From: Cytophagales bacterium
GTDB lineage: Bacteria > Bacteroidota > Bacteroidia > Cytophagales > Spirosomataceae
Direction: 5' to 3'
DNA length: 64,000 bases
NCBI GenBank assembly: GCA_013298215.1
Contig: JAAFKE010000002.1
Coordinates: forward strand, 62,001-126,000
Below are positions 1-64,000 of this stretch, piece by piece. The translations under genes and the position numbers were made by a program. Each line of letters opens with the position of its first letter. The stretch's first letter is position 1. A model generated the notes under the pieces. It made no database searches and was not told where the DNA came from. It saw only the letters and a program-made list of their open reading frames with translations.

Positions 1-375
1 CGACATGGTGGCCTCCGTCCCCGAATTTACCATTCTCACCTTTTCGATCGAGGGCACCATCGAAACGATGAGTTCGGCCATTTCGACCTCCTTGCGGGTG
101 GGCGCACCAAACGAAAAACCAAATTGGATGGCATCGGCAACGGCTTTTTCTACGATCTCGTGCGCGTGGCCTAAAATCATGGGCCCCCACGAATTAATAA
201 GTTCGAGGTACTGGTTGCCGTCTTCGTCGAAAATATATGGCCCCTTGGCCGATTTAATAAACAGCGGCGAGCCGCCCACTGCCCTAAACGCCCGAACGGG
301 CGAGTTTACACCGCCTGGGGTGACGGTCTTGGCTTGTTCAAAAAGTGATTGACTGGTTTGGGTGTTCATTGACAT
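1..375 (-). CDS. hemL: Glutamate-1-semialdehyde 2,1-aminomutase, N-terminal part (runs off the window)
   Basis: This PLP enzyme converts glutamate-1-semialdehyde to 5-aminolevulinate, the committed precursor of haem in the C5 pathway, and is cytosolic. Reading the minus strand from an ATG at 375 gives the family's N-terminal signature: the stretch with [10 protein letters not shown], then a segment with [17 protein letters not shown] and [13 protein letters not shown], and finally SGTEATMS, the phosphate-cradling region. A second in-frame ATG at 369 is an equally possible start. The catalytic lysine lies beyond the left edge. An upstream Bacteroidota -7 box (398-405) leaves a short leader. 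Two other haem genes, hemE and hemB, are elsewhere in the window. Family assignment is by remembered motifs and is secure; only the first 125 residues are present. Confidence 0.93.
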
Positions 376-397
376 GATACTAAATGAATATGAGCCG

Positions 398-405
398 CAA
401 AGATA
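398..405 (-). promoter_or_regulatory. Probable -7 promoter box of hemL
   Basis: Reads TATCTTTG on the minus strand, matching the Bacteroidota -7 consensus TAnnTTTG. It sits 22 bases before the hemL ATG. No good TTG is seen at the expected -33 position. The 13-base context GTATCTTTGCGGC is repeated exactly before hemE. Confidence 0.5.
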
Positions 406-474
406 CCGCTACTTTGGGTCTAAGTAATGATGTTGTAAGTTTTGCGGTATTTTTTTTATTTCTGACAAAAAACC

Positions 475-1190
475 ATGCGCTACGTTAAAGGACTAACAAT
501 CAACGATATAACAGTTTCAACAAATAATTTACGTGATTCTACGGACTTTTGAGAGCGTCAGCGGAGTCAAATTATACTAATGAGTCATCAAAAAATGAAC
601 GTTAAATCAGTCAGCATTGCTTTATCTATCAGTCGTGATGCAGTGGAGATATGCTTGAATCGTTATGAATCTACTGATTTTGTATCTTTAAAAGATTTAC
701 CCCGAAGCGGTCGTCCGAGTGTGTTGACAGAATCCGAAAAAAAACTTTAACGCTTCGGCGCCAGAGCGACTATTTTGGTGATTTTGTTCAAGAGACAAAG
801 GTTATTTTGAATAGAATTTCCACTGAAATGGGTAAAAAATTACGCAAAATTACAATTAGAAAATTCCTACGCAAGAATAAATTTAGCTACAAAAGAATAC
901 GCAAAATACCAAGTTTAAAAAAGGAAGATGCGGCTTTTGAATTTTTCAAACAAGAAACGGAACGCCACCGTGGTGGAAACTTAAAAATCTTTTTGTGCAA
1001 TTTATTCCTGCCTACTGTCCCGAACTCAACTGTATTGAAATATTATGGAAACCAATTAAATACTACGGGCTTAGTGTAGAGGCTTACAAAGACCCCGAAA
1101 CTTTACAATTAAAATTAGACGAAATATTGAGTCAAATAGGTGAAAAATACTGCACTACTTTTGCTCAGTTATTTATTTTCCTAACATGTG
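475..1190 (+). pseudogene. Decayed IS630-family transposase
   Basis: Conceptual translation from the ATG at 475 starts MRYVKGLTINDITVS, meets an in-frame TGA at 550-552, then reads on in the same frame through a helix-turn-helix (SHQKMNVKSVSIALSISRDAVE) to LPRSGRPSVLTESEKK. A run of eight A residues at 737-744 then carries a one-base frameshift; adding one A restores TLRRQSDYFGDFVQE and the next domain (from about 750). After about 965 the central catalytic core is missing and a second frame shift leads to the C-terminal block with FIPAYCPELNCIEILW, the typical end of IS630 DDE enzymes containing the last acidic residue. The first two catalytic aspartates are gone, so it cannot be active. Its 3' end lies within about 10 bases of the serC stop codon. 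No terminal inverted repeats were identified. Confidence 0.85.
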
Positions 1191-1199
1191 CCCCAAAAC

Positions 1200-2267
1200 T
1201 TACTGATAATGAGCTAAAAACATTTTTAATTGGTCGAACTCTGCATCGTCGATAGCAGGAAAATTGGCAATTCTAATTGTCGTTTTTGCCCATTGGCCGT
1301 AGCCGTTTCCGAGTATAATGCCGTTTGTAAGTGCCGCCGTTTTGACGCGTCGTACCGTTTCCGCTTCACTTTCCAGTGCAATGACCGTCTTGGAACGAAC
1401 CGCCGCATTTTTTATCAATGTTTCAAAGCGGGTATTTTTGTGCACAAAGTCCGTAAAGTCATTCATTCTGGCAGTGATCTTTGGGCCAATTTCGTCAATA
1501 TTTTTGCGCTCCTCCAACACCCGCATCAGTAAATAAATACCGAGGGTGTTGGGCGTATAGTGCGTCTGAAATTTTTCGGCATTTTGGTGCATAAAAAGCA
1601 AGCTGTTATAGCGGGTGCGGTCGCCGATGGCCACTGCCCGTGCCAAGGCGCGTGGCGAGCATACCATGATGCCCAACCCAGGTGGAAGCCCAAAACATTT
1701 TTGGACGGAGGCCAGCCAAACATCGCCCAGCGACCAGTCTAACGCCGTCCCGGCCATCGACGAGGTGGCATCGAGCACCAGCAGGCAGTTGTGGGGAGCG
1801 ACGGCCCTTATTTTTTGGAGTGAGGCCATCGACACCCGCGTTCCGTTGGAGGTTTCGTTTTGGGTAATGCCCACCAAGTCGGTGTTTTGCAGCCAACCAG
1901 CCAGGTTTTCGATGTCGGTTAGGTTGGTTTCGGGATCGAACCAAACCCCGCCAGTGGCATTGACGATATTGGCCGTATAATCGAACCATTTTCGGCCAAA
2001 ACTACCATTATACGGATGAAAACGCTGCTTGAGCGCGAGCGATTGCGCCACAATTTCCCAACATTCGGTGGCCGATGAGGTAAAATAAATGGTATAGTCG
2101 GTCGGAACGTTGAGCCGCTCGTGAAACAATTCGAGCGTGCGGCGCATTATGTTCATGAACTCCGCGCTGCGGTGGTTGAGGCTCAGAACGCCGTCGCACA
2201 CGGCATCTTGCAAAAATTGACCGACTTGCGGGTAGATTTTTGACGGCCCTGGGTAAAATGTTAGCAT
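1200..2267 (-). CDS. serC: Phosphoserine aminotransferase
   Basis: Class V PLP aminotransferase of 355 residues, the usual length for SerC. It converts 3-phosphohydroxypyruvate and glutamate to phosphoserine in serine synthesis and can also serve pyridoxal phosphate synthesis. The N-terminus TFYPGPSKIYP and the following NHRS motif are characteristic. D166 in LVLDATSS is the likely partner of the pyridine nitrogen, and K190 in ASVQKCFGLPPG is the Schiff-base lysine. The product ends KMFLAHYQ with its stop next to the decayed transposase, so the insertion did not truncate it. It is divergent from ppk2, and a -7 box lies 30 bases upstream. No serA is adjacent. A related class V aminotransferase is the only real alternative. 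Confidence 0.9.
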   Translation of the reverse strand: MLTFYPGPSKIYPQVGQFLQDAVCDGVLSLNHRSAEFMNIMRRTLELFHERLNVPTDYTIYFTSSATECWEIVAQSLALKQRFHPYNGSFGRKWFDYTANIVNATGGVWFDPETNLTDIENLAGWLQNTDLVGITQNETSNGTRVSMASLQKIRAVAPHNCLLVLDATSSMAGTALDWSLGDVWLASVQKCFGLPPGLGIMVCSPRALARAVAIGDRTRYNSLLFMHQNAEKFQTHYTPNTLGIYLLMRVLEERKNIDEIGPKITARMNDFTDFVHKNTRFETLIKNAAVRSKTVIALESEAETVRRVKTAALTNGIILGNGYGQWAKTTIRIANFPAIDDAEFDQLKMFLAHYQ

Positions 2268-2286
2268 GAAATCACGAATTAACCGT

Positions 2287-2294
2287 TACTTTTG
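2287..2294 (+). promoter_or_regulatory. Probable -7 box for the ppk2 gene
   Basis: TACTTTTG on the plus strand matches TAnnTTTG and lies 38 bases before the ppk2 ATG. No TTG is found at the usual -33 distance. It lies back to back with the minus-strand box of serC, only two bases away. Confidence 0.45.
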
Positions 2295-2296
2295 AA

Positions 2297-2304
2297 CAAA
2301 GGTA
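2297..2304 (-). promoter_or_regulatory. Probable -7 box of serC
   Basis: TACCTTTG on the minus strand, about 30 bases before the serC ATG. Together with the plus-strand box at 2287-2294 it suggests two divergent, physically overlapping promoters in the 65-base gap. Confidence 0.45.
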
Positions 2305-2332
2305 AATCCGCACCCAAATTACTGGACACCAA

Positions 2333-3223
2333 ATGGCAAAATTTAACATAGACGATTACCGCTACGACGGCAAGCGGCGCTACAACACCGACGAGGTACC
2401 GACTAAAATCAAAGATTTTTACGACGATACGGCCGATTACGAAGCCCAGATAGCAAGCCTCCGCGACCAGTTAGATGCGCTCCAAAGTATGATGTATGCC
2501 CACAACCGCTACGGATTGCTGGTTATATTTCAGGCGTTGGATGCCGCAGGAAAAGACAGCACCATCAAACACGTAATGGCTGGCGTGAACCCCGCTGGGG
2601 TGCGAGTGGCCGCCTTTAAACAACCCACCGAAACGGAGATTAGCCACGATTTTTTGTGGCGCAGCGCCCTCCAAATGCCCGAGCGAGGGTCGATTACGAT
2701 CTTTAATCGGAGTTATTACGAAGAGGTTTTGGTGGTAAAAGTGCACCCCGATATTTTGTTGAAGGGACAAAAAATACCCGCCGAACTGACCGAAGACTTG
2801 GACAAGGTATGGGAGCAACGCTACGAAGATATTGCGAACTACGAGAAATATTTGGTGAGAAACGGAATTAAGGTCGTCAAGTTTTTTCTTAATATTTCCA
2901 AGCAAGAACAAGCCGAACGGCTTATTGATCGGATTGAAGACCCGACAAAAAACTGGAAGTTTCAGGAAGGCGACGTCGAAGAGCGTAACTACTGGCACCA
3001 GTACCACGCCGCCTACCAGGATGCCATCAACGAAACAGCCACCAAAAAAGCCCCGTGGTACGTGATCCCCGCCGACGATAAGAAGAATATGAGGCTGATT
3101 GTGAGCCAGATTCTGGTGAAAGAAATGGAAGAAATGCTGATGACATACCCAGAGTCGCCGCCAGAACGGGCAGCCTTGCTGAAAAAACTGGTAGCCGTAA
3201 TCCAAAAACAAAACCACGCGTAA
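2333..3223 (+). CDS. ppk2: Polyphosphate kinase 2 family protein
   Basis: PPK2 enzymes move phosphate between polyphosphate and nucleotides in the cytosol. The 296-residue protein has the P-loop ALDAAGKDST (residues 68-77), the second motif IFNRSYYEEVLVV (about 123-135), and a lid region around RIEDPTKNWKFQEGD (about 205-220). The single-domain length fits the class of PPK2 that phosphorylates AMP and/or ADP using polyphosphate; class I versus III cannot be decided by eye. The start ATG at 2333 follows its own -7 box. The next gene, a GNAT protein, begins 18 bases after the stop, so the two may be co-transcribed. Confidence 0.9.
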   Translation: MAKFNIDDYRYDGKRRYNTDEVPTKIKDFYDDTADYEAQIASLRDQLDALQSMMYAHNRYGLLVIFQALDAAGKDSTIKHVMAGVNPAGVRVAAFKQPTETEISHDFLWRSALQMPERGSITIFNRSYYEEVLVVKVHPDILLKGQKIPAELTEDLDKVWEQRYEDIANYEKYLVRNGIKVVKFFLNISKQEQAERLIDRIEDPTKNWKFQEGDVEERNYWHQYHAAYQDAINETATKKAPWYVIPADDKKNMRLIVSQILVKEMEEMLMTYPESPPERAALLKKLVAVIQKQNHA

Positions 3224-3241
3224 TTTTATTGAAGTTAAACA

Positions 3242-3808
3242 ATGTCTTTCGTTATTACAACTGCCCAGACCAAAGCCGATATTGAAGGACTTTTGGCCTT
3301 GCAGCAGCAAAATTTGGTGCGCCATGTGAGTGCAAAAGTGGCTCAGGATCAGGGGTTTGTGACGGTCGAACACAACTACGAACTACTGACCCAAATGAAC
3401 CAAGCCGCCCCGCAAATTATTGCCAAAGATCGGGAGGTGGTGGTGGGATACGCCCTTGTTATGCTGCCGAGTTTTCAGGACATGATTCCCGTGCTGAAGC
3501 CCATGTTTGAGATGCTGGCCGACTTAACTTGGCGCGGGCGGCCAATTGAGCCAACCGATTTTTACGTGATGGGGCAAGTTTGCGTGGCCGATGGCTACCG
3601 TGGCGCGGGGATTTTTGACGCGCTCTACGCCAAACACCGCGAACGCATGGGCCAAAGCTACAAATATTGCATTACGGAGGTGGCCGTGCGAAACACCCGC
3701 TCCATGCGCGCCCACGAACGAGTGGGTTTTAGGCTAATCCACCATTTTGAAGACAGCACCGACCACTGGAACATTATGCTCTTGGAGTTGTCCGAACCAA
3801 AAGAGTAA
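3242..3808 (+). CDS. GNAT-family N-acetyltransferase
   Basis: A 188-residue protein with the GNAT fold order. An N-terminal helical part is followed by a beta strand with VVVGYALVML, then FYVMGQVCVADGYRGAGIFDALY, where Q-V-C-V-A-D-G-Y-R-G-A-G is the acetyl-CoA pyrophosphate-binding Q/RxxGxG/A element, and the C-terminal strand EVAVRNTRSMRAHERVGFR typical of the domain. The acceptor is unknown; nothing in the sequence distinguishes an amino-acid, small-molecule or protein substrate. It follows ppk2 by 18 bases and precedes nuoI by 45 bases on the same strand. Confidence 0.82.
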   Translation: MSFVITTAQTKADIEGLLALQQQNLVRHVSAKVAQDQGFVTVEHNYELLTQMNQAAPQIIAKDREVVVGYALVMLPSFQDMIPVLKPMFEMLADLTWRGRPIEPTDFYVMGQVCVADGYRGAGIFDALYAKHRERMGQSYKYCITEVAVRNTRSMRAHERVGFRLIHHFEDSTDHWNIMLLELSEPKE

Positions 3809-3853
3809 GATTTTCAAGTCATTTTTGTACCCAAAACAAACCAGTATATCACT

Positions 3854-4534
3854 TTGAAGCGCACTTATTTTGAAAACATTCGGGCGGGAATTGTAAGCAC
3901 TGTCGTGGGATTGTCGCTCACCGTCAGGCACTTGTGGGCGGCTCGGCGGCGGCGGTCGGAGTTGTACGTGACCGACCCGAACTATTTTGCACAAGACACG
4001 GGCATGGTTACGCTCACCTACCCGCACGAGCAACTGCCCCTGCCCGACAACGCCCGCTACCAACTCCACAACGAGATGGACGATTGCATTGTGTGCGACA
4101 AATGCGCCAAGATTTGTCCCGTAGATTGCATTGACATTGAGCCCATTCGGTCGTCGGAAGAGATTGGTAAGGCTTCCGATGGCTCCTCGATTAGGCTCTA
4201 CGCCGCCAAGTTTGATATTGACATGGCCAAGTGTTGTTTTTGCGGCCTTTGTACCACCGTTTGCCCCACTGAGTGCCTGACGATGACCCACGAATACGAT
4301 TTTAGTAGTTTCGATGTGGGCGAGATGCTGTTTCCGTTTGCCAACCTAACTGCCGCCCAAGCCACCGAAAAACGCGCACTTTGGGACCAGTATCAACTCG
4401 AAAAAGAAGCCTTTAAAAGAAACGAATTGGCAAAGCCCGCCGCGAGCCCGCCTGCCGATGCTCCCGCTCCGCCCGTTGCAGACGCACCCGCCAAACGCCC
4501 CGTTTTCAGGCCAGGTATTAAACCCAAAACGTAG
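3854..4534 (+). CDS. nuoI: NADH-quinone oxidoreductase subunit I (isolated from the nuo operon)
   Basis: Complex I peripheral-arm subunit carrying two 4Fe-4S clusters (N6a/N6b) that pass electrons toward NuoB. Two canonical ferredoxin motifs are visible: CIVCDKCAKICP (about 77-88) and CCFCGLCTTVCP (about 122-133), each CxxCxxCxxxCP. The N-terminal SLTVRHLW helix matches the amphipathic anchor of NuoI. The C-terminal ~35 residues are a Pro/Ala-rich tail (PAASPPADAPAPPVADAP) not needed for cluster binding. The reading frame has no upstream ATG; the best start is a TTG at 3854, because the first internal ATG would delete the anchor. The rest of the nuo genes lie at 56.6-63.2 kb, so this copy is remote from its partners. 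Confidence 0.9.
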   Translation: MKRTYFENIRAGIVSTVVGLSLTVRHLWAARRRRSELYVTDPNYFAQDTGMVTLTYPHEQLPLPDNARYQLHNEMDDCIVCDKCAKICPVDCIDIEPIRSSEEIGKASDGSSIRLYAAKFDIDMAKCCFCGLCTTVCPTECLTMTHEYDFSSFDVGEMLFPFANLTAAQATEKRALWDQYQLEKEAFKRNELAKPAASPPADAPAPPVADAPAKRPVFRPGIKPKT

Positions 4535-4545
4535 AAAACCAGGCG

Positions 4546-4582
4546 CAACAAGCCCAAACAAAAACGCGTCTGGGCTTCGTTG
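4546..4582. terminator. Imperfect hairpin between convergent nuoI and manC
   Basis: CAAC-A-AGCCCA at 4546-4556 pairs with TGGGCT-TC-GTTG at 4571-4582 around a 14-base loop. It lies between the stops of two convergent genes, where a shared terminator is expected. There is no T-tract, so this is only a weak candidate. Confidence 0.3.
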
Positions 4583-4595
4583 ATGCATTCTAAAA

Positions 4596-5666
4596 TCACA
4601 CAAACCGCTCGTGTATTGCTTTGGCTACGCCCACAAATTCTTTGACGAGTTGCTCGTCGTCGCGGCGGCAAATGAGCAGTACGTTCTCGTTTTCGGCTAC
4701 AATAAAATCCTCTAAACCGTTGATTACCACCAGCTTATTTTTGGGGGTTTTGACTATGCAGCCCCGCGTGTCGCGCAGGTGAACGAGCCCGTCGGTCACG
4801 TTTAGGTTCTCGTCTTTGTCCGATGCCTCGTAGAGCGACTTCCACGTGCCAAGGTCAGACCAACCGATGTCGCTCAGAACTACAAACACGTTGTTGGCTT
4901 TTTCCAAGATTCCAAAATCAATCGATTCGCTGCCGCAGTTGCCGTACATCTGGGCAATGAAAGCCGCCTCGGTGTCTTTGTAGAAGTGCGTTGAGCCAGC
5001 CGCAAATAGGGCGGCAGTGGCGGGCATAAAAGCCTCGAAAGCCCTTAAAATAGCGCGGACGTTCCAAACAAAAATGCCCGCGTTCCAGACGTACTGGCCA
5101 CTGGCCAAGTAGGCTTGGGCGGTTTCGAGGGCGGGTTTTTCCTTAAATTCTTTCACGCGTTTCACGTCGGCGGTGTCGGCGGCGTCGAAATGAATATAGC
5201 CGTAGCCCGTGTCGGGGCGGGTGGGCAATATGCCGAGCGTCACCAAAATATCTTGGGTGGCGGTGGCGTGCAGCGCGGTTACTATTTTTTGTTTAAACAG
5301 GTCTTCCTTCAATATAATGTGGTCGGCGGGGGCTACCACAATATTGGCATTTGGGTTGCGCGCCGCAATTTTGTAGCAGGCGTAGGCAATGCACGGCGCG
5401 GTGTTTCGGCGGGCGGGTTCGAGCAGTATTTGGTCGTCGGTAAGTTGGGGCAACTGACTTTTTGTGAGACCATAATATTCTTGGCTCGTAACAATGTACA
5501 CGTTTTCGGGCGGCACCACGCCGTCGTAGCGCGTCACCGTTTGCTGGAGCAGCGACTGCCCCGTGCCAAGCACGTCGTGAAATTGTTTGGGGTAGTTGTT
5601 TCTGCTAAAAGGCCAAAACCGCGTTCCAACGCCGCCAGCCATAATTACTACAAAGTTGTTGTTCAC
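4596..5666 (-). CDS. manC: Mannose-1-phosphate guanylyltransferase
   Basis: Sugar nucleotidyltransferase that makes GDP-mannose from GTP and mannose-1-phosphate for surface polysaccharides and glycoproteins. The N-terminus contains the nucleotide-binding signature AGGVGTRFWPFSR (residues 10-22) followed by PKQF. LEPARRNTAPCIAYA (around 82-96), VVAPADHIIL, the FKEKP motif, YVWNAGIFVW and GWSDLGTW all follow in the order of the GMP family. At 356 residues it is the short form without a C-terminal phosphomannose isomerase domain. It stands alone on the minus strand, convergent with nuoI. No other GDP-sugar gene is adjacent. Confidence 0.92.
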   Translation of the reverse strand: MNNNFVVIMAGGVGTRFWPFSRNNYPKQFHDVLGTGQSLLQQTVTRYDGVVPPENVYIVTSQEYYGLTKSQLPQLTDDQILLEPARRNTAPCIAYACYKIAARNPNANIVVAPADHIILKEDLFKQKIVTALHATATQDILVTLGILPTRPDTGYGYIHFDAADTADVKRVKEFKEKPALETAQAYLASGQYVWNAGIFVWNVRAILRAFEAFMPATAALFAAGSTHFYKDTEAAFIAQMYGNCGSESIDFGILEKANNVFVVLSDIGWSDLGTWKSLYEASDKDENLNVTDGLVHLRDTRGCIVKTPKNKLVVINGLEDFIVAENENVLLICRRDDEQLVKEFVGVAKAIHERFV

Positions 5667-5815
5667 GCGGATTATGTAATTGGTTTTGTGGAAGCCCCAT
5701 TTGAACCTGGGGCTATAAAATAAACGATGGCTACAAAGTTACGTTCCCCAAAAATCTTAAACAAACCTAACTCACGCCGTATTTTGAACTATTTGAACGT
5801 TTAGAAGGGTAAAAG

Positions 5816-5829
5816 TTAGAATATTCTAA
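5816..5829. promoter_or_regulatory. 14-bp perfect palindrome upstream of a TonB receptor (possible operator)
   Basis: TTAGAATATTCTAA is self-complementary over all 14 bases and lies about 108 bases before the receptor ATG, in an AT-rich 270-base divergent gap with manC. Its position would suit a dimeric regulator. No regulator is encoded next to it and no second copy was noticed. Confidence 0.3.
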
Positions 5830-5936
5830 GAATTTAAGGGAAAAATTGTGTATGATCTTAGAAATTAGTTGCTTTGCGGTCAAATAAGATTCTGTACCAT
5901 TTAAAAAGTCAAGTTAATCTAACTATTTTGAAAATC

Positions 5937-8900
5937 ATGAGAAAAAATTTATTCAATCAATTGTGCTTGTCATTAACTGCATTGCTTTTTAGCTTTGGAG
6001 CGTTGGCACAGACTAACGTATCGGGGGTCATCACCGACGGTGCCACCAAAGAGCCGCTCATCGGTATCAGCGTGGCCATAAAAGGAAAGGTACTCGGCAC
6101 CATCACCGACGGCAAGGGTAAGTTTGCCCTCACCACCACCACACCGCCACCATTTACAATTGTTATTAGCTCGGTGGGCTACCAGGGTCAGGAGATCGAA
6201 ATAAAAGGAAATCGCACTGACCTGAAAATTGCATTGGCCGAGCAGGTTATCATGGGCCAGGAAGTGGTCGTTTCGGCATCGCGGATTGAGGAGAGCGTGA
6301 TGAAGTCGCCAGTGGCGGTCGAAAAAATGGACATTCGGGCCATCCGCGAAGCCGCCGCCCCCGATTTTTACGGTGCCTTGGCTAATTTCAAGGGTATCGA
6401 CATAGCCACGCAAGGTGTTCTGTTTAAATCAATAAACATGAGGGGGTTTGGACAAACTGGAAACCCGCGCACCGTTCAGATGATTGACGGTATGGACAAC
6501 TCGGCCCCGGGACTGAACTTCCCCGTCGATAACATCGCTGGTATTCCTGAGTTAGACGTAGAAAGCGTAGAAATTTTGCCTGGCGCGGCATCGGCCCTCT
6601 ACGGCCCCAACGCCATCCAGGGTTTGATCTTAATGAACAGCAAAAGTCCGTTTTTGTACCAAGGACTCAGTGCCAACGTAAAAACGGGTGTGATGAGTGC
6701 CGAAAATCGCGACGTAAAAACGACGGGCTTCTACGATGCGTCTATCCGCTACGCCAAGGCGTTCAACAACAAGTTTGCTTTTAAACTGAACTTGGCTTAC
6801 ATAACCGCCAAAGACTGGCAAGCCACCGACTACACGAACCTAAACGTGGGCGGCCTATCCGACCCCAACCGTGGCCCTGGCACTGCGCCAAACTACGATG
6901 GTATGAACGTGTACGGCGACGAAAACCAGCAAAATATGCAGTCTGTGGCCAGATCGCTCATAGCGGCCAGGTTGCTGCCAGCCGCTGCGCTTGGTTTGGT
7001 GCCCGACCGCAGCATAAGCCGGACGGGTTTCATTGAGCGTGACTTGGTAGACTACAACACAAAAAGTTTTAAGTTCAACGCGGCGGTGCATTACCGTTTG
7101 AGCGAAAAAGTGGAGGCCATTGCCCAAATTAACTACGGCTACGGCACAACCGTTTATACGGCCAGTGGCCGGTACTCGCTGCGCAATTTTAGCATTGCCC
7201 AAGGAAAAATAGAACTCAAAGGCGACAACTTTACGCTGCGCGCCTACACAACCCGCGAGAATTCGGGACAGTCGTACACGGCTGGTTTGACGGCCATAAC
7301 CATGAACGAGCTTTGGAAGCCCAGCGCCCAGTGGTACGGCCAATATTTGGGAGCATTTGTACAAGCCCGTGGTAGCGGCCAGCCCGAAGACGCGGCGCAC
7401 CTGTTGGCACGCGGCGTGGCCGACCAAGGCCGCCCAGTGCCAGGCACACCCGCCTACACCGAATTGTTAGACAAAGCGCGCAACGGGTCGATCTCCTCGC
7501 AGATCATCCCTGGTTTTGGTGGTGGTGGTTTCACCGACAACTCCAACCTGGTTCACGTGGAGGGTGTTTTCAATTTCAAAAATCAGATCAAATTTGCCGA
7601 CGTGCTCGTGGGTGCTAACTTCCGCCAGTACCAATTGGCTTCTAACGGAACACTTTTTGCCGACCAAGTAGATGGCCGCAATGGCCGCATTAATATAAAC
7701 GAATACGGCGGTTTTGTGCAGGTTGCCAAGACGTTGTTCAACGACCACTTGAAGTTGAGCGGTTCGTTGCGCTACGACAAAAACCAGAATTTTACGGGCC
7801 AGTTCTCGCCACGCGTGTCGGCGGTTACGACTTTTGGTCAGCAAAACTTCCGGGTATCTTACCAGACGGGCTTCAGGATTCCGACCACCCAAAACCAGTA
7901 CATAGACCTACTCACGCCAGCGGCGCGGTTGATTGGCGGCTTGCCCGATAGCTATGCTCGCTACAACCTGGCCAACGCGGTGTCGCGGGAGAGCGTAGTT
8001 GCTTTTGGTGCGGCGGCCGCACAAACGGGCGCAAACCCAGCCACGCAGCAGCAGGCGGTTCAGTTTATTACGGCCCAAGTAACGCAGCAAGTAACGGCGG
8101 CGGTAACAGCGGCAGTAACAGCCGCCGTTCAGGCGGGTGTGGCGGCTGGCCAAATACCAGCTGCTGCCGCTGCGGGCATTATTCAGCAGCAGGTAGCGGC
8201 GGCAGTGCCAGGCCAAGTGGCGGCAAACTTGCCAGCGGCCATTGCTGCCAACGGTGCCAGCGTGGTGCAGTTGTTGTCTATTCAGGCCAACGTGGGCTTG
8301 CTCGTGCCCTACCAGCGCAAAGAGTTTAAGACCGAGCGCGTGGCCAACTACGAGATCGGCTACCGTGGGGTTATTAGCAAAAAACTGTTTATTGACACCT
8401 ACTACTATTACAGCGTTTACAAAGATTTTATCGGCGGCGTTATTTTGCTCCAGCCTACTGCCTCAATTCAGCCAGGCTTGTTGCCCGAAGTTACGGGTGT
8501 GTTGGGCGGCGGTACCCGCAGAGCGTTTTCGATGCCCGTTAATAGCAGCAAAGACATCACGGCGTCGGGCTGGGCTGTTGGCCTAACCTACCAACTGCCA
8601 AAAGGCTTCTCGCTGGCTGGAAACTTCTCGCACAACCAGTTGAACAACTTTACGCCTACCGCAGAACTTCAAACGGCGGCTTTCAACACGCCCGCCAACC
8701 GCTGGAATATCAGCTTTGGTAATCGCAGCGTGAACGGCTCAAAGGTTGGTTTCAACGTGGCGTTTAAGCGCCAAGATGCTTTTGTGTGGGAGGGCTACGG
8801 CGTGCCTACCGAAGCAAACGTGCGGCAGTTCCAAAATACCACTGTGCCTGCGTTTAGCAACTTAGATGCCCAAGTAAGCTACAAGTTGTCGAGCATGAAA

Positions 8901-9023
8901 TCGATCTTGAAGATTGGTGGCAGCAACATTTTGGGTACGCCCTACATCCAAGCGTTTGGTAGCTCAACCGTTGGGGCAATGTACTACGTGAGCATTTCGT
9001 TCGATGAGTTGTTGAACAAATAA
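5937..9023 (+). CDS. TonB-dependent receptor with N-terminal CarboxypepD-regulatory-like domain
   Basis: Outer-membrane active-transport receptor of 1028 residues. The ATG at 5937 is chosen over upstream non-ATG codons because it gives a clean signal peptide (MRKNLFNQLCLSLTALLFSF... ending GALAQ). Next is a carboxypeptidase-regulatory-like beta-sandwich (NVSGVITDGATKEPLIGISV), then the plug (VVVSASRIEESVMKSPVAVE; SINMRGFGQTGNPRTVQMIDG; PGAASALYGPNAIQG), then a beta-barrel ending in an aromatic-rich strand. An insert of roughly 95 residues (about 690-785), almost entirely Ala, Gln, Val, Thr and Gly, interrupts the barrel. The ligand is unknown. No SusD partner lies beside it, which argues against a glycan-type SusCD pair. 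A strong terminator follows 20 bases after the stop. Confidence 0.88.
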   Translation: MRKNLFNQLCLSLTALLFSFGALAQTNVSGVITDGATKEPLIGISVAIKGKVLGTITDGKGKFALTTTTPPPFTIVISSVGYQGQEIEIKGNRTDLKIALAEQVIMGQEVVVSASRIEESVMKSPVAVEKMDIRAIREAAAPDFYGALANFKGIDIATQGVLFKSINMRGFGQTGNPRTVQMIDGMDNSAPGLNFPVDNIAGIPELDVESVEILPGAASALYGPNAIQGLILMNSKSPFLYQGLSANVKTGVMSAENRDVKTTGFYDASIRYAKAFNNKFAFKLNLAYITAKDWQATDYTNLNVGGLSDPNRGPGTAPNYDGMNVYGDENQQNMQSVARSLIAARLLPAAALGLVPDRSISRTGFIERDLVDYNTKSFKFNAAVHYRLSEKVEAIAQINYGYGTTVYTASGRYSLRNFSIAQGKIELKGDNFTLRAYTTRENSGQSYTAGLTAITMNELWKPSAQWYGQYLGAFVQARGSGQPEDAAHLLARGVADQGRPVPGTPAYTELLDKARNGSISSQIIPGFGGGGFTDNSNLVHVEGVFNFKNQIKFADVLVGANFRQYQLASNGTLFADQVDGRNGRININEYGGFVQVAKTLFNDHLKLSGSLRYDKNQNFTGQFSPRVSAVTTFGQQNFRVSYQTGFRIPTTQNQYIDLLTPAARLIGGLPDSYARYNLANAVSRESVVAFGAAAAQTGANPATQQQAVQFITAQVTQQVTAAVTAAVTAAVQAGVAAGQIPAAAAAGIIQQQVAAAVPGQVAANLPAAIAANGASVVQLLSIQANVGLLVPYQRKEFKTERVANYEIGYRGVISKKLFIDTYYYYSVYKDFIGGVILLQPTASIQPGLLPEVTGVLGGGTRRAFSMPVNSSKDITASGWAVGLTYQLPKGFSLAGNFSHNQLNNFTPTAELQTAAFNTPANRWNISFGNRSVNGSKVGFNVAFKRQDAFVWEGYGVPTEANVRQFQNTTVPAFSNLDAQVSYKLSSMKSILKIGGSNILGTPYIQAFGSSTVGAMYYVSISFDELLNK

Positions 9024-9043
9024 ATCTGCTTAATTACTTTACC

Positions 9044-9080
9044 AAAAAGGGCGTTCGGATCATCTCCGAACGCCCTTTTT
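9044..9080. terminator. Strong intrinsic terminator, usable in both directions
   Basis: A 16-bp perfect stem (AAAAAGGGCGTTCGGA with its complement) around the loop TCATC, with A- and T-tracts on both sides. It lies between the TonB receptor and convergent recJ, so it can end both transcripts. Confidence 0.92.
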
Positions 9081-9113
9081 GGTTGTGAATTTATACGACC
9101 TGCGCCAGCAAAA

Positions 9114-10820
9114 TCACTCAAATCTGATGTCTTTCAACATGAGTTGCAGGGTTTTTTGCCCCCTAAAATCGTTTTCTTCAATCGAATAACAAATGGCAAA
9201 TGGCTTGCCCGTCATCAGGTCGGCGTAGTGGTGCGCCATGCTGAAGCCCACCGCCGTAAACACGGGCGTACCCGTTTGATAGACCTCAATTTTGAGGTGC
9301 TTTTCCTTCATAATTGTGGGTTTGCCCGCCACCATCACCCCACCACTCGAAAACACGGGTGTCATGTTTTGGGGGCCAAAGGGCTGCATTTGGTTAATGA
9401 TGCCGAAGAACCGGGGCGTAATGGCCGCCAGATTCAGTTCCAAATCAATGTCGATCATGGGGGTGAGTTGCTCAGGCAAAATGGTTTTTGCCACCACTTC
9501 GTCGAACTTTATGCGGAAAGCATCCACGTTTTCTAAGGGCATCGTGAGCCCCGCCGCAAAGGTATGCCCGCCAAATTGTTCCAATAAATCGGCGCAGGCT
9601 TCGATGGCATCGTACACATCGAAACCAGGCACCGACCGCGCCGATCCCGCCGCTTTGTCGTGCGACAGCGTGAGGATGATTGTGGGGCGGTGGTAGCGTT
9701 CTATGCACCGGCTGGCCACGATCCCGACCACGCCTTTGTGCCAAGTTGGCTTAAAAAGCACCGTGCTGCTGGCATCTTGGAGCCATTGGTTTTCTTCAAT
9801 CATCGCAATAGCCTCGTCGGTAATGCTCGAGTCGAAGGTGCGGCGTTCGAGATTGTGCTTGTTTATTTCAAACGAAAAATCGGCGGCTTCGGCTTCGTCC
9901 TCGCACAGCAGCAGGTTCACGGCCTGGCGGGCGTGGGCAATGCGCCCTGCCGCGTTGATGCGGGGCCCCAAACCGAAGACCACGTTCATAATGTCTATCT
10001 TTTTGGTAAAACCCGCCACCTGTGCCAACGCTTTTAGGCCAGTGCGCGGGGCAGCGTTGAGGCGTTGGAGGCCGTAGTAGGCCATTACTCGGTTTTCGCC
10101 CGTGATGTGCACAATGTCGCAGGCGATGCTGACAACCAATAAATCGAGGTATTGGTAGAGCAGTTCGAGGTCGTAGTGGTGGTCGAGACAAAAAGCGTGG
10201 AGCAACTTAAACCCCACCCCGCAGCCCGTTAGTTCTTTGTAGGGGTAGGCGCAGTCGGCACGTTTGGGGTCTAAAACAGCCACGGCCGCTGGCAGTTGGC
10301 TGCCCGGGCGGTGGTGGTCGCAGATGATAAAATCGATGCCGTATTCGGCGGCCAGTTGAACCTTATCGACCGACTTTATGCCACAATCCAACGCCACAAT
10401 GAGCGAATATCCGTGGTCTCTGGCCCACTCCACGCCCTGGCTCGACACGCCGTAGCCCTCCACGTAGCGGTCGGGAATGTAGTGTTCTAATTGGTCGTAG
10501 AAACGGCTCAAAAAACCGTAAAACATCGCCACCGACGTGGTGCCGTCAACGTCGTAATCGCCGTAAACCAATATCTTTTCTTTTCGGTCGATGGCCAAAT
10601 TTAGGCGATCAACCGCTTTTTGCATATCGGCCATCAAAAACGGATCGTGGAGCTGCGACAGCTCGGGGCGGAAAAAAGCCTTGGCCTCGTCGAACGTGTC
10701 GATACCCCGCTGAACGAGCAACTGAGCCAAAAAAGGGTTCAGATTAAGTTGCTGCGCCAACGTTTCGGCAACGGGTTGTTGGGTTTCGGAGAGCGGGTTG
10801 CGGTAAATCCAGCGTTTCAT
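9114..10820 (-). CDS. recJ: Single-stranded-DNA-specific exonuclease RecJ
   Basis: 5'-3' exonuclease on single-stranded DNA, acting in recombination, base-excision and mismatch repair. The 568-residue protein carries the DHH phosphoesterase motifs: motif I with VYGDYDVDGTTS (about 83-94), the DCGIKS region, motif III IICDHHRPG (about 165-173), the DHHA1 domain with GGHTFAAGLTM, and the C-terminal OB-like part ending LQLMLKDIRF. Length is normal. Its start codon lies only 9 bases after the stop of the second TonB receptor on the same strand, so the two are probably transcribed together. No functional link between them is known. Confidence 0.95.
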   Translation of the reverse strand: MKRWIYRNPLSETQQPVAETLAQQLNLNPFLAQLLVQRGIDTFDEAKAFFRPELSQLHDPFLMADMQKAVDRLNLAIDRKEKILVYGDYDVDGTTSVAMFYGFLSRFYDQLEHYIPDRYVEGYGVSSQGVEWARDHGYSLIVALDCGIKSVDKVQLAAEYGIDFIICDHHRPGSQLPAAVAVLDPKRADCAYPYKELTGCGVGFKLLHAFCLDHHYDLELLYQYLDLLVVSIACDIVHITGENRVMAYYGLQRLNAAPRTGLKALAQVAGFTKKIDIMNVVFGLGPRINAAGRIAHARQAVNLLLCEDEAEAADFSFEINKHNLERRTFDSSITDEAIAMIEENQWLQDASSTVLFKPTWHKGVVGIVASRCIERYHRPTIILTLSHDKAAGSARSVPGFDVYDAIEACADLLEQFGGHTFAAGLTMPLENVDAFRIKFDEVVAKTILPEQLTPMIDIDLELNLAAITPRFFGIINQMQPFGPQNMTPVFSSGGVMVAGKPTIMKEKHLKIEVYQTGTPVFTAVGFSMAHHYADLMTGKPFAICYSIEENDFRGQKTLQLMLKDIRFE

Positions 10821-10829
10821 TCGAGGGGA

Positions 10830-12938
10830 TTAGCGTTGATTAATCATTATTTTTATTCCTCCAAACCAGTATCTGCCCACGGCGGGTTCAAAAAAACGGT
10901 TGGCGGCGGCGTTGGTTTGCACGTTCTGAAAGTACTGCGCACCAAAGAGGTTGTTTACGCCCAAAAATGGTTCTACGTGGGTGCGGTGTTTTTTATTTAT
11001 TGCCCAGCCCGCCCTCAAATTGACCACCTGGTAGCCGTTGGCCGTTACGGTGTTGGCATCGTTGGCAAAAAAATCGCTGGCGTGGCGTACCTGTGCAATG
11101 CCATAAAAACCATTCTGGGCAAAATACCGCAACTCGCCGTAGGTCGTCTGCCGAGGAATACCTGGCAGGGCGTTTCCAGCAAAATCGCTGGTGGTAGTTT
11201 GGTATATTTTGTACTTAAAATCGGAGTAGGTGTAGCTGCCGTGAAACGTAAGGCCGCGTGCCAAAAATGCACTCACGCCCAACTCAATGCCCTGCCGCTT
11301 AGACTGCCCCGCGTTTCTAAAAAACACGCGCCCCGTTTGGCCACTTAGCTGAAAAGGAACGAGTTCGTCGGAAACATCAATGTTAAAAAGAGCCACGTCA
11401 ATCCGAAGTTTGTTGTGTAAAAACAGTTTAGCACCAACCTCAAAGTTTACGGCGCGTTGGGGGTTTAGTTCGGCGTTGAAGCCGCCCAAACCGCTCGGGT
11501 TGTTCGACAGTTCGCTCATGGTGGGGGTTTCAAAACTGGTACCTGCATTGGCGTACAGGCTGCTTTGTTGGCCAATTTGGCGCGTAATTCCCAGCGTTGG
11601 GTTGATGGTTTGGTAGGCCCGCCTGCCCGACTGGTTGCCGTCGGCTATAAAATTATCGGTGGCGTTTAGTTTGATGTTGTCGTAGCGCAGTCCTGCCAGC
11701 AGCCCCCACCTACCCAACGAGAGGCGCTGAGTCAAGTAAAACGCCACGTTTTTGAACTGCTCCAACTGGTCGAAGGTCAATTTGCCGCGCTCGCCCAATA
11801 GATTGTCGAAACGGCGGCGGGTATCGTTTTGGTTTTCGGCATCCATACCTGCCCTGAGCTGGTACTCGAAACGCTCGTTTTTGGGGTATGAGAATTGGTA
11901 CTGCAAGCTGAGGCCCCCAAAAAGGCGGTCGATGCTCCCCGCGCCCGCAGCCTGAAACGCCAACAGATTTGTGAAAGCACGTTGGGTGGCAAAGCCCCGG
12001 GCAAAAAATAGGTGGTTGCGCACCTTTTTCTCGAAAACAACGCCCACGCGCCCCTGCTGCACGGCTTCGCCAGCATTGAATCTGAGGTTGTTGGGGTGCG
12101 CCTGCTGGCGAGACTCAGTGCTTTGTGGGGCCGTTAGCCCGCCAGGGTCGTTGGCAGTGGGGCTGTTGCCGTAGTTTATCAGCACCGAAATTTTGGTCAA
12201 AGAATCGAAATCGTAGCGGACTTTGGCGTTGATAATGGTGTTTTGCATTTGGCTGTGGGCGCGGTAGCCATCCGACTGGTTGAACGATCCCCCCAAAACG
12301 TACTGCCATTTGTTTTTTTTGGAAGCCACTTTTAGGCTCAAATTTCTGTACCCAAACGACCCGCTGGCTGCTTTAAATTCGAGCATCGGTAGGTCGGCGG
12401 CGTTGTCGGTTTGTAGGTTAATGACCCCGCCAGCGGCGTTGCCGTACAAACTCGACGACGGCCCGCGAACAACCTCCATGCGGGCCATCATGCTGGGGTC
12501 AATGTTGTCGATGTCGGCTTGGCCGTCGGGCGTTGATTCGGGGATTCCGTCCACCACCAGCCTAATGCCGCGAATGCCAAAGGCTGCCCGCGCCCCAAAA
12601 CCACGGACGGAAATGCGCAAGTCTTGGGCGTAATTGTCGGGGTTTTGGGCAAAAAGCCCAGGCACTGCCCCCAACGATTCGAACAAAGACAATTGTTGCT
12701 GCCCCGTTTTGATGCGGCTGCCGTCCAACACCGTCATGGCCATCGGAATGCGGGTTTCTTTGGTCTCGATGCGGGTACTTATTACCACCACGGGGGCCAA
12801 TTGCAGGGTGCGGAGGCTGTCGGGTTGGGCGGCGGCGGGGGCAGAAAACCACAAAAGTATCAAACCAACCAAGCACGAAATAACACGTCGTTTTGGCAGT
12901 TGTTGCGGGTCAGTGTTTTGTTTTTTTACGAATCTCAT
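10830..12938 (-). CDS. TonB-dependent receptor, siderophore/FecA-like
   Basis: A 702-residue outer-membrane receptor without the N-terminal carboxypeptidase-like domain. After a signal peptide (hydrophobic run ending APAAAQPDS) comes a TonB-box-like segment (VVVISTRIETKETRIPMAM). The plug follows with LRISVRGFGARAAFGIRGIRLVVDGIPESTPDGQ and MEVVRGPSSSLYGNAAGGVINL, then a barrel ending RYWFGGIKIMINQ. The plug layout is that of metal-chelate receptors of the FecA/CirA group, so ferric-siderophore or related uptake is likely, but the ligand cannot be read from sequence. recJ follows 9 bases later. No Fur box was recognised in the 138-base upstream gap. Confidence 0.85.
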   Translation of the reverse strand: MRFVKKQNTDPQQLPKRRVISCLVGLILLWFSAPAAAQPDSLRTLQLAPVVVISTRIETKETRIPMAMTVLDGSRIKTGQQQLSLFESLGAVPGLFAQNPDNYAQDLRISVRGFGARAAFGIRGIRLVVDGIPESTPDGQADIDNIDPSMMARMEVVRGPSSSLYGNAAGGVINLQTDNAADLPMLEFKAASGSFGYRNLSLKVASKKNKWQYVLGGSFNQSDGYRAHSQMQNTIINAKVRYDFDSLTKISVLINYGNSPTANDPGGLTAPQSTESRQQAHPNNLRFNAGEAVQQGRVGVVFEKKVRNHLFFARGFATQRAFTNLLAFQAAGAGSIDRLFGGLSLQYQFSYPKNERFEYQLRAGMDAENQNDTRRRFDNLLGERGKLTFDQLEQFKNVAFYLTQRLSLGRWGLLAGLRYDNIKLNATDNFIADGNQSGRRAYQTINPTLGITRQIGQQSSLYANAGTSFETPTMSELSNNPSGLGGFNAELNPQRAVNFEVGAKLFLHNKLRIDVALFNIDVSDELVPFQLSGQTGRVFFRNAGQSKRQGIELGVSAFLARGLTFHGSYTYSDFKYKIYQTTTSDFAGNALPGIPRQTTYGELRYFAQNGFYGIAQVRHASDFFANDANTVTANGYQVVNLRAGWAINKKHRTHVEPFLGVNNLFGAQYFQNVQTNAAANRFFEPAVGRYWFGGIKIMINQR

Positions 12939-12989
12939 TCATCAAACCTACAAAGTTTTTATTAGAATCTAAGCCGCGCCAGTTGTATT

Positions 12990-13022
12990 TTGCGCTGGTT
13001 CGATGCTTAGTCTGTATATTTG
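12990..13022 (+). promoter_or_regulatory. Probable fabG promoter
   Basis: TTG at 12990-12992 and TATATTTG at 13015-13022 are separated by 22 bases and lie about 55 bases upstream of the fabG ATG. The spacing is at the long end for Bacteroidota promoters. Confidence 0.45.
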
Positions 13023-13076
13023 CCACAATAAACATTGATTCATAAACCGTTCTGAACACACCTACCTAACTTTTGC

Positions 13077-13823
13077 ATGAAATTACTCGACAATAAAGTT
13101 GCCATCGTTACGGGGGCATCGCGTGGCATTGGCCGGGCAATGGCCATTCGTTTTGCCCAAGAGGGCGCAAATGTGGCGTTTACGTACCTATCGAGTGTAG
13201 AAAAAGGCCAAGCCCTCGAAGCCGAGTTGGCTGCTTTTGGGATCAAGGCAAAGGGGTATCGCTCGGACGCGTCCGACTACAAAGCTGCCGAAGCATTGGT
13301 GGCGGAGGTTGCCGCCGATTTTGGCACAATTGATGTGCTGGTAAACAACGCTGGCATAACCCGCGACGGTCTGCTGATGCGCATGAGCGAAGAGAACTGG
13401 GATGTGGTGATAAACACCAATTTGAAGTCGGTTTTTAATCTGACCAAAGCGGCCACCCGGGTGATGATGAAAGCCAAAAGCGGCTCAATTATTAATATTA
13501 CGTCGGTGGTGGGCTTGCGCGGCAACGCTGGCCAGGCCAACTATGCCGCATCTAAGGCTGGTATTATTGGTTTTACGAAGTCGGTGGCCTTGGAGTTGGG
13601 GTCGCGCAATATTCGGTGCAATGCCATTGCCCCAGGTTTTATCGAAACCGAAATGACGGGCGAACTCAACGAGAAAGCCGTTGAAGAATGGACGAAGAGT
13701 ATTCCTCTCCGGCGCGGTGGCAAACCCGAAGAGGTGGCCGACTGTGCGGTGTTTTTGGGTTCTGATATGTCGAAATACATTTCGGGGCAGGTTTTGCAGG
13801 TCGATGGAGGAATGTTAACTTAA
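13077..13823 (+). CDS. fabG: 3-oxoacyl-[acyl-carrier-protein] reductase
   Basis: Short-chain dehydrogenase that uses NADPH to reduce 3-oxoacyl-ACP in type II fatty acid synthesis. All family features are present in 248 residues: the cofactor motif TGASRGIGRA (12-21), NNAG (90-93), the active-site tetrad N115, S143 (INITS), Y156 and K160 (YAASK), and a PGFIETEMT segment with the C-terminal VLQVDGGM. The ATG at 13077 gives the standard N-terminus. The VWA-protein gene starts 3 bases after the stop, so they form a transcriptional unit, although no functional link is obvious. Conserved close identity to FabG separates it from other SDR enzymes. Confidence 0.93.
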   Translation: MKLLDNKVAIVTGASRGIGRAMAIRFAQEGANVAFTYLSSVEKGQALEAELAAFGIKAKGYRSDASDYKAAEALVAEVAADFGTIDVLVNNAGITRDGLLMRMSEENWDVVINTNLKSVFNLTKAATRVMMKAKSGSIINITSVVGLRGNAGQANYAASKAGIIGFTKSVALELGSRNIRCNAIAPGFIETEMTGELNEKAVEEWTKSIPLRRGGKPEEVADCAVFLGSDMSKYISGQVLQVDGGMLT

Positions 13824-13826
13824 AAA

Positions 13827-15914
13827 ATGCGAAACGAACTCTATTTTACCACCTCGCCGTGGTTCATCCTGGCGTGCTTGGCCGTTGGCGCAGCCTACGC
13901 CTACTTTTTGTACCAGCCCAAACCGTTTTGGAGCAAGTCGCTCAACGTGGGGCTGGCGTTTTTGCGCGGTTTTTTGGTGAGTCTGCTCTGTTTTTTGTTG
14001 ATGAGTCCGCTCGTAAAAACCACCCAAACTACCGTCGATAAGCCAAAAGTGGTGCTGGCCATCGACAACTCCGAATCGATGAAAAACCTGCCAAAGGCCG
14101 TGCTGGTCAAGGCCGACGAATTGCGCCAAAAACTTACGGCGGCGGGCTTGGAGGTAGCCGTGCAAACGCTAAACCCAAACAATGCCACTGAAAACCTAAG
14201 CGATCTTACATTTGACCAGCCAAGTACTGACCTGTCGGGGTTGCTGATTGGCCTAAAAAATAATTACGAAGGCCGCAACCTGACCGACGTGGTTTTGCTC
14301 ACCGACGGCATTGTTAATCAAGGGCTTACGCCCACTTTCAATACCTACCCATTTAAGGTACACAGCGTGGGCGTGGGCGATACGCTCCCGAAGCGCGACG
14401 TGGCCATTAAAAATGTGGTGGCCAACAACGTTGCGTACCTCGGAAACCAGTTTCCAGTGCAGGCAGACGTGGCCGCCAACGGTTTTTCGGGGCGGGCAGC
14501 CAACGTGTATCTCAAACAAAACGGACGGATATTGGACCGAAAAAATGTAGCTTTTGGGCAAGACGATGCCTTTCAGCAGGTTACTTTCCAGGTGTCGTCA
14601 AACACAAACGGAACCCAACACTACGTGGTGGAGGTGGAGCCGCTGGCGGGTGAGTTTACGACCCGCAACAACCAGCGAGACATTTACATTGATATTGTGG
14701 ACGGAAAAGAAAAAATTCTGCTGCTGGCCTTGTCGTCGCACCCCGATGTAAAGACGCTGCGGACGATTATTGAAAAAAACGATAATTATGAGCTCGATGT
14801 GGTGCTTTTTGGGTCGATTAATAATTGGGCTGATTTGAATTATACCAAAAAATACGACCTTGTTATTCTGCACCAATTGCCCGACCATTTTGGGACGGGT
14901 AACGACGCGATTCAAAAGTTTTTGCAGCGCGACAATACGCCGCTATTTATCGTGTTGGGCAACCAAGCCAGTGCGCAAAGCGCCAGCCGCCTCAATCAGG
15001 TGGTGCGCATCAATGCCCCAAATGGCCAAACCGACAAAGTAACGGCGCGGTTTAATACGGCCTTCAAACTCCTCAATTTAGATGCCGACAAACTGGCCGT
15101 TCTCGAAAAACTCCCACCGCTGTCGGTGCCCTACGGCGACTACCAACTGGGGGCGGGCAGCGAGGTGGTGCTGTTTCAGAACGTAGGTAGTGTGCGCACC
15201 AACAAGCCACTGCTGATGATTAACACCTCCACCACCCGCAAGGCCGCCGTGCTGGCGGGCGAGGGGATTTGGCAATGGCGGCTCGAAGAATATGCCCTCA
15301 ACGAAACCCAGGTGGCGGTCGATGAACTGATCCAGAAAACAATCCAGCTCATTTCGGTGAAAGAAGACAAACGTAAGTTTAGGGTTTATCCGCTCAATAC
15401 CGACCTGCTCATCGGCGACAAAGTCAGTTTTGAAACGGAGATTTACAACGATATTTACGAAAAAACCTACGGCCAGAGCGTGAAATTGGACATAACCAGC
15501 GAAAACGGCAAACGGCAAACCTACAACTATACCAACGCCGATGGCAGCAGCCGATTTGAACTCAGCGGGCTGACGGCGGGGGTGTATCGGTACACGGCCA
15601 CCACCAGCCTCAACGGCGGAAAGCAGGAGCAGGCATCGGGTGAGTTTATTATTAAAGACTTGCAGTTGGAAGCACTGAACCTAACCGCCGACTTTGGGAT
15701 GCTGCGCCAGTTGGCCACCCAGACCGACGGATATTTTGTGAAACCCGCCCAAATGGAGCAATTAATCGAGAAGCTAACCAGCCAAAAAGCCCCCGATCGC
15801 CTCGATAGCACCGAGGAAATGACCGAACTGATAAACCGAAAGTGGTTGTTTTTCTTGCTTCTTTTGCTGGTCTCTCTCGAATGGGGAACGCGCAAATACC
15901 AAGGTTCGTACTGA
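13827..15914 (+). CDS. Von Willebrand factor A-domain membrane protein
   Basis: A 695-residue protein with two N-terminal membrane helices (about 10-30 and 42-62), a VWA domain starting with VVLAIDNSESM (D80, S82, S84: the DxSxS metal site) and VVLLTDGI, then a long beta-rich extracytoplasmic region and a last membrane helix (about 676-690, WLFFLLLLLVSLEW). This layout matches a Bacteroidota family that resembles Bat proteins but is longer, with a ThuA/glutamine-amidotransferase-like middle (residues ~280-400). The function is not established. It follows fabG by 3 bases, and the DUF2279 gene starts inside its 3' end. Confidence 0.72.
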   Translation: MRNELYFTTSPWFILACLAVGAAYAYFLYQPKPFWSKSLNVGLAFLRGFLVSLLCFLLMSPLVKTTQTTVDKPKVVLAIDNSESMKNLPKAVLVKADELRQKLTAAGLEVAVQTLNPNNATENLSDLTFDQPSTDLSGLLIGLKNNYEGRNLTDVVLLTDGIVNQGLTPTFNTYPFKVHSVGVGDTLPKRDVAIKNVVANNVAYLGNQFPVQADVAANGFSGRAANVYLKQNGRILDRKNVAFGQDDAFQQVTFQVSSNTNGTQHYVVEVEPLAGEFTTRNNQRDIYIDIVDGKEKILLLALSSHPDVKTLRTIIEKNDNYELDVVLFGSINNWADLNYTKKYDLVILHQLPDHFGTGNDAIQKFLQRDNTPLFIVLGNQASAQSASRLNQVVRINAPNGQTDKVTARFNTAFKLLNLDADKLAVLEKLPPLSVPYGDYQLGAGSEVVLFQNVGSVRTNKPLLMINTSTTRKAAVLAGEGIWQWRLEEYALNETQVAVDELIQKTIQLISVKEDKRKFRVYPLNTDLLIGDKVSFETEIYNDIYEKTYGQSVKLDITSENGKRQTYNYTNADGSSRFELSGLTAGVYRYTATTSLNGGKQEQASGEFIIKDLQLEALNLTADFGMLRQLATQTDGYFVKPAQMEQLIEKLTSQKAPDRLDSTEEMTELINRKWLFFLLLLLVSLEWGTRKYQGSY

Positions 15915-16861
15915 AAAATAGGGTGGCATCGGCGAGCAAATATACAACACCTGGCAACACCAAAAAGGTATTTTTGGGGCTGATTTTCTGGTTGTTGGCG
16001 TTGTTTTTTTGCCCACAATCGCGCGCGCAATTGGACACAGCTGGCGCAAAAAAACCAAATTACCGCGCCCTGCACTGGATACTGGCTGGCGAGACTACCC
16101 TCTACGCGGGGTCTATGTACGGACTGAGCCGCGCTTGGTATAAAACCAAGTTTACCCAGTTTCGGGTGGCCGATGACTTTGACGAGTGGAAACAGGTTGA
16201 TAAGGCGGGACATTTTTTTTCGGCCTACCAAATTTGCCGGCACACCGCCGCGCTCTACCAACAAACGGGCGTGAGCCGCAAACAAGCTGCACTCTACGGG
16301 GCCATCTCGGGGTTTATGTTTCTGACACCCATCGAAATTTTAGACGGTTTCCAGCCCGACTACGGGTTTTCGCCGAGCGACATGGCCGCCAACGTACTTG
16401 GTCCAGCACTTTATCTGGGCCAATACGCCCTCTGGGACGAAGCCCGAATACAGCCCAAGTTTTCTTACCACCGCACCAGCCTGGCGCGGGTGCGGCCCGA
16501 ACTACTGGGCAAAAATCTGGGTGAGGAGTGGCTCAAGGACTACAACGGTCAAACGTACTGGCTGTCGGTAAACGTGGCCTCGTTTTTGCGCTCGGGGAGT
16601 GGTTTTCCGAAGTGGCTCAACGTGTCGCTGGGCTACGGCGTTCAAGACATGGTTGGCGCGCGGGTGGCCAAAAGTTTGGAGCTCGGCTACGCCCCTTACC
16701 GCCAGTACTACCTGTCGCTCGACGTGGACTTGACGCGCATCAAAACCCGCTCAAAAGTTCTCAAAACGCTATTTTTTATGGCCAATACGCTCAAAATTCC
16801 CGCTCCCGCCCTCGAGCTAAACTCCCAAAGTGGTTTGCGCTGGCACTGGCTCTATTTTTGA
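15881..16861 (+). CDS. DUF2279-family protein
   Basis: The ATG at 15881 overlaps the end of the VWA gene by 34 bases in another frame, which suggests translational coupling. The 326-residue product has a hydrophobic export segment (VFLGLIFWLLALFF, ending SRAQ). The DUF2279 core follows: SMYGLSRAWYKT, DEWKQVDKAGHFFSAYQ, LYGAISGFMFLTPIEILDGFQPDYGFSPSDMAANVLG. The invariant-looking D-K-x-x-H and D-x-x-x-N residues are present. The family is annotated as a predicted periplasmic or outer-membrane protein of unknown function. It is convergent with bshC, with two bases between the stop codons and no terminator in between. Confidence 0.78.
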   Translation: MGNAQIPRFVLKNRVASASKYTTPGNTKKVFLGLIFWLLALFFCPQSRAQLDTAGAKKPNYRALHWILAGETTLYAGSMYGLSRAWYKTKFTQFRVADDFDEWKQVDKAGHFFSAYQICRHTAALYQQTGVSRKQAALYGAISGFMFLTPIEILDGFQPDYGFSPSDMAANVLGPALYLGQYALWDEARIQPKFSYHRTSLARVRPELLGKNLGEEWLKDYNGQTYWLSVNVASFLRSGSGFPKWLNVSLGYGVQDMVGARVAKSLELGYAPYRQYYLSLDVDLTRIKTRSKVLKTLFFMANTLKIPAPALELNSQSGLRWHWLYF

Positions 16862-16863
16862 GC

Positions 16864-18423
16864 CTACTCGTCTTCCAAAAGTACGTTGAACTGATACAGC
16901 AAGGGATCGAGGGCATTCAAACACTTTTGGATAAAGTCGGCGTCGTCCATCAAAAAATTTAGCACATTGTCGGAGCGTTCTTGGAGGTTTCCGCCAGGGA
17001 ACAACTTGTTTTTGAGGGCCAGCAACTGCGCAAGTTCGGTCTCATAGTGGCGTTCTTCGGCCCTGCGAATGCGTTTTTCTACGTTTTCGAGTGCGGCCAT
17101 TAGCCTCACTTTTTGCGCTTGCACCACCCCCTGCATGGTCTTGTCGATGGCCACCGCCTTCTGGTTTATGCGGGCAAACAAATCCTCGAAGTCTTGTTTT
17201 TCGGGGTCTAAGTCTAAGCTATTGGGGCTCACTTTGGCAATGTATTTGCGGCGCAGGGTGGTTTCGTCTAAGAATAAATCGGCCACCTCAACGCCCAGTT
17301 TTTCCATCCGTTTTTGGTGGGGTGTGGCCACGTAAAGCACAAAGTTACGGGGCATGAGCGCGGGCATTGGCACGGCAAAATGCGCAAAAACACCTTTGAG
17401 TTGCAACCAGTAGGGCACCTCGGACGGCCCACCGATGTAGGCCAAATTGGGCAAAATCATCTCCTGATACAGTGGCCGTAGCACCACGTTCGGGCTGAGT
17501 TTTTCGGGTTCGTTTTCAATGATATTGTGCATCTCGGTTTCACTAAAAACCAGATCGGTATTCAAAACCTGGAAACCGTCTTTGTGGCGCACGATGCGCT
17601 CGCGGAGCTGGTCGTGGAGGTAGAACAGGTTTATGTCGCGCCCCGAAATCTGCGAATGGTAGCCCAGTTGGGTGAGCTCGGCGGTGGTCTGGGCTACTTT
17701 TTGGGTGCTTGTTCCCGTCAAAAGCTCGTCTCTAAACACGGGTCGAAACATCTTTTTCAAGTCGCGGTCGTCGGCATCCAGACATATAAGTCCTTCATTT
17801 CCAAATAGTTCGTTCATATAAAACCGCGCGGCATCGGCCAGGGTTTGGTGGCCAAGGTAGGCTTGCTCAAAGAGTGGTGCGCGTTGGGGGAGTATGTCTA
17901 AGGCGGCGCCCAGCTCTTGGGGGTTCATACGGCCCACGGCACCGCGTTGCTTGGTTTCCCACCGGTATTTTTTTCCGAAGAGGTTAAAAGACGCAATTTC
18001 GGCAAAATCGTGGTCTTCGGAGGCCATCCAATACAGCGGCACAAAATTATAATTGGGGTAAGCAGTTTTGAGGCGTTTGGCCAAATTAATGGTTGTAATA
18101 ATCTTGTATATTACGTAGAGCGGCCCCGTAAAAATGGAAAGCTGGTGGCCCGTCGTCACGGTAAAAGTATCGGCCTGCGCCAGCGCCGCCGTGTTGGGCA
18201 AAACGCTGGGGTTGTTGAGCCTGGCGTACTGTTTATCGAGCACCTCAACCAACGTTTCTCGGCTCTGCGCGTCCATCTTTTTTGCCTCAATGATGCCGCC
18301 AAAATTTTCGATTGCGGGAAAACTGTCATAGAACGGCCGGAGCGTTGGTTTCTGGGAAATATAGTCCAAAAACAAATTCGGGAACGCACCCGTGGCTTGG
18401 AGTGGCAGTGGCTGGTTGGTCAT
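16864..18423 (-). CDS. bshC: Putative cysteine ligase BshC (bacillithiol synthesis)
   Basis: BshC adds cysteine to glucosaminyl-malate in the last step of bacillithiol synthesis; this thiol replaces glutathione in many Bacteroidota and Firmicutes. The 519-residue product has the family core: TVTTGHQLSIFTGPLYVIYKIIT, PVYWMASEDHDFAEI-like LYWMASEDHDFAEI, LPNLAYIGGPSEVPYWLQLKGVF, and a C-terminal coiled coil (RIRRAEERHYETELAQLLALKNKLFPGGNLQERSDN). The ATG at 18423 is preferred to the TTG one codon upstream. The gene is single on its strand. bshA and bshB are not in the window. Confidence 0.93.
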   Translation of the reverse strand: MTNQPLPLQATGAFPNLFLDYISQKPTLRPFYDSFPAIENFGGIIEAKKMDAQSRETLVEVLDKQYARLNNPSVLPNTAALAQADTFTVTTGHQLSIFTGPLYVIYKIITTINLAKRLKTAYPNYNFVPLYWMASEDHDFAEIASFNLFGKKYRWETKQRGAVGRMNPQELGAALDILPQRAPLFEQAYLGHQTLADAARFYMNELFGNEGLICLDADDRDLKKMFRPVFRDELLTGTSTQKVAQTTAELTQLGYHSQISGRDINLFYLHDQLRERIVRHKDGFQVLNTDLVFSETEMHNIIENEPEKLSPNVVLRPLYQEMILPNLAYIGGPSEVPYWLQLKGVFAHFAVPMPALMPRNFVLYVATPHQKRMEKLGVEVADLFLDETTLRRKYIAKVSPNSLDLDPEKQDFEDLFARINQKAVAIDKTMQGVVQAQKVRLMAALENVEKRIRRAEERHYETELAQLLALKNKLFPGGNLQERSDNVLNFLMDDADFIQKCLNALDPLLYQFNVLLEDE

Positions 18424-18552
18424 CAATTTTATTGTTAGTCCGTTAAGTACACTAACTCCACAAAAAGGCCGAAAGTTTCCTGGGCAGGGTTGCGCCGTTT
18501 ACCGTTTAATCATAAGTACCCGCTCAATAGGAACTGTCTTACGAATCATTGC

Positions 18553-18560
18553 TACTTTTG
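18553..18560 (+). promoter_or_regulatory. Probable -7 box of the LytTR membrane regulator
   Basis: TACTTTTG, 20 bases before the ATG at 18581. Transcription would start about 7 bases further on, close to the TTG at 18575, which supports the ATG as the start codon. Confidence 0.5.
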
Positions 18561-18580
18561 GGTGATATCTCAACTTGCTA

Positions 18581-20239
18581 ATGAACCGAGTCATACTTGC
18601 CGTGTATGGATCATTGATGGCCTTCAGTACGTGGGCGCAACCCAAAGTAGATTATCAAAAAACGGATAAACTACTTGACGTAGCACCTTACGTAGCATAC
18701 CTGGCCGACACCGCCCAAAAACTCACGTTCGGGCAGGTGCGTCGGTTGCCGCGCGCGGCTTTTGTGGTTAATGGCAAAGAAGGGCTGAGTTTGGGCAACC
18801 AAGAACTGCCGCATTGGTTTCGAATTGACTTTACCGACGCTACCGCCCCCGAAGATTTATACCTTTTCACCGATTTTCCGCTCCATTACTTAGATGTCTA
18901 TTTGATAGACCAAAACGACAGCGTGACCGTCTGGAAAACGGGCTTGCTACGGCCTTTGGGTGGACGGCATTTTTTGACCAACAATTACAGTTTTAACTTG
19001 GGCAGAAACCCCAAACAGGTCATTTTTCGGGCTCAATCTCCCACTTTATACCTGCCGTTTTTGCTCGGTACCATCCAACCGTTGGTGGCTTATACTTTCA
19101 AATACGACCTGCTCATAGGTGCGCTTTTAGGGCTCATTTTGTCGCTGTCGCTCTATAATTTGTTCCTGTATTTTTCGCTCAAAGACCTTACTTTTTTGTA
19201 CTACTCCAGCTATGAATTGATACTTTTCTACCTAATTTTCAAAGGAATGGGTGCGCACCAAGTTTTTTTTACGCGAAATAATCCATGGTTCAATGCCGAC
19301 AACATTACTTCGACTGTGCTTTGTGCCACGTTTTCGTTCCTGTTTGTCAATAAGTTTTTAAACATAAAGGCGTTGGCTCCCAGGTTGTACGTCTGGAACT
19401 TGTCAATTTTGGCGGCTTTAATGGCCCTCATGTTTACGGAGTGGTTGCTACCCTACAAGATCTGGCACAACAACGTTTTAGATGTGCTCATTATCATCAA
19501 TTCGTTGTCGGTTATTTTGGGCGGCGTTTATATTTGGTACCTGGGCTACGAGCCCGCCAAGTATTTTACGTTGGCCTGGTTTTTATTCTTGGTATCGGTG
19601 GTAGTCCGTTTTTTGAGCCTGTCGAACATCCTACCAAAACACCTTTTTTTGGTCGATTATTCCATTCATCTGGGAATGGCCATTGAGTCGCTGCTGCTTT
19701 CGTTTGCGGTGGCCTACCGATTCAATTTGTTTAGAAAAGAAGCCCGCGATGCCCACGCGCTGGTATTGCAGCGGTCGGCAGAAAACGAAAAACTGCTGCT
19801 GGCGCACAACTGTATTTTAGAAGAAAAAATAAAACTCGAGCAGAACCTTCCTGCCACTGCCCCCAACGACCTCCAACTTTTGTTTGAGAAAATACAAACT
19901 GAGCGCGGAAAAAACAAAAAGCTGGCCGTTTCGACCGTGGAGGGCGTACTGCTGCTGCCCATTGCCGACATTATTCGGCTCGAGGCACTGGGTAGCTACT
20001 GCACCATTTATTTAACCCAACGAAAGAAGATTGTGGCCTCCAAATCAATGTCGGAGTTTGAGCCGCACCTCGACAAGTTAGATTTTATTCGGGTGCACAA
20101 ATCACACATCATCAACATCAATTTTGTGGAACGCTACGTGCGCGGTGAGGGCGGGGCGGTGGTGATGCCAGACGGCACGGAAGTGAGCGTGTCGCGCGGC
20201 ATGAAGACTGAACTGCTCGGAAAGCTGTGCATTTTCTGA
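18581..20239 (+). CDS. Membrane-tethered LytTR DNA-binding protein with 7TM-DISM sensor
   Basis: A 552-residue one-component regulator. It has a signal peptide (ending STWAQ), then a periplasmic 7TMR-DISM extracellular domain (residues about 30-180, beta-rich). Next are seven predicted membrane helices from LLIGALLGLILSLSLYNLFLYF to YSIHLGMAIESLLLSFAVAYRF, a coiled-coil stretch (EARDAHALVLQRSAENEKLLLAHN...), and a C-terminal LytTR domain (DIIRLEALGSYCTIYL; MSEFEPHLDKLDFIRVHKSHIINI). The usual histidine kinase is absent: the sensor is fused directly to DNA binding. Targets are unknown; the neighbouring TonB-C gene is a candidate by position only. The fusion is known in Bacteroidota but has few studied members. 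Confidence 0.85.
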   Translation: MNRVILAVYGSLMAFSTWAQPKVDYQKTDKLLDVAPYVAYLADTAQKLTFGQVRRLPRAAFVVNGKEGLSLGNQELPHWFRIDFTDATAPEDLYLFTDFPLHYLDVYLIDQNDSVTVWKTGLLRPLGGRHFLTNNYSFNLGRNPKQVIFRAQSPTLYLPFLLGTIQPLVAYTFKYDLLIGALLGLILSLSLYNLFLYFSLKDLTFLYYSSYELILFYLIFKGMGAHQVFFTRNNPWFNADNITSTVLCATFSFLFVNKFLNIKALAPRLYVWNLSILAALMALMFTEWLLPYKIWHNNVLDVLIIINSLSVILGGVYIWYLGYEPAKYFTLAWFLFLVSVVVRFLSLSNILPKHLFLVDYSIHLGMAIESLLLSFAVAYRFNLFRKEARDAHALVLQRSAENEKLLLAHNCILEEKIKLEQNLPATAPNDLQLLFEKIQTERGKNKKLAVSTVEGVLLLPIADIIRLEALGSYCTIYLTQRKKIVASKSMSEFEPHLDKLDFIRVHKSHIININFVERYVRGEGGAVVMPDGTEVSVSRGMKTELLGKLCIF

Positions 20240-20362
20240 CAACAGACCCTCGTCCGAAAAACTTGTTCGCCTATTTTAGCAACCCGTACCCGCAGTTGAG
20301 CAAGTCTGGCAGTTTGGTAACAATCAAAAGAGTACGTTTGGGGGTACTTAAACGTTACTCTC

Positions 20363-20818
20363 ATGAAAAACTTGATTCTTGTCTTCTTTGCCTCCCTGGG
20401 CATTGCTTTTGCCCAGAGCCACTCGTATGAGGCGCATTTTCAACCCTCTTTTCCTGATTCTATTGGTACTTTGCCCTTGGTACGTCAGTGCAGGCCACCC
20501 ATGTTTTTGGGCGGCCCAAAGGCGTTTGAGGAATTTATTGTTCAGAATGCCCAGTTTCCTGAAAGAGCCTATCGGGAAGGAATTGAGGGTACTGTTTACG
20601 TGGAGGTGTACGTACTGGCCACGGGCAGGCTACAATTGTTTGGCGTAAGTGGTGGCGTAGGAGCGGGCTGCGAGGAGGAGGCTGTCAGAATAGTGAGTTT
20701 GATGCCACCCTGGCTGCCCGCACTCCGCCAAAGTGAGCCCGTGCGTTGCAGAGTGCGCATTCCGATTACCTTCAAAACGATCAATACAATGACTTCCACA
20801 CCGCACCGACGACTTTAA
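20363..20818 (+). CDS. Secreted TonB C-terminal-domain protein
   Basis: A 151-residue protein with a signal peptide (MKNLILVFFASLGIAFAQ) and a TonB C-terminal fold: GGPKAFEEFIVQNAQFPERAYREGIEGTVYVEVYVLATGRLQLFGVSGGVGAGCEEEAVRIV. The motif around YP..A...GI.G.V...F.V...G...... is the one shared by periplasmic TonB-like proteins of Bacteroidota. Unlike a true energy transducer, it has no retained membrane anchor or Pro-rich spacer, so it may instead be a free periplasmic protein. It follows the LytTR regulator on the same strand after 123 bases. Function unproven. Confidence 0.7.
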   Translation: MKNLILVFFASLGIAFAQSHSYEAHFQPSFPDSIGTLPLVRQCRPPMFLGGPKAFEEFIVQNAQFPERAYREGIEGTVYVEVYVLATGRLQLFGVSGGVGAGCEEEAVRIVSLMPPWLPALRQSEPVRCRVRIPITFKTINTMTSTPHRRL

Positions 20819-20828
20819 GTTTGCCGCG

Positions 20829-20915
20829 CTGCCATTCGCACTCACTCTACTTTTATGCTGCCTCCGCCCGCGTAGCTGCGCAGGGTGGCATCGTACTGGC
20901 CCAACCGCGAACGTA
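20829..20915 (-). repeat. Decayed copy of the 3' end of the alpha-2-macroglobulin gene
   Basis: About 87 bases match 22436-22540, the last codons and stop of the alpha-2-macroglobulin gene plus about 13 bases beyond it, in the same orientation. The match has a few substitutions and one 17-base internal deletion, which falls at a short TAC repeat and shifts the frame. It lies on the far side of the hydroxylase/Crp pair, so those two genes are bracketed by the original gene end and this copy. Confidence 0.88.
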
Positions 20916-20953
20916 CTGTCTCACAGATCAACTCTATTTGCACAAATCCTTTG

Positions 20954-21730
20954 TTACGGTCTGCCCTTTTTCTGCGCTTGAATTTTGTCAAATTCGGCTT
21001 CGTAGTCTTTAAATTCTGTTCCTAAGAGCCTGTCCCAAATTCTAAAATGAACGCCATAATTGCCAGTAAACTTGCTGTGGTGCATATTGTGGTGGGTGCT
21101 GGAAGTCATTAGTTTACCGACACTTCTGTTCCACCAACTTGGAAAAAACTCGTAGCCAACGTGCGACTTTATGTTGTCTAAAAACCCCCAAATTTGTAAA
21201 ACACCAAGTGCTGGCACGTACATTGGAAAAAACAAACTGAATGGAATAATCCAACTGGTCAAGGCAACGGTTTCAAACCAATGAAAAGATAGGGAAGTGA
21301 ACGGATTTACGTCAATACTATTGTGGTGTACTTTATGCACATACTTGTATATTTTTGGGTGGTGCAACAAGCGATGCACCCAATAAAACCAAGTATCGTC
21401 AATGATAAGAAATATGAAAAAGCCACAGTACGCAAAGAACTTCGGGTACTCGTTGATGTCCGTGTAAATTTTGGTATAGCCCTCATCTTTAAGGTAATAA
21501 ATAACAAAAATAAATACGAGGCTTACCGTCAATGTAAACAAACTATTGATGAGTTCGGATTTTATTTGCTTGGCATCTACCCGATTTTTTACCTGAATTC
21601 GCCAATTTTGCAAGCGTTTTTTTAAGAGTTTCCACACAATTAGATAGACAGCCACAATTATCAAATAGTTCATCGAAGATTGTCCGAGCGCCTGTGGCAG
21701 TTGCTCAATAAATTTTTTGAGAAGTTCCAT
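20954..21730 (-). CDS. Fatty acid hydroxylase / sterol desaturase family membrane protein
   Basis: Integral-membrane di-iron oxygenase superfamily member of 258 residues. Three histidine boxes are clear: HRLLHH (119-124), HKVHH (132-136) and THHNMHH (211-217), set between hydrophobic segments (about 20-40, 62-82, 98-118, 150-185). Such enzymes hydroxylate or desaturate lipids; the substrate here is unknown. The gene is visibly AT-richer than its surroundings. It follows the Crp-type regulator by 67 bases on the same strand, and the pair is flanked by a duplicated gene end, suggesting the two were gained together. A regulator-enzyme functional pair is inferred, not shown. Confidence 0.85.
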   Translation of the reverse strand: MELLKKFIEQLPQALGQSSMNYLIIVAVYLIVWKLLKKRLQNWRIQVKNRVDAKQIKSELINSLFTLTVSLVFIFVIYYLKDEGYTKIYTDINEYPKFFAYCGFFIFLIIDDTWFYWVHRLLHHPKIYKYVHKVHHNSIDVNPFTSLSFHWFETVALTSWIIPFSLFFPMYVPALGVLQIWGFLDNIKSHVGYEFFPSWWNRSVGKLMTSSTHHNMHHSKFTGNYGVHFRIWDRLLGTEFKDYEAEFDKIQAQKKGRP

Positions 21731-21797
21731 ACCTTTTTATCGTTTTAAAATGATACGCAAAGGTCATGCACGCGCTTAAAAATCTACTTCACAAATG

Positions 21798-22385
21798 TTA
21801 CTTAATTATCTGTTTTCGTATTCTGCTCAAACTTTGCGGTTTGATGCCCAGATAAGAAGCAATGTACTGCAAGGGTATATTTTGAACAAAGTGGGGTTGT
21901 TGTTCAATCATTTTTTGATAGCGTTGTTCGGCATTGAGGTTTGCCAAGTCGTTTGCGCGAAGTAAATTTGAATGCATCGCTTTTTCAAACATGGTTACAC
22001 TAAATGTTTTAAATCGTTCGCTTTTTTCAATCAGCGTTTTGGTGTCAGCGTAAGAAACTTTCAAAACAGTACAATCGGTAACACACTCCACATTTTCATT
22101 TGCTTTTGTTTGATTGATTAAAGCTGAAAATGAAGCAATAAAGCCGTTTTCGGCGCACAAGAAAGTGGTTTGTTCTTCGCCGTTGTCGTCGTAATAAAAA
22201 AGCCGCATAAACCCCGAAACAACAAAATAAAGGCAGTTCGGAATTTTATCTTGTTCCTCCAAAATAGTGTTCCGAGAAACCGTTATTGGTTGAAAGTACG
22301 TTTTAATGTTATGGATTTCGTCCATTTCAAGAATGCCAATTTTTGAAATGGACGAAAGCAAAGTGTCGTAGTTGTTATCGGTCAT
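21798..22385 (-). CDS. Crp/Fnr-family transcriptional regulator
   Basis: A 195-residue protein with an N-terminal cyclic-nucleotide-binding-type beta barrel (FQPITVSRNTILEEQDKIPNCLYFVVSGFMRLFYYDDNGEEQTTFLC) and a C-terminal helix-turn-helix (LQYIASYLGIKPQSLSRIRKQI). The effector-contact residues of CRP (RE...S pocket) are not obvious, and no Fnr-type cysteine cluster is present. Many Bacteroidota proteins of this shape respond to unknown signals. It is upstream of, and likely co-transcribed with, the hydroxylase gene. Base composition is AT-rich like its partner. Confidence 0.87.
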   Translation of the reverse strand: MTDNNYDTLLSSISKIGILEMDEIHNIKTYFQPITVSRNTILEEQDKIPNCLYFVVSGFMRLFYYDDNGEEQTTFLCAENGFIASFSALINQTKANENVECVTDCTVLKVSYADTKTLIEKSERFKTFSVTMFEKAMHSNLLRANDLANLNAEQRYQKMIEQQPHFVQNIPLQYIASYLGIKPQSLSRIRKQIIK

Positions 22386-22448
22386 GGGGGATCAATGGTC
22401 GCTCGTTTTTTCTGATTGGTGCCGATTTCTTGAAACTGCCATTCGTGC

Positions 22449-25400
22449 TCACTCTACTTTTATGCTGCCTCCGCCCGCGTAGCTGCGCATGGTGGCATCG
22501 TACATGGCATCGGCGGCTACTGGCCCAACCGCGAACGTACCACGCGCCACCACCCGCACCAGGTAATAAAAAGTTTTGGGTTGGGCGGTGGCATCGGTAA
22601 AGTAGTTTACGCGGTCGTCGCGGAGGTCGAAATAATCGGGCGTTGTTCCGTCTTTCAGCCACGGCATATCGCGCGGGGCGGTAAGGCGCGGGTTTTCGAT
22701 CTCAAAACTGGCGGGCAGCATATCCGTCACTACCACGTTGTTCACGGGCAGGCCGTTTTTGCTGGCCAGGGTTATTTTTACAACCACCAGATCGTTCTGC
22801 CGAAAAGCAGCCGTTGGTTGGCCGTTTCGGCTCAAAAACTGCCGACGAACTACCAAGCCCGCGTCTTCTTGTTTGACGATACCCGTCTGCGAGAGCCCCT
22901 CGCTCTGCGAAAACCAGTACAAAGCACCCTTTTGCTGGGTTCTGATGCTGACCTTTTGGCCGCTCAACCCTTTGTTTAAGGTCAAGTCGGTTCCCGAAAA
23001 ACTGCCCAATTGCTCACCCTTATTGCCCAAAATCTGCGCCGTTACGGTGGATGCTCCCGCTTTTTTGGCCAATTTTCCCAAAGCCAAAAACACAAAAGCC
23101 GACTCCTGGGTGTTTAGGGACTTTGCCGATTGAACCGCCCGCGACAACTGCCGCGCCAGCACGGGTATTTGCAGGTTGTTGGGGTCGCTTTCGATGAGGG
23201 TATGTAAGACCAAAGCCACATTTCTTATCGGCGACGCGAAGCTGCTTTCGTTTTGGAACGTCTCATTTCTTGTGTCTAATGTTTTGGGAATGAGCGTGTT
23301 GTAACTGCGCTCGTCGCCGATTGTTCGGTACGCGGCAGCCAACAAGTAGCGGCTATCGGAGGTGAGCAGCGCCTGGTTTTGTTTGTAGTAATTCATCGAT
23401 GTTCGGTTGGCTTTGCCCGCCATGGTCAGCACGTAGAGCGAGTATAACGCCTCTCTACTGGCTACTTTGCGCACCACGAAACTCCCCTTTTCGTCGTAAA
23501 ATCTTTCGTTTTCGGTGGCTGGTGCGTTGGTTTTTAGGCTCAAATAATCCAACATTTTCCCCTGAACGGTCGGGTTCACCTCAAACCCATTTTTCTTGGC
23601 TTCGACCAAAAAATGGAGCGCGTAGGCCGTTGCCCACCAACTTTCCTGCTCGCCCGACGGCCAGTAGCTCAACGCGCCGTCGTAGAGTTGCATAGATTCG
23701 AGTTTTTCGATGGCGCGTTGTACCGTAAAAGTAGGGTTATAGTCGCTCTCGGGGTTTTTAGATACATATGATTTGGCGCGGAGTGTTTTTGCCAAGTCGG
23801 CCAAATACAACTGCGGAAAGGCCTTTGAGACCGTCTGCTCGGCGCACCCGTGGGGGTAGCCCAGCAGGCTCTCGAACGATTTTGCGAATTGAACCATCGG
23901 CGAACGGCTCACGATGAGTTTGCTTTCGACGCTGCTTGGTACAAAACCGTTGGCAAAGTTTATGGCCACGGTTGCGCCCCCCTGCACCACGCCCGACTGG
24001 GTGGTTTTGAGCAGCGACGCGGCGGGCCGAACTGTCAGGTCAGTTTTTTCGGTAAATTTCTCCCGCCCGTTGTCCACCGTCACCGTCACCGTGCCACCGC
24101 CAGTGGTTTGGCTTGCTTTCAGCACAAAGTTCACGACCGATTCTTTTTCGCCGCCGACCGTCAGTGTTTGCTGCTGCCTGCCCACAGTGGTTAGTTGGCC
24201 GTTCAGCGCCAGCGTGGCCGTTAGGTTCATGGGCGTTTTGGTGGTGTTGGCCACGTTTACGGGCACCATCACCTCGTCGTTGGGGCTCAAAAAGCGGGGT
24301 AGGGCGGTGCTAATCACCACGGGGTCGGCCACTTTTATGTTGGCGTTGTCAGACCCGAACGCATCGTTTTTGTAGGCCACGGCCATCACCCGCAGATCGC
24401 CCGAAAATTGCGGAACGTCCACCGCAAACTCGGCCCTCCCGTCGGAACCCGTGCTAATAATACCGCTCCAAAAGGTTACTAATTTTACCCGCCCGTTCGA
24501 CAGCGGATTGATCCTTTTTTCGAGGTCGTAGCCGTCTCCACCCACGCTCAACCGCGAGCCAAGGGTGAGTTCGGGAAACAGCAGCGCGTACAAATCGTGG
24601 CTGTTTACTTCGAGGGCGCGTTTTTGGTAGAAATACCCAAAAATATCGGGTGTTTTAAAGTTTTTGAGTTGCAAAATTCCCTCGTCCACCACTGCCACTG
24701 TGAGCTGGGCGTTTGGCGACGATTTTATTTTGATAACCTGCCGGGTCTTTGAGCGCGAGCTGGCCGCTGCCGTAATTTCTACGCCGAGGCGTGCGTTTTG
24801 TTTTTCGATGCGCACGGGTGCAAACCCGTGCGCCACCGTGAGCGGTAGGTCAGACGCGTCCATGGCCCTAATCAGGGTGGCCGTCACATAGACATTGGGT
24901 AGGTGTTGGTTGCCGATTTTAAAACTCCACTCGGCCGATTTTTTATCGGTCTGCAAATAATGGTACTCCAAAACTTTGTTTCGTTCCACTGTCACCAGCA
25001 TTTTGCCCGCAAAGGGAGTCTTAAAAAGCACCGTTGCCACGTCGCCGACGTCGTAAGTGGGTTTGTCGAATTGCATCAAAACCTCTCCTTCGTTGCTCAC
25101 CTCAAACGACGATGCCGCCGTGCCGCCCCATCCGTAGGCGTAGAAACCCACGCTGGTGTAGCCCGTTGCGGCGGGTTGGCGCACCCGCACCTCGTACTGG
25201 CCCGACACCGTTGGTACGTACCTGCACTCGGCCTGGCCATTTTTAAAGTTTACCTGATTGGTATAGACCACCGTCTCTTTTTTTCGGGATACGTACTGCA
25301 AGTTATCCCCCTGTTTTTCTGGAACATTATGGTACTCGTAGCGCACCACCTGCACCTGCGCCAACGCCGCTTTTTGCGGCACCCCGTTTTTATCTACCGC

Positions 25401-27929
25401 CGCCAGGCCAATGGGCAGCGGGGCGTTGAGGCCCACGTATTTGTCGGCCAGCCGAACGCCGTAGAACACGTTTTGGGTATAAATATCAAAGCGTTTGAGG
25501 CGGTTTACGGGCCGACCCGTTTCGTCAAAAACGCTCACAAATACTTTTCCTTCCAGCACTCCAATGTGCGCATAATCGGCTGGTATTACAAAATTTTCGG
25601 CGGCCAGGCCCGCGTCGTTCGTCACACCTTGCCGCACTTGATTCTCGAATTTGGTGCCGTTTTTTTCGTCAATTAATCCGTCAAAAACGTAGTTCTCAAA
25701 ACCACGGGCCGTAAAAACCCGTCGTTTCAGGCTCAGTTCCATTTCGTAGTTGCGCCCCGAGGCGGGCGGCCCGTACAAGTTTGTGGCCGTGGCTGACAGG
25801 TTCACGGTCTGCCCGTTCGTATAAAATTCTTGGTTCGAGCTCACCACCACTTTAATGCGGTCGGGCATAAACTCCTCAATACCAACCGCCTTCGAGGCCA
25901 GCAGCACTCCGTTTCCGTTATAGACCTCAAAAGTATAAGTCCCCGTCACCGCCGCCACGTCCGTCGGAATGTCCACCGACACTGCGCCTTGTGCGTTGGT
26001 TTTTTGGCGCAAAACTGTGTGCTCCCGTCCGTTTGGCATAATTAGTTTTAGCACTACGGGCACTTGGCCCACACTTTGCCAGGTTTGGGTTCTGAGCACG
26101 GTGTTGAAGTGCAACGTTTCGCTGGGGCGGTAAATGTCGCGGTCGCCGTAGACAAAGGCCTCAAAACCAGAGGTGTTGTCGCGGGCGCCTTCTACTTCAA
26201 ACCGTGATGTCTCGACGCGGGTGTCGGTAAAAGCCAGGTAATTAAAGTCGCTGTCTGAGTCGTTGCCTGGTTGGCTGGCGGTAATCATCGCAATTTTAAA
26301 ACCCGCCGCTTTCTCGCTTATTTTATCAAAATGAGCCACGCCTTCGCGGTTGGTTTTGAGGCTATAAACCGACTGGTTATTGCTCGAAATCAGGTTCACC
26401 TCCACGTCGGCCAGTGCGTTGGTGGTCTTAATCGAATTGGCAAAAACCCAAATATCGTCGCCCGACTGTTTGGCAATGAGCCCAATGTCTGAAATTGAAA
26501 TTAGTTTTGTGGCACTTTGGTACATTTCGTCTTTCGACAGCACCGAGACCACGTAAATGCCCTTACCGCCGTGCTGGCGGGTATCGGGCAGGGCCAAGTT
26601 CAGCACCGACACGCCCCCAGCCTGGGGTAGGTTTTGGGTTTCAATGGTTTTATTGACCACCTCGTCGCTGTATTGCCCGTCGTAGTCTTCGTTATATACC
26701 CATCCGTTGGCTTCGCCGTTGCCGTCTTCGTCGTACTGATAATCGGGGTAACGGCCCAATTTTAAAAAGTGAATAATGTTGTTTTCATATACCTTCGAGA
26801 TTTTTACTTGCACTTTTGGTATATTTATGATGCTGACTCCCACGTTTTTGCTCCCTTTCGACGACAAGTAAACTGCCCTTTTGTTGGCAAATGCAATGGC
26901 GGAGGGCATCTTGCCAAAAAACAGGTCTTTGCTGACGGCCTGCGCCAAGCGCGCGCCCAAAACGCCCTTCATTTTGTCGGTCAGGTTGAGTATGTACGTT
27001 TCGCGCTCGCCAAAATCGCCTTTAATCTCAAAACCATTTTCGGTGAGCGTGGCTTTTGTGGCTATTTCGGGCTGTATGCTGTAGTAGCTGGCGATGTCTT
27101 CGGGTTGCAACTCCTGCGTGGTCACTACGCGCACGTAGCCTTGGTTGTTGTCGAAACCCGACTCCACGTTCACAATTTCCAGTTCAAACGGCGACGGCAA
27201 AACGCCCGATGCTTTTATTTCGGCAGTGCTCTCAAAGGCCGTATTGGGTACTTTTATTCCCTTGGCTACGCTGAAAAACAACGGATTACCTTCGTTTTGG
27301 GCTGGTGCGTCGGGCAGCGACACCGTCACCTCTTGGCTTTGTGGTAGCTGCCCCACTGCGGTGGCCAGTGGTTTGTCGGCGGCGGTTGCGCTTAGTTTGG
27401 CGGCAACTTCGGCGGCGTTCACGGCATAATTAAACCTCAACTTGGCTTTGGCCAGCGGCTTGGCGTTTTCTTTAGACCTTGCCCAGTATATTTCTGTTGT
27501 TTCAATGGCAAGGTAGGCGGTATGAAACTTCAACTCTTGACCCGAAATGTGGTACTTTTTTTCGGCAACCTTATCGGTTATTTTCGGGGTTAGCGTGGCG
27601 CGGTAGTCGGTGGCGGGCGCAAAACCCGCCCCTGGCGAAAACACCAGCTCGTTGGTGGCGGTCCACTTGAACTTGCCCGCTATTTTTGGAGAAAACTCAA
27701 CGTATTCTCTTGATTCCCAAACGTTTAGGTCGCTTTCTTTGACCACATCCTTGTTGAAGGTGAAAACTAAATTTTGCGCCAACTGGATTTCATCCTCAAA
27801 ATTTTGGCCAATAATTTTGACCTCATTCAACTTGGAACAGCCCGACAGTTGAACGATCAGCGCAAAAAAACAGACTATTTTGGCGGTGGTGGACATGAAC
27901 TTGGGCGCGGCGGCGGGTGTGGTTTTCAT
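22449..27929 (-). CDS. Alpha-2-macroglobulin family lipoprotein with thioester
   Basis: Very large (1826 residues) protease-trap protein of the bacterial alpha-2-macroglobulin type. The N-terminus is a lipoprotein signal with lipobox LSGC (lipidated Cys near residue 31, or 20 if the inner ATG at 27896 is used). MG-type beta domains follow (for example DRDIYRPSETLHFNTVLR and MLVTVERNKVLEYHYL). The bait/A2M domain includes LITFWSGIISTGSDGRAEF-like VTFWSGIISTGSDGRAEF. The thioester motif GCAEQ is intact with C1362. The thioester domain is alpha-helical, followed by a receptor-binding-like C-terminal domain. It most likely guards the cell envelope against proteases, often with a penicillin-binding protein PbpC, which is not next to it here. 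The last ~90 bases are duplicated at 20829. Confidence 0.92.
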   Translation of the reverse strand: MKTTPAAAPKFMSTTAKIVCFFALIVQLSGCSKLNEVKIIGQNFEDEIQLAQNLVFTFNKDVVKESDLNVWESREYVEFSPKIAGKFKWTATNELVFSPGAGFAPATDYRATLTPKITDKVAEKKYHISGQELKFHTAYLAIETTEIYWARSKENAKPLAKAKLRFNYAVNAAEVAAKLSATAADKPLATAVGQLPQSQEVTVSLPDAPAQNEGNPLFFSVAKGIKVPNTAFESTAEIKASGVLPSPFELEIVNVESGFDNNQGYVRVVTTQELQPEDIASYYSIQPEIATKATLTENGFEIKGDFGERETYILNLTDKMKGVLGARLAQAVSKDLFFGKMPSAIAFANKRAVYLSSKGSKNVGVSIINIPKVQVKISKVYENNIIHFLKLGRYPDYQYDEDGNGEANGWVYNEDYDGQYSDEVVNKTIETQNLPQAGGVSVLNLALPDTRQHGGKGIYVVSVLSKDEMYQSATKLISISDIGLIAKQSGDDIWVFANSIKTTNALADVEVNLISSNNQSVYSLKTNREGVAHFDKISEKAAGFKIAMITASQPGNDSDSDFNYLAFTDTRVETSRFEVEGARDNTSGFEAFVYGDRDIYRPSETLHFNTVLRTQTWQSVGQVPVVLKLIMPNGREHTVLRQKTNAQGAVSVDIPTDVAAVTGTYTFEVYNGNGVLLASKAVGIEEFMPDRIKVVVSSNQEFYTNGQTVNLSATATNLYGPPASGRNYEMELSLKRRVFTARGFENYVFDGLIDEKNGTKFENQVRQGVTNDAGLAAENFVIPADYAHIGVLEGKVFVSVFDETGRPVNRLKRFDIYTQNVFYGVRLADKYVGLNAPLPIGLAAVDKNGVPQKAALAQVQVVRYEYHNVPEKQGDNLQYVSRKKETVVYTNQVNFKNGQAECRYVPTVSGQYEVRVRQPAATGYTSVGFYAYGWGGTAASSFEVSNEGEVLMQFDKPTYDVGDVATVLFKTPFAGKMLVTVERNKVLEYHYLQTDKKSAEWSFKIGNQHLPNVYVTATLIRAMDASDLPLTVAHGFAPVRIEKQNARLGVEITAAASSRSKTRQVIKIKSSPNAQLTVAVVDEGILQLKNFKTPDIFGYFYQKRALEVNSHDLYALLFPELTLGSRLSVGGDGYDLEKRINPLSNGRVKLVTFWSGIISTGSDGRAEFAVDVPQFSGDLRVMAVAYKNDAFGSDNANIKVADPVVISTALPRFLSPNDEVMVPVNVANTTKTPMNLTATLALNGQLTTVGRQQQTLTVGGEKESVVNFVLKASQTTGGGTVTVTVDNGREKFTEKTDLTVRPAASLLKTTQSGVVQGGATVAINFANGFVPSSVESKLIVSRSPMVQFAKSFESLLGYPHGCAEQTVSKAFPQLYLADLAKTLRAKSYVSKNPESDYNPTFTVQRAIEKLESMQLYDGALSYWPSGEQESWWATAYALHFLVEAKKNGFEVNPTVQGKMLDYLSLKTNAPATENERFYDEKGSFVVRKVASREALYSLYVLTMAGKANRTSMNYYKQNQALLTSDSRYLLAAAYRTIGDERSYNTLIPKTLDTRNETFQNESSFASPIRNVALVLHTLIESDPNNLQIPVLARQLSRAVQSAKSLNTQESAFVFLALGKLAKKAGASTVTAQILGNKGEQLGSFSGTDLTLNKGLSGQKVSIRTQQKGALYWFSQSEGLSQTGIVKQEDAGLVVRRQFLSRNGQPTAAFRQNDLVVVKITLASKNGLPVNNVVVTDMLPASFEIENPRLTAPRDMPWLKDGTTPDYFDLRDDRVNYFTDATAQPKTFYYLVRVVARGTFAVGPVAADAMYDATMRSYAGGGSIKVE

Positions 27930-28196
27930 GGAGACGTTATAGAAGGGTAAAAAGGCCGAAATTTAGTTTTTTTCGGCCACTTATTTCATATTTTTAGTAT
28001 TTTTTGACCTTAAACGGCACTTCCACCGCCTAACCGTTGGTGGCATCGGTCGTTTGATTTGAACGCGGCGGGCAGTTTTTCAACTGCGTTCTCTTGGCCA
28101 GAGGCAGGAATGGCGATAAACATTTTTGGTGTTTCTGAGCTATTTTGTGATATTTAGCGCCAAGTAAGTATTGTCGAACGTCAATTTTAGTGCAAC

Positions 28197-28988
28197 ATGA
28201 AAATCTCTATCGTCGGATCAGGAAATTTGGCTTGGCATTTGTCGCAAGCACTCGAAAACAGCGAACACGCTTTGCTGGAAGTTTATAGCCGTGATCCCGC
28301 CAATGCGCGTCGCCTCGTGTCGAGGCTGTATAACACAACGGTTATGCCCGACCTCGATTTTTCGGAAAGCGCAGCCGAAGTTATCTTTCTGGCCGTTCCC
28401 GACGATGCCATTGCCGACGTGATAGAAAAGATGGTGTTGCCCGAAAACGTAATTTTAGTGCATACCTCAGGCACAAAAAGTTTGGAGGAGCTCGACCGAC
28501 TGGTGCAGATATACAGCGACGTACCCGTAGAAACGGGCGTTTTCTACCCACTTCAAACTTTTAGCCGAGAACGCGCCCTCGATTTTTTAGAAATTCCGAT
28601 CTGCGTGGAGGCCCACAACGCCCAAACCGAACAAATACTCGTGGATCTTGCCAAAACGCTCAGTGACGTGGTGTATTTGGTTAGTTCTGAGGAGCGAAAA
28701 GTACTGCATTTAGCGGCGGTTTTTGCCTGTAATTTTACCAATTACCTGCTGGCCGAATCGAAGATGATCTTAGACACCGCCTCGCTCGATTTTGCTATGC
28801 TGCGCCCGCTCATCAGAGAGACCTACCAAAAAGCCCTTGCCGCCGACGATCCGCGCTTGGTGCAAACTGGGCCAGCCAAACGCCGCGACACCGACACGAT
28901 GCAGAACCACCAGCTTTTTTTGATCGATAACCACCCCCATTTGCTCAAAATTTACCAAAACATCTCCCAAGGAATCGGGGAGGTCTGA
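28197..28988 (+). CDS. DUF2520 / NADP-binding Rossmann protein
   Basis: A 263-residue protein with an N-terminal Rossmann fold (ISIVGSGNLAWHLSQAL; VYSRDPANARRL; AEVIFLAVPDDAIADVIEKM; VILVHTSGTKSLEEL) and a C-terminal all-helical DUF2520 domain (LHLAAVFACNFTNYLLAESKMIL; AMLRPLIRETYQKAL). This architecture resembles the 6-phosphogluconate/pyrroline-5-carboxylate reductase superfamily, and DUF2520 proteins are often called F420- or NADP-dependent oxidoreductase-like. Substrate unknown. The ATG at 28197 gives the glycine-rich loop at residues 7-12. It is separated from divergent A2M by a 267-base AT-rich gap in which nothing else was recognised. Confidence 0.85.
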   Translation: MKISIVGSGNLAWHLSQALENSEHALLEVYSRDPANARRLVSRLYNTTVMPDLDFSESAAEVIFLAVPDDAIADVIEKMVLPENVILVHTSGTKSLEELDRLVQIYSDVPVETGVFYPLQTFSRERALDFLEIPICVEAHNAQTEQILVDLAKTLSDVVYLVSSEERKVLHLAAVFACNFTNYLLAESKMILDTASLDFAMLRPLIRETYQKALAADDPRLVQTGPAKRRDTDTMQNHQLFLIDNHPHLLKIYQNISQGIGEV

Positions 28989-29601
28989 CGGCGTTTTTGT
29001 CGTTAGCAACCCTCCCGAGAGTTAAAATTATGGACGACCTGCCAAAAATCCGTACCTTTTCAGTCCACTGCGGGTTATTCTTTGATTTTTTTAGCCTGGG
29101 TGTGTTTCATCGAGAAATTGGCTTTTGGATAATCATCTTGCGCCATAAAATTCCATTCTTTGAGGCAACATACTCAGAGGTATCGTTGAAATTCCCTAAA
29201 ACATAGTCTCTATTTCTTCCTATTTTCCTTTGAAAATTTAGAAGATTACAGTGTTATTTTTAATCAGGTAGTGGGTTCAAAAGACAACGAAGTGGTTATT
29301 CCAAGGTATTTTATTGCGGATAGATTGGGAAACATCGTCGTCAGAAACGCCAAAAGACCCAGTGACACGACCCAACTATACAGCCAAATAGACAGCGTGA
29401 TGGCAACAAAACCCGAAAGGTGGAAGTGGTGGTGGTTTTGGTGTTTTTTTACCAATATCAGACTTGCCACCGCGTGCCGTGGCTTTCATAATTAATTGAT
29501 AATCAGAAAAATAGCCGTGATTTGTTTTTGTCACAACTGTTTTGCGCTGTTCGACCACTTATTTATGACGCACCCACTTTTTTTAGTGTTTTGCCTTCGC
29601 C
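28989..29601. other. 613-bp intergenic region with gene debris
   Basis: No intact gene is supported. Two pieces look like remnants: the thioredoxin-like fragment at 29271-29414, and on the minus strand a 23-codon frame at 29146-29075 beginning MAQDDYPKANFSMKH and ending with a normal stop, possibly the end of a lost gene. The rest is AT-rich with no terminator or RNA structure that I could recognise. Confidence 0.5.
29271..29414 (+). pseudogene. C-terminal fragment of a thioredoxin-like (TlpA/AhpC) protein
   Basis: The frame reads VVIPRYFIADRLGNIVVRNAKRPSD followed by LYSQIDSVM. This has the cis-Pro strand (IPRYFIAD), turn (RLGNIV) and last helix of TlpA-type thioredoxin domains, in which I.P.....D..G.I.....P is conserved. 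The upstream part, including any CxxC, is absent, and the frame runs on into a Trp-rich non-homologous tail. The start at 29271 is a GTG and not a credible gene start. It is a remnant rather than a gene. Confidence 0.5.
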
Positions 29602-30630
29602 CTACACCGCCGAAAACTCTTTTACTGCCTCAATAAAACACCGTACTTTGTCGGGGTTGGTGTCTGGATAAACACCGTGCCCGAGGTTGGCAATGTAGCG
29701 TTGGGTGCCAAAAGCGTGGGTCATATTTTTTACTTCGGTTCTTATTTGGGCGTAGTCGGCGTACAAAACGCAGGGGTCGAGGTTGCCCTGCAAAGTCTTG
29801 TTGGGAATCAACACCCGCGACTCGCGCGCGTCCATGTTCCAGTCAAGGCCCACCACCGCGCAATTGAGCGCACCGATGTCGTGGCGGGCAAAAAACGCGC
29901 CCTTGGCAAAAACCGTCAGCGGCACTTCGCTGATGGAGTCGCAAATTTGTTTGATGTAGGGCAACGAAAACTCGCGGTATTGCTGCGGCGACAACACGCC
30001 CGCCCACGAGTCGAAGAGCTGAAGCAGATCGGCCCCCGCCACCACCTGGGCTTTGAGGTAGCCGATGGTGCTATCGGTTATTTTTTGGAGTAGTTTGTGC
30101 GAAAAAACGGGATCGGTGTACAGCGCTTTTTTGGCCACCGAAAAGGTTTTTGAACCCCGTCCTTCGGTCATGTAGCAAAAAATAGTGAAGGGTGCGCCCG
30201 CAAAACCGATCAGTGGTACGCGCCCGTTGAGGTCGCGCTTCACGATTTTTATGGCATCGAGCACGTAGGCAAGGTCGGTTTGGGCATCGGCCACGCGCAG
30301 TTTTTCGATGTCGCGGTGGGTTTGAACGATGTTTGGAAAAACTGGGCCACGGTTCTCCTCCATTTCGTAGGGCAGACCCATGGCCTCGGGCACAACTAAA
30401 ATGTCCGAAAAAATAATGGCCGCATCCACGCCCAGCAGATCGACGGGTTGCAGCGTGACCTCGGCGGCCAGCTCGGGGTTGGTGGCCAGCTTTATGAAAC
30501 TCCCCGCTTGGGCGCGAACGGCGCGGTACTCGGCCAAAATTCGTCCTGCTTGGCGCATCATCCAAACGGGTGTGCGCTCCACCTGCTCGCCCCGCGCGGC
30601 GCGAAGCAGTAAATCATTTTTTAATTTCAT
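29602..30630 (-). CDS. hemE: Uroporphyrinogen decarboxylase
   Basis: Removes the four acetate carboxyls of uroporphyrinogen III to make coproporphyrinogen III in haem synthesis; cytosolic. The 342-residue product starts at the ATG 30630 with [27 protein letters not shown], the family signature with the substrate-binding arginines. [15 protein letters not shown] (active-site Asp in IIFSDIL just before), [17 protein letters not shown] and [12 protein letters not shown] also match. An upstream TTG start is possible but would overlap the promoter box. The -7 box TATCTTTG ends only four bases before the ATG, so the transcript may be nearly leaderless. Haem genes hemL and hemB are elsewhere in the window. 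Confidence 0.96.
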
Positions 30631-30634
30631 GCCG

Positions 30635-30642
30635 CAAAGATA
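30635..30642 (-). promoter_or_regulatory. Probable -7 box of hemE
   Basis: TATCTTTG on the minus strand with the same 13-base context (GTATCTTTGCGGC) found before hemL. Four bases separate it from the hemE ATG, which would place the transcription start at or next to the start codon. Confidence 0.45.
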
Positions 30643-30811
30643 CGACGAACTACTTTTTGAGAATTGATCCTGCCCCAACAAACGAAAATATTTTCTGGTT
30701 GTGGGGGTAGATTAAAATAATATTTTTTTGTAAGTAATTGAAAAACAATTGTTTAACTAATATTTAATAATCAATTACCAACAATCGGTTATTTGTAGCC
30801 GTTTGAAATCC

Positions 30812-30819
30812 TATTTTTG
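30812..30819 (+). promoter_or_regulatory. Probable -7 box of the polytopic membrane protein gene
   Basis: TATTTTTG, 60 bases before the ATG at 30880, at the end of an AT-rich 250-base gap that is divergent with hemE. A TTG lies 16 bases upstream, shorter than the usual spacing. Confidence 0.4.
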
Positions 30820-30879
30820 TGGCGTTTGGCGTGCGCAGTGCGTCCTGCCAGTTTTATTTTATTCAGTAGTTTCTTTCAA

Positions 30880-32127
30880 ATGCCTGATTTTTCAGTTTTA
30901 GTGTATCAAAAATCTGCCATCGCCGCATTGTTTTTGCTGGTGGCGTGGTGGTATTGGACCAACCGAGACGCGCGCGTTTTTGAGTCGCCGCGCGCTGTTT
31001 TGTGGGTATTTGTGCTTTTCAGGTTGGTGCCGTTTGCGGTTGTTTACCTTTTTTTAGACTACGACGTTCGGTCAGACGCTTGGATGTTCTACGACTCGGC
31101 GCGCCAGGCGTTGCAACTAAAAATAGTTTACCGCGACTTCGACTCGGCCTATTCCCCGTTTTTCGTGTACCTCACGGCGCTTCCACTCTTGCTTTGGAAC
31201 AGCGGCAAAGCCATTGTTTTGCTGCTGATTCTGGCCGAGGGTCTCGCCGTTTTGCTCACGGTTCAGCTGTTCGGAGACGATCGGCGGGCGCACCAAAAGG
31301 CCATTTTGTACCTGCTGCTGCCCGCCCCGCTGGTGCTGTCGGTGTTGAGCGGCCAGGAAGATATTTTGATGTGGCTTTTTGGCGCGTGGGCCCTGCTTGT
31401 TTGGCAAAAAAAGCGCGACGACCTCTGGGTTGGGCTCGTTTTGGGGCTGGGCATGGTGGCCACCAAAGCCCTGCTGGTGCTGACGCTGATCCCCGTTTTT
31501 TTCTTGGTAAAAAACAAAATTCGCTACTTTTTGGGCCTTGTTTTGGTGGGTTTGCCCGCGCTGGTGGTCATGTATGCACTCGTTGGGCTCGAGTTTTTGG
31601 AACCTATCCAGCAGGCCAACGACCCGCGCACGCCCAACCTGTGGACAATTTTACGGCCCGTTCTGGGCCCAATCGTCCCGCTGGGCCATAAAACGCTCAA
31701 CTGGGTGGGCTTGGTCTCGGTGTTGGGATTGGGGTGTTTTGTGGCCCACCGTTGGCGGGGCAGGGGTCAGTTCGTAGTGGGTTTCACAACGCTTTTTGTG
31801 GCCACTTACGCCTTTGTGATGGTGGTGCAGCAGAGTTCGTTGGCCAACTATGCCTACCTTTTTTTGCTGCCCATGCTCTACGTACCAGCGGTGAAACTGA
31901 CCAAAAAAACGCAGTTTTTTCTGCTGCTTTTACTTAATTTTGCCGTCGTGGTGCAGCCGCCCGTTTGGTGGGGGCTCAGGATGCCGATCTTCAAAACCCT
32001 CAGCGACCTCGCCCCTGGCTGGCACGCCACCGAATACCTCCTCGAAGTCATTATTGTGGGTTGTTTGGGGTATTTTGTAGTTGCTTTGGTGAAATCTGAC
32101 GAGCCGATTGGCTCAGTAAATAAATAA
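30880..32127 (+). CDS. Polytopic membrane protein, GT-C glycosyltransferase-like
   Basis: A 415-residue protein with about ten hydrophobic helices (for example SAIAALFLLVAWWYW, VLWVFVLFRLVPFAVVYLFL, AIVLLLILAEGLAVLL, VGLVLGLGMVATKALLVLTLIPVFF). An early acidic loop with DYDVRSDAWMFYDSARQAL precedes helix 3, and SGQEDILMWLFG lies in the middle. The acidic loop after the first helices and the overall topology resemble polyisoprenol-phosphate-dependent GT-C or DUF2029-type mannosyltransferases, but the match is general. The ATG at 30880 is chosen over an upstream non-ATG start. The dehydrogenase and acyltransferase genes that follow suggest a role in surface glycan assembly, an inference from context. 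Confidence 0.62.
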   Translation: MPDFSVLVYQKSAIAALFLLVAWWYWTNRDARVFESPRAVLWVFVLFRLVPFAVVYLFLDYDVRSDAWMFYDSARQALQLKIVYRDFDSAYSPFFVYLTALPLLLWNSGKAIVLLLILAEGLAVLLTVQLFGDDRRAHQKAILYLLLPAPLVLSVLSGQEDILMWLFGAWALLVWQKKRDDLWVGLVLGLGMVATKALLVLTLIPVFFLVKNKIRYFLGLVLVGLPALVVMYALVGLEFLEPIQQANDPRTPNLWTILRPVLGPIVPLGHKTLNWVGLVSVLGLGCFVAHRWRGRGQFVVGFTTLFVATYAFVMVVQQSSLANYAYLFLLPMLYVPAVKLTKKTQFFLLLLLNFAVVVQPPVWWGLRMPIFKTLSDLAPGWHATEYLLEVIIVGCLGYFVVALVKSDEPIGSVNK

Positions 32128-32153
32128 AACACGACCGCGTAAACGTTGCAGAA

Positions 32154-33161
32154 ATGGTAAATATAGGTTTAGTAGGTTACGGTTATTGGGGCATTAATTT
32201 GCTCCGCAACTTTATGAACACCAAAGACGCAACGGTGCGCACCGTCTGCGATCCGCGTGCCGAGCGGCTGGCAATTGCCAAAAAAAACTACCAGCACCTA
32301 CACGTCACCCACGACTTCGATGAGCTTCTCAATGATGCGCAAATTGATGCCGTTGTGCTGGCAACCCCCGTTTTTTCGCATTATCCGTTGGCCAAAAAAG
32401 CCCTGCTGGCGGGCAAACACGTGTTGGTCGAAAAACCGTTCACGGCCAGCGTGGCGCAGGCCGAAGAGCTGATCGAACTGGCCGCCCAGCGCAAACTGAC
32501 TATTATGATTGACCACACCTTTTTGTATACTGGGTCGGTGCAAAAAATTAAGGCCCTCTGCGACGGGGGCGAGATTGGCAAGCTGCAATATTTCGACTCG
32601 ACGCGCATAAACCTGGGGCTTTTTCAGTCGGACGTGAACGTGATATGGGACTTGGCTCCCCACGACATTTCGATCTTGTTTCACATCTTCGACGAAAAAC
32701 CAGTCAGCGTGTCGGCCACGGGCAAAGCCCACGCCATCAATAAAATAGAAAACATAGCCTACCTCACACTTCACTACCAGTCTGATTTCATTGCACATTT
32801 TTCTTGTTCATGGATTTCGCCGCTCAAGGTGCGCCGCATCCTGATTGGCGGCGACCAGCGAATGGTGATCTATGACGACGTGGAACCGACCGAAAAAATT
32901 AAAATTTACGATACAACCTACCAGCTCAATGGTTCGGAAGAAGAAAAACACAAGATGCTGATTGACTACCGAACGGGCGATATTTACCTGCCCAAAGTGC
33001 CCCAAAAAGAGGCCCTCGCCGAGATGGCCGCCGATTTTGTAAGTGCGGTATCGACCAACAAAAAGCCGCTCGTAGATGGCCAAAAGGGCCTCGAAGTAGT
33101 ACGAGTGCTGGAAGCTGCCGAGGCCTCCATCAAGCAGAATGGAAAAGAAATTAGACTCTAA
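32154..33161 (+). CDS. Gfo/Idh/MocA-family sugar dehydrogenase (WlbA-like)
   Basis: NAD(P)-dependent dehydrogenase of 335 residues. The Rossmann start VGYGYWGINLLRNF (7-20), the VEKPFTAS motif with E93-K94-P95, and the ID-H-TFLYTGSVQKIKAL and LAPHDISIL segments place it in the Gfo/Idh/MocA superfamily. The acyltransferase that begins 12 bases downstream resembles WlbB/WbpD. In known pathways a dehydrogenase such as WlbA/WbpB oxidises UDP-GlcNAcA at C3 and the acyltransferase later acetylates the resulting amine. The aminotransferase and epimerase that would complete such a pathway are not here. Subfamily is inferred from context. Confidence 0.85.
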   Translation: MVNIGLVGYGYWGINLLRNFMNTKDATVRTVCDPRAERLAIAKKNYQHLHVTHDFDELLNDAQIDAVVLATPVFSHYPLAKKALLAGKHVLVEKPFTASVAQAEELIELAAQRKLTIMIDHTFLYTGSVQKIKALCDGGEIGKLQYFDSTRINLGLFQSDVNVIWDLAPHDISILFHIFDEKPVSVSATGKAHAINKIENIAYLTLHYQSDFIAHFSCSWISPLKVRRILIGGDQRMVIYDDVEPTEKIKIYDTTYQLNGSEEEKHKMLIDYRTGDIYLPKVPQKEALAEMAADFVSAVSTNKKPLVDGQKGLEVVRVLEAAEASIKQNGKEIRL

Positions 33162-33173
33162 CGCCCCCAAAAA

Positions 33174-33671
33174 ATGACGATCCTGAACGAAAATTCGCCC
33201 AAACGCTCCCTCAACAACGTGCAAGTAGGCGAAAATGTAAAAATATTTGACTTCGTAAACGCCTACCATTGCTCAATAGACGACGGTAGCAAGGTGGGTA
33301 CTTTTGTGGAGATTCAGCGAGGGGCAACCGTGGGTAAGAACTGCAAAATTTCGAGCCACAGTTTTATTTGTGAGGGCGTGCACATTGAAGACAACGTTTT
33401 TATTGGCCACAACGTGACGTTTATCAACGACCGTTTTCCGCGCGCCACCAATGCCGACGGCTCGGTGCAGACCGATGCCGATTGGAAAATGGAAGAGACC
33501 TGGGTGCGGGCGGGCGCAACGCTGGGGTCGAGCGTCACGATACTCTGCGGCCTGACCATTGGCGCGGGGGCAATCGTTGGCGCAGGGTCCGTAGTTACCA
33601 AAGACGTGCCACCGTTCACGATCGTGGCTGGCAACCCCGCCAAAGTAATCCGCAAGGTGTCAGAAAACTAA
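33174..33671 (+). CDS. Hexapeptide-repeat N-acetyltransferase (WlbB/WbpD-like)
   Basis: A 165-residue left-handed beta-helix acyltransferase. Hexapeptide-type turns run from GENVKIFDFVNAYHCSIDDGSKVGTFVEIQRGATVGKNCKI to GAIVGAGSVVTKDVPPFTIVAGNPAKVI. A loop with FINDRFPRATNADG interrupts the coil, as in UDP-2-acetamido-3-amino-2,3-dideoxy-glucuronate N-acetyltransferases, and SHSFICEGVHIEDNVFIGHNVTF carries the likely catalytic Asn/His/Glu region. It starts 12 bases after the dehydrogenase stop, so they form one operon. It probably makes a modified diacetamido sugar for lipopolysaccharide or capsule. Confidence 0.85.
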   Translation: MTILNENSPKRSLNNVQVGENVKIFDFVNAYHCSIDDGSKVGTFVEIQRGATVGKNCKISSHSFICEGVHIEDNVFIGHNVTFINDRFPRATNADGSVQTDADWKMEETWVRAGATLGSSVTILCGLTIGAGAIVGAGSVVTKDVPPFTIVAGNPAKVIRKVSEN

Positions 33672-33685
33672 AAAACGGGTCGGTT

Positions 33686-36600
33686 TCACTGCTGGTATTT
33701 TTTGAAATACGTGTCCACCTCGCGCTTGTAAAATGGCGAGAACGTGGGCGGAACAGTCCGCAACAGCTCGGTTTGCTTTTGTTTGTCTTTCACATACTGC
33801 TCAAAAGCGGCGGGCGGGCGGCGCTGAATCTGCCGGGCGGTTTCAGACTTCCGCTTGTTGTCTTCTTCCTGTTCGCGGAGGGCTTTTTCCGACTCCAAAA
33901 GCCGCGTCTGAATGTCCTGTTGGCGTTTTATGAGGTCTTCGGTGAGGCGTTTGTTTACCAAGTCGGTCTCCGACTCGTCCATCTGCTTCATCAGCTCCCG
34001 CACTTGGTCGCTTACTTTATTGCCTCCTTCCGAGCCTTTCTGCGAGTCCATGAGCTCCTGTAACTGCCGCCTAATGCGCCCTTGCTCGGCGGCCATTTTA
34101 GCGAGCTGCTCCGACATCATTCCGCCCTGGCCGCCCTGACCTTTGCCCTGGCCTTTCATTTTTTGCATCTGCTTGTTTAGCTTTTCTTGCATTTCGCCCA
34201 GGCTCTGGCCAGGACTTTTGCTTTTTCCTTTCTGGTTTCCCTTGCCTCCGGCGCCAGGCATGGCCATGGCCTGCATTTGCTGCTGCATTTGCTTAAAAAC
34301 ATCGCTCAACATAGCAGCCAGGTTGTTCATCGAGGTCATCGCAAATTGTTGTTTGCTGGTAGCCAGCCCAATTTTGCGCTCCCGGATGTAGCGCGAACTT
34401 TCGGCGGAGTGGTACTTCATGTCGGCCAGCTCGCGGGTCACGAACGTCTGAATCTGCATAACCCGCTTAGACAGTGCATACAAACTGTCTTCTACCACCT
34501 TAGAATCGTCCTGTATTTTGAGTTGATCCTGCGCCAATTTTATAAAACGTGGGTCTTGCAAGCTCACCCCCTTGAAGTCTTTCATGACCTTTTCTTGGTC
34601 GTATGACAATTGAATCAAATTTTCTAAAATTGCTCGCAGGGCTTCCAAGTCCTCTTCGGCTTCCTTTTTGTCGGCCCCCATTTTGGCTTTCATCATGCCC
34701 GCCGACATGGCCCGCATGGCTTTCGATGCCTTTTTTTGCGACTTGGCAGCCCCCTTGTTTTGGTTCTGCTCCATCTGCTCCATGCTGTCGTCCTGCTCCT
34801 TGTCAATTTTTTCTTGGTCTTCCTTTTGAGGGTCTAAGTCCTCGGGCTTGTCGAGCTCTTTGTTCATTTTTTCGGCCTCTTCAACGTCCTTTTTGGTTTT
34901 TTCAAACTCCTTGTTCAGTTGTTCCTGCTCTTTTTTTAGTTGTTCCTGCTTTTTTTCTTGCTCTTTGCCGTCTTTCTGCTCTTTACCGTCTTTACCATCC
35001 TTTTGGTCTTTGCCGTCTTTTTGATCTTTGCCGTCTTTTTTGTCTGCTTTTTGGTCTTTCTTGTCCGACTCCTTCTGGTCTTTGCTGTTCTTTTCGGTTT
35101 CGTCGGCCAGTTTTTCTTGCTTGTCGGCCTGCTCCTCAAGGTCTTTTATAACCTGATCGAGTTTCTGCTCCATCTTCATTTTTTTGAACAACTCCTGCGC
35201 CCGCTGCACTTCTTTTTGCAGGTTGAACTCCTTGTTTTTGAGGCGGTTCATCATCTCAAACATCTTGTCGTCCTGCTGTTTTTGCTCGAGCATCTTTTTG
35301 AGTTCCTCGTACAATTTCTTGGTTTCTGGGTCGAGCATCTGATCCATCATTTTTTGGAGTTGATCCAATTTTTTCATCAACTCAGGATTCTGCTGGGCAA
35401 ACCGCTGCTGTTTTTGCTGCGTAATCTGGTTCTGCTCCTGCATAGACCTGATCTCGTTTTCTAACTCATCGCGCTTTTTGAGTACGTCCTCAATCTGTTT
35501 TTTCTCCTGATAATCGAGCTCTTTCTGGCTTTTGAGGCGTTGGTCGAGTTTTTCTAATTCTTTTTGCAGGTTTTCGGCTTTGTTCAAAACCTTATCGATT
35601 TGTTTCTCGGTTTTTTCGGCCGATTTTCCAATCTCCTGGTTCACGAGGTCTTTGGTGGGCACGGTAAAATTAATAACCCGCGATTTGGACGCTTTCGGGC
35701 CATTTACGCCGTCGTTGTCCCAGACCTGCACAAAATACTCAATCTTGTCGCCAGGGGCCAACTTCAAGCTGTCGGTGTACCACTGAAAATAAAACGTTTG
35801 GTTGTTTATTGAGCGGTTGAAAGGCACTTCAAAAGCCTGGTAGTTGGTTTTGCCGTTGGTGTCTTTCGGCTTGCTTTTTAGTACATTATAAAAAACCTTC
35901 AACTGCGTAAAACCGTAGTCGTCGGCTATGTTTCCTCCCAACACAAGGTAGTTGTAGAGGGTGGTGTCTTGGTAGTTTTCGAGCGTCAAAATCGGAAATT
36001 TATCGGGAATCACGTTCATAAAATAACTGATCTTCTCGCGGTTTTGAGCCTGCTGGTTGCGCAAACTAATCTGGTATTGGCCTGATTTTCTGGCACTTCG
36101 CCTAAAATCAAAGCCGCCCGTCAGCTGGTGGTTGGCTTCGTATTTTTTGGGGTCTCCCTCAAACTGGATCAACATATCTTCGGTAGCCGTCGTGTTGAAA
36201 TCCCACGAAACAGTTGTTCCCTCGGGCACGGTCAAGTTGCCCACGTTGGCCAATTGTTCGCTCGGTTTGTTGAGGTAGGCGGGGTAGTTGAGCGTCACAT
36301 CAAACGACAGCAGACTGGGGCGGTCGGCCACGTCGATCTTAAAACCGTCTGACTGGTATCCAGCCGCGTCGAACCTAAAATCGACCTCTCGTTGCAGGTT
36401 TTTAAAGGTATATTCAAACGCCCGCCCGTCGATGGGCTCTAATTTGACCCGCGCTTTGTTCTGAACCAGGTACACGTTTTCGGGCAGGGCGTTGCCCACC
36501 AGCGTTACTTTGAGCGTAAAGTCTTCGTTTCGGAACGCTTTTAGTTCTTTATTTTCGATTTTAAATTGAAACGGCGCATCGTTGTAATCTTGCTTGAAAT

Positions 36601-37150
36601 GAATAATGCGGTCGGAGCTGCTGCTAAAAAATTGGGGGTTGAAGAGTAAAATTGCCGCAATAACTGCCAGTGGATAGACGGCATATTTGAGGTATTTTTT
36701 GTTTTCGTTGAGCTTAATGGCATCCGTGAACCGAACGACGAGCAGTTGCTTCGATTTTTGGCGAATACTGGCCTCGATCAGGTCGCTTTGCGTGCCGCTT
36801 AGGCTGCGCAGTTGCAGGGTGTTGAGTAGTTTGTCGCCAATTTCTGGAAAAAACGCCCCAATTTGTTGGGCGGCTTGCTCGTCCGAAAGCGGCTTTTGAA
36901 CTCCGTACAGGTGTATGAGGGGTTGTAGCACCCACCGAAAAAGCGCAACGGCCAGCGCGGCCAAAAAGCCAAAGAAAAACCCGCCCCGAATTACGCTATC
37001 GAACCGCCCAAAATACTCTAAGGTGTTGATGGTTAAATAGATACTCAACGCCAAACCCGCCGTAAAGATAACTCCTTTGGTGAGCTGGTTGATGTAAAAC
37101 TTGCGCCGGTAGGCCCCAATCTGTTCTAAAATTCCCGTTACCGTGTCCAT
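33686..37150 (-). CDS. Very large DUF4175-family coiled-coil membrane protein
   Basis: The ATG at 37150 gives about 1154 residues. Two membrane helices near the N-terminus (about 25-45 and 60-80) and a third at about 160-180 are followed by an Ig-like beta region. After that comes a huge hydrophilic coiled coil, from about 520 onward. It contains dense Lys/Glu/Gln stretches and, around 720-760, a repeated K-D-Q-K-D-G-K-type tract (GKDQKDGKDQKDGKDGKEQ). The C-terminal part has M/Q-rich segments (QMQQQMQAMAMPGAGGKGNQKG). DUF4175 is a Bacteroidota/alpha-proteobacterial family of unknown function. Upstream is hemB, oriented the same way. The low-complexity tract may vary in length between strains. 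Confidence 0.72.
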   Translation of the reverse strand: MDTVTGILEQIGAYRRKFYINQLTKGVIFTAGLALSIYLTINTLEYFGRFDSVIRGGFFFGFLAALAVALFRWVLQPLIHLYGVQKPLSDEQAAQQIGAFFPEIGDKLLNTLQLRSLSGTQSDLIEASIRQKSKQLLVVRFTDAIKLNENKKYLKYAVYPLAVIAAILLFNPQFFSSSSDRIIHFKQDYNDAPFQFKIENKELKAFRNEDFTLKVTLVGNALPENVYLVQNKARVKLEPIDGRAFEYTFKNLQREVDFRFDAAGYQSDGFKIDVADRPSLLSFDVTLNYPAYLNKPSEQLANVGNLTVPEGTTVSWDFNTTATEDMLIQFEGDPKKYEANHQLTGGFDFRRSARKSGQYQISLRNQQAQNREKISYFMNVIPDKFPILTLENYQDTTLYNYLVLGGNIADDYGFTQLKVFYNVLKSKPKDTNGKTNYQAFEVPFNRSINNQTFYFQWYTDSLKLAPGDKIEYFVQVWDNDGVNGPKASKSRVINFTVPTKDLVNQEIGKSAEKTEKQIDKVLNKAENLQKELEKLDQRLKSQKELDYQEKKQIEDVLKKRDELENEIRSMQEQNQITQQKQQRFAQQNPELMKKLDQLQKMMDQMLDPETKKLYEELKKMLEQKQQDDKMFEMMNRLKNKEFNLQKEVQRAQELFKKMKMEQKLDQVIKDLEEQADKQEKLADETEKNSKDQKESDKKDQKADKKDGKDQKDGKDQKDGKDGKEQKDGKEQEKKQEQLKKEQEQLNKEFEKTKKDVEEAEKMNKELDKPEDLDPQKEDQEKIDKEQDDSMEQMEQNQNKGAAKSQKKASKAMRAMSAGMMKAKMGADKKEAEEDLEALRAILENLIQLSYDQEKVMKDFKGVSLQDPRFIKLAQDQLKIQDDSKVVEDSLYALSKRVMQIQTFVTRELADMKYHSAESSRYIRERKIGLATSKQQFAMTSMNNLAAMLSDVFKQMQQQMQAMAMPGAGGKGNQKGKSKSPGQSLGEMQEKLNKQMQKMKGQGKGQGGQGGMMSEQLAKMAAEQGRIRRQLQELMDSQKGSEGGNKVSDQVRELMKQMDESETDLVNKRLTEDLIKRQQDIQTRLLESEKALREQEEDNKRKSETARQIQRRPPAAFEQYVKDKQKQTELLRTVPPTFSPFYKREVDTYFKKYQQ

Positions 37151-37265
37151 TTCTTTTCTTTTTTTACTGCCAATACCAACCAATCCAATGACTTAACGTG
37201 GAAGTTTGTCGTTGAATTTTAGAATTACGCAATCATTCAATCGTAGAACCTAAGCAAATACAGTG

Positions 37266-38246
37266 CTAAGTTGCTTGCAAGCGGGCAACTTCTTTGGCAA
37301 AATAGGTCAAAATTACCTTTGCCCCCGCTCTTTTAATCGACAGCAACATTTCGAGCATCGCGCGGTCGTGGTCGAGCCAACCATTGCTGGCTGCTGCTTT
37401 CACCATGGCATACTCGCCCGATACGTTGTAGGCGGCAATCGGCAAATCAAAATTATCGTTCAGTGCTTTTATGATGTCTAAGTAGGCCAGCGCTGGCTTA
37501 ACCATCAGAAAATCAGCTCCTTCCTGGTAATCTAACCTGGCCTCGATGAGGGCTTCGCGGCTGTTGGCGGGGTTCATCTGGTACGTTTTTTTGTCCCCAA
37601 ATCGCGGAGCCGAGTCGAGCGCGTCGCGGAAAGGGCCGTAGAAAGCACTGGCATATTTGGCGGTGTAGGCCATAATGCTCACGTTGCTGTGTCCGTCGGC
37701 ATCGAGCGCGGCGCGGATGTAGCCAACCCGTCCGTCCATCATGTCAGACGGCCCGATGATGTCGGCCCCCGCCCGCGCCTGTGCCACCGCCATGCGCGCC
37801 AGAATGTCGAGCGTCGCGTCGTTTACGATTTGCCCGTTTTCTACCAGGCCATCGTGGCCATCCGAGCTGTAGGGATCCATTGCCACGTCGGTCATAATGG
37901 CCAAATCGGGAAATTTATCCTTCACCGCCCTCAACACATTTAGGTATAGCGTGTTGTCTTTGGTACTTTCGGTGGCGTACTTGTCTTTTTTGTTTTCAGC
38001 ATAATTAGGAAACAAGCAAACCGATTTTATTCCCAAGTCAGTCACCTCGCGGAGTTCTTCCAAGAGGGTATCGACCGAGAACCTATATATACTGGGCATC
38101 GACTTTATCTCGTCTTTTATGCCGTGGCCATCCAGCACAAACATTGGGAATATAAAATCCGACACCGCCAATTTATTTTCTTCTACCAGCGCTCTTACGG
38201 CCTCAGATTTTCGGTTTCGGCGGGGTCTTTGGGTTATTTGGATCAT
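37266..38246 (-). CDS. hemB: Delta-aminolevulinic acid dehydratase (porphobilinogen synthase)
   Basis: Condenses two 5-aminolevulinates to porphobilinogen; cytosolic. It has the two Schiff-base lysines, in AYTAKYASAFYGP (about K197) and FLMVKPALAYLDII (about K251). The metal site reads MTDVAMDPYSSDGHDG, with Asp residues where zinc-type enzymes have cysteines, so a magnesium-dependent form is indicated. The start is the ATG at 38246, not the TTG just upstream. It is 326 residues, the normal length. It begins 11 bases after the DPP-IV-like peptidase gene ends, so the two are co-transcribed. Confidence 0.96.
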   Translation of the reverse strand: MIQITQRPRRNRKSEAVRALVEENKLAVSDFIFPMFVLDGHGIKDEIKSMPSIYRFSVDTLLEELREVTDLGIKSVCLFPNYAENKKDKYATESTKDNTLYLNVLRAVKDKFPDLAIMTDVAMDPYSSDGHDGLVENGQIVNDATLDILARMAVAQARAGADIIGPSDMMDGRVGYIRAALDADGHSNVSIMAYTAKYASAFYGPFRDALDSAPRFGDKKTYQMNPANSREALIEARLDYQEGADFLMVKPALAYLDIIKALNDNFDLPIAAYNVSGEYAMVKAAASNGWLDHDRAMLEMLLSIKRAGAKVILTYFAKEVARLQAT

Positions 38247-38257
38247 CAATAATGCGG

Positions 38258-40429
38258 TTATCGGCCCCCAGGCGGGCAGTTTTCTTTGAGAAAGGTAGTA
38301 AACAAATTGTTGAGGTGCTGGCGCGTGCCCGCGCCCTCCGAAATACCGTGCGAACGGTTCGGGTAGGGCATAAACTGAAACAGTTTGTTGTTTTTAATGA
38401 GCTCATTCACAAGCATTTCGGCGTTTTGGTAGTGTACGTTGTCGTCGCCAGTACCGTGAATGTACAGGAGTTTTCCTTTTAAGTTTTTGGCGTGCGTAAC
38501 GGGCGATCCCTGCACAAAATCCTCGCGATTTTCTTGCGGCACGCCCATGTAGCGTTCTTGGTAAATGTTGTCGTAGCTCAGTTGGTCTCCAACGGCGGCT
38601 ACCGAAATACCCACCTTAAAAATGTCGGGGTACTGAAACATCAAATTGAGCGTCGAAGAGCCGCCCCCACTCCAGCCGTGAACCGCCACGCGCTCGGCAT
38701 CTACGTAGGGCAGTTTGAGGAGTTCTTTGGTTGCATTGGCCTGGTCGCTGATGTTGAGCCGACCAATCTGGCGGTAAATGGCCTTGCGCCACGCCCGCCC
38801 GCGCGGTGCGGGTGTGCCTCGGTTATCTATCGACACGTAAATGTACCCATCGTTGGCCATGTTGCCGTTGTAGAGGTTGTTCATGCCCACGCCGTAGCGG
38901 TTTTGGACGGTCTGCGTGGCGGGTTCGCCATACACAAACAGCACGAGCGGGTATTTTTTTGTGGGGTCAAAATCGGTGGGTTTCACCATCCAAGCGTCGG
39001 CCTCCACGCCCTCGTCGATCCGTATTTTCATGAACTCTACCTTGGGTGCGCGCGCACCCAGATCGGTCACTTGGGCGGTTTCGCCGGGGAGTGGTTTGTG
39101 GTCGGGTAGGCTTACCCAGCCGCCGCGCTTTGTGGCGTGGAAATTAGAAAAATTGTGCTGTGCAAAACGGCCATTGGGCGAAATACTGTACGCGTGCGTC
39201 CCTTTTAGCTCGGCCGGCGACAGCAGTTCGGGCGCTCCGTTGCCGGCTATGGCGGTGCGATACAAATAACGCTCGGTGGCATTGTTGGGCGAGGCCATGA
39301 AATAAACGTACCCCGAGGCCTCGTCCACGCAAGCAATGCTCATAATGTCGTAGTTGCCGTTGGTGATCTGCCTCTCTTGTTTGCCGTCGCGGCTGATGCT
39401 GTAAATGCGCCTCCAACCGTCTTTCTCGCTAACCCACAAAAACGACTGGCCGCCTTTGAGCCAATACCAACCAGCGGGGTCGTTGTTGTTCCAACGGTCT
39501 TTGGCATCAATCCAGGCGGCGTCGGTTTCTTGCCAAACGGTTTTGGTAGCACCCGTTGTGGCGTTGCAATACATGATCTTAGACTCGTTTTGCTTGCGGT
39601 TCAATTGCTGAATGACCAGCTCGTTGGCATTGTTTGCCCACTCCATTTGCGTAATGTAGTGTTGCTGGGCATCGCCTGGCACGTTCATAAACTTTGTTTT
39701 GCCTGTTTCGGTGTTCACCACGCCAATGCGGCAAGCCGAGGGGCTTTGGCCTACTTTTGGGTATTCTACGGGCACAGTAAAAGCATACGTCGAATCGGTG
39801 TTGTTAATCATATAAAAGTCCCGAATTTTGTTGGCATCAACCTGCCAGTAGGCAATAGACTGGCCGTCGGGGCTCCACCTAAAACCGTCGCGGAGGTCAA
39901 ATTCTTCCTCGTATGCCCAGTCGAAAGTACCGTTAATGAGTTTTTTGGTGTTGTTGTCCGACGTAAGTTTTTTGATTGTACCCGATTTTACGTCTTCCAC
40001 GTACACGTTATTTTTGCTGACGTAGGCCACTTTTTTGCCGTCGGGCGACAGCTTGGCGAACATCAACGAGGCTTCGGGCAGGGTTGCACCCAATTTTTTG
40101 AGGGCGTTGGTTGTTTTGTCAAACAGCCAGTAGTCGCCCCGGGTGTCGTAGCGCCAAACGCGCTGGGTGTTGGTAAAAACAAGTGTTTTTTGCAGATCGT
40201 CAGACATCGAAAACGACCGAATTGCCAGCGGCTCGGTGCTGCCTTTGGGCGTAAGTTGGCCGCTGGTAACGAGCGTCGTTTTCTGACGGTCGGGCATGGT
40301 GGTTTTTACCAATTGGTTGGCATCGGCGGCCACGTAGGCATTTCCGTTGTCGATCCAGTACGTACTGCCGCCCGTTTGCCCAAAGGCTGTTTGGGTAATC
40401 AAAAAAGCAATTAGAAAAATTCTGAGCAT
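38258..40429 (-). CDS. Prolyl oligopeptidase family S9 peptidase (DPP-IV-like)
   Basis: Secreted serine peptidase that removes dipeptides, typically after proline. The signal peptide MLRIFLIAFLITQTAFGQ is followed by a DPP-IV N-terminal beta-propeller (from about 30 to 460, with AYEEEFDLRDGFRWSPDGQSIAYW, the conserved EE region) and an alpha/beta-hydrolase domain. The nucleophile is in HGWSGGGSST (the usual Tyr after WS is Gly here, GWSGGG), the Asp in HGTGDDNVHYQNAE, and the His in NRSHGISEGAGTRQHL. The ATG at 40429 is chosen over the upstream TTG. A good promoter lies 35-65 bases upstream. hemB follows. Confidence 0.92.
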   Translation of the reverse strand: MLRIFLIAFLITQTAFGQTGGSTYWIDNGNAYVAADANQLVKTTMPDRQKTTLVTSGQLTPKGSTEPLAIRSFSMSDDLQKTLVFTNTQRVWRYDTRGDYWLFDKTTNALKKLGATLPEASLMFAKLSPDGKKVAYVSKNNVYVEDVKSGTIKKLTSDNNTKKLINGTFDWAYEEEFDLRDGFRWSPDGQSIAYWQVDANKIRDFYMINNTDSTYAFTVPVEYPKVGQSPSACRIGVVNTETGKTKFMNVPGDAQQHYITQMEWANNANELVIQQLNRKQNESKIMYCNATTGATKTVWQETDAAWIDAKDRWNNNDPAGWYWLKGGQSFLWVSEKDGWRRIYSISRDGKQERQITNGNYDIMSIACVDEASGYVYFMASPNNATERYLYRTAIAGNGAPELLSPAELKGTHAYSISPNGRFAQHNFSNFHATKRGGWVSLPDHKPLPGETAQVTDLGARAPKVEFMKIRIDEGVEADAWMVKPTDFDPTKKYPLVLFVYGEPATQTVQNRYGVGMNNLYNGNMANDGYIYVSIDNRGTPAPRGRAWRKAIYRQIGRLNISDQANATKELLKLPYVDAERVAVHGWSGGGSSTLNLMFQYPDIFKVGISVAAVGDQLSYDNIYQERYMGVPQENREDFVQGSPVTHAKNLKGKLLYIHGTGDDNVHYQNAEMLVNELIKNNKLFQFMPYPNRSHGISEGAGTRQHLNNLFTTFLKENCPPGGR

Positions 40430-40463
40430 GGTCAAAATGGCTTTAATTTGGAGTTTTAGTGTT

Positions 40464-40494
40464 CAAAAATACGGATAATTTTACGCCGCCGCAA
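40464..40494 (-). promoter_or_regulatory. Promoter of the DPP-IV-like peptidase/hemB unit
   Basis: On the minus strand TTG (40494-40492), 20 bases, then TATTTTTG (40471-40464). Both boxes and the spacing fit the Bacteroidota consensus. The start codon at 40429 is 34 bases further. Confidence 0.6.
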
Positions 40495-40501
40495 ATGGCT
40501 T

Positions 40502-42946
40502 TCAATTGCTAAAATCTACGTCGGGTTTGTCTAATTTTTGGCTTTTACGTTTGAAAGTAGCGTCGGGTTTGCCGAGGGGCAACTGCAAAGTAATTTTATA
40601 AAAACGCACATCGCGGCGGTTCATGCTCACTTGGTAGGTATTGGCCTGCTCGAAGGTTGTGATGTATCGCCTCGAATTAAAAATATCGTTTACCGTAAAA
40701 ACAACACTGGCGCGGTTTTGCATGAACGACTTTCGGACGGCAAAATCGGCGGCCTGAACGGGCAATCTAAAACCCTGCAAAGACGGCGTGCGGCTGTCGC
40801 GGTTGGCATTTAGCTGGGCCGAAAAACCAGCTGGCAGTCGGTAAGAAAGGCTCGCCTTGGCCCGGTACACCCACAATTGATTGTTTACGGTGGCCGACTG
40901 CAACGCAAAATTATACACATTCACGTTGGCCAACGCCGTGAACCGCCCCGCCGAGTACTTAAGCGTGTTGTCGATGCCGTACTGAATATCGGCTTTCACG
41001 TTGATGAAGGTCGTGACCAAGATGGTTGGGTCGCTGGCCGATGGCTGCACAAAAGGCTTAATAGTGTTGTCCTCGTAAATATAATAGGCCGATGCTATCC
41101 AGCTCAAATTACCCGCATTTTGGCTGTAGTTAAGTTCGGCGGTGTTCACAAATTCGGGCTGCACTTTGGGGTTTCCGATCGTAATATTCTGGCGGTCGTT
41201 GGCCTGAATACCCACAAAGAGGTGCCTAAAATTGGGTCGGCCCACCTTGCGGCTCAAGCTCAGACCCATTTCGGTGTTGTCATTAATTTTTTTGGTCAAT
41301 GCAAAAGACGGAAAAAACGCTTGCAGCCAATTGCCACCGCTGGCCGTCGGGTAGTCGTAGCCGAACGTTGCGCCGTCAAATCGACTAAGACCTTTCAAAA
41401 ACGACTGCTCTACCCGCAGCCCCGCCTCCATTTGCAGCCGGCCGCGCAGACGGCGGCTGTACAAAAAATAGGCCGCGTTGATGGTCTCCAACACGTCCGC
41501 ATCCTGCGAAAAATCAACCAGCAAATTGTACTGTTGCGTGTCGTTTTGCAACTGGCTGAACAAATATTGCTGGTCGCGGCCAAAGGTATAGCTGCGCAGC
41601 CCCATTTCTATTTTGGTGGAGTCGTTGAGCGGATGCACGTAGTCGAGTTGTGCCAAGTATTGGCTGCCGACCTGCCGCCCCGTTATGCGGTTGCGTTCAG
41701 GAAAATCCGTTTGGTCGCTTCCGTCGGCGTTCTGGGCGGTTGTGAGCCAGTTGGCGGCGTTCGACACGTTGTTGCGCGTAAACGACGTTACCAAACTTAG
41801 CTCGCGGCCTTTTTGGGCAGAGGTGCGTTTCCAGTCCAGTTCTACCCCCACGTTTGTGTAGGCATTGGCGGGCAAGGTGGAGCGGCTACCAAAACTGGTG
41901 GCCGTTTTTTGAGCGTCTAAGTACTGGTATTGCTGGTCGGTGGCAGTGTTGAATGCCCCGCCCACCACGTTGGCCGACACCGAGAAGGTATTTTGTTTAT
42001 TTGGCGCGTAATCTACCGTCAGCCGCCCGTTATGAAACGCGTTGTTGAGGCTTATGGTGGTGTTTTGGTTGAAATAACCCACGGGTACGCCCTGCTCCGA
42101 ATTGGTGCGGTTCACGTATCCGTTGAGCGGATTTTGGGTCGAGTTCATGTTGTAGAGTGCCGTTAGGTTCCACTTTCCTTGGTGGTAATCTACGTTTAGC
42201 GAGCCGTCGTAGCGGTGGTTGTTGCCGATGCCCACGCTGGCCGACCCGTTGTAGCCCGTTCGGAGGTTTTTTTTGAGTACCAGGTTCACAATTCCGCCCG
42301 AAGTGGAGGCATCGTAACGTGCCGACGGATTAGAAATCACTTCCACGGCCTCAATCTGGTTGGCTGGAATCTGCGCCAGCGTAAGTTGCGTGGGCTTGCC
42401 GTTTACGTAAATAGTGGTGGCCATGTTGCGAATGGTGGCGTTGCCGCTTTCGTCCAAATTAACCGATGGCACGTTTCGTAGCAATGCTTCGGCGGTTCCG
42501 CCGACGGTCGTTAGGTTTTTATCGACGTTAAAAACGCGCTTGTCCATTCCCAATGAGAGGGGGTCTTTTTCGCCCTTTACAGTTATTTCTTTGAGCAAAT
42601 TAGCGTCCGACACCAACCGAACCGTGCCCACGTCGAGGGTGCTGTCAGCCAATTGAACGTTGTTCTTCGAGTCTTTGTATCCCAAAAAAGAAACTTTCAC
42701 GACCAGCCTCCCCGCTGGCAAATTACCCACCAAAAACAGTCCCGTTTCCGTGGCTGTGGCCCCACCCACCAGCGAATCTTTGTTGCCAAGCGGCTTGTAA
42801 ACCTGCACCGATGCAAAGGGCAGGGCCTCGTTTGTGGCCGCATCGGCGACCTTGCCAGTGAGCCTCCCGTTTTTTGGTTCAATAACTTGCTGCGCCACCG
42901 CCGCGTTGGATAGTGCCACAAGTGCACAAAGAAAATATTTTAGCAT
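40502..42946 (-). CDS. TonB-dependent receptor-like outer membrane beta-barrel protein
   Basis: An 814-residue protein with a signal peptide (ending AAVAQ), an N-terminal carboxypeptidase-regulatory-like domain (LTGKVADAATNEALPFASVQVY), a plug domain (LLRNVPSVNLDESGNATIRNMATTIYVNGKPTQLTLAQIPANQIEAVEVISNPSARYDASTSGGIVNLVL), and a barrel ending FYKITLQLPLG. The plug and the long C-terminal barrel are of the outer-membrane beta-barrel family 3 type common in Bacteroidota, often linked to peptide or regulatory roles rather than iron. Ligand unknown. It has its own divergent upstream gap with the AraC regulator, 134 bases, and may be regulated by it. Confidence 0.85.
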   Translation of the reverse strand: MLKYFLCALVALSNAAVAQQVIEPKNGRLTGKVADAATNEALPFASVQVYKPLGNKDSLVGGATATETGLFLVGNLPAGRLVVKVSFLGYKDSKNNVQLADSTLDVGTVRLVSDANLLKEITVKGEKDPLSLGMDKRVFNVDKNLTTVGGTAEALLRNVPSVNLDESGNATIRNMATTIYVNGKPTQLTLAQIPANQIEAVEVISNPSARYDASTSGGIVNLVLKKNLRTGYNGSASVGIGNNHRYDGSLNVDYHQGKWNLTALYNMNSTQNPLNGYVNRTNSEQGVPVGYFNQNTTISLNNAFHNGRLTVDYAPNKQNTFSVSANVVGGAFNTATDQQYQYLDAQKTATSFGSRSTLPANAYTNVGVELDWKRTSAQKGRELSLVTSFTRNNVSNAANWLTTAQNADGSDQTDFPERNRITGRQVGSQYLAQLDYVHPLNDSTKIEMGLRSYTFGRDQQYLFSQLQNDTQQYNLLVDFSQDADVLETINAAYFLYSRRLRGRLQMEAGLRVEQSFLKGLSRFDGATFGYDYPTASGGNWLQAFFPSFALTKKINDNTEMGLSLSRKVGRPNFRHLFVGIQANDRQNITIGNPKVQPEFVNTAELNYSQNAGNLSWIASAYYIYEDNTIKPFVQPSASDPTILVTTFINVKADIQYGIDNTLKYSAGRFTALANVNVYNFALQSATVNNQLWVYRAKASLSYRLPAGFSAQLNANRDSRTPSLQGFRLPVQAADFAVRKSFMQNRASVVFTVNDIFNSRRYITTFEQANTYQVSMNRRDVRFYKITLQLPLGKPDATFKRKSQKLDKPDVDFSN

Positions 42947-43080
42947 AATTGGAAAACATCTTTACGTGCAAAAAAGTACCCAAATCGGTAATAAAACTTA
43001 TATCGGCCACAGGGCAGATACTTTTGGCGTAAAATAGCGTCCAATGAGCATACTACTTTTCAAAAACAGACATCTAATCC

Positions 43081-43944
43081 ATGAACCTGACCTTACATGT
43101 GAACCAACCCGAGGAGATTGTCAATTTGATTGCGCACTTAGACCAGCAAAAGGAGGCAGTGTGTCAGGTTTTTACCCTTCAAGAGGGAGTCACCGCCATT
43201 AAGGTTTCGGTAAAAATGGTGGAATCGTTTCTGATAACGCTCGTTAGCAACAAACATTACCTGATAGCCTATTGTTCGACAAAACCAGAGGCTGGCTCGG
43301 ATTATAGTCAAGCGCCCACCCTGCACGTAATGCCGCCGTCGCAGTCTCATGGTATCGGTTTTGGGGCTCAACAAACCACCGAAGCTTTGTTTTTTGTCAT
43401 GGATGGTTCTCTCCCCGAAATGGCTCAGTTTAAATCTCAGACATCTACTTTTGAGCTGCCATTTGGAGTCGAATCGCTCCAATTGATCGATTGCCTGTTT
43501 CGTTCGTCGGATGCCAGCGAGATGGTCACTAAATCTATTCTGTATTCTTTTTTGGTGGGTCTGTTGTCGGGCATAGACACGCCAACGACGGCAATGGGAG
43601 TTCTACACCAGTCGAAAAATGCCCCAGATATACAAAAAGTACAGCTGGTGGCGTCGCTAATTGTCAAAGATTTTTCGGTTGCCATTCCGTCAGTCGCCGA
43701 GCTGGCTTTGAAGGTAAATATGAGCAAATCAAAACTAAAATTGGGTTTTGTCCGGGTTTATAACAAGAGCCCCTACGGCTACTATATGGATATGCGCTTT
43801 GAATACGCCAAACAACTACTGACCTCCAAAGAATACCGCGTCAATGAGGTATCGACCATGGTCGGCTACGAAAACGTAACTAAGTTTGTAGAAACTTTCA
43901 GAAAAAGGTTCGGCACCACGCCCAAGCGTTTTGGGCAGGTGTGA
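43081..43944 (+). CDS. AraC-family transcriptional regulator
   Basis: A 287-residue regulator with a C-terminal double helix-turn-helix: VAELALKVNMSKSKLKLGFVRVYNKSPYGYYMDMRFEYAKQLLTSKEYRVNEVSTMVGYENVTKFVETFRKRFGTTPKRF (about 200-285). The N-terminal ~190 residues lack an obvious cupin and are not recognised. It is divergent from the TonB receptor gene at 40502-42946, which makes control of that receptor plausible. No repeat that could be its operator was recognised in the 134-base gap. Confidence 0.88.
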   Translation: MNLTLHVNQPEEIVNLIAHLDQQKEAVCQVFTLQEGVTAIKVSVKMVESFLITLVSNKHYLIAYCSTKPEAGSDYSQAPTLHVMPPSQSHGIGFGAQQTTEALFFVMDGSLPEMAQFKSQTSTFELPFGVESLQLIDCLFRSSDASEMVTKSILYSFLVGLLSGIDTPTTAMGVLHQSKNAPDIQKVQLVASLIVKDFSVAIPSVAELALKVNMSKSKLKLGFVRVYNKSPYGYYMDMRFEYAKQLLTSKEYRVNEVSTMVGYENVTKFVETFRKRFGTTPKRFGQV

Positions 43945-43982
43945 GCAACCTTCGGCGGTTTCCGCCAAAAACCCACTTTTCT

Positions 43983-44666
43983 CTACACTTTTATCTGACC
44001 CGAAAAAGTAGCAAAATTGCTTTTCACTTCTTCAAAAAAAACCTCGCTCACTGGGAAGTCACCGTACCAAATGTACTCGAATTGGTGGGTGAGGTTGCTA
44101 AATGGTTCGTAGAGCGAGGATCGGTTGCCGACCTCGTGCAGGTAGCTGCGGTTGGTTTTGTTGGGTTGCCAGTCGATAACCCGCGCGTCGGCGAGGTCTT
44201 TCAGGGTTTTTAGGTAATACAACCGCACGGCGAGTCGGTAGTTGTGGTTTTGGATGGCCGCTTCAATGAGTGCAGTAAAATCTATTTCGTGGATGTTTTC
44301 GGTGAGGGTGCTGTAAGCAAGTTTAGGGGCGGGCTGCCGTTCAAACGCGCCTTTGAGCAGGTTGGCTTTGATGAGCAACCACCCAGCGGCACACACCACG
44401 GCGGCCATGAGTACGTACTGCCAAAAATTTTGGTAGGCGTTGCTTCTCAGGCCGTCGAAAAACTGGCGGATCAGCCAACTCCATAATTTTTGCGCTGGGT
44501 TTTGGGGCGGGGCGGGGTCGCGGTCGTAGCGGTATTGGTGGTCGTTCCTAAATTTTTCTACGTTGGCACGGGTTGGGTAGCGTGCCTGCGCGGCCGTGGA
44601 GTCGGTTTGGCAGATGCCAAGCGTGGCCATCAGAACAAAAAAGCACAAAAATATAAGTTGGCGCAT
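43983..44666 (-). CDS. DUF4129-family membrane protein
   Basis: A 227-residue protein with a signal-like N-terminus (LIFLCFFVLMATLGICQ), a central membrane helix (FWQYVLMAAVVCAAGWLLIKANL), and a C-terminal helical DUF4129 region (IDFTALIEAAIQNHNYRLAVRLYYLKTLKDLADARVIDWQPNKTNRSYLHEV). Members of this family cluster with SpoIIM-like and MoxR/VWA proteins in Bacteroidota, as here. Its molecular role is unknown. It starts 2 bases after the stop of the next membrane-protein gene, indicating tight co-expression. Confidence 0.8.
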   Translation of the reverse strand: MRQLIFLCFFVLMATLGICQTDSTAAQARYPTRANVEKFRNDHQYRYDRDPAPPQNPAQKLWSWLIRQFFDGLRSNAYQNFWQYVLMAAVVCAAGWLLIKANLLKGAFERQPAPKLAYSTLTENIHEIDFTALIEAAIQNHNYRLAVRLYYLKTLKDLADARVIDWQPNKTNRSYLHEVGNRSSLYEPFSNLTHQFEYIWYGDFPVSEVFFEEVKSNFATFSGQIKV

Positions 44667-44668
44667 CG

Positions 44669-45547
44669 TCAGTATTGTTCTTGGCCTCCGCTGGCGGGCG
44701 GCGTTTGTTTTTGGCCAATGGCCTCGATGGCTTGGCGCATTCCGCGCCCTTCTTTGCGTTCGACGAAGTTATAATACTGAAACGCAATGGCCACCCAGCT
44801 GAGGGTATTAACACAAGTAGAACCAATGGTAGATAGCACGGTGCTGCCAACGAGCGCATATTGAAGGTCCCCGCTGAGAACGCCGATGCCTTTCAAGAAA
44901 GTGATGATGAGCATGGGGGCCTGAAACACCAAACCGAACACCCCCTGGATAATACCCACGATGATGATAAGTCCAAAATGCGCCCACCAATTGCCATTAA
45001 TCAAGTAAAAAGCCCGTTTGAGGGCATCTATTGGCGAAAGCCCCTCGGCCATGATAATAACAAACACCAACGAAAACACCACCATCAGATAAATGGCTGG
45101 TAGCACAAATAGTAGCCCACCCAACACCAACAGGATGAACCCCAAAATGAGTGCGCCCACGTATTGCAACAGGTTTTTTTGAACCCGGGCCCAAACTTGC
45201 TCGGTGCTAATGTGGCCATCTTGTTCTTGCTCGTATTCGATCACGTAGGCATACACGGTGCAACCCGCCAGCACGTAGGCCAGCAGCGAGAACGCCGCCA
45301 TGAATAAGTAGTCTGAACTAAATACTTGGGTAAAAGCATGGAACGGATCAGCGCTGGGTGTGTTGCCGAATGCCAGCATATTGGATTGGTAGAGGCCCCC
45401 AAACACCCCCGCCAGCACCGCACCGGGCCCCGCAATGAGCACCACCGCGCGCACGAGCGGTTTGAAGTTTTGGATGACGAACTCAAAGGTAGCGTTGATG
45501 TTTTGGCTAAAATCACGCTCCTGCTGCATGACAATGGGAGGTTTCAT
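44669..45547 (-). CDS. Polytopic membrane protein of unknown function
   Basis: About 292 residues from the ATG at 45547, with a TTG at 45568 as alternative. There are roughly six hydrophobic helices, including LVRAVVLIAGPGAVLAGVFGGLY, YLFMAAFSLLAYVLAGCTVYAYVI, YVGALILGFILLVLGGLLFVLPAIYLMVVFSLVFVIIMAEG and HFGLIIIVGIIQGVFGLVF. The pattern with MAEGLSPIDALKRAFYLINGNWWAHFGL resembles the glycerophosphoryl-diester-phosphodiesterase-membrane domain or DUF-type families found beside DUF4129 genes. It lies between SpoIIM-like and DUF4129 genes in one tight cluster. Confidence 0.65.
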   Translation of the reverse strand: MKPPIVMQQERDFSQNINATFEFVIQNFKPLVRAVVLIAGPGAVLAGVFGGLYQSNMLAFGNTPSADPFHAFTQVFSSDYLFMAAFSLLAYVLAGCTVYAYVIEYEQEQDGHISTEQVWARVQKNLLQYVGALILGFILLVLGGLLFVLPAIYLMVVFSLVFVIIMAEGLSPIDALKRAFYLINGNWWAHFGLIIIVGIIQGVFGLVFQAPMLIITFLKGIGVLSGDLQYALVGSTVLSTIGSTCVNTLSWVAIAFQYYNFVERKEGRGMRQAIEAIGQKQTPPASGGQEQY

Positions 45548-45577
45548 TTGGTATGAATGTGGTGACAAAAGGCTAAG

Positions 45578-46519
45578 TTAGTCAATTTGGCGGCTCACCT
45601 TGATGGGATAGATGATAAAATACCAGCCAATGAACCCCGCCGACACCGCAATAATACTAAAACTAACCACGGGATGCAACGGCAAGCGGGTGACGAAACT
45701 TTCTAAAAAACCAGCGGCGATAAAAATTGGCACGAGTCCAACGGCCATTTTTAGGCCATCTTTGGCACCGCGTTGGAAAGAAACCAGGCGGGAGTAGGTT
45801 TTAGGAAACAACAGGCTGTTGCCCAAAACAATGCCAGCCGCGCCCGCTATGACGATGGCCGAGATTTCGAGTGTGCCGTGAATCCAGATGGCCAACACCG
45901 ACTTGAGGAGCACCCCTTTTTGAAAGAAAAAATACTGAAACGCCCCCAACATGACCCCGTTGCTGAACAACAAATAGACCGTGCCGACCGAAAACAACAA
46001 GCCCGCCACAAACGCAATGAACGACACCTTGATGTTATTGAAAGTAATGCCCAAAAACATATCGGCCTGTGAACCAGACTTGTAAATGGCCATGGGGTCG
46101 TTTTTGCGGATGTTTTCGAGGGTTTGGTTCACGTATCCGTCGCCCAAAATGAGCCGAACGAAGGTCTCGTCGTTTGCCGCTGAGACGGCACCGATGAGCG
46201 CGGCAGCCAAAAAAAACAGCAGCGAGTAAAGTAGCTTTTGGTGGTTTTGGCGCACCACAACGGGAAGCTCCACGGCCCAAAAAGACACGAATCGGTTTCG
46301 ATCTTCGGTTTTGTTGGCGTACAGTTGCCGGTGCTTGGTGGTGGCCAGGTTGTTGAGGTATTGCGTAACGGCGGCGTTTGGATAAAAAGTGCGCGCAAAC
46401 GACAGATCATCGGTCAGTTCGATGTACTGATCGGTGAGCTCGTCGGGGTCTTGGGCCGAACTTTGCTCGTAGTCCTGCCATTTGGGGGTATTGCGTTTTA
46501 CAAAAACGGCTTCTCTCAT
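45578..46519 (-). CDS. SpoIIM (stage II sporulation protein M)-like membrane protein
   Basis: A 313-residue protein with multiple membrane helices and the SpoIIM-family pattern: LLYSLLFFLAAALIGAVSAANDETFVRLILGDGYVNQTLENI, ITFNNIKVSFIAFVAGLLFSVGTVYLLFSNGVMLGAFQYFF, AIWIHGTLEISAIVIAGAAGIVLGNSLLFP. The HGTLEISAIVIAGAAG motif is diagnostic. In non-sporulating Bacteroidota the function is unknown. It is followed by the polytopic and DUF4129 proteins in an operon-like arrangement. porX precedes it on the same strand with a 32-base gap. Confidence 0.87.
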   Translation of the reverse strand: MREAVFVKRNTPKWQDYEQSSAQDPDELTDQYIELTDDLSFARTFYPNAAVTQYLNNLATTKHRQLYANKTEDRNRFVSFWAVELPVVVRQNHQKLLYSLLFFLAAALIGAVSAANDETFVRLILGDGYVNQTLENIRKNDPMAIYKSGSQADMFLGITFNNIKVSFIAFVAGLLFSVGTVYLLFSNGVMLGAFQYFFFQKGVLLKSVLAIWIHGTLEISAIVIAGAAGIVLGNSLLFPKTYSRLVSFQRGAKDGLKMAVGLVPIFIAAGFLESFVTRLPLHPVVSFSIIAVSAGFIGWYFIIYPIKVSRQID

Positions 46520-46551
46520 ACAATTTATAGTAGCTCAGAACAACGTTCCTT

Positions 46552-48114
46552 TTATTTGGCCTTCAAATATACGAACGGAACGATCATTTCTTCCATCGAC
46601 ACGCCCCCGTGCTGAAACGTGTCGCCGTACATTTTTACGTAGTGGTTGTAGTTGTTTGGGTACGCAAAAAAGTAGTCCTCCAGCGTAAACACATAAGCCG
46701 ACGACACGTGTATTTTGGGCAAAAATAGTTTTTCGGGGCGGCGGGCCACAAACAAATGGTCTTCGGAGAACCCCAAGTTTTTGCCGTGTTTGTAGCGTAA
46801 ATTGGTGTTGGTTTCGCGGTAGCCCACAATTTTGAGCGGTTTCTTGACCCGAATCATCCCGTGGTCGGTCGTAATGACCATGCGCCCGCCTTTTTCAGCA
46901 ATTTTTTTGATGAAATCGAGCAGTTGCGAGTGCTGAAACCACGACTTCGTAATAGACCGGTAGGCGGCTTCGTCGGGGGCGAGTTCCTTAATCATGGCCA
47001 TGTCGGTGCGGGCGTGCGAGAGCATATCCACAAAATTAAACACCACCACGTTGAGGTCGTTTTGGGTTAAGTTATTGAAATTATCGACCAACGTTTTACC
47101 CTGGTTCTGGCTAATAATTTTGTTGTAACTAAACTTTACCTGCATTCGGTTGCGCTCCAGTTGCTTGCGGAGGTAGTCTTCTTCGTGCTGGTTGAGGCCC
47201 TCTTCGCTGCCTTCGATGTTCTCGTCGTTTACCCACCACTGCGGAAACTGTTTTTCGATTTCGCTGGGCATCAATCCCGCAAAGATCGCATTGCGGGCGT
47301 AGCTGGTGGCGGTTGGTAAAATGGCGTAATAGTTCGATTCCTCCTCGACCGTAAAGTACTCGGCCAGCAGTGTTTCTACAACCTTCCACTGGTCGTACCT
47401 AAAATTGTCGATGAGTATAAAATAGAGTGGATCTTTGGGTTTGAGCAGCGGAAAAACCATCCGTTTCATCAGCTGGTGCGACAGCACGGGCTTGTCGGCC
47501 TTGGGGTCGTTGAGCCAGTCTTCGTAGTTTTCCTTGATAAATTTGCAAAAATTTCCGTTGGCCTCGTCCTTTTGCATATTAAAAACCTCACCCATTCCGC
47601 TGTCCTGCGCGTCTTCGAGCTCCAACTCCCAGTAGGTCAGTTTTTTATATATTTCGGCCCATTCTTGGTGGCCCACGCGGTCTTGGTATTGCATGGCCAG
47701 TTGCCTAAACTCCTGCTGGTAGCTCGACGTTGTTTTTTCGGTTACGAGACGTTTGTTGTCTAATATTTTTTTAACCGACATGAGCACCTGATTGCGGTTC
47801 AGGGGCTTAATGATGTAATCGGCAATTTTAGAGCCGATCGCCCCCTCCATAATGTGCTCCTCCTCGCTTTTGGTAATCATCACCACGGGCAGGTTGGGTT
47901 TTTGTTGTTTTATCACCGCCAGGGTCTCCAAACCAGTCATGCCAGGCATCATTTCGTCCAAAAAAACCAAGTCAAAACGCTCGTTTTCGACCTTATCGAG
48001 GGCATCTGCGCCGCTGTTCACGGGAGTGACGTGGTAGCCCTTTTCGGTCAGAAACAAAATATGTGGTTTTAGGAGGTCAATTTCGTCGTCGGCCCAGAGG
48101 ATTTTATATTGCAT
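46552..48114 (-). CDS. porX: T9SS response regulator PorX (REC-PglZ)
   Basis: Regulator of the type IX secretion system with a receiver domain and a C-terminal PglZ/alkaline-phosphatase-like domain. The receiver (1-120) has the acidic pair D9-D10, phospho-acceptor D53 in FLDEMMPGMTG and K105. After a helical linker, the PglZ domain shows ILIDNFRYDQW, TATSYARNAIF (nucleophile Thr/Ser region), NFVDMLSHAR and TTDHGMIRV with metal-binding Asp and His. In Porphyromonas and Flavobacterium PorX pairs with kinase PorY and controls T9SS genes, and its PglZ domain acts on oligonucleotide or cyclic-oligoadenylate substrates. The T9SS cargo at the right edge fits. PorY is not in the window. Confidence 0.93.
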   Translation of the reverse strand: MQYKILWADDEIDLLKPHILFLTEKGYHVTPVNSGADALDKVENERFDLVFLDEMMPGMTGLETLAVIKQQKPNLPVVMITKSEEEHIMEGAIGSKIADYIIKPLNRNQVLMSVKKILDNKRLVTEKTTSSYQQEFRQLAMQYQDRVGHQEWAEIYKKLTYWELELEDAQDSGMGEVFNMQKDEANGNFCKFIKENYEDWLNDPKADKPVLSHQLMKRMVFPLLKPKDPLYFILIDNFRYDQWKVVETLLAEYFTVEEESNYYAILPTATSYARNAIFAGLMPSEIEKQFPQWWVNDENIEGSEEGLNQHEEDYLRKQLERNRMQVKFSYNKIISQNQGKTLVDNFNNLTQNDLNVVVFNFVDMLSHARTDMAMIKELAPDEAAYRSITKSWFQHSQLLDFIKKIAEKGGRMVITTDHGMIRVKKPLKIVGYRETNTNLRYKHGKNLGFSEDHLFVARRPEKLFLPKIHVSSAYVFTLEDYFFAYPNNYNHYVKMYGDTFQHGGVSMEEMIVPFVYLKAK

Positions 48115-48192
48115 GGTCTTGTGGTTTTAAAATACAAAGTTTCATTAAGCAACGCCAGAGGGGGGTACGAATTGCCAAAAGTCGGGAAAAAT

Positions 48193-48960
48193 TTAGAGAA
48201 ATCGCTCTTGAACTGCCACCAAATCGGCGGGCGTGTCTATGCCGTGGGAGTCGTACTGGGTCAGGGCCACTTTAACCTTAAAACCATTTTCGATCCATCG
48301 GAGTTGCTCCAAAGCCTCGGCTTTTTCTAAAATTGATACGGGCAACTGGGTAATTTGCCGCAACACATCCACGCGGTAGGCGTAAATGCCAATGTGTTTG
48401 TAGAAATCGTGCTGCGCCAACCAATCGTGCGGGGCAGCATCGCGCAAAAAAGGAACGGCCTGCCGGCTAAAATAAATCGCTTCGTGGCGGGCATTCAGCA
48501 CCACTTTTGGCGTGTTTGGGTTGAAGAGCGTGGTGGTGTCCCCGATTTTTTTTGCCAAAGTGGCCAGCTCCACCAGGCCGTCCAAACAACTAACCAACGT
48601 ATCAATTTGCTGGGGCTGGATGAACGGCTCGTCGCCCTGAATATTAATGACGTAGTCGCTTGGTTCAGCAATAGTTATCCCGTATTCACTAAAGATAAGC
48701 TCTCCCAAAACTACCTCGGCGCACCGATCCGTACCGCTTTGGTGGTGTGGGCTGGTCATCACAACGTTGCCACCGAAGCCATGCACGTGGTCATAGATCC
48801 GTGGGTCGTCGGTTGCCACAACCACCGCATCGAGCCGTTCAGATTTGAGAGCTTGCTCATACACCCGCCTCACCATCGACTTGCCGCCAATGTCTGCCAG
48901 GGCTTTGGCGGGGAACCTCGTGGAGGCGTACCGCGCTGGAATGATCCCGATAATGTTCAT
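48193..48960 (-). CDS. kdsB: 3-deoxy-manno-octulosonate cytidylyltransferase
   Basis: Activates Kdo with CTP for lipopolysaccharide core synthesis; cytosolic. The 255-residue protein starts MNIIGIIPARYASTRFPAKALADIGGKSM, the nucleotide-binding signature. GNVVMTSPHHQSGTDRCAEV, DYVINIQGDEPFI and KHIGIYAYRVDVLRQI follow in family order. Length is normal. It lies between porX (downstream) and the YraN gene (upstream) on the minus strand with short gaps. It shows a Gram-negative envelope with Kdo-containing lipid A core. Confidence 0.96.
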   Translation of the reverse strand: MNIIGIIPARYASTRFPAKALADIGGKSMVRRVYEQALKSERLDAVVVATDDPRIYDHVHGFGGNVVMTSPHHQSGTDRCAEVVLGELIFSEYGITIAEPSDYVINIQGDEPFIQPQQIDTLVSCLDGLVELATLAKKIGDTTTLFNPNTPKVVLNARHEAIYFSRQAVPFLRDAAPHDWLAQHDFYKHIGIYAYRVDVLRQITQLPVSILEKAEALEQLRWIENGFKVKVALTQYDSHGIDTPADLVAVQERFL

Positions 48961-48984
48961 GGGTCAAAAAAATGGGGGAACTGG

Positions 48985-49338
48985 TCAATAAAAAGCGTCT
49001 TCAATGTGTTTAATGGCCACCGAGCTTCCCTTAATTGTAACCGCAATGATGTCGAAACGAATATCGAATTGCCAATCTTTGGCAAAGATATAGTGTTCGG
49101 CAGCTTTCATAATGAGCTTGGCCTTGGTGTAGTTTACGAACTCTTCGGGATTGCCAAAGCTCACGTTGGTGCGCGTCTTGACCTCCACAAACAGCAGCAG
49201 TTTCTCTTTTTTTGCAATAATATCAATTTCGGCGTGTTGGTGTTTGTGGTTTTTGGCCACAATTTCGTAGCCATTTTTGGTTAGAAATTCAACGGCTTTT
49301 TCCTCACCAAATTTACCAGTATCGTTGTGTTCGGCCAC
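48985..49338 (-). CDS. yraN: YraN/UPF0102-family predicted nuclease
   Basis: A 117-residue protein with the UPF0102 (YraN) fold, a PD-(D/E)XK relative. GEEKAVEFLTKNGYEIVAKNHKHQHAEIDIIAKKEKLLLFVEVKTR has the E-x-D and E-V-K-T motif. The gene can be read further up to an ATG at 49395. The GTG at 49338 is chosen because it gives the usual family length and lies downstream of a -7 box (TACTTTTG, 49366-49359), whereas the longer version would start upstream of that promoter. Function in DNA transactions is suspected for the family but not proven. Confidence 0.85.
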   Translation of the reverse strand: MAEHNDTGKFGEEKAVEFLTKNGYEIVAKNHKHQHAEIDIIAKKEKLLLFVEVKTRTNVSFGNPEEFVNYTKAKLIMKAAEHYIFAKDWQFDIRFDIIAVTIKGSSVAIKHIEDAFY

Positions 49339-49358
49339 GTAGGTTGTTGTTTTTTTAA

Positions 49359-49366
49359 CAAAAGTA
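49359..49366 (-). promoter_or_regulatory. Probable -7 box of yraN
   Basis: TACTTTTG on the minus strand, 21 bases before the GTG at 49338. It lies inside the longer alternative reading frame and therefore argues for the shorter start. Confidence 0.4.
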
Positions 49367-49502
49367 GCACAAAAAACGTGCTTTTGGCTGCTCATATTGG
49401 CCAAACCCACCGCGAGTTGTGGCGGGTGAGGAGGAGTTGTGGCCCCAAAACTGCTCATTGACGGCTGGCGTGGAGCTGGTAGCAATCACGGCTGTATGTT
49501 GT

Positions 49503-49510
49503 TATCTTTG
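49503..49510 (+). promoter_or_regulatory. Probable -7 box of hpt
   Basis: TATCTTTG, 56 bases upstream of the hpt ATG, followed by GCGAC as in other boxes of this window. No clear -33 TTG. Confidence 0.4.
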
Positions 49511-49566
49511 CGACATGCGGTGGTATTTGCCCGCTGCACTTTACCCTCACTCTCCAACCAGCTTCT

Positions 49567-50133
49567 ATGCAACCTGTTACCATTAAAGACAAAAATTTCG
49601 TTCCGATGATCGACCGCGCCACGCTCGAAACGCGCATCGCGGCCTTGGCTGGCCAGATTAGTGCCGACTACGCTGGCCGTCAGCCCCTTTTTGTGGCGAT
49701 TCTCAACGGCTCTTTTATGTTTGTGGCCCAACTCATGAAGGGCATCAGCGTGGCCTGCGACGTTACCTTCGTGCGGGTGGCCTCGTACCAGGCCACCGAG
49801 TCGTCGGGGGTAGTAAAAGAAATATTAGGCCTGACCGAAGACATCCGTGGCCGCGATGTAATTATTGTGGAAGACATCGTAGATACTGGCCTGACGATGT
49901 TTGAGCTTTGCGGCCAATTGGCCACCCAAAAACCCAACTCGCTCAAAATAGCCACGATGCTTTTTAAGCCAACCGCCCTGCGTGCCGATGTGTCGCCGAG
50001 CTACGTGGGGTTCGAGATCGACAATAAATTTGTGTTGGGATACGGCCTCGACTACGACGGCCTGGGCCGTAACCTGGCTGCTATTTACGTGTTGCAGCAA
50101 GACGCACCTACCGAAACCACGGGCGGTAATTGA
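49567..50133 (+). CDS. hpt: Hypoxanthine phosphoribosyltransferase
   Basis: Purine salvage enzyme converting hypoxanthine and guanine with PRPP to IMP and GMP; cytosolic. The 188-residue product has [18 protein letters not shown] (pyrophosphate loop region), the PRPP-binding signature [14 protein letters not shown] (about 99-112), and [27 protein letters not shown]. Other phosphoribosyltransferases share the PRPP motif, but the C-terminal block with YVGFEI.. and YGLDYDG is that of HGPRTs. The ATG at 49567 is preceded by a -7 box. The gene overlaps the convergent acyltransferase gene at its 3' end by 26 bases. Confidence 0.94.
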
Positions 50134-50665
50134 GGGTGTATTTGAGGCCACTCCGCCGCGTGCCGATTATTTTGGCGGGCGTTCCGCCCACGATGGCCAT
50201 TGGCGGCACGTCTTTGGTAACGATGCTCCCCGCCGCCACCACTGCCCCGCGCCCGATGCTAACGCCCGGCAGGATTGTGACGCGGCTGGCCACCCAAACG
50301 TAGTCTTCTATGGTGACACCCGCCCCGCGCGTGGTGTGGTAGTCGTCGTGCACGTCGTGTTCGAGCGTCCAGATGTTGGTTTCTTGGGCAATGTCCACGT
50401 TGTTTCCGATGCTGATCTTGCCACCGCGTCCGTCGAGCAAAACATTTTTATTGAAAACACAATTGTTGCCAACCGATATATTTTGCCCCGTTCTGATCTC
50501 AACCCCAATCAAAAAAGTGCAGTTTTTGCCCACGTGAGCCACGGTTCTTTTTGCAAAAAACAGCCTTACTGCGTGCAGCGGCACGTACATGAGTTGGGTT
50601 CTGAACACGTAATCTTTGAAAGCCAACGCGGCCAAGTAGGGGGGGAGCAGTATTTTTTTTAGCAT
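50108..50665 (-). CDS. Hexapeptide-repeat acyltransferase (maltose/galactoside acetyltransferase-like)
   Basis: A 185-residue left-handed beta-helix acyltransferase. The hexapeptide coil runs from [37 protein letters not shown] to the typical end [31 protein letters not shown]. The histidine in [13 protein letters not shown] is the likely catalytic loop residue of the maltose/galactoside O-acetyltransferase type. The acceptor is probably an envelope sugar, but it is unknown. The stop lies inside hpt on the other strand (26-base convergent overlap). Confidence 0.84.
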
Positions 50666-50783
50666 TGCGGGAGCGATGGCGGGTTAGGTTGGGTGGGCAA
50701 ACGTGGTTTTAGGCCATAAAGTTACAATAAAAATGCGCTGGCAAATTGGTGGTCTGCCGTTGTTTTATAAACTTGCAAATTAA

Positions 50784-51572
50784 ATGTCAAAGCAAATGGG
50801 AAGCCCAGTCATAGAAATAAAAAACTTGCACAAAGCCTACGCAAATCATCTGGTGCTGAGGGGCATAAACTTGGAGGTGAATGCGGGCGAAATTGTTGGT
50901 TACATTGGGCCCAACGGCGCGGGCAAATCTACGACCATCAAAACCCTGATTGGCGTGCTACCCGATTTTGCGGGCGATGTACGGGTAATGGGCATCGACG
51001 TGCGCCAAAACCCACTCGAAGTAAAACGGTACATTGGCTACGTACCCGAGCAAGCGTCTCTTTATGAGGTGCTTACACCACTCGAATACCTGCGTTTTAT
51101 TGGGCAATTGTATGGTTTAGAAAAACAAAGTATCGACAAAAAAGCCAACGATTTACTCCAAATCTTCGACCTGTACGCCAACCGCGACGACCGCATGACG
51201 ACCTTTTCGAAGGGAATGCGCCAGAAAGTGTTGCTAATTTCGGGGCTGATCCACAACCCAGAGGTCATTTTTTTGGACGAACCGCTGTCGGGTTTAGATG
51301 CCAACGCGGTTATTTTGGTCAAAGAAATATTGGCTCAGTTGTCCGTGGCGGGCAAGACGCTTTTTTACAGCTCGCACCTAATGGATGTGGTCGAAAAAAT
51401 ATCTGACCGCATCGTACTCATCGACAAAGGCGTGGTTATTGCCGACGGTTCTTTTGAGGAACTGAAAGCGCAGCGCGAAACAGGATCGTTGGAGCAGCTT
51501 TTCAACCAACTTACTGGCAACAACGAGCACGTTCGGGTGGCCGAAGGGTTTGTTGAGGCCATGAAAAAATAA
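50784..51572 (+). CDS. ABC transporter ATP-binding protein (CcmA/NatA-like), no adjacent permease
   Basis: A 262-residue ABC ATPase with Walker A GPNGAGKSTT (about 43-52), Q-loop in GYVPEQAS, signature FSKGMRQK (about 142-149) rather than canonical LSGGQ, Walker B VIFLDEPLSGLD and the H-loop SSHLMD. The signature form and the short C-terminal part with FNQLTG place it in the ABC-2 exporter group (CcmA/NatA). No permease gene is adjacent: the next gene is an enoyl-CoA hydratase. The partner must be encoded elsewhere. Confidence 0.9.
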   Translation: MSKQMGSPVIEIKNLHKAYANHLVLRGINLEVNAGEIVGYIGPNGAGKSTTIKTLIGVLPDFAGDVRVMGIDVRQNPLEVKRYIGYVPEQASLYEVLTPLEYLRFIGQLYGLEKQSIDKKANDLLQIFDLYANRDDRMTTFSKGMRQKVLLISGLIHNPEVIFLDEPLSGLDANAVILVKEILAQLSVAGKTLFYSSHLMDVVEKISDRIVLIDKGVVIADGSFEELKAQRETGSLEQLFNQLTGNNEHVRVAEGFVEAMKK

Positions 51573-51596
51573 GACTTATTACTTACTTACCCTAAA

Positions 51597-52376
51597 ATGT
51601 ACGAAAATATACTTTACCAAACCGCCGACGGCGTGGCGACGATCACCCTCAACCGACCACAGGTGCACAACGCCCTCAGCCCTGGCCTGATCCAAGACAT
51701 AACCCAGGCCGTCGGAAACGCCCAAGCCGATGCCTCCGTTCGGGTGGTGGTGCTGACGGGCGCGGGCGACAAAGCCTTTTGCTCGGGTGCCGACCTCAAA
51801 GCGGGAATGCAAGCAGGAGTGAGCCTCGGCGACAACCTACGGGCCAACTACAACCCCATGATTTTGGCCATCCGTGCCATTCCTAAGCCCGTGGTTTGCC
51901 GCATGAACGGCCTGGCGGCGGGAGCGGGCTGCTCGCTGGCATTGGCCTGCGACGTGGTCATTGCCAGCGATGATGCCTACCTGTGTCAGATTTTTATTAA
52001 TATTGGCTTGATGCCCGATGCAGGCTCGAGCTATTTTTTGCCGCACCTCGTTGGCGCGCGCTTGGCCTTTGAACTTGCCAGCACGGGGCGGCGCGTATAC
52101 GGTCCCGAGGCCGAGCGAATTGGCCTAATCAACCGCGCTGTGCCACCGCATCAGTTGGACCACGCGCTGGCCGAAACCCTTTCCTACTACAAAAACGCAC
52201 CCACGCAAGCAATTGGACGCATGAAGAGTGTGCTCAACGACGCGTTCGGGCTGTCATTGGCCGAAATCCTCGAACGCGAAGCTGAAAATCAGGACGCACT
52301 TGGCCGCACCAGCGATGCCGCCGAGGGAATAATGGCCTTCTTGCAGAAACGAACCGCAACCTATAAAGGGCTCTAA
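51597..52376 (+). CDS. Enoyl-CoA hydratase/isomerase family protein
   Basis: A 259-residue crotonase-fold protein. The N-terminus with VATITLNRPQVHNALSPGL and the oxyanion-hole segment AFCSGADLKAG and VCRMNGLAAGAGCSLALACDVVIASDDA are characteristic. The C-terminal trimerisation helix is complete. Overall it resembles the phenylacetate-pathway isomerase PaaG and enoyl-CoA hydratase PaaF; which substrate is used cannot be told. It starts 24 bases after the ABC ATPase stop, and the two are probably co-transcribed, though without an obvious functional link. Confidence 0.88.
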   Translation: MYENILYQTADGVATITLNRPQVHNALSPGLIQDITQAVGNAQADASVRVVVLTGAGDKAFCSGADLKAGMQAGVSLGDNLRANYNPMILAIRAIPKPVVCRMNGLAAGAGCSLALACDVVIASDDAYLCQIFINIGLMPDAGSSYFLPHLVGARLAFELASTGRRVYGPEAERIGLINRAVPPHQLDHALAETLSYYKNAPTQAIGRMKSVLNDAFGLSLAEILEREAENQDALGRTSDAAEGIMAFLQKRTATYKGL

Positions 52377-52421
52377 AAGAAACTACCGGCATAAAATAGC
52401 AATAAAAAACGAAGATTTTCT

Positions 52422-52451
52422 TTGAAGTCACCGCTTAGAATCGTACTTTTG
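52422..52451 (+). promoter_or_regulatory. Promoter of tRNA-Arg
   Basis: TTG (52422-52424), 19 bases, then TACTTTTG (52444-52451), a near-ideal Bacteroidota promoter. It lies 44 bases upstream of the tRNA 5' end. Confidence 0.65.
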
Positions 52452-52495
52452 CACTCCTAAATCAGTTCACAAGGAAGGTTTAGGGATAGTAGCAT

Positions 52496-52569
52496 GGTTG
52501 CGTAGCTCAATTGGATAGAGCACCTGACTACGGATCAGGAGGTTTGGGGTTCGAATCCCTACGTGACCA
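52496..52569 (+). tRNA. tRNA-Arg (ACG)
   Basis: A complete cloverleaf. The seven-pair acceptor GGTTGCG/CGTGACC has two G-U pairs. The D-arm is GCTC/GAGC, and the anticodon arm CCTGA/TCAGG has loop CTACGGA, so the anticodon is ACG. The T-arm is TGGGG/CCCTA with loop TTCGAAT, followed by discriminator A. CCA is not encoded. An intrinsic terminator follows at once, and the last 14 bases begin a ~125-bp direct repeat. Confidence 0.95.
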
Positions 52570-52680
52570 CTTTCAAAACAAAAAAGCCTTTCACATTGCT
52601 GTGAAAGGCTTTTTTGTTTTAATTGCATTTTAAACATAAATAGCTATGACACAGGCCACGGCATTGTTTGAGTTGTATAA
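52556..52680 (+). repeat. Direct repeat, left copy (tRNA 3' end + terminator + antitoxin 5' end)
   Basis: This 125-bp block starts in the T-arm of tRNA-Arg (TCCCTACGTGACCAC), includes the terminator, and ends about 35 bases into the antitoxin reading frame. It recurs at 53217-53340 with a few substitutions and one single-base length difference. Confidence 0.9.
52580..52615. terminator. Intrinsic terminator after tRNA-Arg
   Basis: A 16-bp stem AAAAAAGCCTTTCACA and its complement around TTGC, ending in a T-tract. It lies 11 bases after the tRNA. A near-copy is at 53243-53274. Confidence 0.9.
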
Positions 52681-52882
52681 GCACCTACCCGAACGGGAAC
52701 GGCACAAGTTTAGGGGGCTGATAGTGAGCGAAATAGACGATGTACCCGTTTTGGAACAAATCAAAGACGGTATTCGTGAAATAAAAGCCATACGGCAAGG
52801 TAAGGTACAAGCCAAAGACTTAGACGATCTTTTAAACGAAATGCGAAATGAGCGTAAAGATAAAAGCCCTATCGCACTTTGA
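52646..52882 (+). CDS. Small antitoxin-like protein upstream of a RelE-type toxin
   Basis: A 78-residue acidic/basic helical protein (MTQATALFELYKHLPERERHKFRGLIV... ending NERKDKSPIAL). It overlaps the next gene by 35 bases, the usual arrangement of type II toxin-antitoxin pairs. No DNA-binding motif is obvious beyond helices. It starts downstream of a tRNA terminator, so it needs its own promoter, which was not recognised. The first ~35 bases are part of the direct repeat. The antitoxin role rests on position and the toxin partner, not on a recognised family. Confidence 0.62.
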   Translation: MTQATALFELYKHLPERERHKFRGLIVSEIDDVPVLEQIKDGIREIKAIRQGKVQAKDLDDLLNEMRNERKDKSPIAL

Positions 52883-53186
52883 AAGACGCGCTAAACGACT
52901 TCAAAAAAAGTATGATACACTGATTGAAGACATTGCAGAACTTAGTGTGTCGCTCAAACAAACACCTATGCAGGGTTCAAACATGGGCGGGGGGTTCTAC
53001 AAAATAAGAATGGCAAGCCAAAGTAAAGGCAAAGGTAAAAGTGGTGGATTTCGGGTTATCACTTACTTTGTTGAACAACGGGCCGAGGGGGAAGTGATTT
53101 ACTTGGTTACGATTTATGATAAGTCGGAACAAGCAAGTATTAGCAAAAAGGAACTATCAAAAATATTGAAAGTTGAGATTATATAG
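52848..53186 (+). CDS. RelE/HigB-like type II toxin
   Basis: A 112-residue basic protein: KIKALSHFERRAKRLQKKYDTLIEDIAELSVSLKQTPMQGSNMGGGFYKIRMASQSKGKGKSGGFRVITYFVEQRAEGEVIYLVTIYDKSEQASISKKELSKIL. The F-x-R-x-x-K-x-L-x-K-K-Y start, the KIR...GKGKSGGFRVI strand and the L-V-T-I-Y-D-K-S-E end match the RelE/ParE-type mRNA-interferase fold. The ATG at 52848 is inside the end of the antitoxin gene. The catalytic residues of RelE are not fully conserved by eye. The pair lies between the two copies of a 125-bp repeat anchored in tRNA-Arg. Confidence 0.74.
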   Translation: MSVKIKALSHFERRAKRLQKKYDTLIEDIAELSVSLKQTPMQGSNMGGGFYKIRMASQSKGKGKSGGFRVITYFVEQRAEGEVIYLVTIYDKSEQASISKKELSKILKVEII

Positions 53187-53216
53187 TTGTCGAATAAATA
53201 TGGCTTTTCGTTTTTG

Positions 53217-53340
53217 TCCCTACGTGACCACTTTCAAAACAAAAAAGCCTTTCGCATTTCTGTGAAAGGCTTTTCTGTTTTAGTGCATTTTAAACATAAA
53301 TGGCTATGACACAGGCCACGGCATTGTTTGAGTTGTGTAG
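53217..53340 (+). repeat. Direct repeat, right copy
   Basis: About 124 bases match 52556-52680: the tRNA 3' end sequence (no functional tRNA), a slightly decayed terminator, and the first ~35 bases of an antitoxin frame, which then ends at a TAG. It lies immediately before the truncated DUF29 gene. Confidence 0.9.
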
Positions 53341-53427
53341 TCATTTGCCCATTTCGTCAATCAGAGCCAAGGCCGCCGAATAATCGTGGGCTTCTACCAT
53401 TTTGCGTAAGGCTTCCAACTCTTCCAT
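53341..53427 (-). pseudogene. Truncated first copy of the DUF29-like gene (N-terminal 26 residues)
   Basis: A 28-codon frame reading MEELEALRKMVEAHDYSAALALIDEM then GK and a TGA. The first 26 residues match the start of the neighbouring full-length gene at 53435-53866 exactly. It is bounded on the left by the right copy of the tRNA-anchored repeat, suggesting that an insertion or duplication cut off this copy. Confidence 0.85.
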
Positions 53428-53434
53428 GGCGTGT

Positions 53435-53866
53435 TTAGTCTCTATAATTCAAAATCAAACCCAATGCTTCGGTTTTTATTTGTTGCTCATTAACCATTTG
53501 CGCTAATTCTTTGGCCGAGAAATCGCCTTCAAATGCCTCGTCGGCGGCATCTCTTAACGATTTATTAAATATTTCGTCAATGGCTTCTTGCAGGTCGTCT
53601 TTTGAGAGATAAAACCCCTTGCTGTTGCGTCTTTTGTTGGAACTTTGAACCCCATCTTTGGCATTTCTGATGGAACGTTCCCAAGATTTTGTGGTTCGTT
53701 TTTCGGCTTGTTTCTTGATAAGATGAATCAACAATATTTTCAAAAAACTTTCTATTTTTACTATTTTGTCATCTTTGGCCATTTCGTCCATTTCGTCAAT
53801 CAGAGCCAAGGCCGCCGAATAATCGTGGGCTTCTACCATCTTGCGTAAGGCTTCTAACTCTTCCAT
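53435..53866 (-). CDS. DUF29-like protein, divergent tandem copy
   Basis: A 143-residue soluble helical protein. The segment ALALIDEMDEMAKDDKIVKIESFLKILLIHLIKKQAEKRTTKSWERSIRNA has the DUF29 pattern L..E.........l..lL.HL.K......SW..si. It differs from its two neighbours mainly between residues 45 and 115, whereas the first 35 and last 30 residues (EAFEGDFSAKELAQMVNEQQIKTEALGLILNYRD) are almost unchanged. It begins 7 bases after the next copy. Function of DUF29 is unknown; the domain is common as repeated paralogs in cyanobacteria and some Bacteroidota. Confidence 0.72.
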   Translation of the reverse strand: MEELEALRKMVEAHDYSAALALIDEMDEMAKDDKIVKIESFLKILLIHLIKKQAEKRTTKSWERSIRNAKDGVQSSNKRRNSKGFYLSKDDLQEAIDEIFNKSLRDAADEAFEGDFSAKELAQMVNEQQIKTEALGLILNYRD

Positions 53867-53873
53867 GGTGTGT

Positions 53874-54305
53874 TTAGTCTCTATAATTCAAAATCAAACT
53901 CAATGCTTCGGTTTTTATTTGTTGCTCATTAACCATTTGCGCCAATTCTTTGGCCGAGAAATTGCCTTCAAATGCCTCGTCGGCGGCTTCTTTCATGGCA
54001 AAAGCAAATGCCTCGTCGATGGCATCTTCCAATTCTTTAACTTTCAAATAATATCCTCCCGAACTACGTCTTTTGTTGGCACTAATAACCCCTCTTACCG
54101 AGTGATTTACCGACCTATTCCACGAACTGGTAGTTCGTTTTTCGGCCTTTTGTTTGATAAGATGCACCAACAGCACGTGCAAAAAGCTAACTATTTTGGT
54201 TATTTTATCATCTTTGGCCATTTCGTCCATTTCGTCAATCAGAGCCAAGGCCGCCGAATAATCGTGGTCTTCTACCATTTTGCGTAAGGCTTCCAACTCT
54301 TCCAT
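53874..54305 (-). CDS. DUF29-like protein, tandem copy 2
   Basis: A 143-residue paralog of the flanking copies. It is almost identical to the copy at 54313-54744; at protein level the only clear change is MAKDD here against MARDD there. The core KITKIVSFLHVLLVHLIKQKAEKRTTSSWNRSVNHS matches DUF29, with the conserved SW. The near identity implies a recent tandem duplication or gene conversion. Function unknown. Confidence 0.74.
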   Translation of the reverse strand: MEELEALRKMVEDHDYSAALALIDEMDEMAKDDKITKIVSFLHVLLVHLIKQKAEKRTTSSWNRSVNHSVRGVISANKRRSSGGYYLKVKELEDAIDEAFAFAMKEAADEAFEGNFSAKELAQMVNEQQIKTEALSLILNYRD

Positions 54306-54312
54306 GGCGTGT

Positions 54313-54744
54313 TTAGTCTCTATAATTCAAAATCAAACTCAATGCTTCGGTTTTTATTTGTTGCTCATTAACCATTTGCGCCAATTCTTTGGCCGAGAAA
54401 TTGCCTTCAAATGCCTCGTCGGCGGCTTCTTTCATGGCAAAAGCAAATGCCTCGTCGATGGCATCTTCCAATTCTTTAACTTTCAAATAATATCCTCCCG
54501 AACTACGTCTTTTGTTGGCACTAATAACCCCTCTTACCGAGTGATTTACCGACCTATTCCACGAACTGGTAGTTCGTTTTTCGGCTTTCTGTTTGATAAG
54601 ATGCACCAACAGCACGTGCAAAAAGCTAACTATTTTGGTTATTTTATCATCCCTGGCCATTTCGTCCATTTCGTCAATCAGAGCCAAGGCCGCCGAATAA
54701 TCGTGGTCTTCTACCATTTTGCGTAAGGCTTCCAACTCTTCCAT
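54313..54744 (-). CDS. DUF29-like protein, tandem copy 1
   Basis: A 143-residue protein, the first of the array in the direction of transcription. It starts 5 bases after the upstream small gene's stop, so it is probably translated from the same transcript. Sequence features are as for copy 2: a helical protein with the LLVHLIK...TTSSW DUF29 core and the shared C-terminus ELAQMVNEQQIKTEALSLILNYRD. No membrane segments or signal peptide. Function unknown. Confidence 0.74.
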   Translation of the reverse strand: MEELEALRKMVEDHDYSAALALIDEMDEMARDDKITKIVSFLHVLLVHLIKQKAEKRTTSSWNRSVNHSVRGVISANKRRSSGGYYLKVKELEDAIDEAFAFAMKEAADEAFEGNFSAKELAQMVNEQQIKTEALSLILNYRD

Positions 54745-54749
54745 GGATT

Positions 54750-55163
54750 TTATTCTATATCAATTCTATGTTGTTCATTCACTTTTTGATAGTAAGTTAT
54801 GGCCAATGAAGCATTTATCTGGGCTATTTTTCTAATTTGCTCGGAAGTAAGTCCCCAATTGCCTTGCAAAGAGCGCAATATAGCAATCCAGATAGAAATC
54901 ACAGAACCACCCGTTTGTCTGATAGCATCATGATTAGCCGCCAACAAATCAAGCAATTTATTGAACTGATGAATCTTTTCTTCGGCAGTTCCTACTTCTA
55001 TTTTAATTTCTGCACAACCATTGAGGTATTCTTTTTTGTGGTCTTTAATGAAAGCTATACCTCCTTTCTCTACACAATTTTTCAAAGGTAAAGAGGTCAT
55101 AAAAAGTAATTTACGCGGTGAAAAGTACTCGCCACGAATACTAATAGTTATAGAAAAGTCCAT
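54750..55163 (-). CDS. Small unknown protein
   Basis: About 137 residues from the ATG at 55163 (three residues of an upstream start are possible). The N-terminal half is beta-rich (MDFSITISIRGEYFSPRKLLFM, then EIKIEVGTAEEKIHQFNKLLDLL). The C-terminal half is helical (SVISIWIAILRSLQGNWGLTSEQIRKIAQINASLAITYYQ). It resembles, in length and in its beta-plus-alpha arrangement, small immunity-type proteins such as DUF4279, but I do not recognise a family with confidence. It lies between a 75-residue unknown gene and the DUF29 array on one strand. Confidence 0.55.
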   Translation of the reverse strand: MDFSITISIRGEYFSPRKLLFMTSLPLKNCVEKGGIAFIKDHKKEYLNGCAEIKIEVGTAEEKIHQFNKLLDLLAANHDAIRQTGGSVISIWIAILRSLQGNWGLTSEQIRKIAQINASLAITYYQKVNEQHRIDIE

Positions 55164-55226
55164 ATTTACCAATTATTCATGGCAGTACTAATTTCAGTTT
55201 ACACCAGTTATGTCATGATTCCTTTA

Positions 55227-55454
55227 TCAATTTCCTCTTTTTACAAAAACAATGTCCTCGTCAATAATCCTACATAAAATGAGACCTATTTGCTCTGATT
55301 CAATAAGTATGCCTCCTTGCGACGCAGACCAATCCAAAGCATCTTGTGTATCGGGCAAAATTACTTTTCGAACACAAACTTCGTGAACTTTACCCAAAAA
55401 ATTGATATTGATTATGTCTCCTGTCTTTACAAGTTTATTATTCTTGTATTTCAT
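55227..55454 (-). CDS. Small unknown protein, possibly partner of the upstream lipoprotein
   Basis: A 75-residue protein from the ATG at 55454 (KYKNNKLVKTGDIININFLGKVHEVCVRKVILPDTQDALDWSASQGGILIESEQIGLILC...). It is beta-rich with no membrane segment. An 11-residue longer frame from 55487 exists but lacks a good start. It begins 49 bases after the end of the Cys-rich lipoprotein gene on the same strand. Small beta-rich proteins encoded directly after a secreted protein often act as immunity proteins, but there is no family match here. Confidence 0.5.
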   Translation of the reverse strand: MKYKNNKLVKTGDIININFLGKVHEVCVRKVILPDTQDALDWSASQGGILIESEQIGLILCRIIDEDIVFVKRGN

Positions 55455-55503
55455 CTTAATCTTTAGAAAGCAGTCGAAATGTAACAAATAGACTCATGAT
55501 TGG

Positions 55504-56541
55504 CTATTGAACACCTCCGCCAGAAGCAGGTTCTACCGAAATAGCACCAGGCTGAGGAGAATATCCAGACGTAGGATTTATATAGTCTCTATCCCAAAAA
55601 CACTTACACCCTGCTTTTGGGGGGCTCTGATTCATTCTGAAATGATGTGTATGATATGGCATACCATTATGTGGCTTTTCTCCATTGTCTACACTATGAT
55701 ATTCAAAAGCAAGACCTCCTACTGACACAGGTGTACATGGCTTACATTTACTCATATCCTCATCTTCTGGATCGGGATCAGGAAGACAATAAGAACCAAT
55801 AACATAACAGCCCAAATCCAATACGTAGCAATCTGTTATAGGATTCACCCCTATACAACCAGCACCGCCATAGGCAATTTCTTCATCGGTACAACTATGA
55901 GCCCACCAACATATAGTCATTGTTTCGCAACGCCAATTAGTTATACAAGTTTCATTTGTTCTCGCATTTTTTATGGAAGTAGGAATATTACAAGTCTGGC
56001 CAGTTACATAACCATCTTCCAATAAATACCCAGCAGTAGTTTCATCATTTTCATCTAAAAAGAAAAGATGTCCAGAAAATTTCTTTTCTTTTAAATTACT
56101 CAATGACAACTGTTTATAATTCTTTTGATTCTTTTTTAAAAAACCGGGATTGCATACTAACTGCATGATTTTCATCTGAAATTTTTTGTTTTTATCCCTG
56201 AATAACACAAGTTTAGTAACACCGTTAAATTCTTCTTTCATAACGGGGGCTGTATCTGTTTTGAACCGAATACTGTACTTATAGTCAAGGTCGTTAAGAC
56301 GCAGGGGAACTTCAACTATATCTTTGTTCAGATATCGAAAGTCTTTGGCAAATTTCCATATCGGTGATTTGGCTTTTTTCGTCGTTCTTAAATTTCTAAG
56401 CGACATCTGCGAACTCTCAAAATATTGCTTTGCTTCTTCAATCAGAGTTGGTTCTGATGATAAAATACGTTCATACTGACATGAAAAAGTCAGCGTAACA
56501 AAGAAAGCCAACAGCACTGGAAAAATATGTTTTCGGTTCAT
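55504..56541 (-). CDS. Cys-rich secreted lipoprotein of unknown function
   Basis: A 345-residue protein with a lipoprotein signal (VTLTFSC, Cys at residue 21). The first 180 residues are a beta-rich region with no recognised domain. Residues about 185-280 hold about a dozen cysteines (for example QTCNIPTS, ETCITNWRCETMTICWWAHSCTDE, GGAGCIGVNPITDCYVLDLGCYVIGSYC, KCKPC). The C-terminus is His-rich (YHSVDNGEKPHNGMPYHTHHFR) and ends GCKCFWDRDYINPTSG. Disulfide-stabilised exported structure is likely. The gene lies downstream of nuoF on the same strand, 58 bases after it, in an AT-richer segment. A polymorphic-toxin end is possible but unproven. Confidence 0.6.
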   Translation of the reverse strand: MNRKHIFPVLLAFFVTLTFSCQYERILSSEPTLIEEAKQYFESSQMSLRNLRTTKKAKSPIWKFAKDFRYLNKDIVEVPLRLNDLDYKYSIRFKTDTAPVMKEEFNGVTKLVLFRDKNKKFQMKIMQLVCNPGFLKKNQKNYKQLSLSNLKEKKFSGHLFFLDENDETTAGYLLEDGYVTGQTCNIPTSIKNARTNETCITNWRCETMTICWWAHSCTDEEIAYGGAGCIGVNPITDCYVLDLGCYVIGSYCLPDPDPEDEDMSKCKPCTPVSVGGLAFEYHSVDNGEKPHNGMPYHTHHFRMNQSPPKAGCKCFWDRDYINPTSGYSPQPGAISVEPASGGGVQ

Positions 56542-56599
56542 AGTAATTATTTAAGAGAAGTTATTTTAAGCAAGCTATCCTTTAAGATTTACAATCTGC

Positions 56600-57940
56600 C
56601 TACACCAATTCCAACTCACCCCGATACACCGCGCCAGGCTGTGTGGCCTCGAATGGGTGCGTGATGTGCCACTCAAACTCATCACGGAAGTGGCGAATGG
56701 CACTCGCCACGGGCCAAGCTGCCGCGTCGCCGAGTGGGCAAATGGTGTTGCCCTCAATCTTTTTGGCTACATCTACCAGCAGGTCAATGTCGTGCATCGA
56801 GCCGTGGCCGTGTTCGATGCGGTGGAGTACTTTCTCCATCCAGCCAGTGCCTTCGCGGCAGGGGCTACACTGCCCGCACGATTCGTGGTGGTAGAAACGG
56901 GCGTAGTTCCAGGTGTTGCGAACGATGCAGACGGTCTCGTCCATGGCAATGAAACCACCCGACCCCAACATTGTACCCGACACAAAGCCACCGTCCGACA
57001 GCGATTCGTAGGTCATTAGGCGTTTTTCGCCAGCAATAGTGGTTAGGATGCGTTCGGCTGGCAAGATCGGCACCGACGAGCCGCCTGCTACCACGGCTTT
57101 CAAATAGTGCCCAGGTCTGATACCCCCGCACCATTCGTCGGCATAAATAAAGTCTTCGACCGACACGCCCAACTCGATCTCGTACACCCCAGGTCGGTTG
57201 ATGTGGCCCGATGCCGAGATAAGTTTTGTGCCCGTGCTGCGGCCCACGCCAATGGCCGCGTAGGCATCGCCGCCGTGGTTTACGATCCACGAAACCGTGG
57301 CAATCGACTCGACGTTGTTTACCACCGTTGGGCATTGGTATAGGCCCTTCACGGCGGGGAAGGGTGGTTTGTTGCGGGGGTTTCCGCGCTTGCCCTCCAA
57401 TGATTCTAAAAGTGCGGTTTCTTCGCCGCAAATGTACGCGCCGCCGCCAGGTTGCACCACCAGCTCGAGGTCGTAGCCCGAACCGAGGATGTTTTTGCCC
57501 AGAAAACCAGCCGCTTTTGCCTCGGCAATGGCCTTTTCAAGAATATCGATGACGTAGAGCAACTCGCCGCGCACGTAGATGAAAGAGGTGTTTGCGCCGA
57601 GGGCAAAGCTCGACACGATCATGCCCTCGATGAGCAGGTGCGGGAGGTTTTTCATCAAGTAGTGATCCTTGAACGTACCAGGTTCCGACTCGTCGGCGTT
57701 GCAAACCAAGTAGCGCGGAACGCCCTCGGGTTTGGCCAAAAAGCTCCATTTCATACCCATCGGAAAACCCGCACCGCCGCGCCCGCGCACGCCAGCTTTT
57801 TTTACCTCCTCCACTATTTCGTCGGGGGTCATTTTTTTAATTGCCTTTTCAACGGCCTCATAACCGCCCATCTTGCGGTAAACTGCCAAGGTTTCGATGC
57901 CAGGAACGTTGATGTGTTCGGTGAGAATTTTGGTTGCCAT
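56600..57940 (-). CDS. nuoF: NADH-quinone oxidoreductase subunit F
   Basis: Peripheral-arm subunit that binds NADH, FMN and the N3 4Fe-4S cluster. The 446-residue protein has the FMN motif GVRGRGGAGFPMGMKW (about 51-66), the NADH-binding region with GAYICGEETALLESLEGKRGNPR, and the cluster motif ESCGQCSPCREGTGW (CxxCxxC with a distal Cys in TICPLGDAAA). Length is typical. It starts 8 bases after the stop of a nuclease-like gene, and 1.5 kb of inserted genes separate it from nuoE, which normally lies directly beside it. No nuoG follows; the next gene downstream encodes an unknown lipoprotein. Confidence 0.96.
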   Translation of the reverse strand: MATKILTEHINVPGIETLAVYRKMGGYEAVEKAIKKMTPDEIVEEVKKAGVRGRGGAGFPMGMKWSFLAKPEGVPRYLVCNADESEPGTFKDHYLMKNLPHLLIEGMIVSSFALGANTSFIYVRGELLYVIDILEKAIAEAKAAGFLGKNILGSGYDLELVVQPGGGAYICGEETALLESLEGKRGNPRNKPPFPAVKGLYQCPTVVNNVESIATVSWIVNHGGDAYAAIGVGRSTGTKLISASGHINRPGVYEIELGVSVEDFIYADEWCGGIRPGHYLKAVVAGGSSVPILPAERILTTIAGEKRLMTYESLSDGGFVSGTMLGSGGFIAMDETVCIVRNTWNYARFYHHESCGQCSPCREGTGWMEKVLHRIEHGHGSMHDIDLLVDVAKKIEGNTICPLGDAAAWPVASAIRHFRDEFEWHITHPFEATQPGAVYRGELELV

Positions 57941-57948
57941 GTTGTTCT

Positions 57949-58566
57949 CTAATCTTTAATTTGTTTTTTACATTCAGTAAGTATGTGCTCAATAACCGAA
58001 CAGAGTGTTTGTAGTTCAAACACCGAATAAATGGTTTTGTTTTTTGTGAAAGTGTCGGTTTGTAGTTTTCCAAACTCCCAAAATTCGCCATTGGTTACAA
58101 TTCCGTACACATCTATGTCAGCTATTTCGCAATTCAATTTTTGAGCAGCTACCATTTCGGCGGCACATTGCCCCCAACCTTCGTCAAAATTGTCTTTTTT
58201 TGCCTCAACAGCCATACAAATTGGGCGTCCTACTACGGCTCGGCCAAATTTTGTTTTTCGGGCAAACAAATAATCGGGGATGCCCATCAAATCTTCATTG
58301 ACGTTGATGGTTGGATGGCTCCACAACAAAAAACTATCCTTGAAGCTTTTCCAGTTTTCTCTCAAAATAGGAAAAATTAACGTTTCGCAGATTGCCGCTT
58401 CCGAAACATCGTAGGCCAGTTCGTTCAATGACAATTTTATTTCTTTTTCCAGTTCATTCAGCGATGCTTTCGGGCTGAAATTTTGGGCCAAAAAATCGGT
58501 TTCTTGAAGCGACAAATCGTACTTCAACAACACCGACCCCAAAGATTTGAACTGCGTAAAGGCCAT
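57949..58566 (-). CDS. PD-(D/E)XK-like protein embedded in the nuo operon
   Basis: A 205-residue soluble protein. The stretch DLMGIPDYLFARKTKFGRAVVGRPICMAVEAKKDNFDEGWGQCAAEMVAAQKLN has an Asp, then E-A-K-K, then Q, the spacing of the D...ExK restriction-endonuclease-like core found in uncharacterised PD-(D/E)XK proteins. The N-terminal half is helical. It starts on the base after the previous gene's stop, and nuoF begins 8 bases after its own stop. It could be a nuclease, a recombination protein or a non-catalytic relative. I do not recognise a named family. Confidence 0.62.
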   Translation of the reverse strand: MAFTQFKSLGSVLLKYDLSLQETDFLAQNFSPKASLNELEKEIKLSLNELAYDVSEAAICETLIFPILRENWKSFKDSFLLWSHPTINVNEDLMGIPDYLFARKTKFGRAVVGRPICMAVEAKKDNFDEGWGQCAAEMVAAQKLNCEIADIDVYGIVTNGEFWEFGKLQTDTFTKNKTIYSVFELQTLCSVIEHILTECKKQIKD

Positions 58567-58977
58567 TTATTTTAAGAACTCGTTTAAATCATACCCAATC
58601 GAATCGCAAAAAGATGGGTTTTCGGTTATTTCGCCTTCGCCCAGTTTGTATTTGCGCCACTTGTATGTTCTGTAATTATAAACAAAACCTTCTGGAATTT
58701 GATATTTTTCGGCTACTTCTATCACTTTTTTAAAGTCAAAGTTTTCCGAAACAGGAATCGTTACTTCCACAAACATGATGTTTTGCTCAGAAACTGCATC
58801 AAAAAGCAAAACGTCGGGAGTAGCACTTGTTTTCGACTCGTCTATCATTGTTTCGGGAAATGGCTCAAACGCAATATCACCCGCCATGTATAGCTTGTCG
58901 AGGCCAGTGGTAAGTTTACGAATTACCCGCTGGTGTTCCTTTGGTGCATTTGTCCCCATAACTGGTACGTCTAACAT
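58567..58977 (-). CDS. Uma2-like protein (copy B)
   Basis: A 136-residue protein whose middle, TPDVLLFDAVSEQNIMFVEVTIPVS, then FDFKKVIEVAEKYQIPEGFVYNYRTYKWRKYKLG, follows the Uma2 (DUF820) restriction-endonuclease-like layout: PDV, EV-x-x, K, then Y-x-x-x-G-x-x-x-Y/F. The usual family length is about 180-190, so this is a short form lacking the usual N-terminal part. It is a paralog of the gene at 58991-59401, and the C-terminus (LGEGEI...SFCDSIGYDLNEFLK) is nearly identical. It lies inside the nuo operon, with a 13-base gap to its paralog. Enzymatic activity is unproven. Confidence 0.66.
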   Translation of the reverse strand: MLDVPVMGTNAPKEHQRVIRKLTTGLDKLYMAGDIAFEPFPETMIDESKTSATPDVLLFDAVSEQNIMFVEVTIPVSENFDFKKVIEVAEKYQIPEGFVYNYRTYKWRKYKLGEGEITENPSFCDSIGYDLNEFLK

Positions 58978-58990
58978 AAGTCAACGATGT

Positions 58991-59401
58991 TTACTTCAAA
59001 AACTCGTTTAAATCATACCCAATCGAATCACAAAAAGACGAGTTTGTGGTTATTTCGCCTTCGCCCAGTTTGTATTTTCGCCAGTTGTAGGTTTTGTAAT
59101 TATACACAAAACCTTCTTTTATTCCGTAATAATCAACCAACTCGGACACTTTTTTAAAATCACCATTTACGCCTTTGGTCGTAGATATTTCAATCATTAC
59201 CACGTCCGTGTCCGAAACCGCGTCATACAACAAAACATCGGGCGTTGGACTGGTGCGCCCTTCATCGAGCATTGTTTCTGGAAACGGTTCGTAGGGAACA
59301 TCGCCAAGTACGTACAGCCTGTCCAGACCCGCAATCAGTTTCCGAATCACCCGTTGGTGTTCGCGTGGTGCATTTGTTCCCATAATTGGCACGTCCAACA
59401 T
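58991..59401 (-). CDS. Uma2-like protein (copy A)
   Basis: A 136-residue paralog of the neighbouring gene with the same start (MLDVPIMGTNAPREHQRVIRKLIAGLDRLY) and end. The middle (TPDVLLYDAVSDTDVVMIEISTTKGVNGDFKKVSELVDYYGIKEGFVYNYKTYNWRKY) differs in about a third of positions, and the EVT of copy B is EIS here. The pair arose by tandem duplication inside the nuo operon. It follows nuoE by 8 bases, so it is translated from the same transcript. Function unknown. Confidence 0.66.
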   Translation of the reverse strand: MLDVPIMGTNAPREHQRVIRKLIAGLDRLYVLGDVPYEPFPETMLDEGRTSPTPDVLLYDAVSDTDVVMIEISTTKGVNGDFKKVSELVDYYGIKEGFVYNYKTYNWRKYKLGEGEITTNSSFCDSIGYDLNEFLK

Positions 59402-59409
59402 AACCGTAT

Positions 59410-59907
59410 TTATTTAGACAAGTCCGCGATTATTTCATCTACTTTATCGTTGGTCAGATTCATGTAGTACTGCTCTCTGATCTGAAAAACGGGCCCCCAG
59501 CCGCAGGCCGCCAGGCACTCCACTTCTTTGAGCGTAAAATTGCCGTCGGGGGTGGTTTGGCCCGTTTTTATGCCCAATTTTTCTTGAATGTACTCATAAA
59601 CGGGCTCGGCGCCCATGGTGCAGCAGGGGCCAGTGCGGCAGTATTCGATAACGTGCTTGCCCACAGGTTGGAGGTGGTACATGGTATAAAAGGTGGCCAC
59701 TTCATAAACCTCAACGGGGGCTATCTCTAAAATACCCGCCACGTAGTCCATCACTTTGTCGCTCAACCAACCCCACTGGGCCTGGGCTACGTGCAAAATA
59801 GGCAGCAACGCCGATTTTTGTTTGCCCGCTGGATACCGCGCTATAATTTCTTGCACCTTGGCCATGCGCTCTGGCGTGAAGGCTATGTTTGGGGTTGTTT
59901 CGGTCAT
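59410..59907 (-). CDS. nuoE: NADH-quinone oxidoreductase subunit E
   Basis: Small subunit of the NADH-dehydrogenase module, binding the N1a 2Fe-2S cluster. The 165-residue protein has the thioredoxin-like fold with two cluster-ligand pairs: CRTGPCCTMGAE (about C91 and C96) and VECLAACGWGP (about C131 and C135). The N-terminus is helical (FTPERMAKVQEIIARYPAGKQKSALLPILHVAQAQWGWLS), as in the family. It overlaps the upstream DUF29 gene by 4 bases, and an Uma2-like gene follows by 8 bases, so the inserted genes are embedded in the translation units of the operon. Confidence 0.95.
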   Translation of the reverse strand: MTETTPNIAFTPERMAKVQEIIARYPAGKQKSALLPILHVAQAQWGWLSDKVMDYVAGILEIAPVEVYEVATFYTMYHLQPVGKHVIEYCRTGPCCTMGAEPVYEYIQEKLGIKTGQTTPDGNFTLKEVECLAACGWGPVFQIREQYYMNLTNDKVDEIIADLSK

Positions 59908-60359
59908 TGTTTTTGCAATAAATATTCGTCTTCAAAAACTTCCTGCCAGCTGAGTGGCGCGGGTTCAAACGGGTCTTTTCGGGATAGATTCATTTCGGCT
60001 TTTGCTTCCCTCAGCGCGTACTTAAAACATTTCTCCCAGCTTTTATTTATAAATTCTTGGTTGAAAGAAGGCTTTTCATCCTGCCATCTTTCAATCTCCA
60101 AACGCGCATTGGCAATGGTTCTTACCCAACTTGTTGATGCCTTCTCTGATTGGTATTTCCATTTCAGGACATGCAACATGAGCCGTATCAGTTGGCTTTC
60201 GATACTTCTTTTTTGGGCAACTGACATACTTTCTTCTAATGTTTCTAAGCCTTCGCGGGCCTCGTCGTATTCTTGTTCGTCGAGCAACCACTTAATTTTA
60301 GTAACCGTGTCTAAGTGCGATGTCGTGGCAAGTTCTTCCCAGTTTGTGGCCGTTGTCAT
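59904..60359 (-). CDS. DUF29 protein embedded between nuoD and nuoE
   Basis: About 151 residues from the ATG at 60359. The DUF29 pattern is clear: W.EL..........I.WLLDEQEYDEAREGLETLEESMSVAQKRSIESQLIRLMLHVLKWKYQSEKASTSWVRTIANARLEIERWQDEKPSFNQEF, with HVLKW and SW conserved. It overlaps nuoE by 4 bases (ATGA) and lies 14 bases after nuoD. DUF29 is a family of unknown function, not part of complex I. Three further DUF29-like genes lie about 5 kb downstream on the same strand. Confidence 0.8.
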   Translation of the reverse strand: MTTATNWEELATTSHLDTVTKIKWLLDEQEYDEAREGLETLEESMSVAQKRSIESQLIRLMLHVLKWKYQSEKASTSWVRTIANARLEIERWQDEKPSFNQEFINKSWEKCFKYALREAKAEMNLSRKDPFEPAPLSWQEVFEDEYLLQKQ

Positions 60360-60373
60360 GTTCACTTTTGTTT

Positions 60374-61603
60374 TTAAGCGTCCAATTCTCCAGCAATTAC
60401 GTTCAAACTACTCATAATTACGATCGCATCAGAAAGCGTAATGCCCTTACACATCTCGGCGAAGGCTTGGTAATAAATAAAGCTTGGCCGTCTAAAATGC
60501 AAGCGGTAGGGTGCGCGGCCGCCGTCGCTGATGAGGTAAAAGCCAAGCTCGCCGTTGCCTCCCTCCACGGCGTGATAAACCTCGGCAACGGGCGCGTCTA
60601 TCTCGCCCATCACAATCTTGAAATGATAGATCAGCGCCTCCATATTGTTGTAAACATCTTTTTTGGGAGGCAAATAATATTCTGGCGCATCGGCAAAATA
60701 CGGTCCTTCGGGCAGGTTGTCCATGGCCTGTTGAATGATGCGGAGGCTTTGCCAGATTTCTTCGTTTCGCACCATAAAGCGGTCATAGGTATCGCCGTTT
60801 TCGCCCACGGGAATATCGAACTGAAAATCTTCGTAGCTGCTGTACGGGTTCATCACGCGCACGTCGTAGTCGATGCCCGCCGCTCGGAGGTTTGGCCCCG
60901 TGAAACCGTAGTCCATCGCCATCTTTTTCGAGAGCGGCCCTACATCCACGGTTCTGTCCATAAAAATACGGTTGCGGTTGAAGAGTGTCTCAAACTCTTT
61001 CATAACGGCGGGGAAGGTCTTCAAAAACTTTCGGATTTTTTGCTGCGCCACTGGCGACAGATCCCGCTCCATGCCGCCAAACCGCCCCATGTTGGTGGTG
61101 AGCCGCGCCCCGCACACTTCTTCGTATATTTCGTAGATGTTTTCGCGCTCTTCGAAGAGGTACAAAAACCCCGTGAACGCGCCAGTATCTACCCCTAAAA
61201 TTCCATTGCAAATCAAGTGGTCGGATATGCGCGCGAGTTCCATCATAATGACGCGAATGTACTGGGCGCGTTTGGGCACTTCGATACCGAGCATTTTTTC
61301 GACCGTCATGTTCCAGCCCAAATTATTGATCGGCGACGAGCAGTAATTCATCCGGTCGGTGAGCGTGGTGATCTGGTAAAACGGGCGGCGTTCGGCTATT
61401 TTCTCGAACGCCCGGTGAATATAACCGATCGTTTGTTCGCCAGAGACTATTTTCTCGCCGTCCATCTGCAAAATATTCTGAAAAATACCGTGCGTGGCGG
61501 GGTGAGTTGGCCCCAGGTTTAGGGTGGTTAGTTCGTTTATGTACTTAACGGGCTCGTCTTTGAGCAAGTCTTTGTCGTTGGGAGCAATGAGTGTATCTGC
61601 CAT
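60374..61603 (-). CDS. nuoD: NADH-quinone oxidoreductase subunit D
   Basis: The 49-kDa-type subunit at the quinone-binding site of complex I. The 409-residue protein contains the conserved LGPTHPATHGIFQ (about 31-43), GYIHRAFEKIAE, RISDHLICNGILGVDTGAFTGFLYLFEERE, PGPLSKKMA-like VGPLSKKMAMDYG and ends NVIAGELDA. It lies upstream of the inserted DUF29 gene and downstream of nuoC, with 23 bases between. The separate nuoC and nuoD are normal for this phylum. Confidence 0.97.
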   Translation of the reverse strand: MADTLIAPNDKDLLKDEPVKYINELTTLNLGPTHPATHGIFQNILQMDGEKIVSGEQTIGYIHRAFEKIAERRPFYQITTLTDRMNYCSSPINNLGWNMTVEKMLGIEVPKRAQYIRVIMMELARISDHLICNGILGVDTGAFTGFLYLFEERENIYEIYEEVCGARLTTNMGRFGGMERDLSPVAQQKIRKFLKTFPAVMKEFETLFNRNRIFMDRTVDVGPLSKKMAMDYGFTGPNLRAAGIDYDVRVMNPYSSYEDFQFDIPVGENGDTYDRFMVRNEEIWQSLRIIQQAMDNLPEGPYFADAPEYYLPPKKDVYNNMEALIYHFKIVMGEIDAPVAEVYHAVEGGNGELGFYLISDGGRAPYRLHFRRPSFIYYQAFAEMCKGITLSDAIVIMSSLNVIAGELDA

Positions 61604-61626
61604 GGTGTTGGGAGTTTACGGTTGTA

Positions 61627-62127
61627 TTATCGGCCAAAAAGGGCATCTACCTTGTCTTGTCTGGTGCCGTCTTCGAGCGGATACTGTTTTCTCATGGGGT
61701 GGTAGTCCATGTCCTCCATGTTCAATATCCTAATTAACTTGGGATGGCCGTCGAAGATTATCCCAAAAAAATCGAACGTTTCGCGCTCCATCCAGTTGGC
61801 GCAGGCGTGCACAGGGATGGCCGTTGGAATGTGCAGATCGGCCTCGGCCAAAAACACCTTTATTCTAACCCTAAAATTGTGCACCCAACTGTGGGCGTGG
61901 TAAACAACGCAAAACTCTTGCCCAGGGCTATCGGGATAATGAACCCCCGTGATGTCGGTCAAGAAAGTAATCTGAAAACTGGCGTGCGCTTTCAGGTAGC
62001 CCAGCATTGGCACAATCTGCTCGCGGGTGGTGCTGAGGGTCAGCAGGTCGAAAGGATCTTCAAAATCAAAGACATCCGCCCCGTATTTTTTTACTAAATC
62101 CTCGGCTACTTCTTGGTTGGTCAGCAT
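61627..62127 (-). CDS. nuoC: NADH-quinone oxidoreductase subunit C
   Basis: The 30-kDa-type subunit. The start is the ATG at 62127, giving 166 residues (LTNQEVAEDLVKKYGADVFDFEDPFDLL); the longer frame to 62208 only reads through the intergenic repeat. ITFLTDITGVHYPD, YHAHSWVHNFRVRIKVFL, and the signature WMERETFDFFGIIFDGHPKLIRILNMEDMDYHPMRKQYPL are all present. It lies between nuoB and nuoD. Confidence 0.96.
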   Translation of the reverse strand: MLTNQEVAEDLVKKYGADVFDFEDPFDLLTLSTTREQIVPMLGYLKAHASFQITFLTDITGVHYPDSPGQEFCVVYHAHSWVHNFRVRIKVFLAEADLHIPTAIPVHACANWMERETFDFFGIIFDGHPKLIRILNMEDMDYHPMRKQYPLEDGTRQDKVDALFGR

Positions 62128-62133
62128 AGTTTT

Positions 62134-62214
62134 GAATGAGTGAATGAATGAATTTTTGAATGTTTGAACTGGGATTACCAATACGGAGTGAATCGGAAAA
62201 GTACCCACTCATTC
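62134..62214. repeat. Short inverted repeat and GAAT-rich stretch between nuoB and nuoC
   Basis: GAATGAGTG (62134-62142) and CACTCATTC (62206-62214) are perfect 9-base arms about 63 bases apart; the left arm continues into short GAAT repeats. It lies between nuoB and nuoC and could form an RNA structure that tunes their ratio. No T-tract. Confidence 0.4.
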
Positions 62215-62224
62215 GGTCATTCTT

Positions 62225-62770
62225 TCATTGAATGTTGTAGGATGCCAATAGTTTTTCGTACTCGGCCGAATTTCGGCGGCGCAGGGTTTCGTTCTGCGCC
62301 ATTTCCCTAATTTGGATCAACCCGTCGATAACCTGCTCGGGCCTTGGCGGGCAGCCTGGAATGTACACATCCACTGGAATGATGCGGTCGATGCCCTGCA
62401 AAACGCTGTACGTATCAAAAATGCCGCCGCTCGAAGCGCACGCACCCATGGCGATCACCCAGCGGGGTTCGGCCATTTGCAGGTAAACTTGTTTTACGAC
62501 GGGTGCCATTTTTTTGGCAATTGTGCCCATCACCATCAATAAATCGGCTTGGCGTGGCGAAAAGCTCGGACGCTCCGAGCCAAAGCGGGCAAAGTCGTAG
62601 TGCGACCCCATGGTGGCCATGAACTCAATGCCGCAGCACGAGGTGGCAAACGGCAGCGGCCACAACGAGTGGCTGCGCGCCAAGCCCACTACTTTTTCTA
62701 ACGAGGTTGCAAAGAAACCCGAGCCTTCGTAGCCCTCGGGGGCTTCAACCATTTTTACGTTACTTGACAT
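62225..62770 (-). CDS. nuoB: NADH-quinone oxidoreductase subunit B
   Basis: Binds the terminal N2 4Fe-4S cluster next to the quinone site. The 181-residue protein contains PLPFATSCCGIEFMA (two adjacent Cys ligands), RWVIAMGACASSGGIF and VYIPGCPPRPEQVIDGL (the remaining ligands). The family's order and length are normal. It lies 76 bases after nuoA and is followed by nuoC. Confidence 0.97.
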   Translation of the reverse strand: MSSNVKMVEAPEGYEGSGFFATSLEKVVGLARSHSLWPLPFATSCCGIEFMATMGSHYDFARFGSERPSFSPRQADLLMVMGTIAKKMAPVVKQVYLQMAEPRWVIAMGACASSGGIFDTYSVLQGIDRIIPVDVYIPGCPPRPEQVIDGLIQIREMAQNETLRRRNSAEYEKLLASYNIQ

Positions 62771-62846
62771 ATTTTTGTCTTTTATTGATAAACAGTTTCG
62801 ATTTGAGCGCCCGTGGGCAACTTTGGTAGTACCAACGGCACAACTA

Positions 62847-63218
62847 TTACTCCCATTTGAGTACGCCCTTGCGGATGACGTAGTAGAAGCCAGCCAGCAG
62901 CAGCCCCATAAAAAGAAGCATTTCTACGAACCCAGCCCAACCCAGCGACTTGAAATTGACTGCCCAAGGATACATAAAAATCACCTCTACGTCGAACAGT
63001 ACGAACAAAATGGCAATCAAAAAATATTTGACCGATATAGGGGTGCGGGCATCTCCTTCGGCAGGAATACCGCACTCAAACGCCTCATCTTTGAGCTTGC
63101 TGTTGCGTTTTGGGCCAATGCTGTGCGTAACCAGCATGGTAGTAATGATAAAACCGAGAGCCAAACCGAGCTGAATAAATATCGGCAGGAAGTCTGATGG
63201 CAGGTGCATTTTTTCCAT
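62847..63218 (-). CDS. nuoA: NADH-quinone oxidoreductase subunit A
   Basis: Small membrane subunit of complex I with three helices (DFLPIFIQLGLALGFIITTMLV; VKYFLIAILFVLFDVEVIFMYPWAV; GFVEMLLFMGLLLAGFYYV) and the conserved FECGIP motif plus FDVE in helix 2. It has 123 residues from the ATG at 63218; an ATG three codons in is an alternative. It is the first gene of the minus-strand nuo unit, with a promoter 26-56 bases upstream. Confidence 0.96.
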   Translation of the reverse strand: MEKMHLPSDFLPIFIQLGLALGFIITTMLVTHSIGPKRNSKLKDEAFECGIPAEGDARTPISVKYFLIAILFVLFDVEVIFMYPWAVNFKSLGWAGFVEMLLFMGLLLAGFYYVIRKGVLKWE

Positions 63219-63243
63219 TTGTAGTTTGTTTTTTCTAAACTCT

Positions 63244-63274
63244 CAAAGTTACTATCCACTGAGTGAGTAACCAA
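63244..63274 (-). promoter_or_regulatory. Promoter of the nuoA operon
   Basis: On the minus strand TTG (63274-63272), 20 bases, then TAACTTTG (63251-63244). Both boxes fit TTG-N19-21-TAnnTTTG. Predicted start about 19 bases before the nuoA ATG. It probably drives nuoA-B-C-D, the embedded genes, nuoE and nuoF. Confidence 0.65.
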
Positions 63275-63294
63275 ATGTAGGTTTTTATGTTTTG

Positions 63295-64000
63295 CTATTT
63301 TTCGATAAAAATACGCTTGCTCGCGTTGAAACCAGCCGCCCGCAACTTCACTATGTAGTAGCCACCCGCCAACGTAGAAAGATCGATGGTGGCGCGTTGC
63401 CTTAAAATAGAATAACTATTTGAGACCACCTCTTGGCCTAAAATAGTGTAAACAGACAAAAGCACATTGGTAAGCTCTTCTTTGGTCTCGACCGAAAACC
63501 TGCCGCTACCATTGGGGTTCGGATACAGCAACAGCCCCTCGTCGGAGGCAGGTGGGGTGTAGCGTAAAAATGGCGAAAGGTCTGACACACATGTGCTTAT
63601 GACACCTCCGCCCAGGTCGAAACCAATGCGCGACCGAACATTGTAATCGCCCAATTGATTGACCCGAATTTCACTGGTGTTAACCATCAGTTCGTTCGTG
63701 CCGCGTTTCCAGTCGAACTTCACACTCTGAATATCGGCACTCACTTTGTCGGTTATGTTGGCTTGGAGCGCATACTGTCCCACCTGCGTAACTGTGGGTG
63801 TACTGAGGCGGGGCCTAACGCCGAGTGTGAGTCGGGCAGAATTGCCCGAAGTGCACCCAAAAATGTTGGTAGCCCGCACAAAGTAGCTGCCCGCTTGCGT
63901 GGTGCGGATACTATTGGTGGTGGCGTTGGTGTTCCAAGTCAAGGTATTGTTTGCCGATGCGGTGGCCGTCACCACAACCGACGAATCGGCGCAGACTTGT
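63295..64000 (-). CDS. C-terminal part of a T9SS-secreted protein (runs off the window)
   Basis: The visible 235 residues continue beyond the right edge: codons reading QVCADSSVV precede the first internal GTG. They hold an Ig/PKD-like repeat (TLTWNTNATTNSIRTTQAGSYFVRATNIFGCTSGNSARLTL) and a C-terminal type A sorting domain: LLLYPNPNGSGRFSVET, then LSVYTILGQEVVSNSYSI, then LAGGYYIVKLRAAGFNASKRIFIEK. Such domains are recognised by the type IX secretion system, cleaved and usually left on the cell surface. It belongs with PorX in this window. Confidence 0.9.
   Translation of the reverse strand, partial: QVCADSSVVVTATASANNTLTWNTNATTNSIRTTQAGSYFVRATNIFGCTSGNSARLTLGVRPRLSTPTVTQVGQYALQANITDKVSADIQSVKFDWKRGTNELMVNTSEIRVNQLGDYNVRSRIGFDLGGGVISTCVSDLSPFLRYTPPASDEGLLLYPNPNGSGRFSVETKEELTNVLLSVYTILGQEVVSNSYSILRQRATIDLSTLAGGYYIVKLRAAGFNASKRIFIEK

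Follow-up and report, generated by a model that had tools for sequence, protein, structure and literature searches.

A tandem DUF29 paralog cluster downstream of nuoF in a Cytophagales bacterium, with old cores between junctions probably homogenised by local recombination

The locus

The window, which is the whole stretch of 64,000 nucleotides that was analysed from a Cytophagales bacterium of the Spirosomataceae (contig JAAFKE010000002.1, positions 62,001 to 126,000), carries on its minus strand three intact DUF29 genes and the stump of a fourth, lying head to tail with a period of exactly 439 bp. Tandem Repeats Finder reports the array at 53342-54746 with period 439, 3.2 copies and a score of 2151. 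The intact units U0 (54313..54744, the first unit), U1 (53874..54305) and U2 (53435..53866, with a diverged core) each comprise 143 codons plus stop and are followed by a 7-nt linker, and the stump U3 (53342..53427) has its start codon at 53427 and is cut after about 80 nt. A preliminary description of this DNA had given the same layout, three full units and a truncated one on a 439-bp period, and its coordinates are correct. All three intact genes match Pfam DUF29 (PF01724) with 37.6, 28.4 and 28.6 bits against a gathering threshold of 22.5 (E 3e-9 to 2e-6), and in the 3.55-Mb genome the array is the sole site at which the subfamily was found (four matches including the stump).

Upstream of the array and in the same direction lies nuoF (56600..57940, minus strand; Pfam Complex1_51K and NADH_4Fe-4S), separated from U0 by three ORFs of 345, 86 and 140 amino acids (54750..56541, minus strand) that have no family match above the cut-off. 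Between nuoE and nuoF there is a tandem pair of 136-aa genes (58567..58977 and 58991..59401, minus strand), of which the upstream copy, the one scanned, gave no Pfam match, and between this pair and nuoF there is a PD-(D/E)XK nuclease-like gene (57949-58566; PADLOC PD_DExK, E 4.5e-46). A single classic DUF29 gene stands between nuoD and nuoE (59904..60365, minus strand). The minus strand carries nuoF, nuoE and nuoD according to Pfam, and by reading also, presumably, nuoA-C. As nuoG and nuoH of this genome are found on another contig (C45; L029 3056-4141), the nuo operon, which is that of complex I of the respiratory chain, is interrupted either at the array or past it. On that contig, nuoG and nuoH stand behind genes that by eye resemble glycosyltransferases.

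On its other side, the array is fused head-on, through U3, to a cut second copy of a segment that consists of a tRNA-Arg 3' end, a terminator and the start of a gene in antitoxin position (53217..53340, plus strand). The first copy of this segment lies at 52556-52690, and the two copies, 661 bp apart, flank a RelE-family module. The fusion looks like a rearrangement scar. The RelE-family gene near the array, on the other strand, has an upstream partner, and for the DUF29 genes no partner can be named.

Divergence along the unit

Over the 439 positions of a unit, U0 differs from U1 at 5, and U2 differs from U0 at 92 and from U1 at 91. The identity of U2 to U0 and U1 is 94-97% over the first ~105 and the last ~110 nt and ~61% in the middle. 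Maximum-likelihood segmentation of U1 against U2 divides the unit at nt 106 and 319, which leaves 4 mismatches in the 105 nt of the 5' segment, 83 in the 213 nt of the core and 3 in the 111 nt of the 3' segment, and codon shuffles equalled this segmentation in 0 of 20 and 0 of 200 cases. The diverged core of U2 thereby spans unit nt 106-318 (53549..53761, minus strand), and the residue ranges given earlier for the fixed ends and the diverged core were right to about ten residues. Even substitution along the length, which the preliminary description had named as speaking against exchange, is not what is seen: substitution is strongly uneven.

Between U1 and U2, the core has a dS of 1.11, as compared to 0.18 for the 5' end and 0.05 for the 3' end, and the silent-site likeness beyond the age of the paralogs by which concerted evolution is recognised is present at both ends and lacking in the core. 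The U1/U2 core has a dN/dS of 0.40 and varies most at third codon positions, i.e. it is under ordinary purifying selection and shows no sign of positive selection. In every array core for which an estimate was possible, dN/dS is below 1.

Recurrence in other arrays

For comparison, 95 genes of the subfamily were assembled, drawn from the window and its relatives, from the classes to which an Anaerolineales genome and a cyanobacterium belong, and from a small number of other sources, leaving out L156, which is the same stretch as L023, and genes that are shorter than 125 amino acids or lack the N end, including one of L154. L030 and eight further loci were also left aside. When pairs are matched for a core identity of 0.50-0.62, nucleotide identities of 5' end, core and 3' end are 0.83/0.56/0.77 in six adjacent tandem pairs, as compared to 0.57/0.54/0.45 in 54 dispersed pairs of the same genome, which are mostly cyanobacterial, and 0.56/0.55/0.46 in 2262 pairs between genomes. 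At a core identity of 0.62-0.80, the values are 0.91/0.72/0.67 for adjacent tandem pairs (5), 0.79/0.71/0.55 for dispersed pairs (74) and 0.75/0.69/0.55 between genomes (586). Pairs of the same locus that are 0.6-3.5 kb apart reach 0.78/0.59/0.60 (nine pairs, lower core range) and 0.88/0.68/0.68 (eight pairs, upper range). In L023, genes 3.3 kb apart share the 5' end (0.97) and also the leader ahead of the start codon, and direct adjacency is thus not always required.

Per locus, the mean excess of the 5' end over the core is 0.23 in 10 of the 12 tandem loci as compared to 0.03 in 3970 control pairs, and that of the 3' end is 0.12 as compared to -0.09; this test excludes pairs with a core identity of at least 0.80 (L151, L172, U0/U1 and two pairs of L148), covers the tandem loci among the matches listed rather than a full census, and yields rough P values, since the gene pairs depend on each other. 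Both ends are clearly homogenised at four of the 12 loci with adjacent genes, which are the window (Bacteroidota), L023 (Anaerolineales HSG24), L153 (from the class of HSG24) and L148 (from the cyanobacterial class); their breaks fall at unit nt 94-124 and 319-358. The other loci are less complete: L013 has only its 5' end homogenised, L020 and L021 chiefly a 3' stretch, and in L151, L152 and L172 the 5' part and the core are similar and the 3' end differs, while the break pattern is marginal in L147 (P 0.04) and not significant in L012 (P 0.16). Many of the array genomes are draft assemblies in which repeats may be collapsed or expanded, though the differences between units argue against a pure artefact. 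Judged by these sequence identities, homogenisation of the ends is a recurrent feature of DUF29 arrays in three phyla and is absent in dispersed copies of matched core divergence.

A weak parallel is offered by the 136-aa pair between nuoE and nuoF, the 3' third of which is more similar than the rest: codon identity in the three parts is 14/25, 13/29 and 29/37. The upstream copy is nearer to its L012 relative than to its neighbour in the core (27/46 to that relative), and in the 3' part it is nearer to the neighbour (29/37) than to the relative (21/32). This suggests, from codon comparison of one such pair, that the likeness of ends may belong to arrays rather than to DUF29.

The junction as the shared block

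Whether a 3' end is shared depends mainly on what comes after the gene. A gene-by-gene copying of ends would have given the last member of an array the common 3' end as well, which it usually lacks. The last 75 nt are 0.85-0.97 identical in all seven pairs in which both genes are followed by an array member, and 0.23-0.89 identical in 23 pairs that include an unfollowed gene (class medians 0.38 and 0.28; P=6e-5 with pairs that are not independent). Pairs with a core identity of at least 0.85 were dropped from this comparison, and the tails were aligned ungapped from the stop codon, which understates identity where lengths differ. U2, which is followed by the stump, and L021_2980, which is followed by a gene start at the contig end, were scored as followed by hand; without their pairs, four followed pairs are left, with tail identities of 0.88-0.93. 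In each of L023 and L152, three genes adjoin one another and the 3' end of the last is unlike that of the first two, and in L148 the fourth gene departs from the third from about nt 331, with the last ten residues matching again. An exception is L153, with a tail identity of 0.89 for a gene that counts as unfollowed, the next member coming only ~540 bp later.

As it is mainly followed genes that agree in their 3' ends, what the genes share is the junction, reaching about 100 nt to either side of the start codon. The shared ends join into an uninterrupted block over each gene-to-gene junction, consisting of the 3' end of one gene, the linker and the 5' end of the next. On the minus strand of the window, these blocks lie at 54201..54426 (U0/U1) and 53762..53987 (U1/U2), with limits transferred from the U1/U2 segmentation, and at 53342..53548 (U2/U3, truncated). 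What the preliminary description had taken for two fixed shoulders of each gene is, on this alignment evidence, best seen as the halves of one junction block. The 5' end of the first gene in an array is shared as well, so reciprocal crossing-over alone is insufficient and some non-reciprocal conversion is implied. The 5' break falls within a predicted long helix (residues 16-55) and not at a domain edge, which would speak against an exchange of folded domains.

Age of the cores and origin of the shared junctions

A gene of another Spirosomataceae genome (L012, at 3432) allows the cores to be dated relative to each other. Between U2 and this gene, dS is 1.57 at the 5' end, 0.75 in the core and 2.09 at the 3' end, and in the tree the L012 gene is the partner of U2 (support 0.96) and an Arcicella gene of L013 that of U0 (0.87). 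As the U2 core is nearer to L012 (0.75) than to U1 (1.11), the split between the cores of U0/U1 and of U2 predates the separation from L012, and the sharing of ends is the young part. Two old gene lineages, represented by the cores of U0/U1 and of U2, bear near-identical ends.

The array is a small DUF29 paralog cluster downstream of nuoF in a complex I operon, with old cores and with junctions that have probably been homogenised by local recombination. We infer a homologous recombination inside the array, which could be gene conversion or an unequal crossing-over that would also alter the copy number. It would rewrite the DNA from about 100 nt before to about 100 nt after each start codon and would halt where the cores are too different to pair, and the cores, kept by ordinary purifying selection, would go on diverging as old paralogs. 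Arrays may also break, as appears to have happened here, where the last unit is cut and joined to the tRNA-Arg/RelE region and the remainder of the operon is elsewhere. The earlier preference for exchange between paralogs over simple decay is supported by the low dS of the ends in relation to that of the core and by the similar patterns in unrelated arrays.

It could also be imagined that the middle of U2 came from the DUF29 gene of a relative by transformation, with the ends remaining native. A U2 core that is nearer to L012 than to U1, combined with the ends of U1, would agree with such a cassette exchange, which had been proposed earlier for the variable core. We nevertheless regard it as unlikely, because the first 38 residues of U2 are also identical to those of the L012 protein, because a core dS of 0.75 is old and the L012 gene thus no recent donor, and because the sharing of 3' ends tracks the position in the array, which an import does not predict; also, the pattern is absent in dispersed copies. 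With the end sharing being young and the core dN/dS at 0.40, the exchange of a variable core finds no support.

Another explanation would be that identical ends are selected, either as an interface formed by the N and C ends of co-expressed paralogs or as an RNA signal near the start, with the cores setting specificity. The similar block limits of unrelated arrays and the shared leader ahead of the start codons in L023 agree with this. It can be assessed with a between-locus control of 594 pairs of at least 45% amino acid identity, in which the N end is 59%, the core 55% and the C end 45% identical, so that the core is not specially variable. Where the two genes of such a pair have the same amino acid, their codons agree at a rate of 0.48 in the 5' end, 0.44 in the core and 0.47 in the 3' end, and 8 of the 594 pairs reach P<0.01 for a 5' excess and 4 of 594 for a 3' excess. 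The silent sites of the ends thus agree within an array and not from genome to genome, for which mere constraint is insufficient, and selection should also have held the 3' end of an unfollowed gene, which usually escapes, and the ends of dispersed paralogs in the same genome, which do not match. A selection for identical ends is therefore very unlikely to be the cause. A programmed diversification of the cores, as in the diversity-generating clusters to which the array had been likened, would give fixed ends and a differing core but hardly merits consideration, as dN/dS is 0.40 in the core of the window and below 1 in every core that could be estimated, 6 of the 14 invariant alignment columns sit in the core (L45, L46, H48, K51, E55, S61), and the conservation of the core between loci is ordinary.

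Distribution of the subfamily and other DUF29 sites

Of 222 genomes of the family, 21 carry the subfamily at E 1e-12, counting that of the window, and in a wider sample of 291 genomes of the order, one genome besides the window's has it at E 1e-15. The copy number in the family ranges from 0 to 4 between species, with the stump counted and one genome per species. In the other carriers of the family, all 20 copies lie within the nuo operon: 15 in the nuoF/nuoG gap, four just before nuoC, and one at the beginning of a contig, 0.9 kb upstream of nuoG. A frameshift disrupts one of the 20 (G102), and stop codons disrupt another (G158). Outside the family, a Hymenobacter MAG (L145) has its copy at nuoF/nuoG, and L144 has one without a nearby nuo gene. 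Among 16 family genomes that lack the subfamily, one per genus, nuoF and nuoG are adjacent in 14, with gaps between hit edges of 21-238 bp; of the remaining two, L246 has a nuoF-nuoG gap of 1191 bp and L235 is a stretch without nuoF. An Arcicella MAG contains a frameshifted DUF29 gene in the nuoF/nuoG gap (L027 4001-4409, L141), the first 42 residues of which are 93% identical to U2.

Simple vertical inheritance of DUF29 together with NuoG was considered and rejected (Spearman 0.16 over 204 pairs, P 0.02; this tree also includes two classic DUF29 genes, which stand apart from the rest as a pair). Searches for mobile carriage yielded no relatives of the subfamily in IMG/VR with the profile query A1, in plasmids with the U2 protein at E 1e-8, or in phages with the U2 protein at E 1e-5.

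Among 12 further places of classic DUF29 genes in the family, the gene is located upstream of gltD in seven (L212, L213, L215-L217, L222, L223), directly adjoining it in five and with small ORFs intervening in L215 and L223, and gltB is on the far side in six of these seven, the seventh ending at the contig end. In L214 and L219, DUF29 lies between genes of an exonuclease family and a pseudouridine-synthase family, in L221 it comes after a gene that by eye is nuoD-like, and two places have other neighbours. The glt gaps of L212 and L215 contain DUF2442, DUF4160 or DUF6883 genes alongside DUF29, and matches to DUF4926 and ParE in glt gaps fall below the Pfam cut-off.

Fold and possible function of DUF29

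Each of the 29 sequences in alignment A2 is recognised by PF01724 with an E value no higher than 0.01. U2, which is the first row of A2 and belongs to the MEEL-type branch, shares only 18-23% identity with the five classic DUF29 genes to which it was aligned. The predicted structure has a pLDDT of 93.4. VIA-align 2 places the solved all-helical protein 3FCN first, which we take to be a DUF29 protein itself, with a Z of 9.3 (the next row has 5.7) and an rmsd of 5.1 over 129 residues, though a Z below about 13 can reflect a common helical-bundle arrangement. Foldseek found nothing in the PDB under E 0.001. With PADLOC, 12 of 26 members weakly matched one CARF-HEPN model (best E 1.9e-5), and the N-terminal half of DUF29 has a weak recurrent HMM similarity to the helical/HEPN part of Csm6/Csx1, which is a lead only. 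The RNase motif of HEPN and Csm6-like proteins is R-x4-6-H, and inspection of the invariant columns by eye revealed no such motif. The A2 profile also has marginal matches to designed PPR repeats. A search of the literature retrieved no paper with DUF29 as a whole word or with PF01724. The company of DUF29 in the gaps of core operons, i.e. RelE-type, DUF4160, DUF2442, DUF6883 and nuclease-like genes, suggests a toxin-antitoxin-like or defence cargo, and this is our preferred guess, with a chance of being proved that is well below even.

Implications and comparison with known systems

A further-reaching and rather doubtful idea is that DUF29 genes might be elements at home in operons, which take up positions between core operon genes (nuoD/E, nuoF/G, before nuoC, gltB/gltD) and grow into arrays there, with a start-centred recombination tract of about 100 nt to either side, general across phyla, keeping the ends interchangeable. 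If this is true, old cores could come, go and recombine between interchangeable ends and leave the host operon undisturbed. The analysis places DUF29 within operons of respiration and nitrogen assimilation, where gain and loss can be traced between related species, and it yields a concrete, testable rule for the evolution of bacterial tandem paralogs, by which junctions would be rewritten and cores would not. Whole-gene trees and annotations of DUF29 from arrays would be misled by the mosaic ends.

The cassettes of Uma2 (COG4636) are similar in arrangement. In cyanobacteria, Uma2 is a likely solo toxin that occurs mostly in cassettes of paralogous genes (PMC2701414), and an ORF of the Uma2 family has been placed downstream of the hox genes rather than inside (PMC2674450). 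It is, however, another protein family, and the parts of the Uma2 account considered here make no mention of homogenised ends (PMC2701414). DUF29 arrays look like these cassettes, and in one case a Uma2 gene adjoins a DUF29 gene (L227).

Tandem gene arrays are subject to concerted evolution by gene conversion or unequal crossing-over. DUF29 arrays resemble such systems in that silent-site sequence is shared within an array and copy number differs between species, but they differ in that the junction block only is homogenised and the core escapes, with limits that are alike in unrelated arrays.
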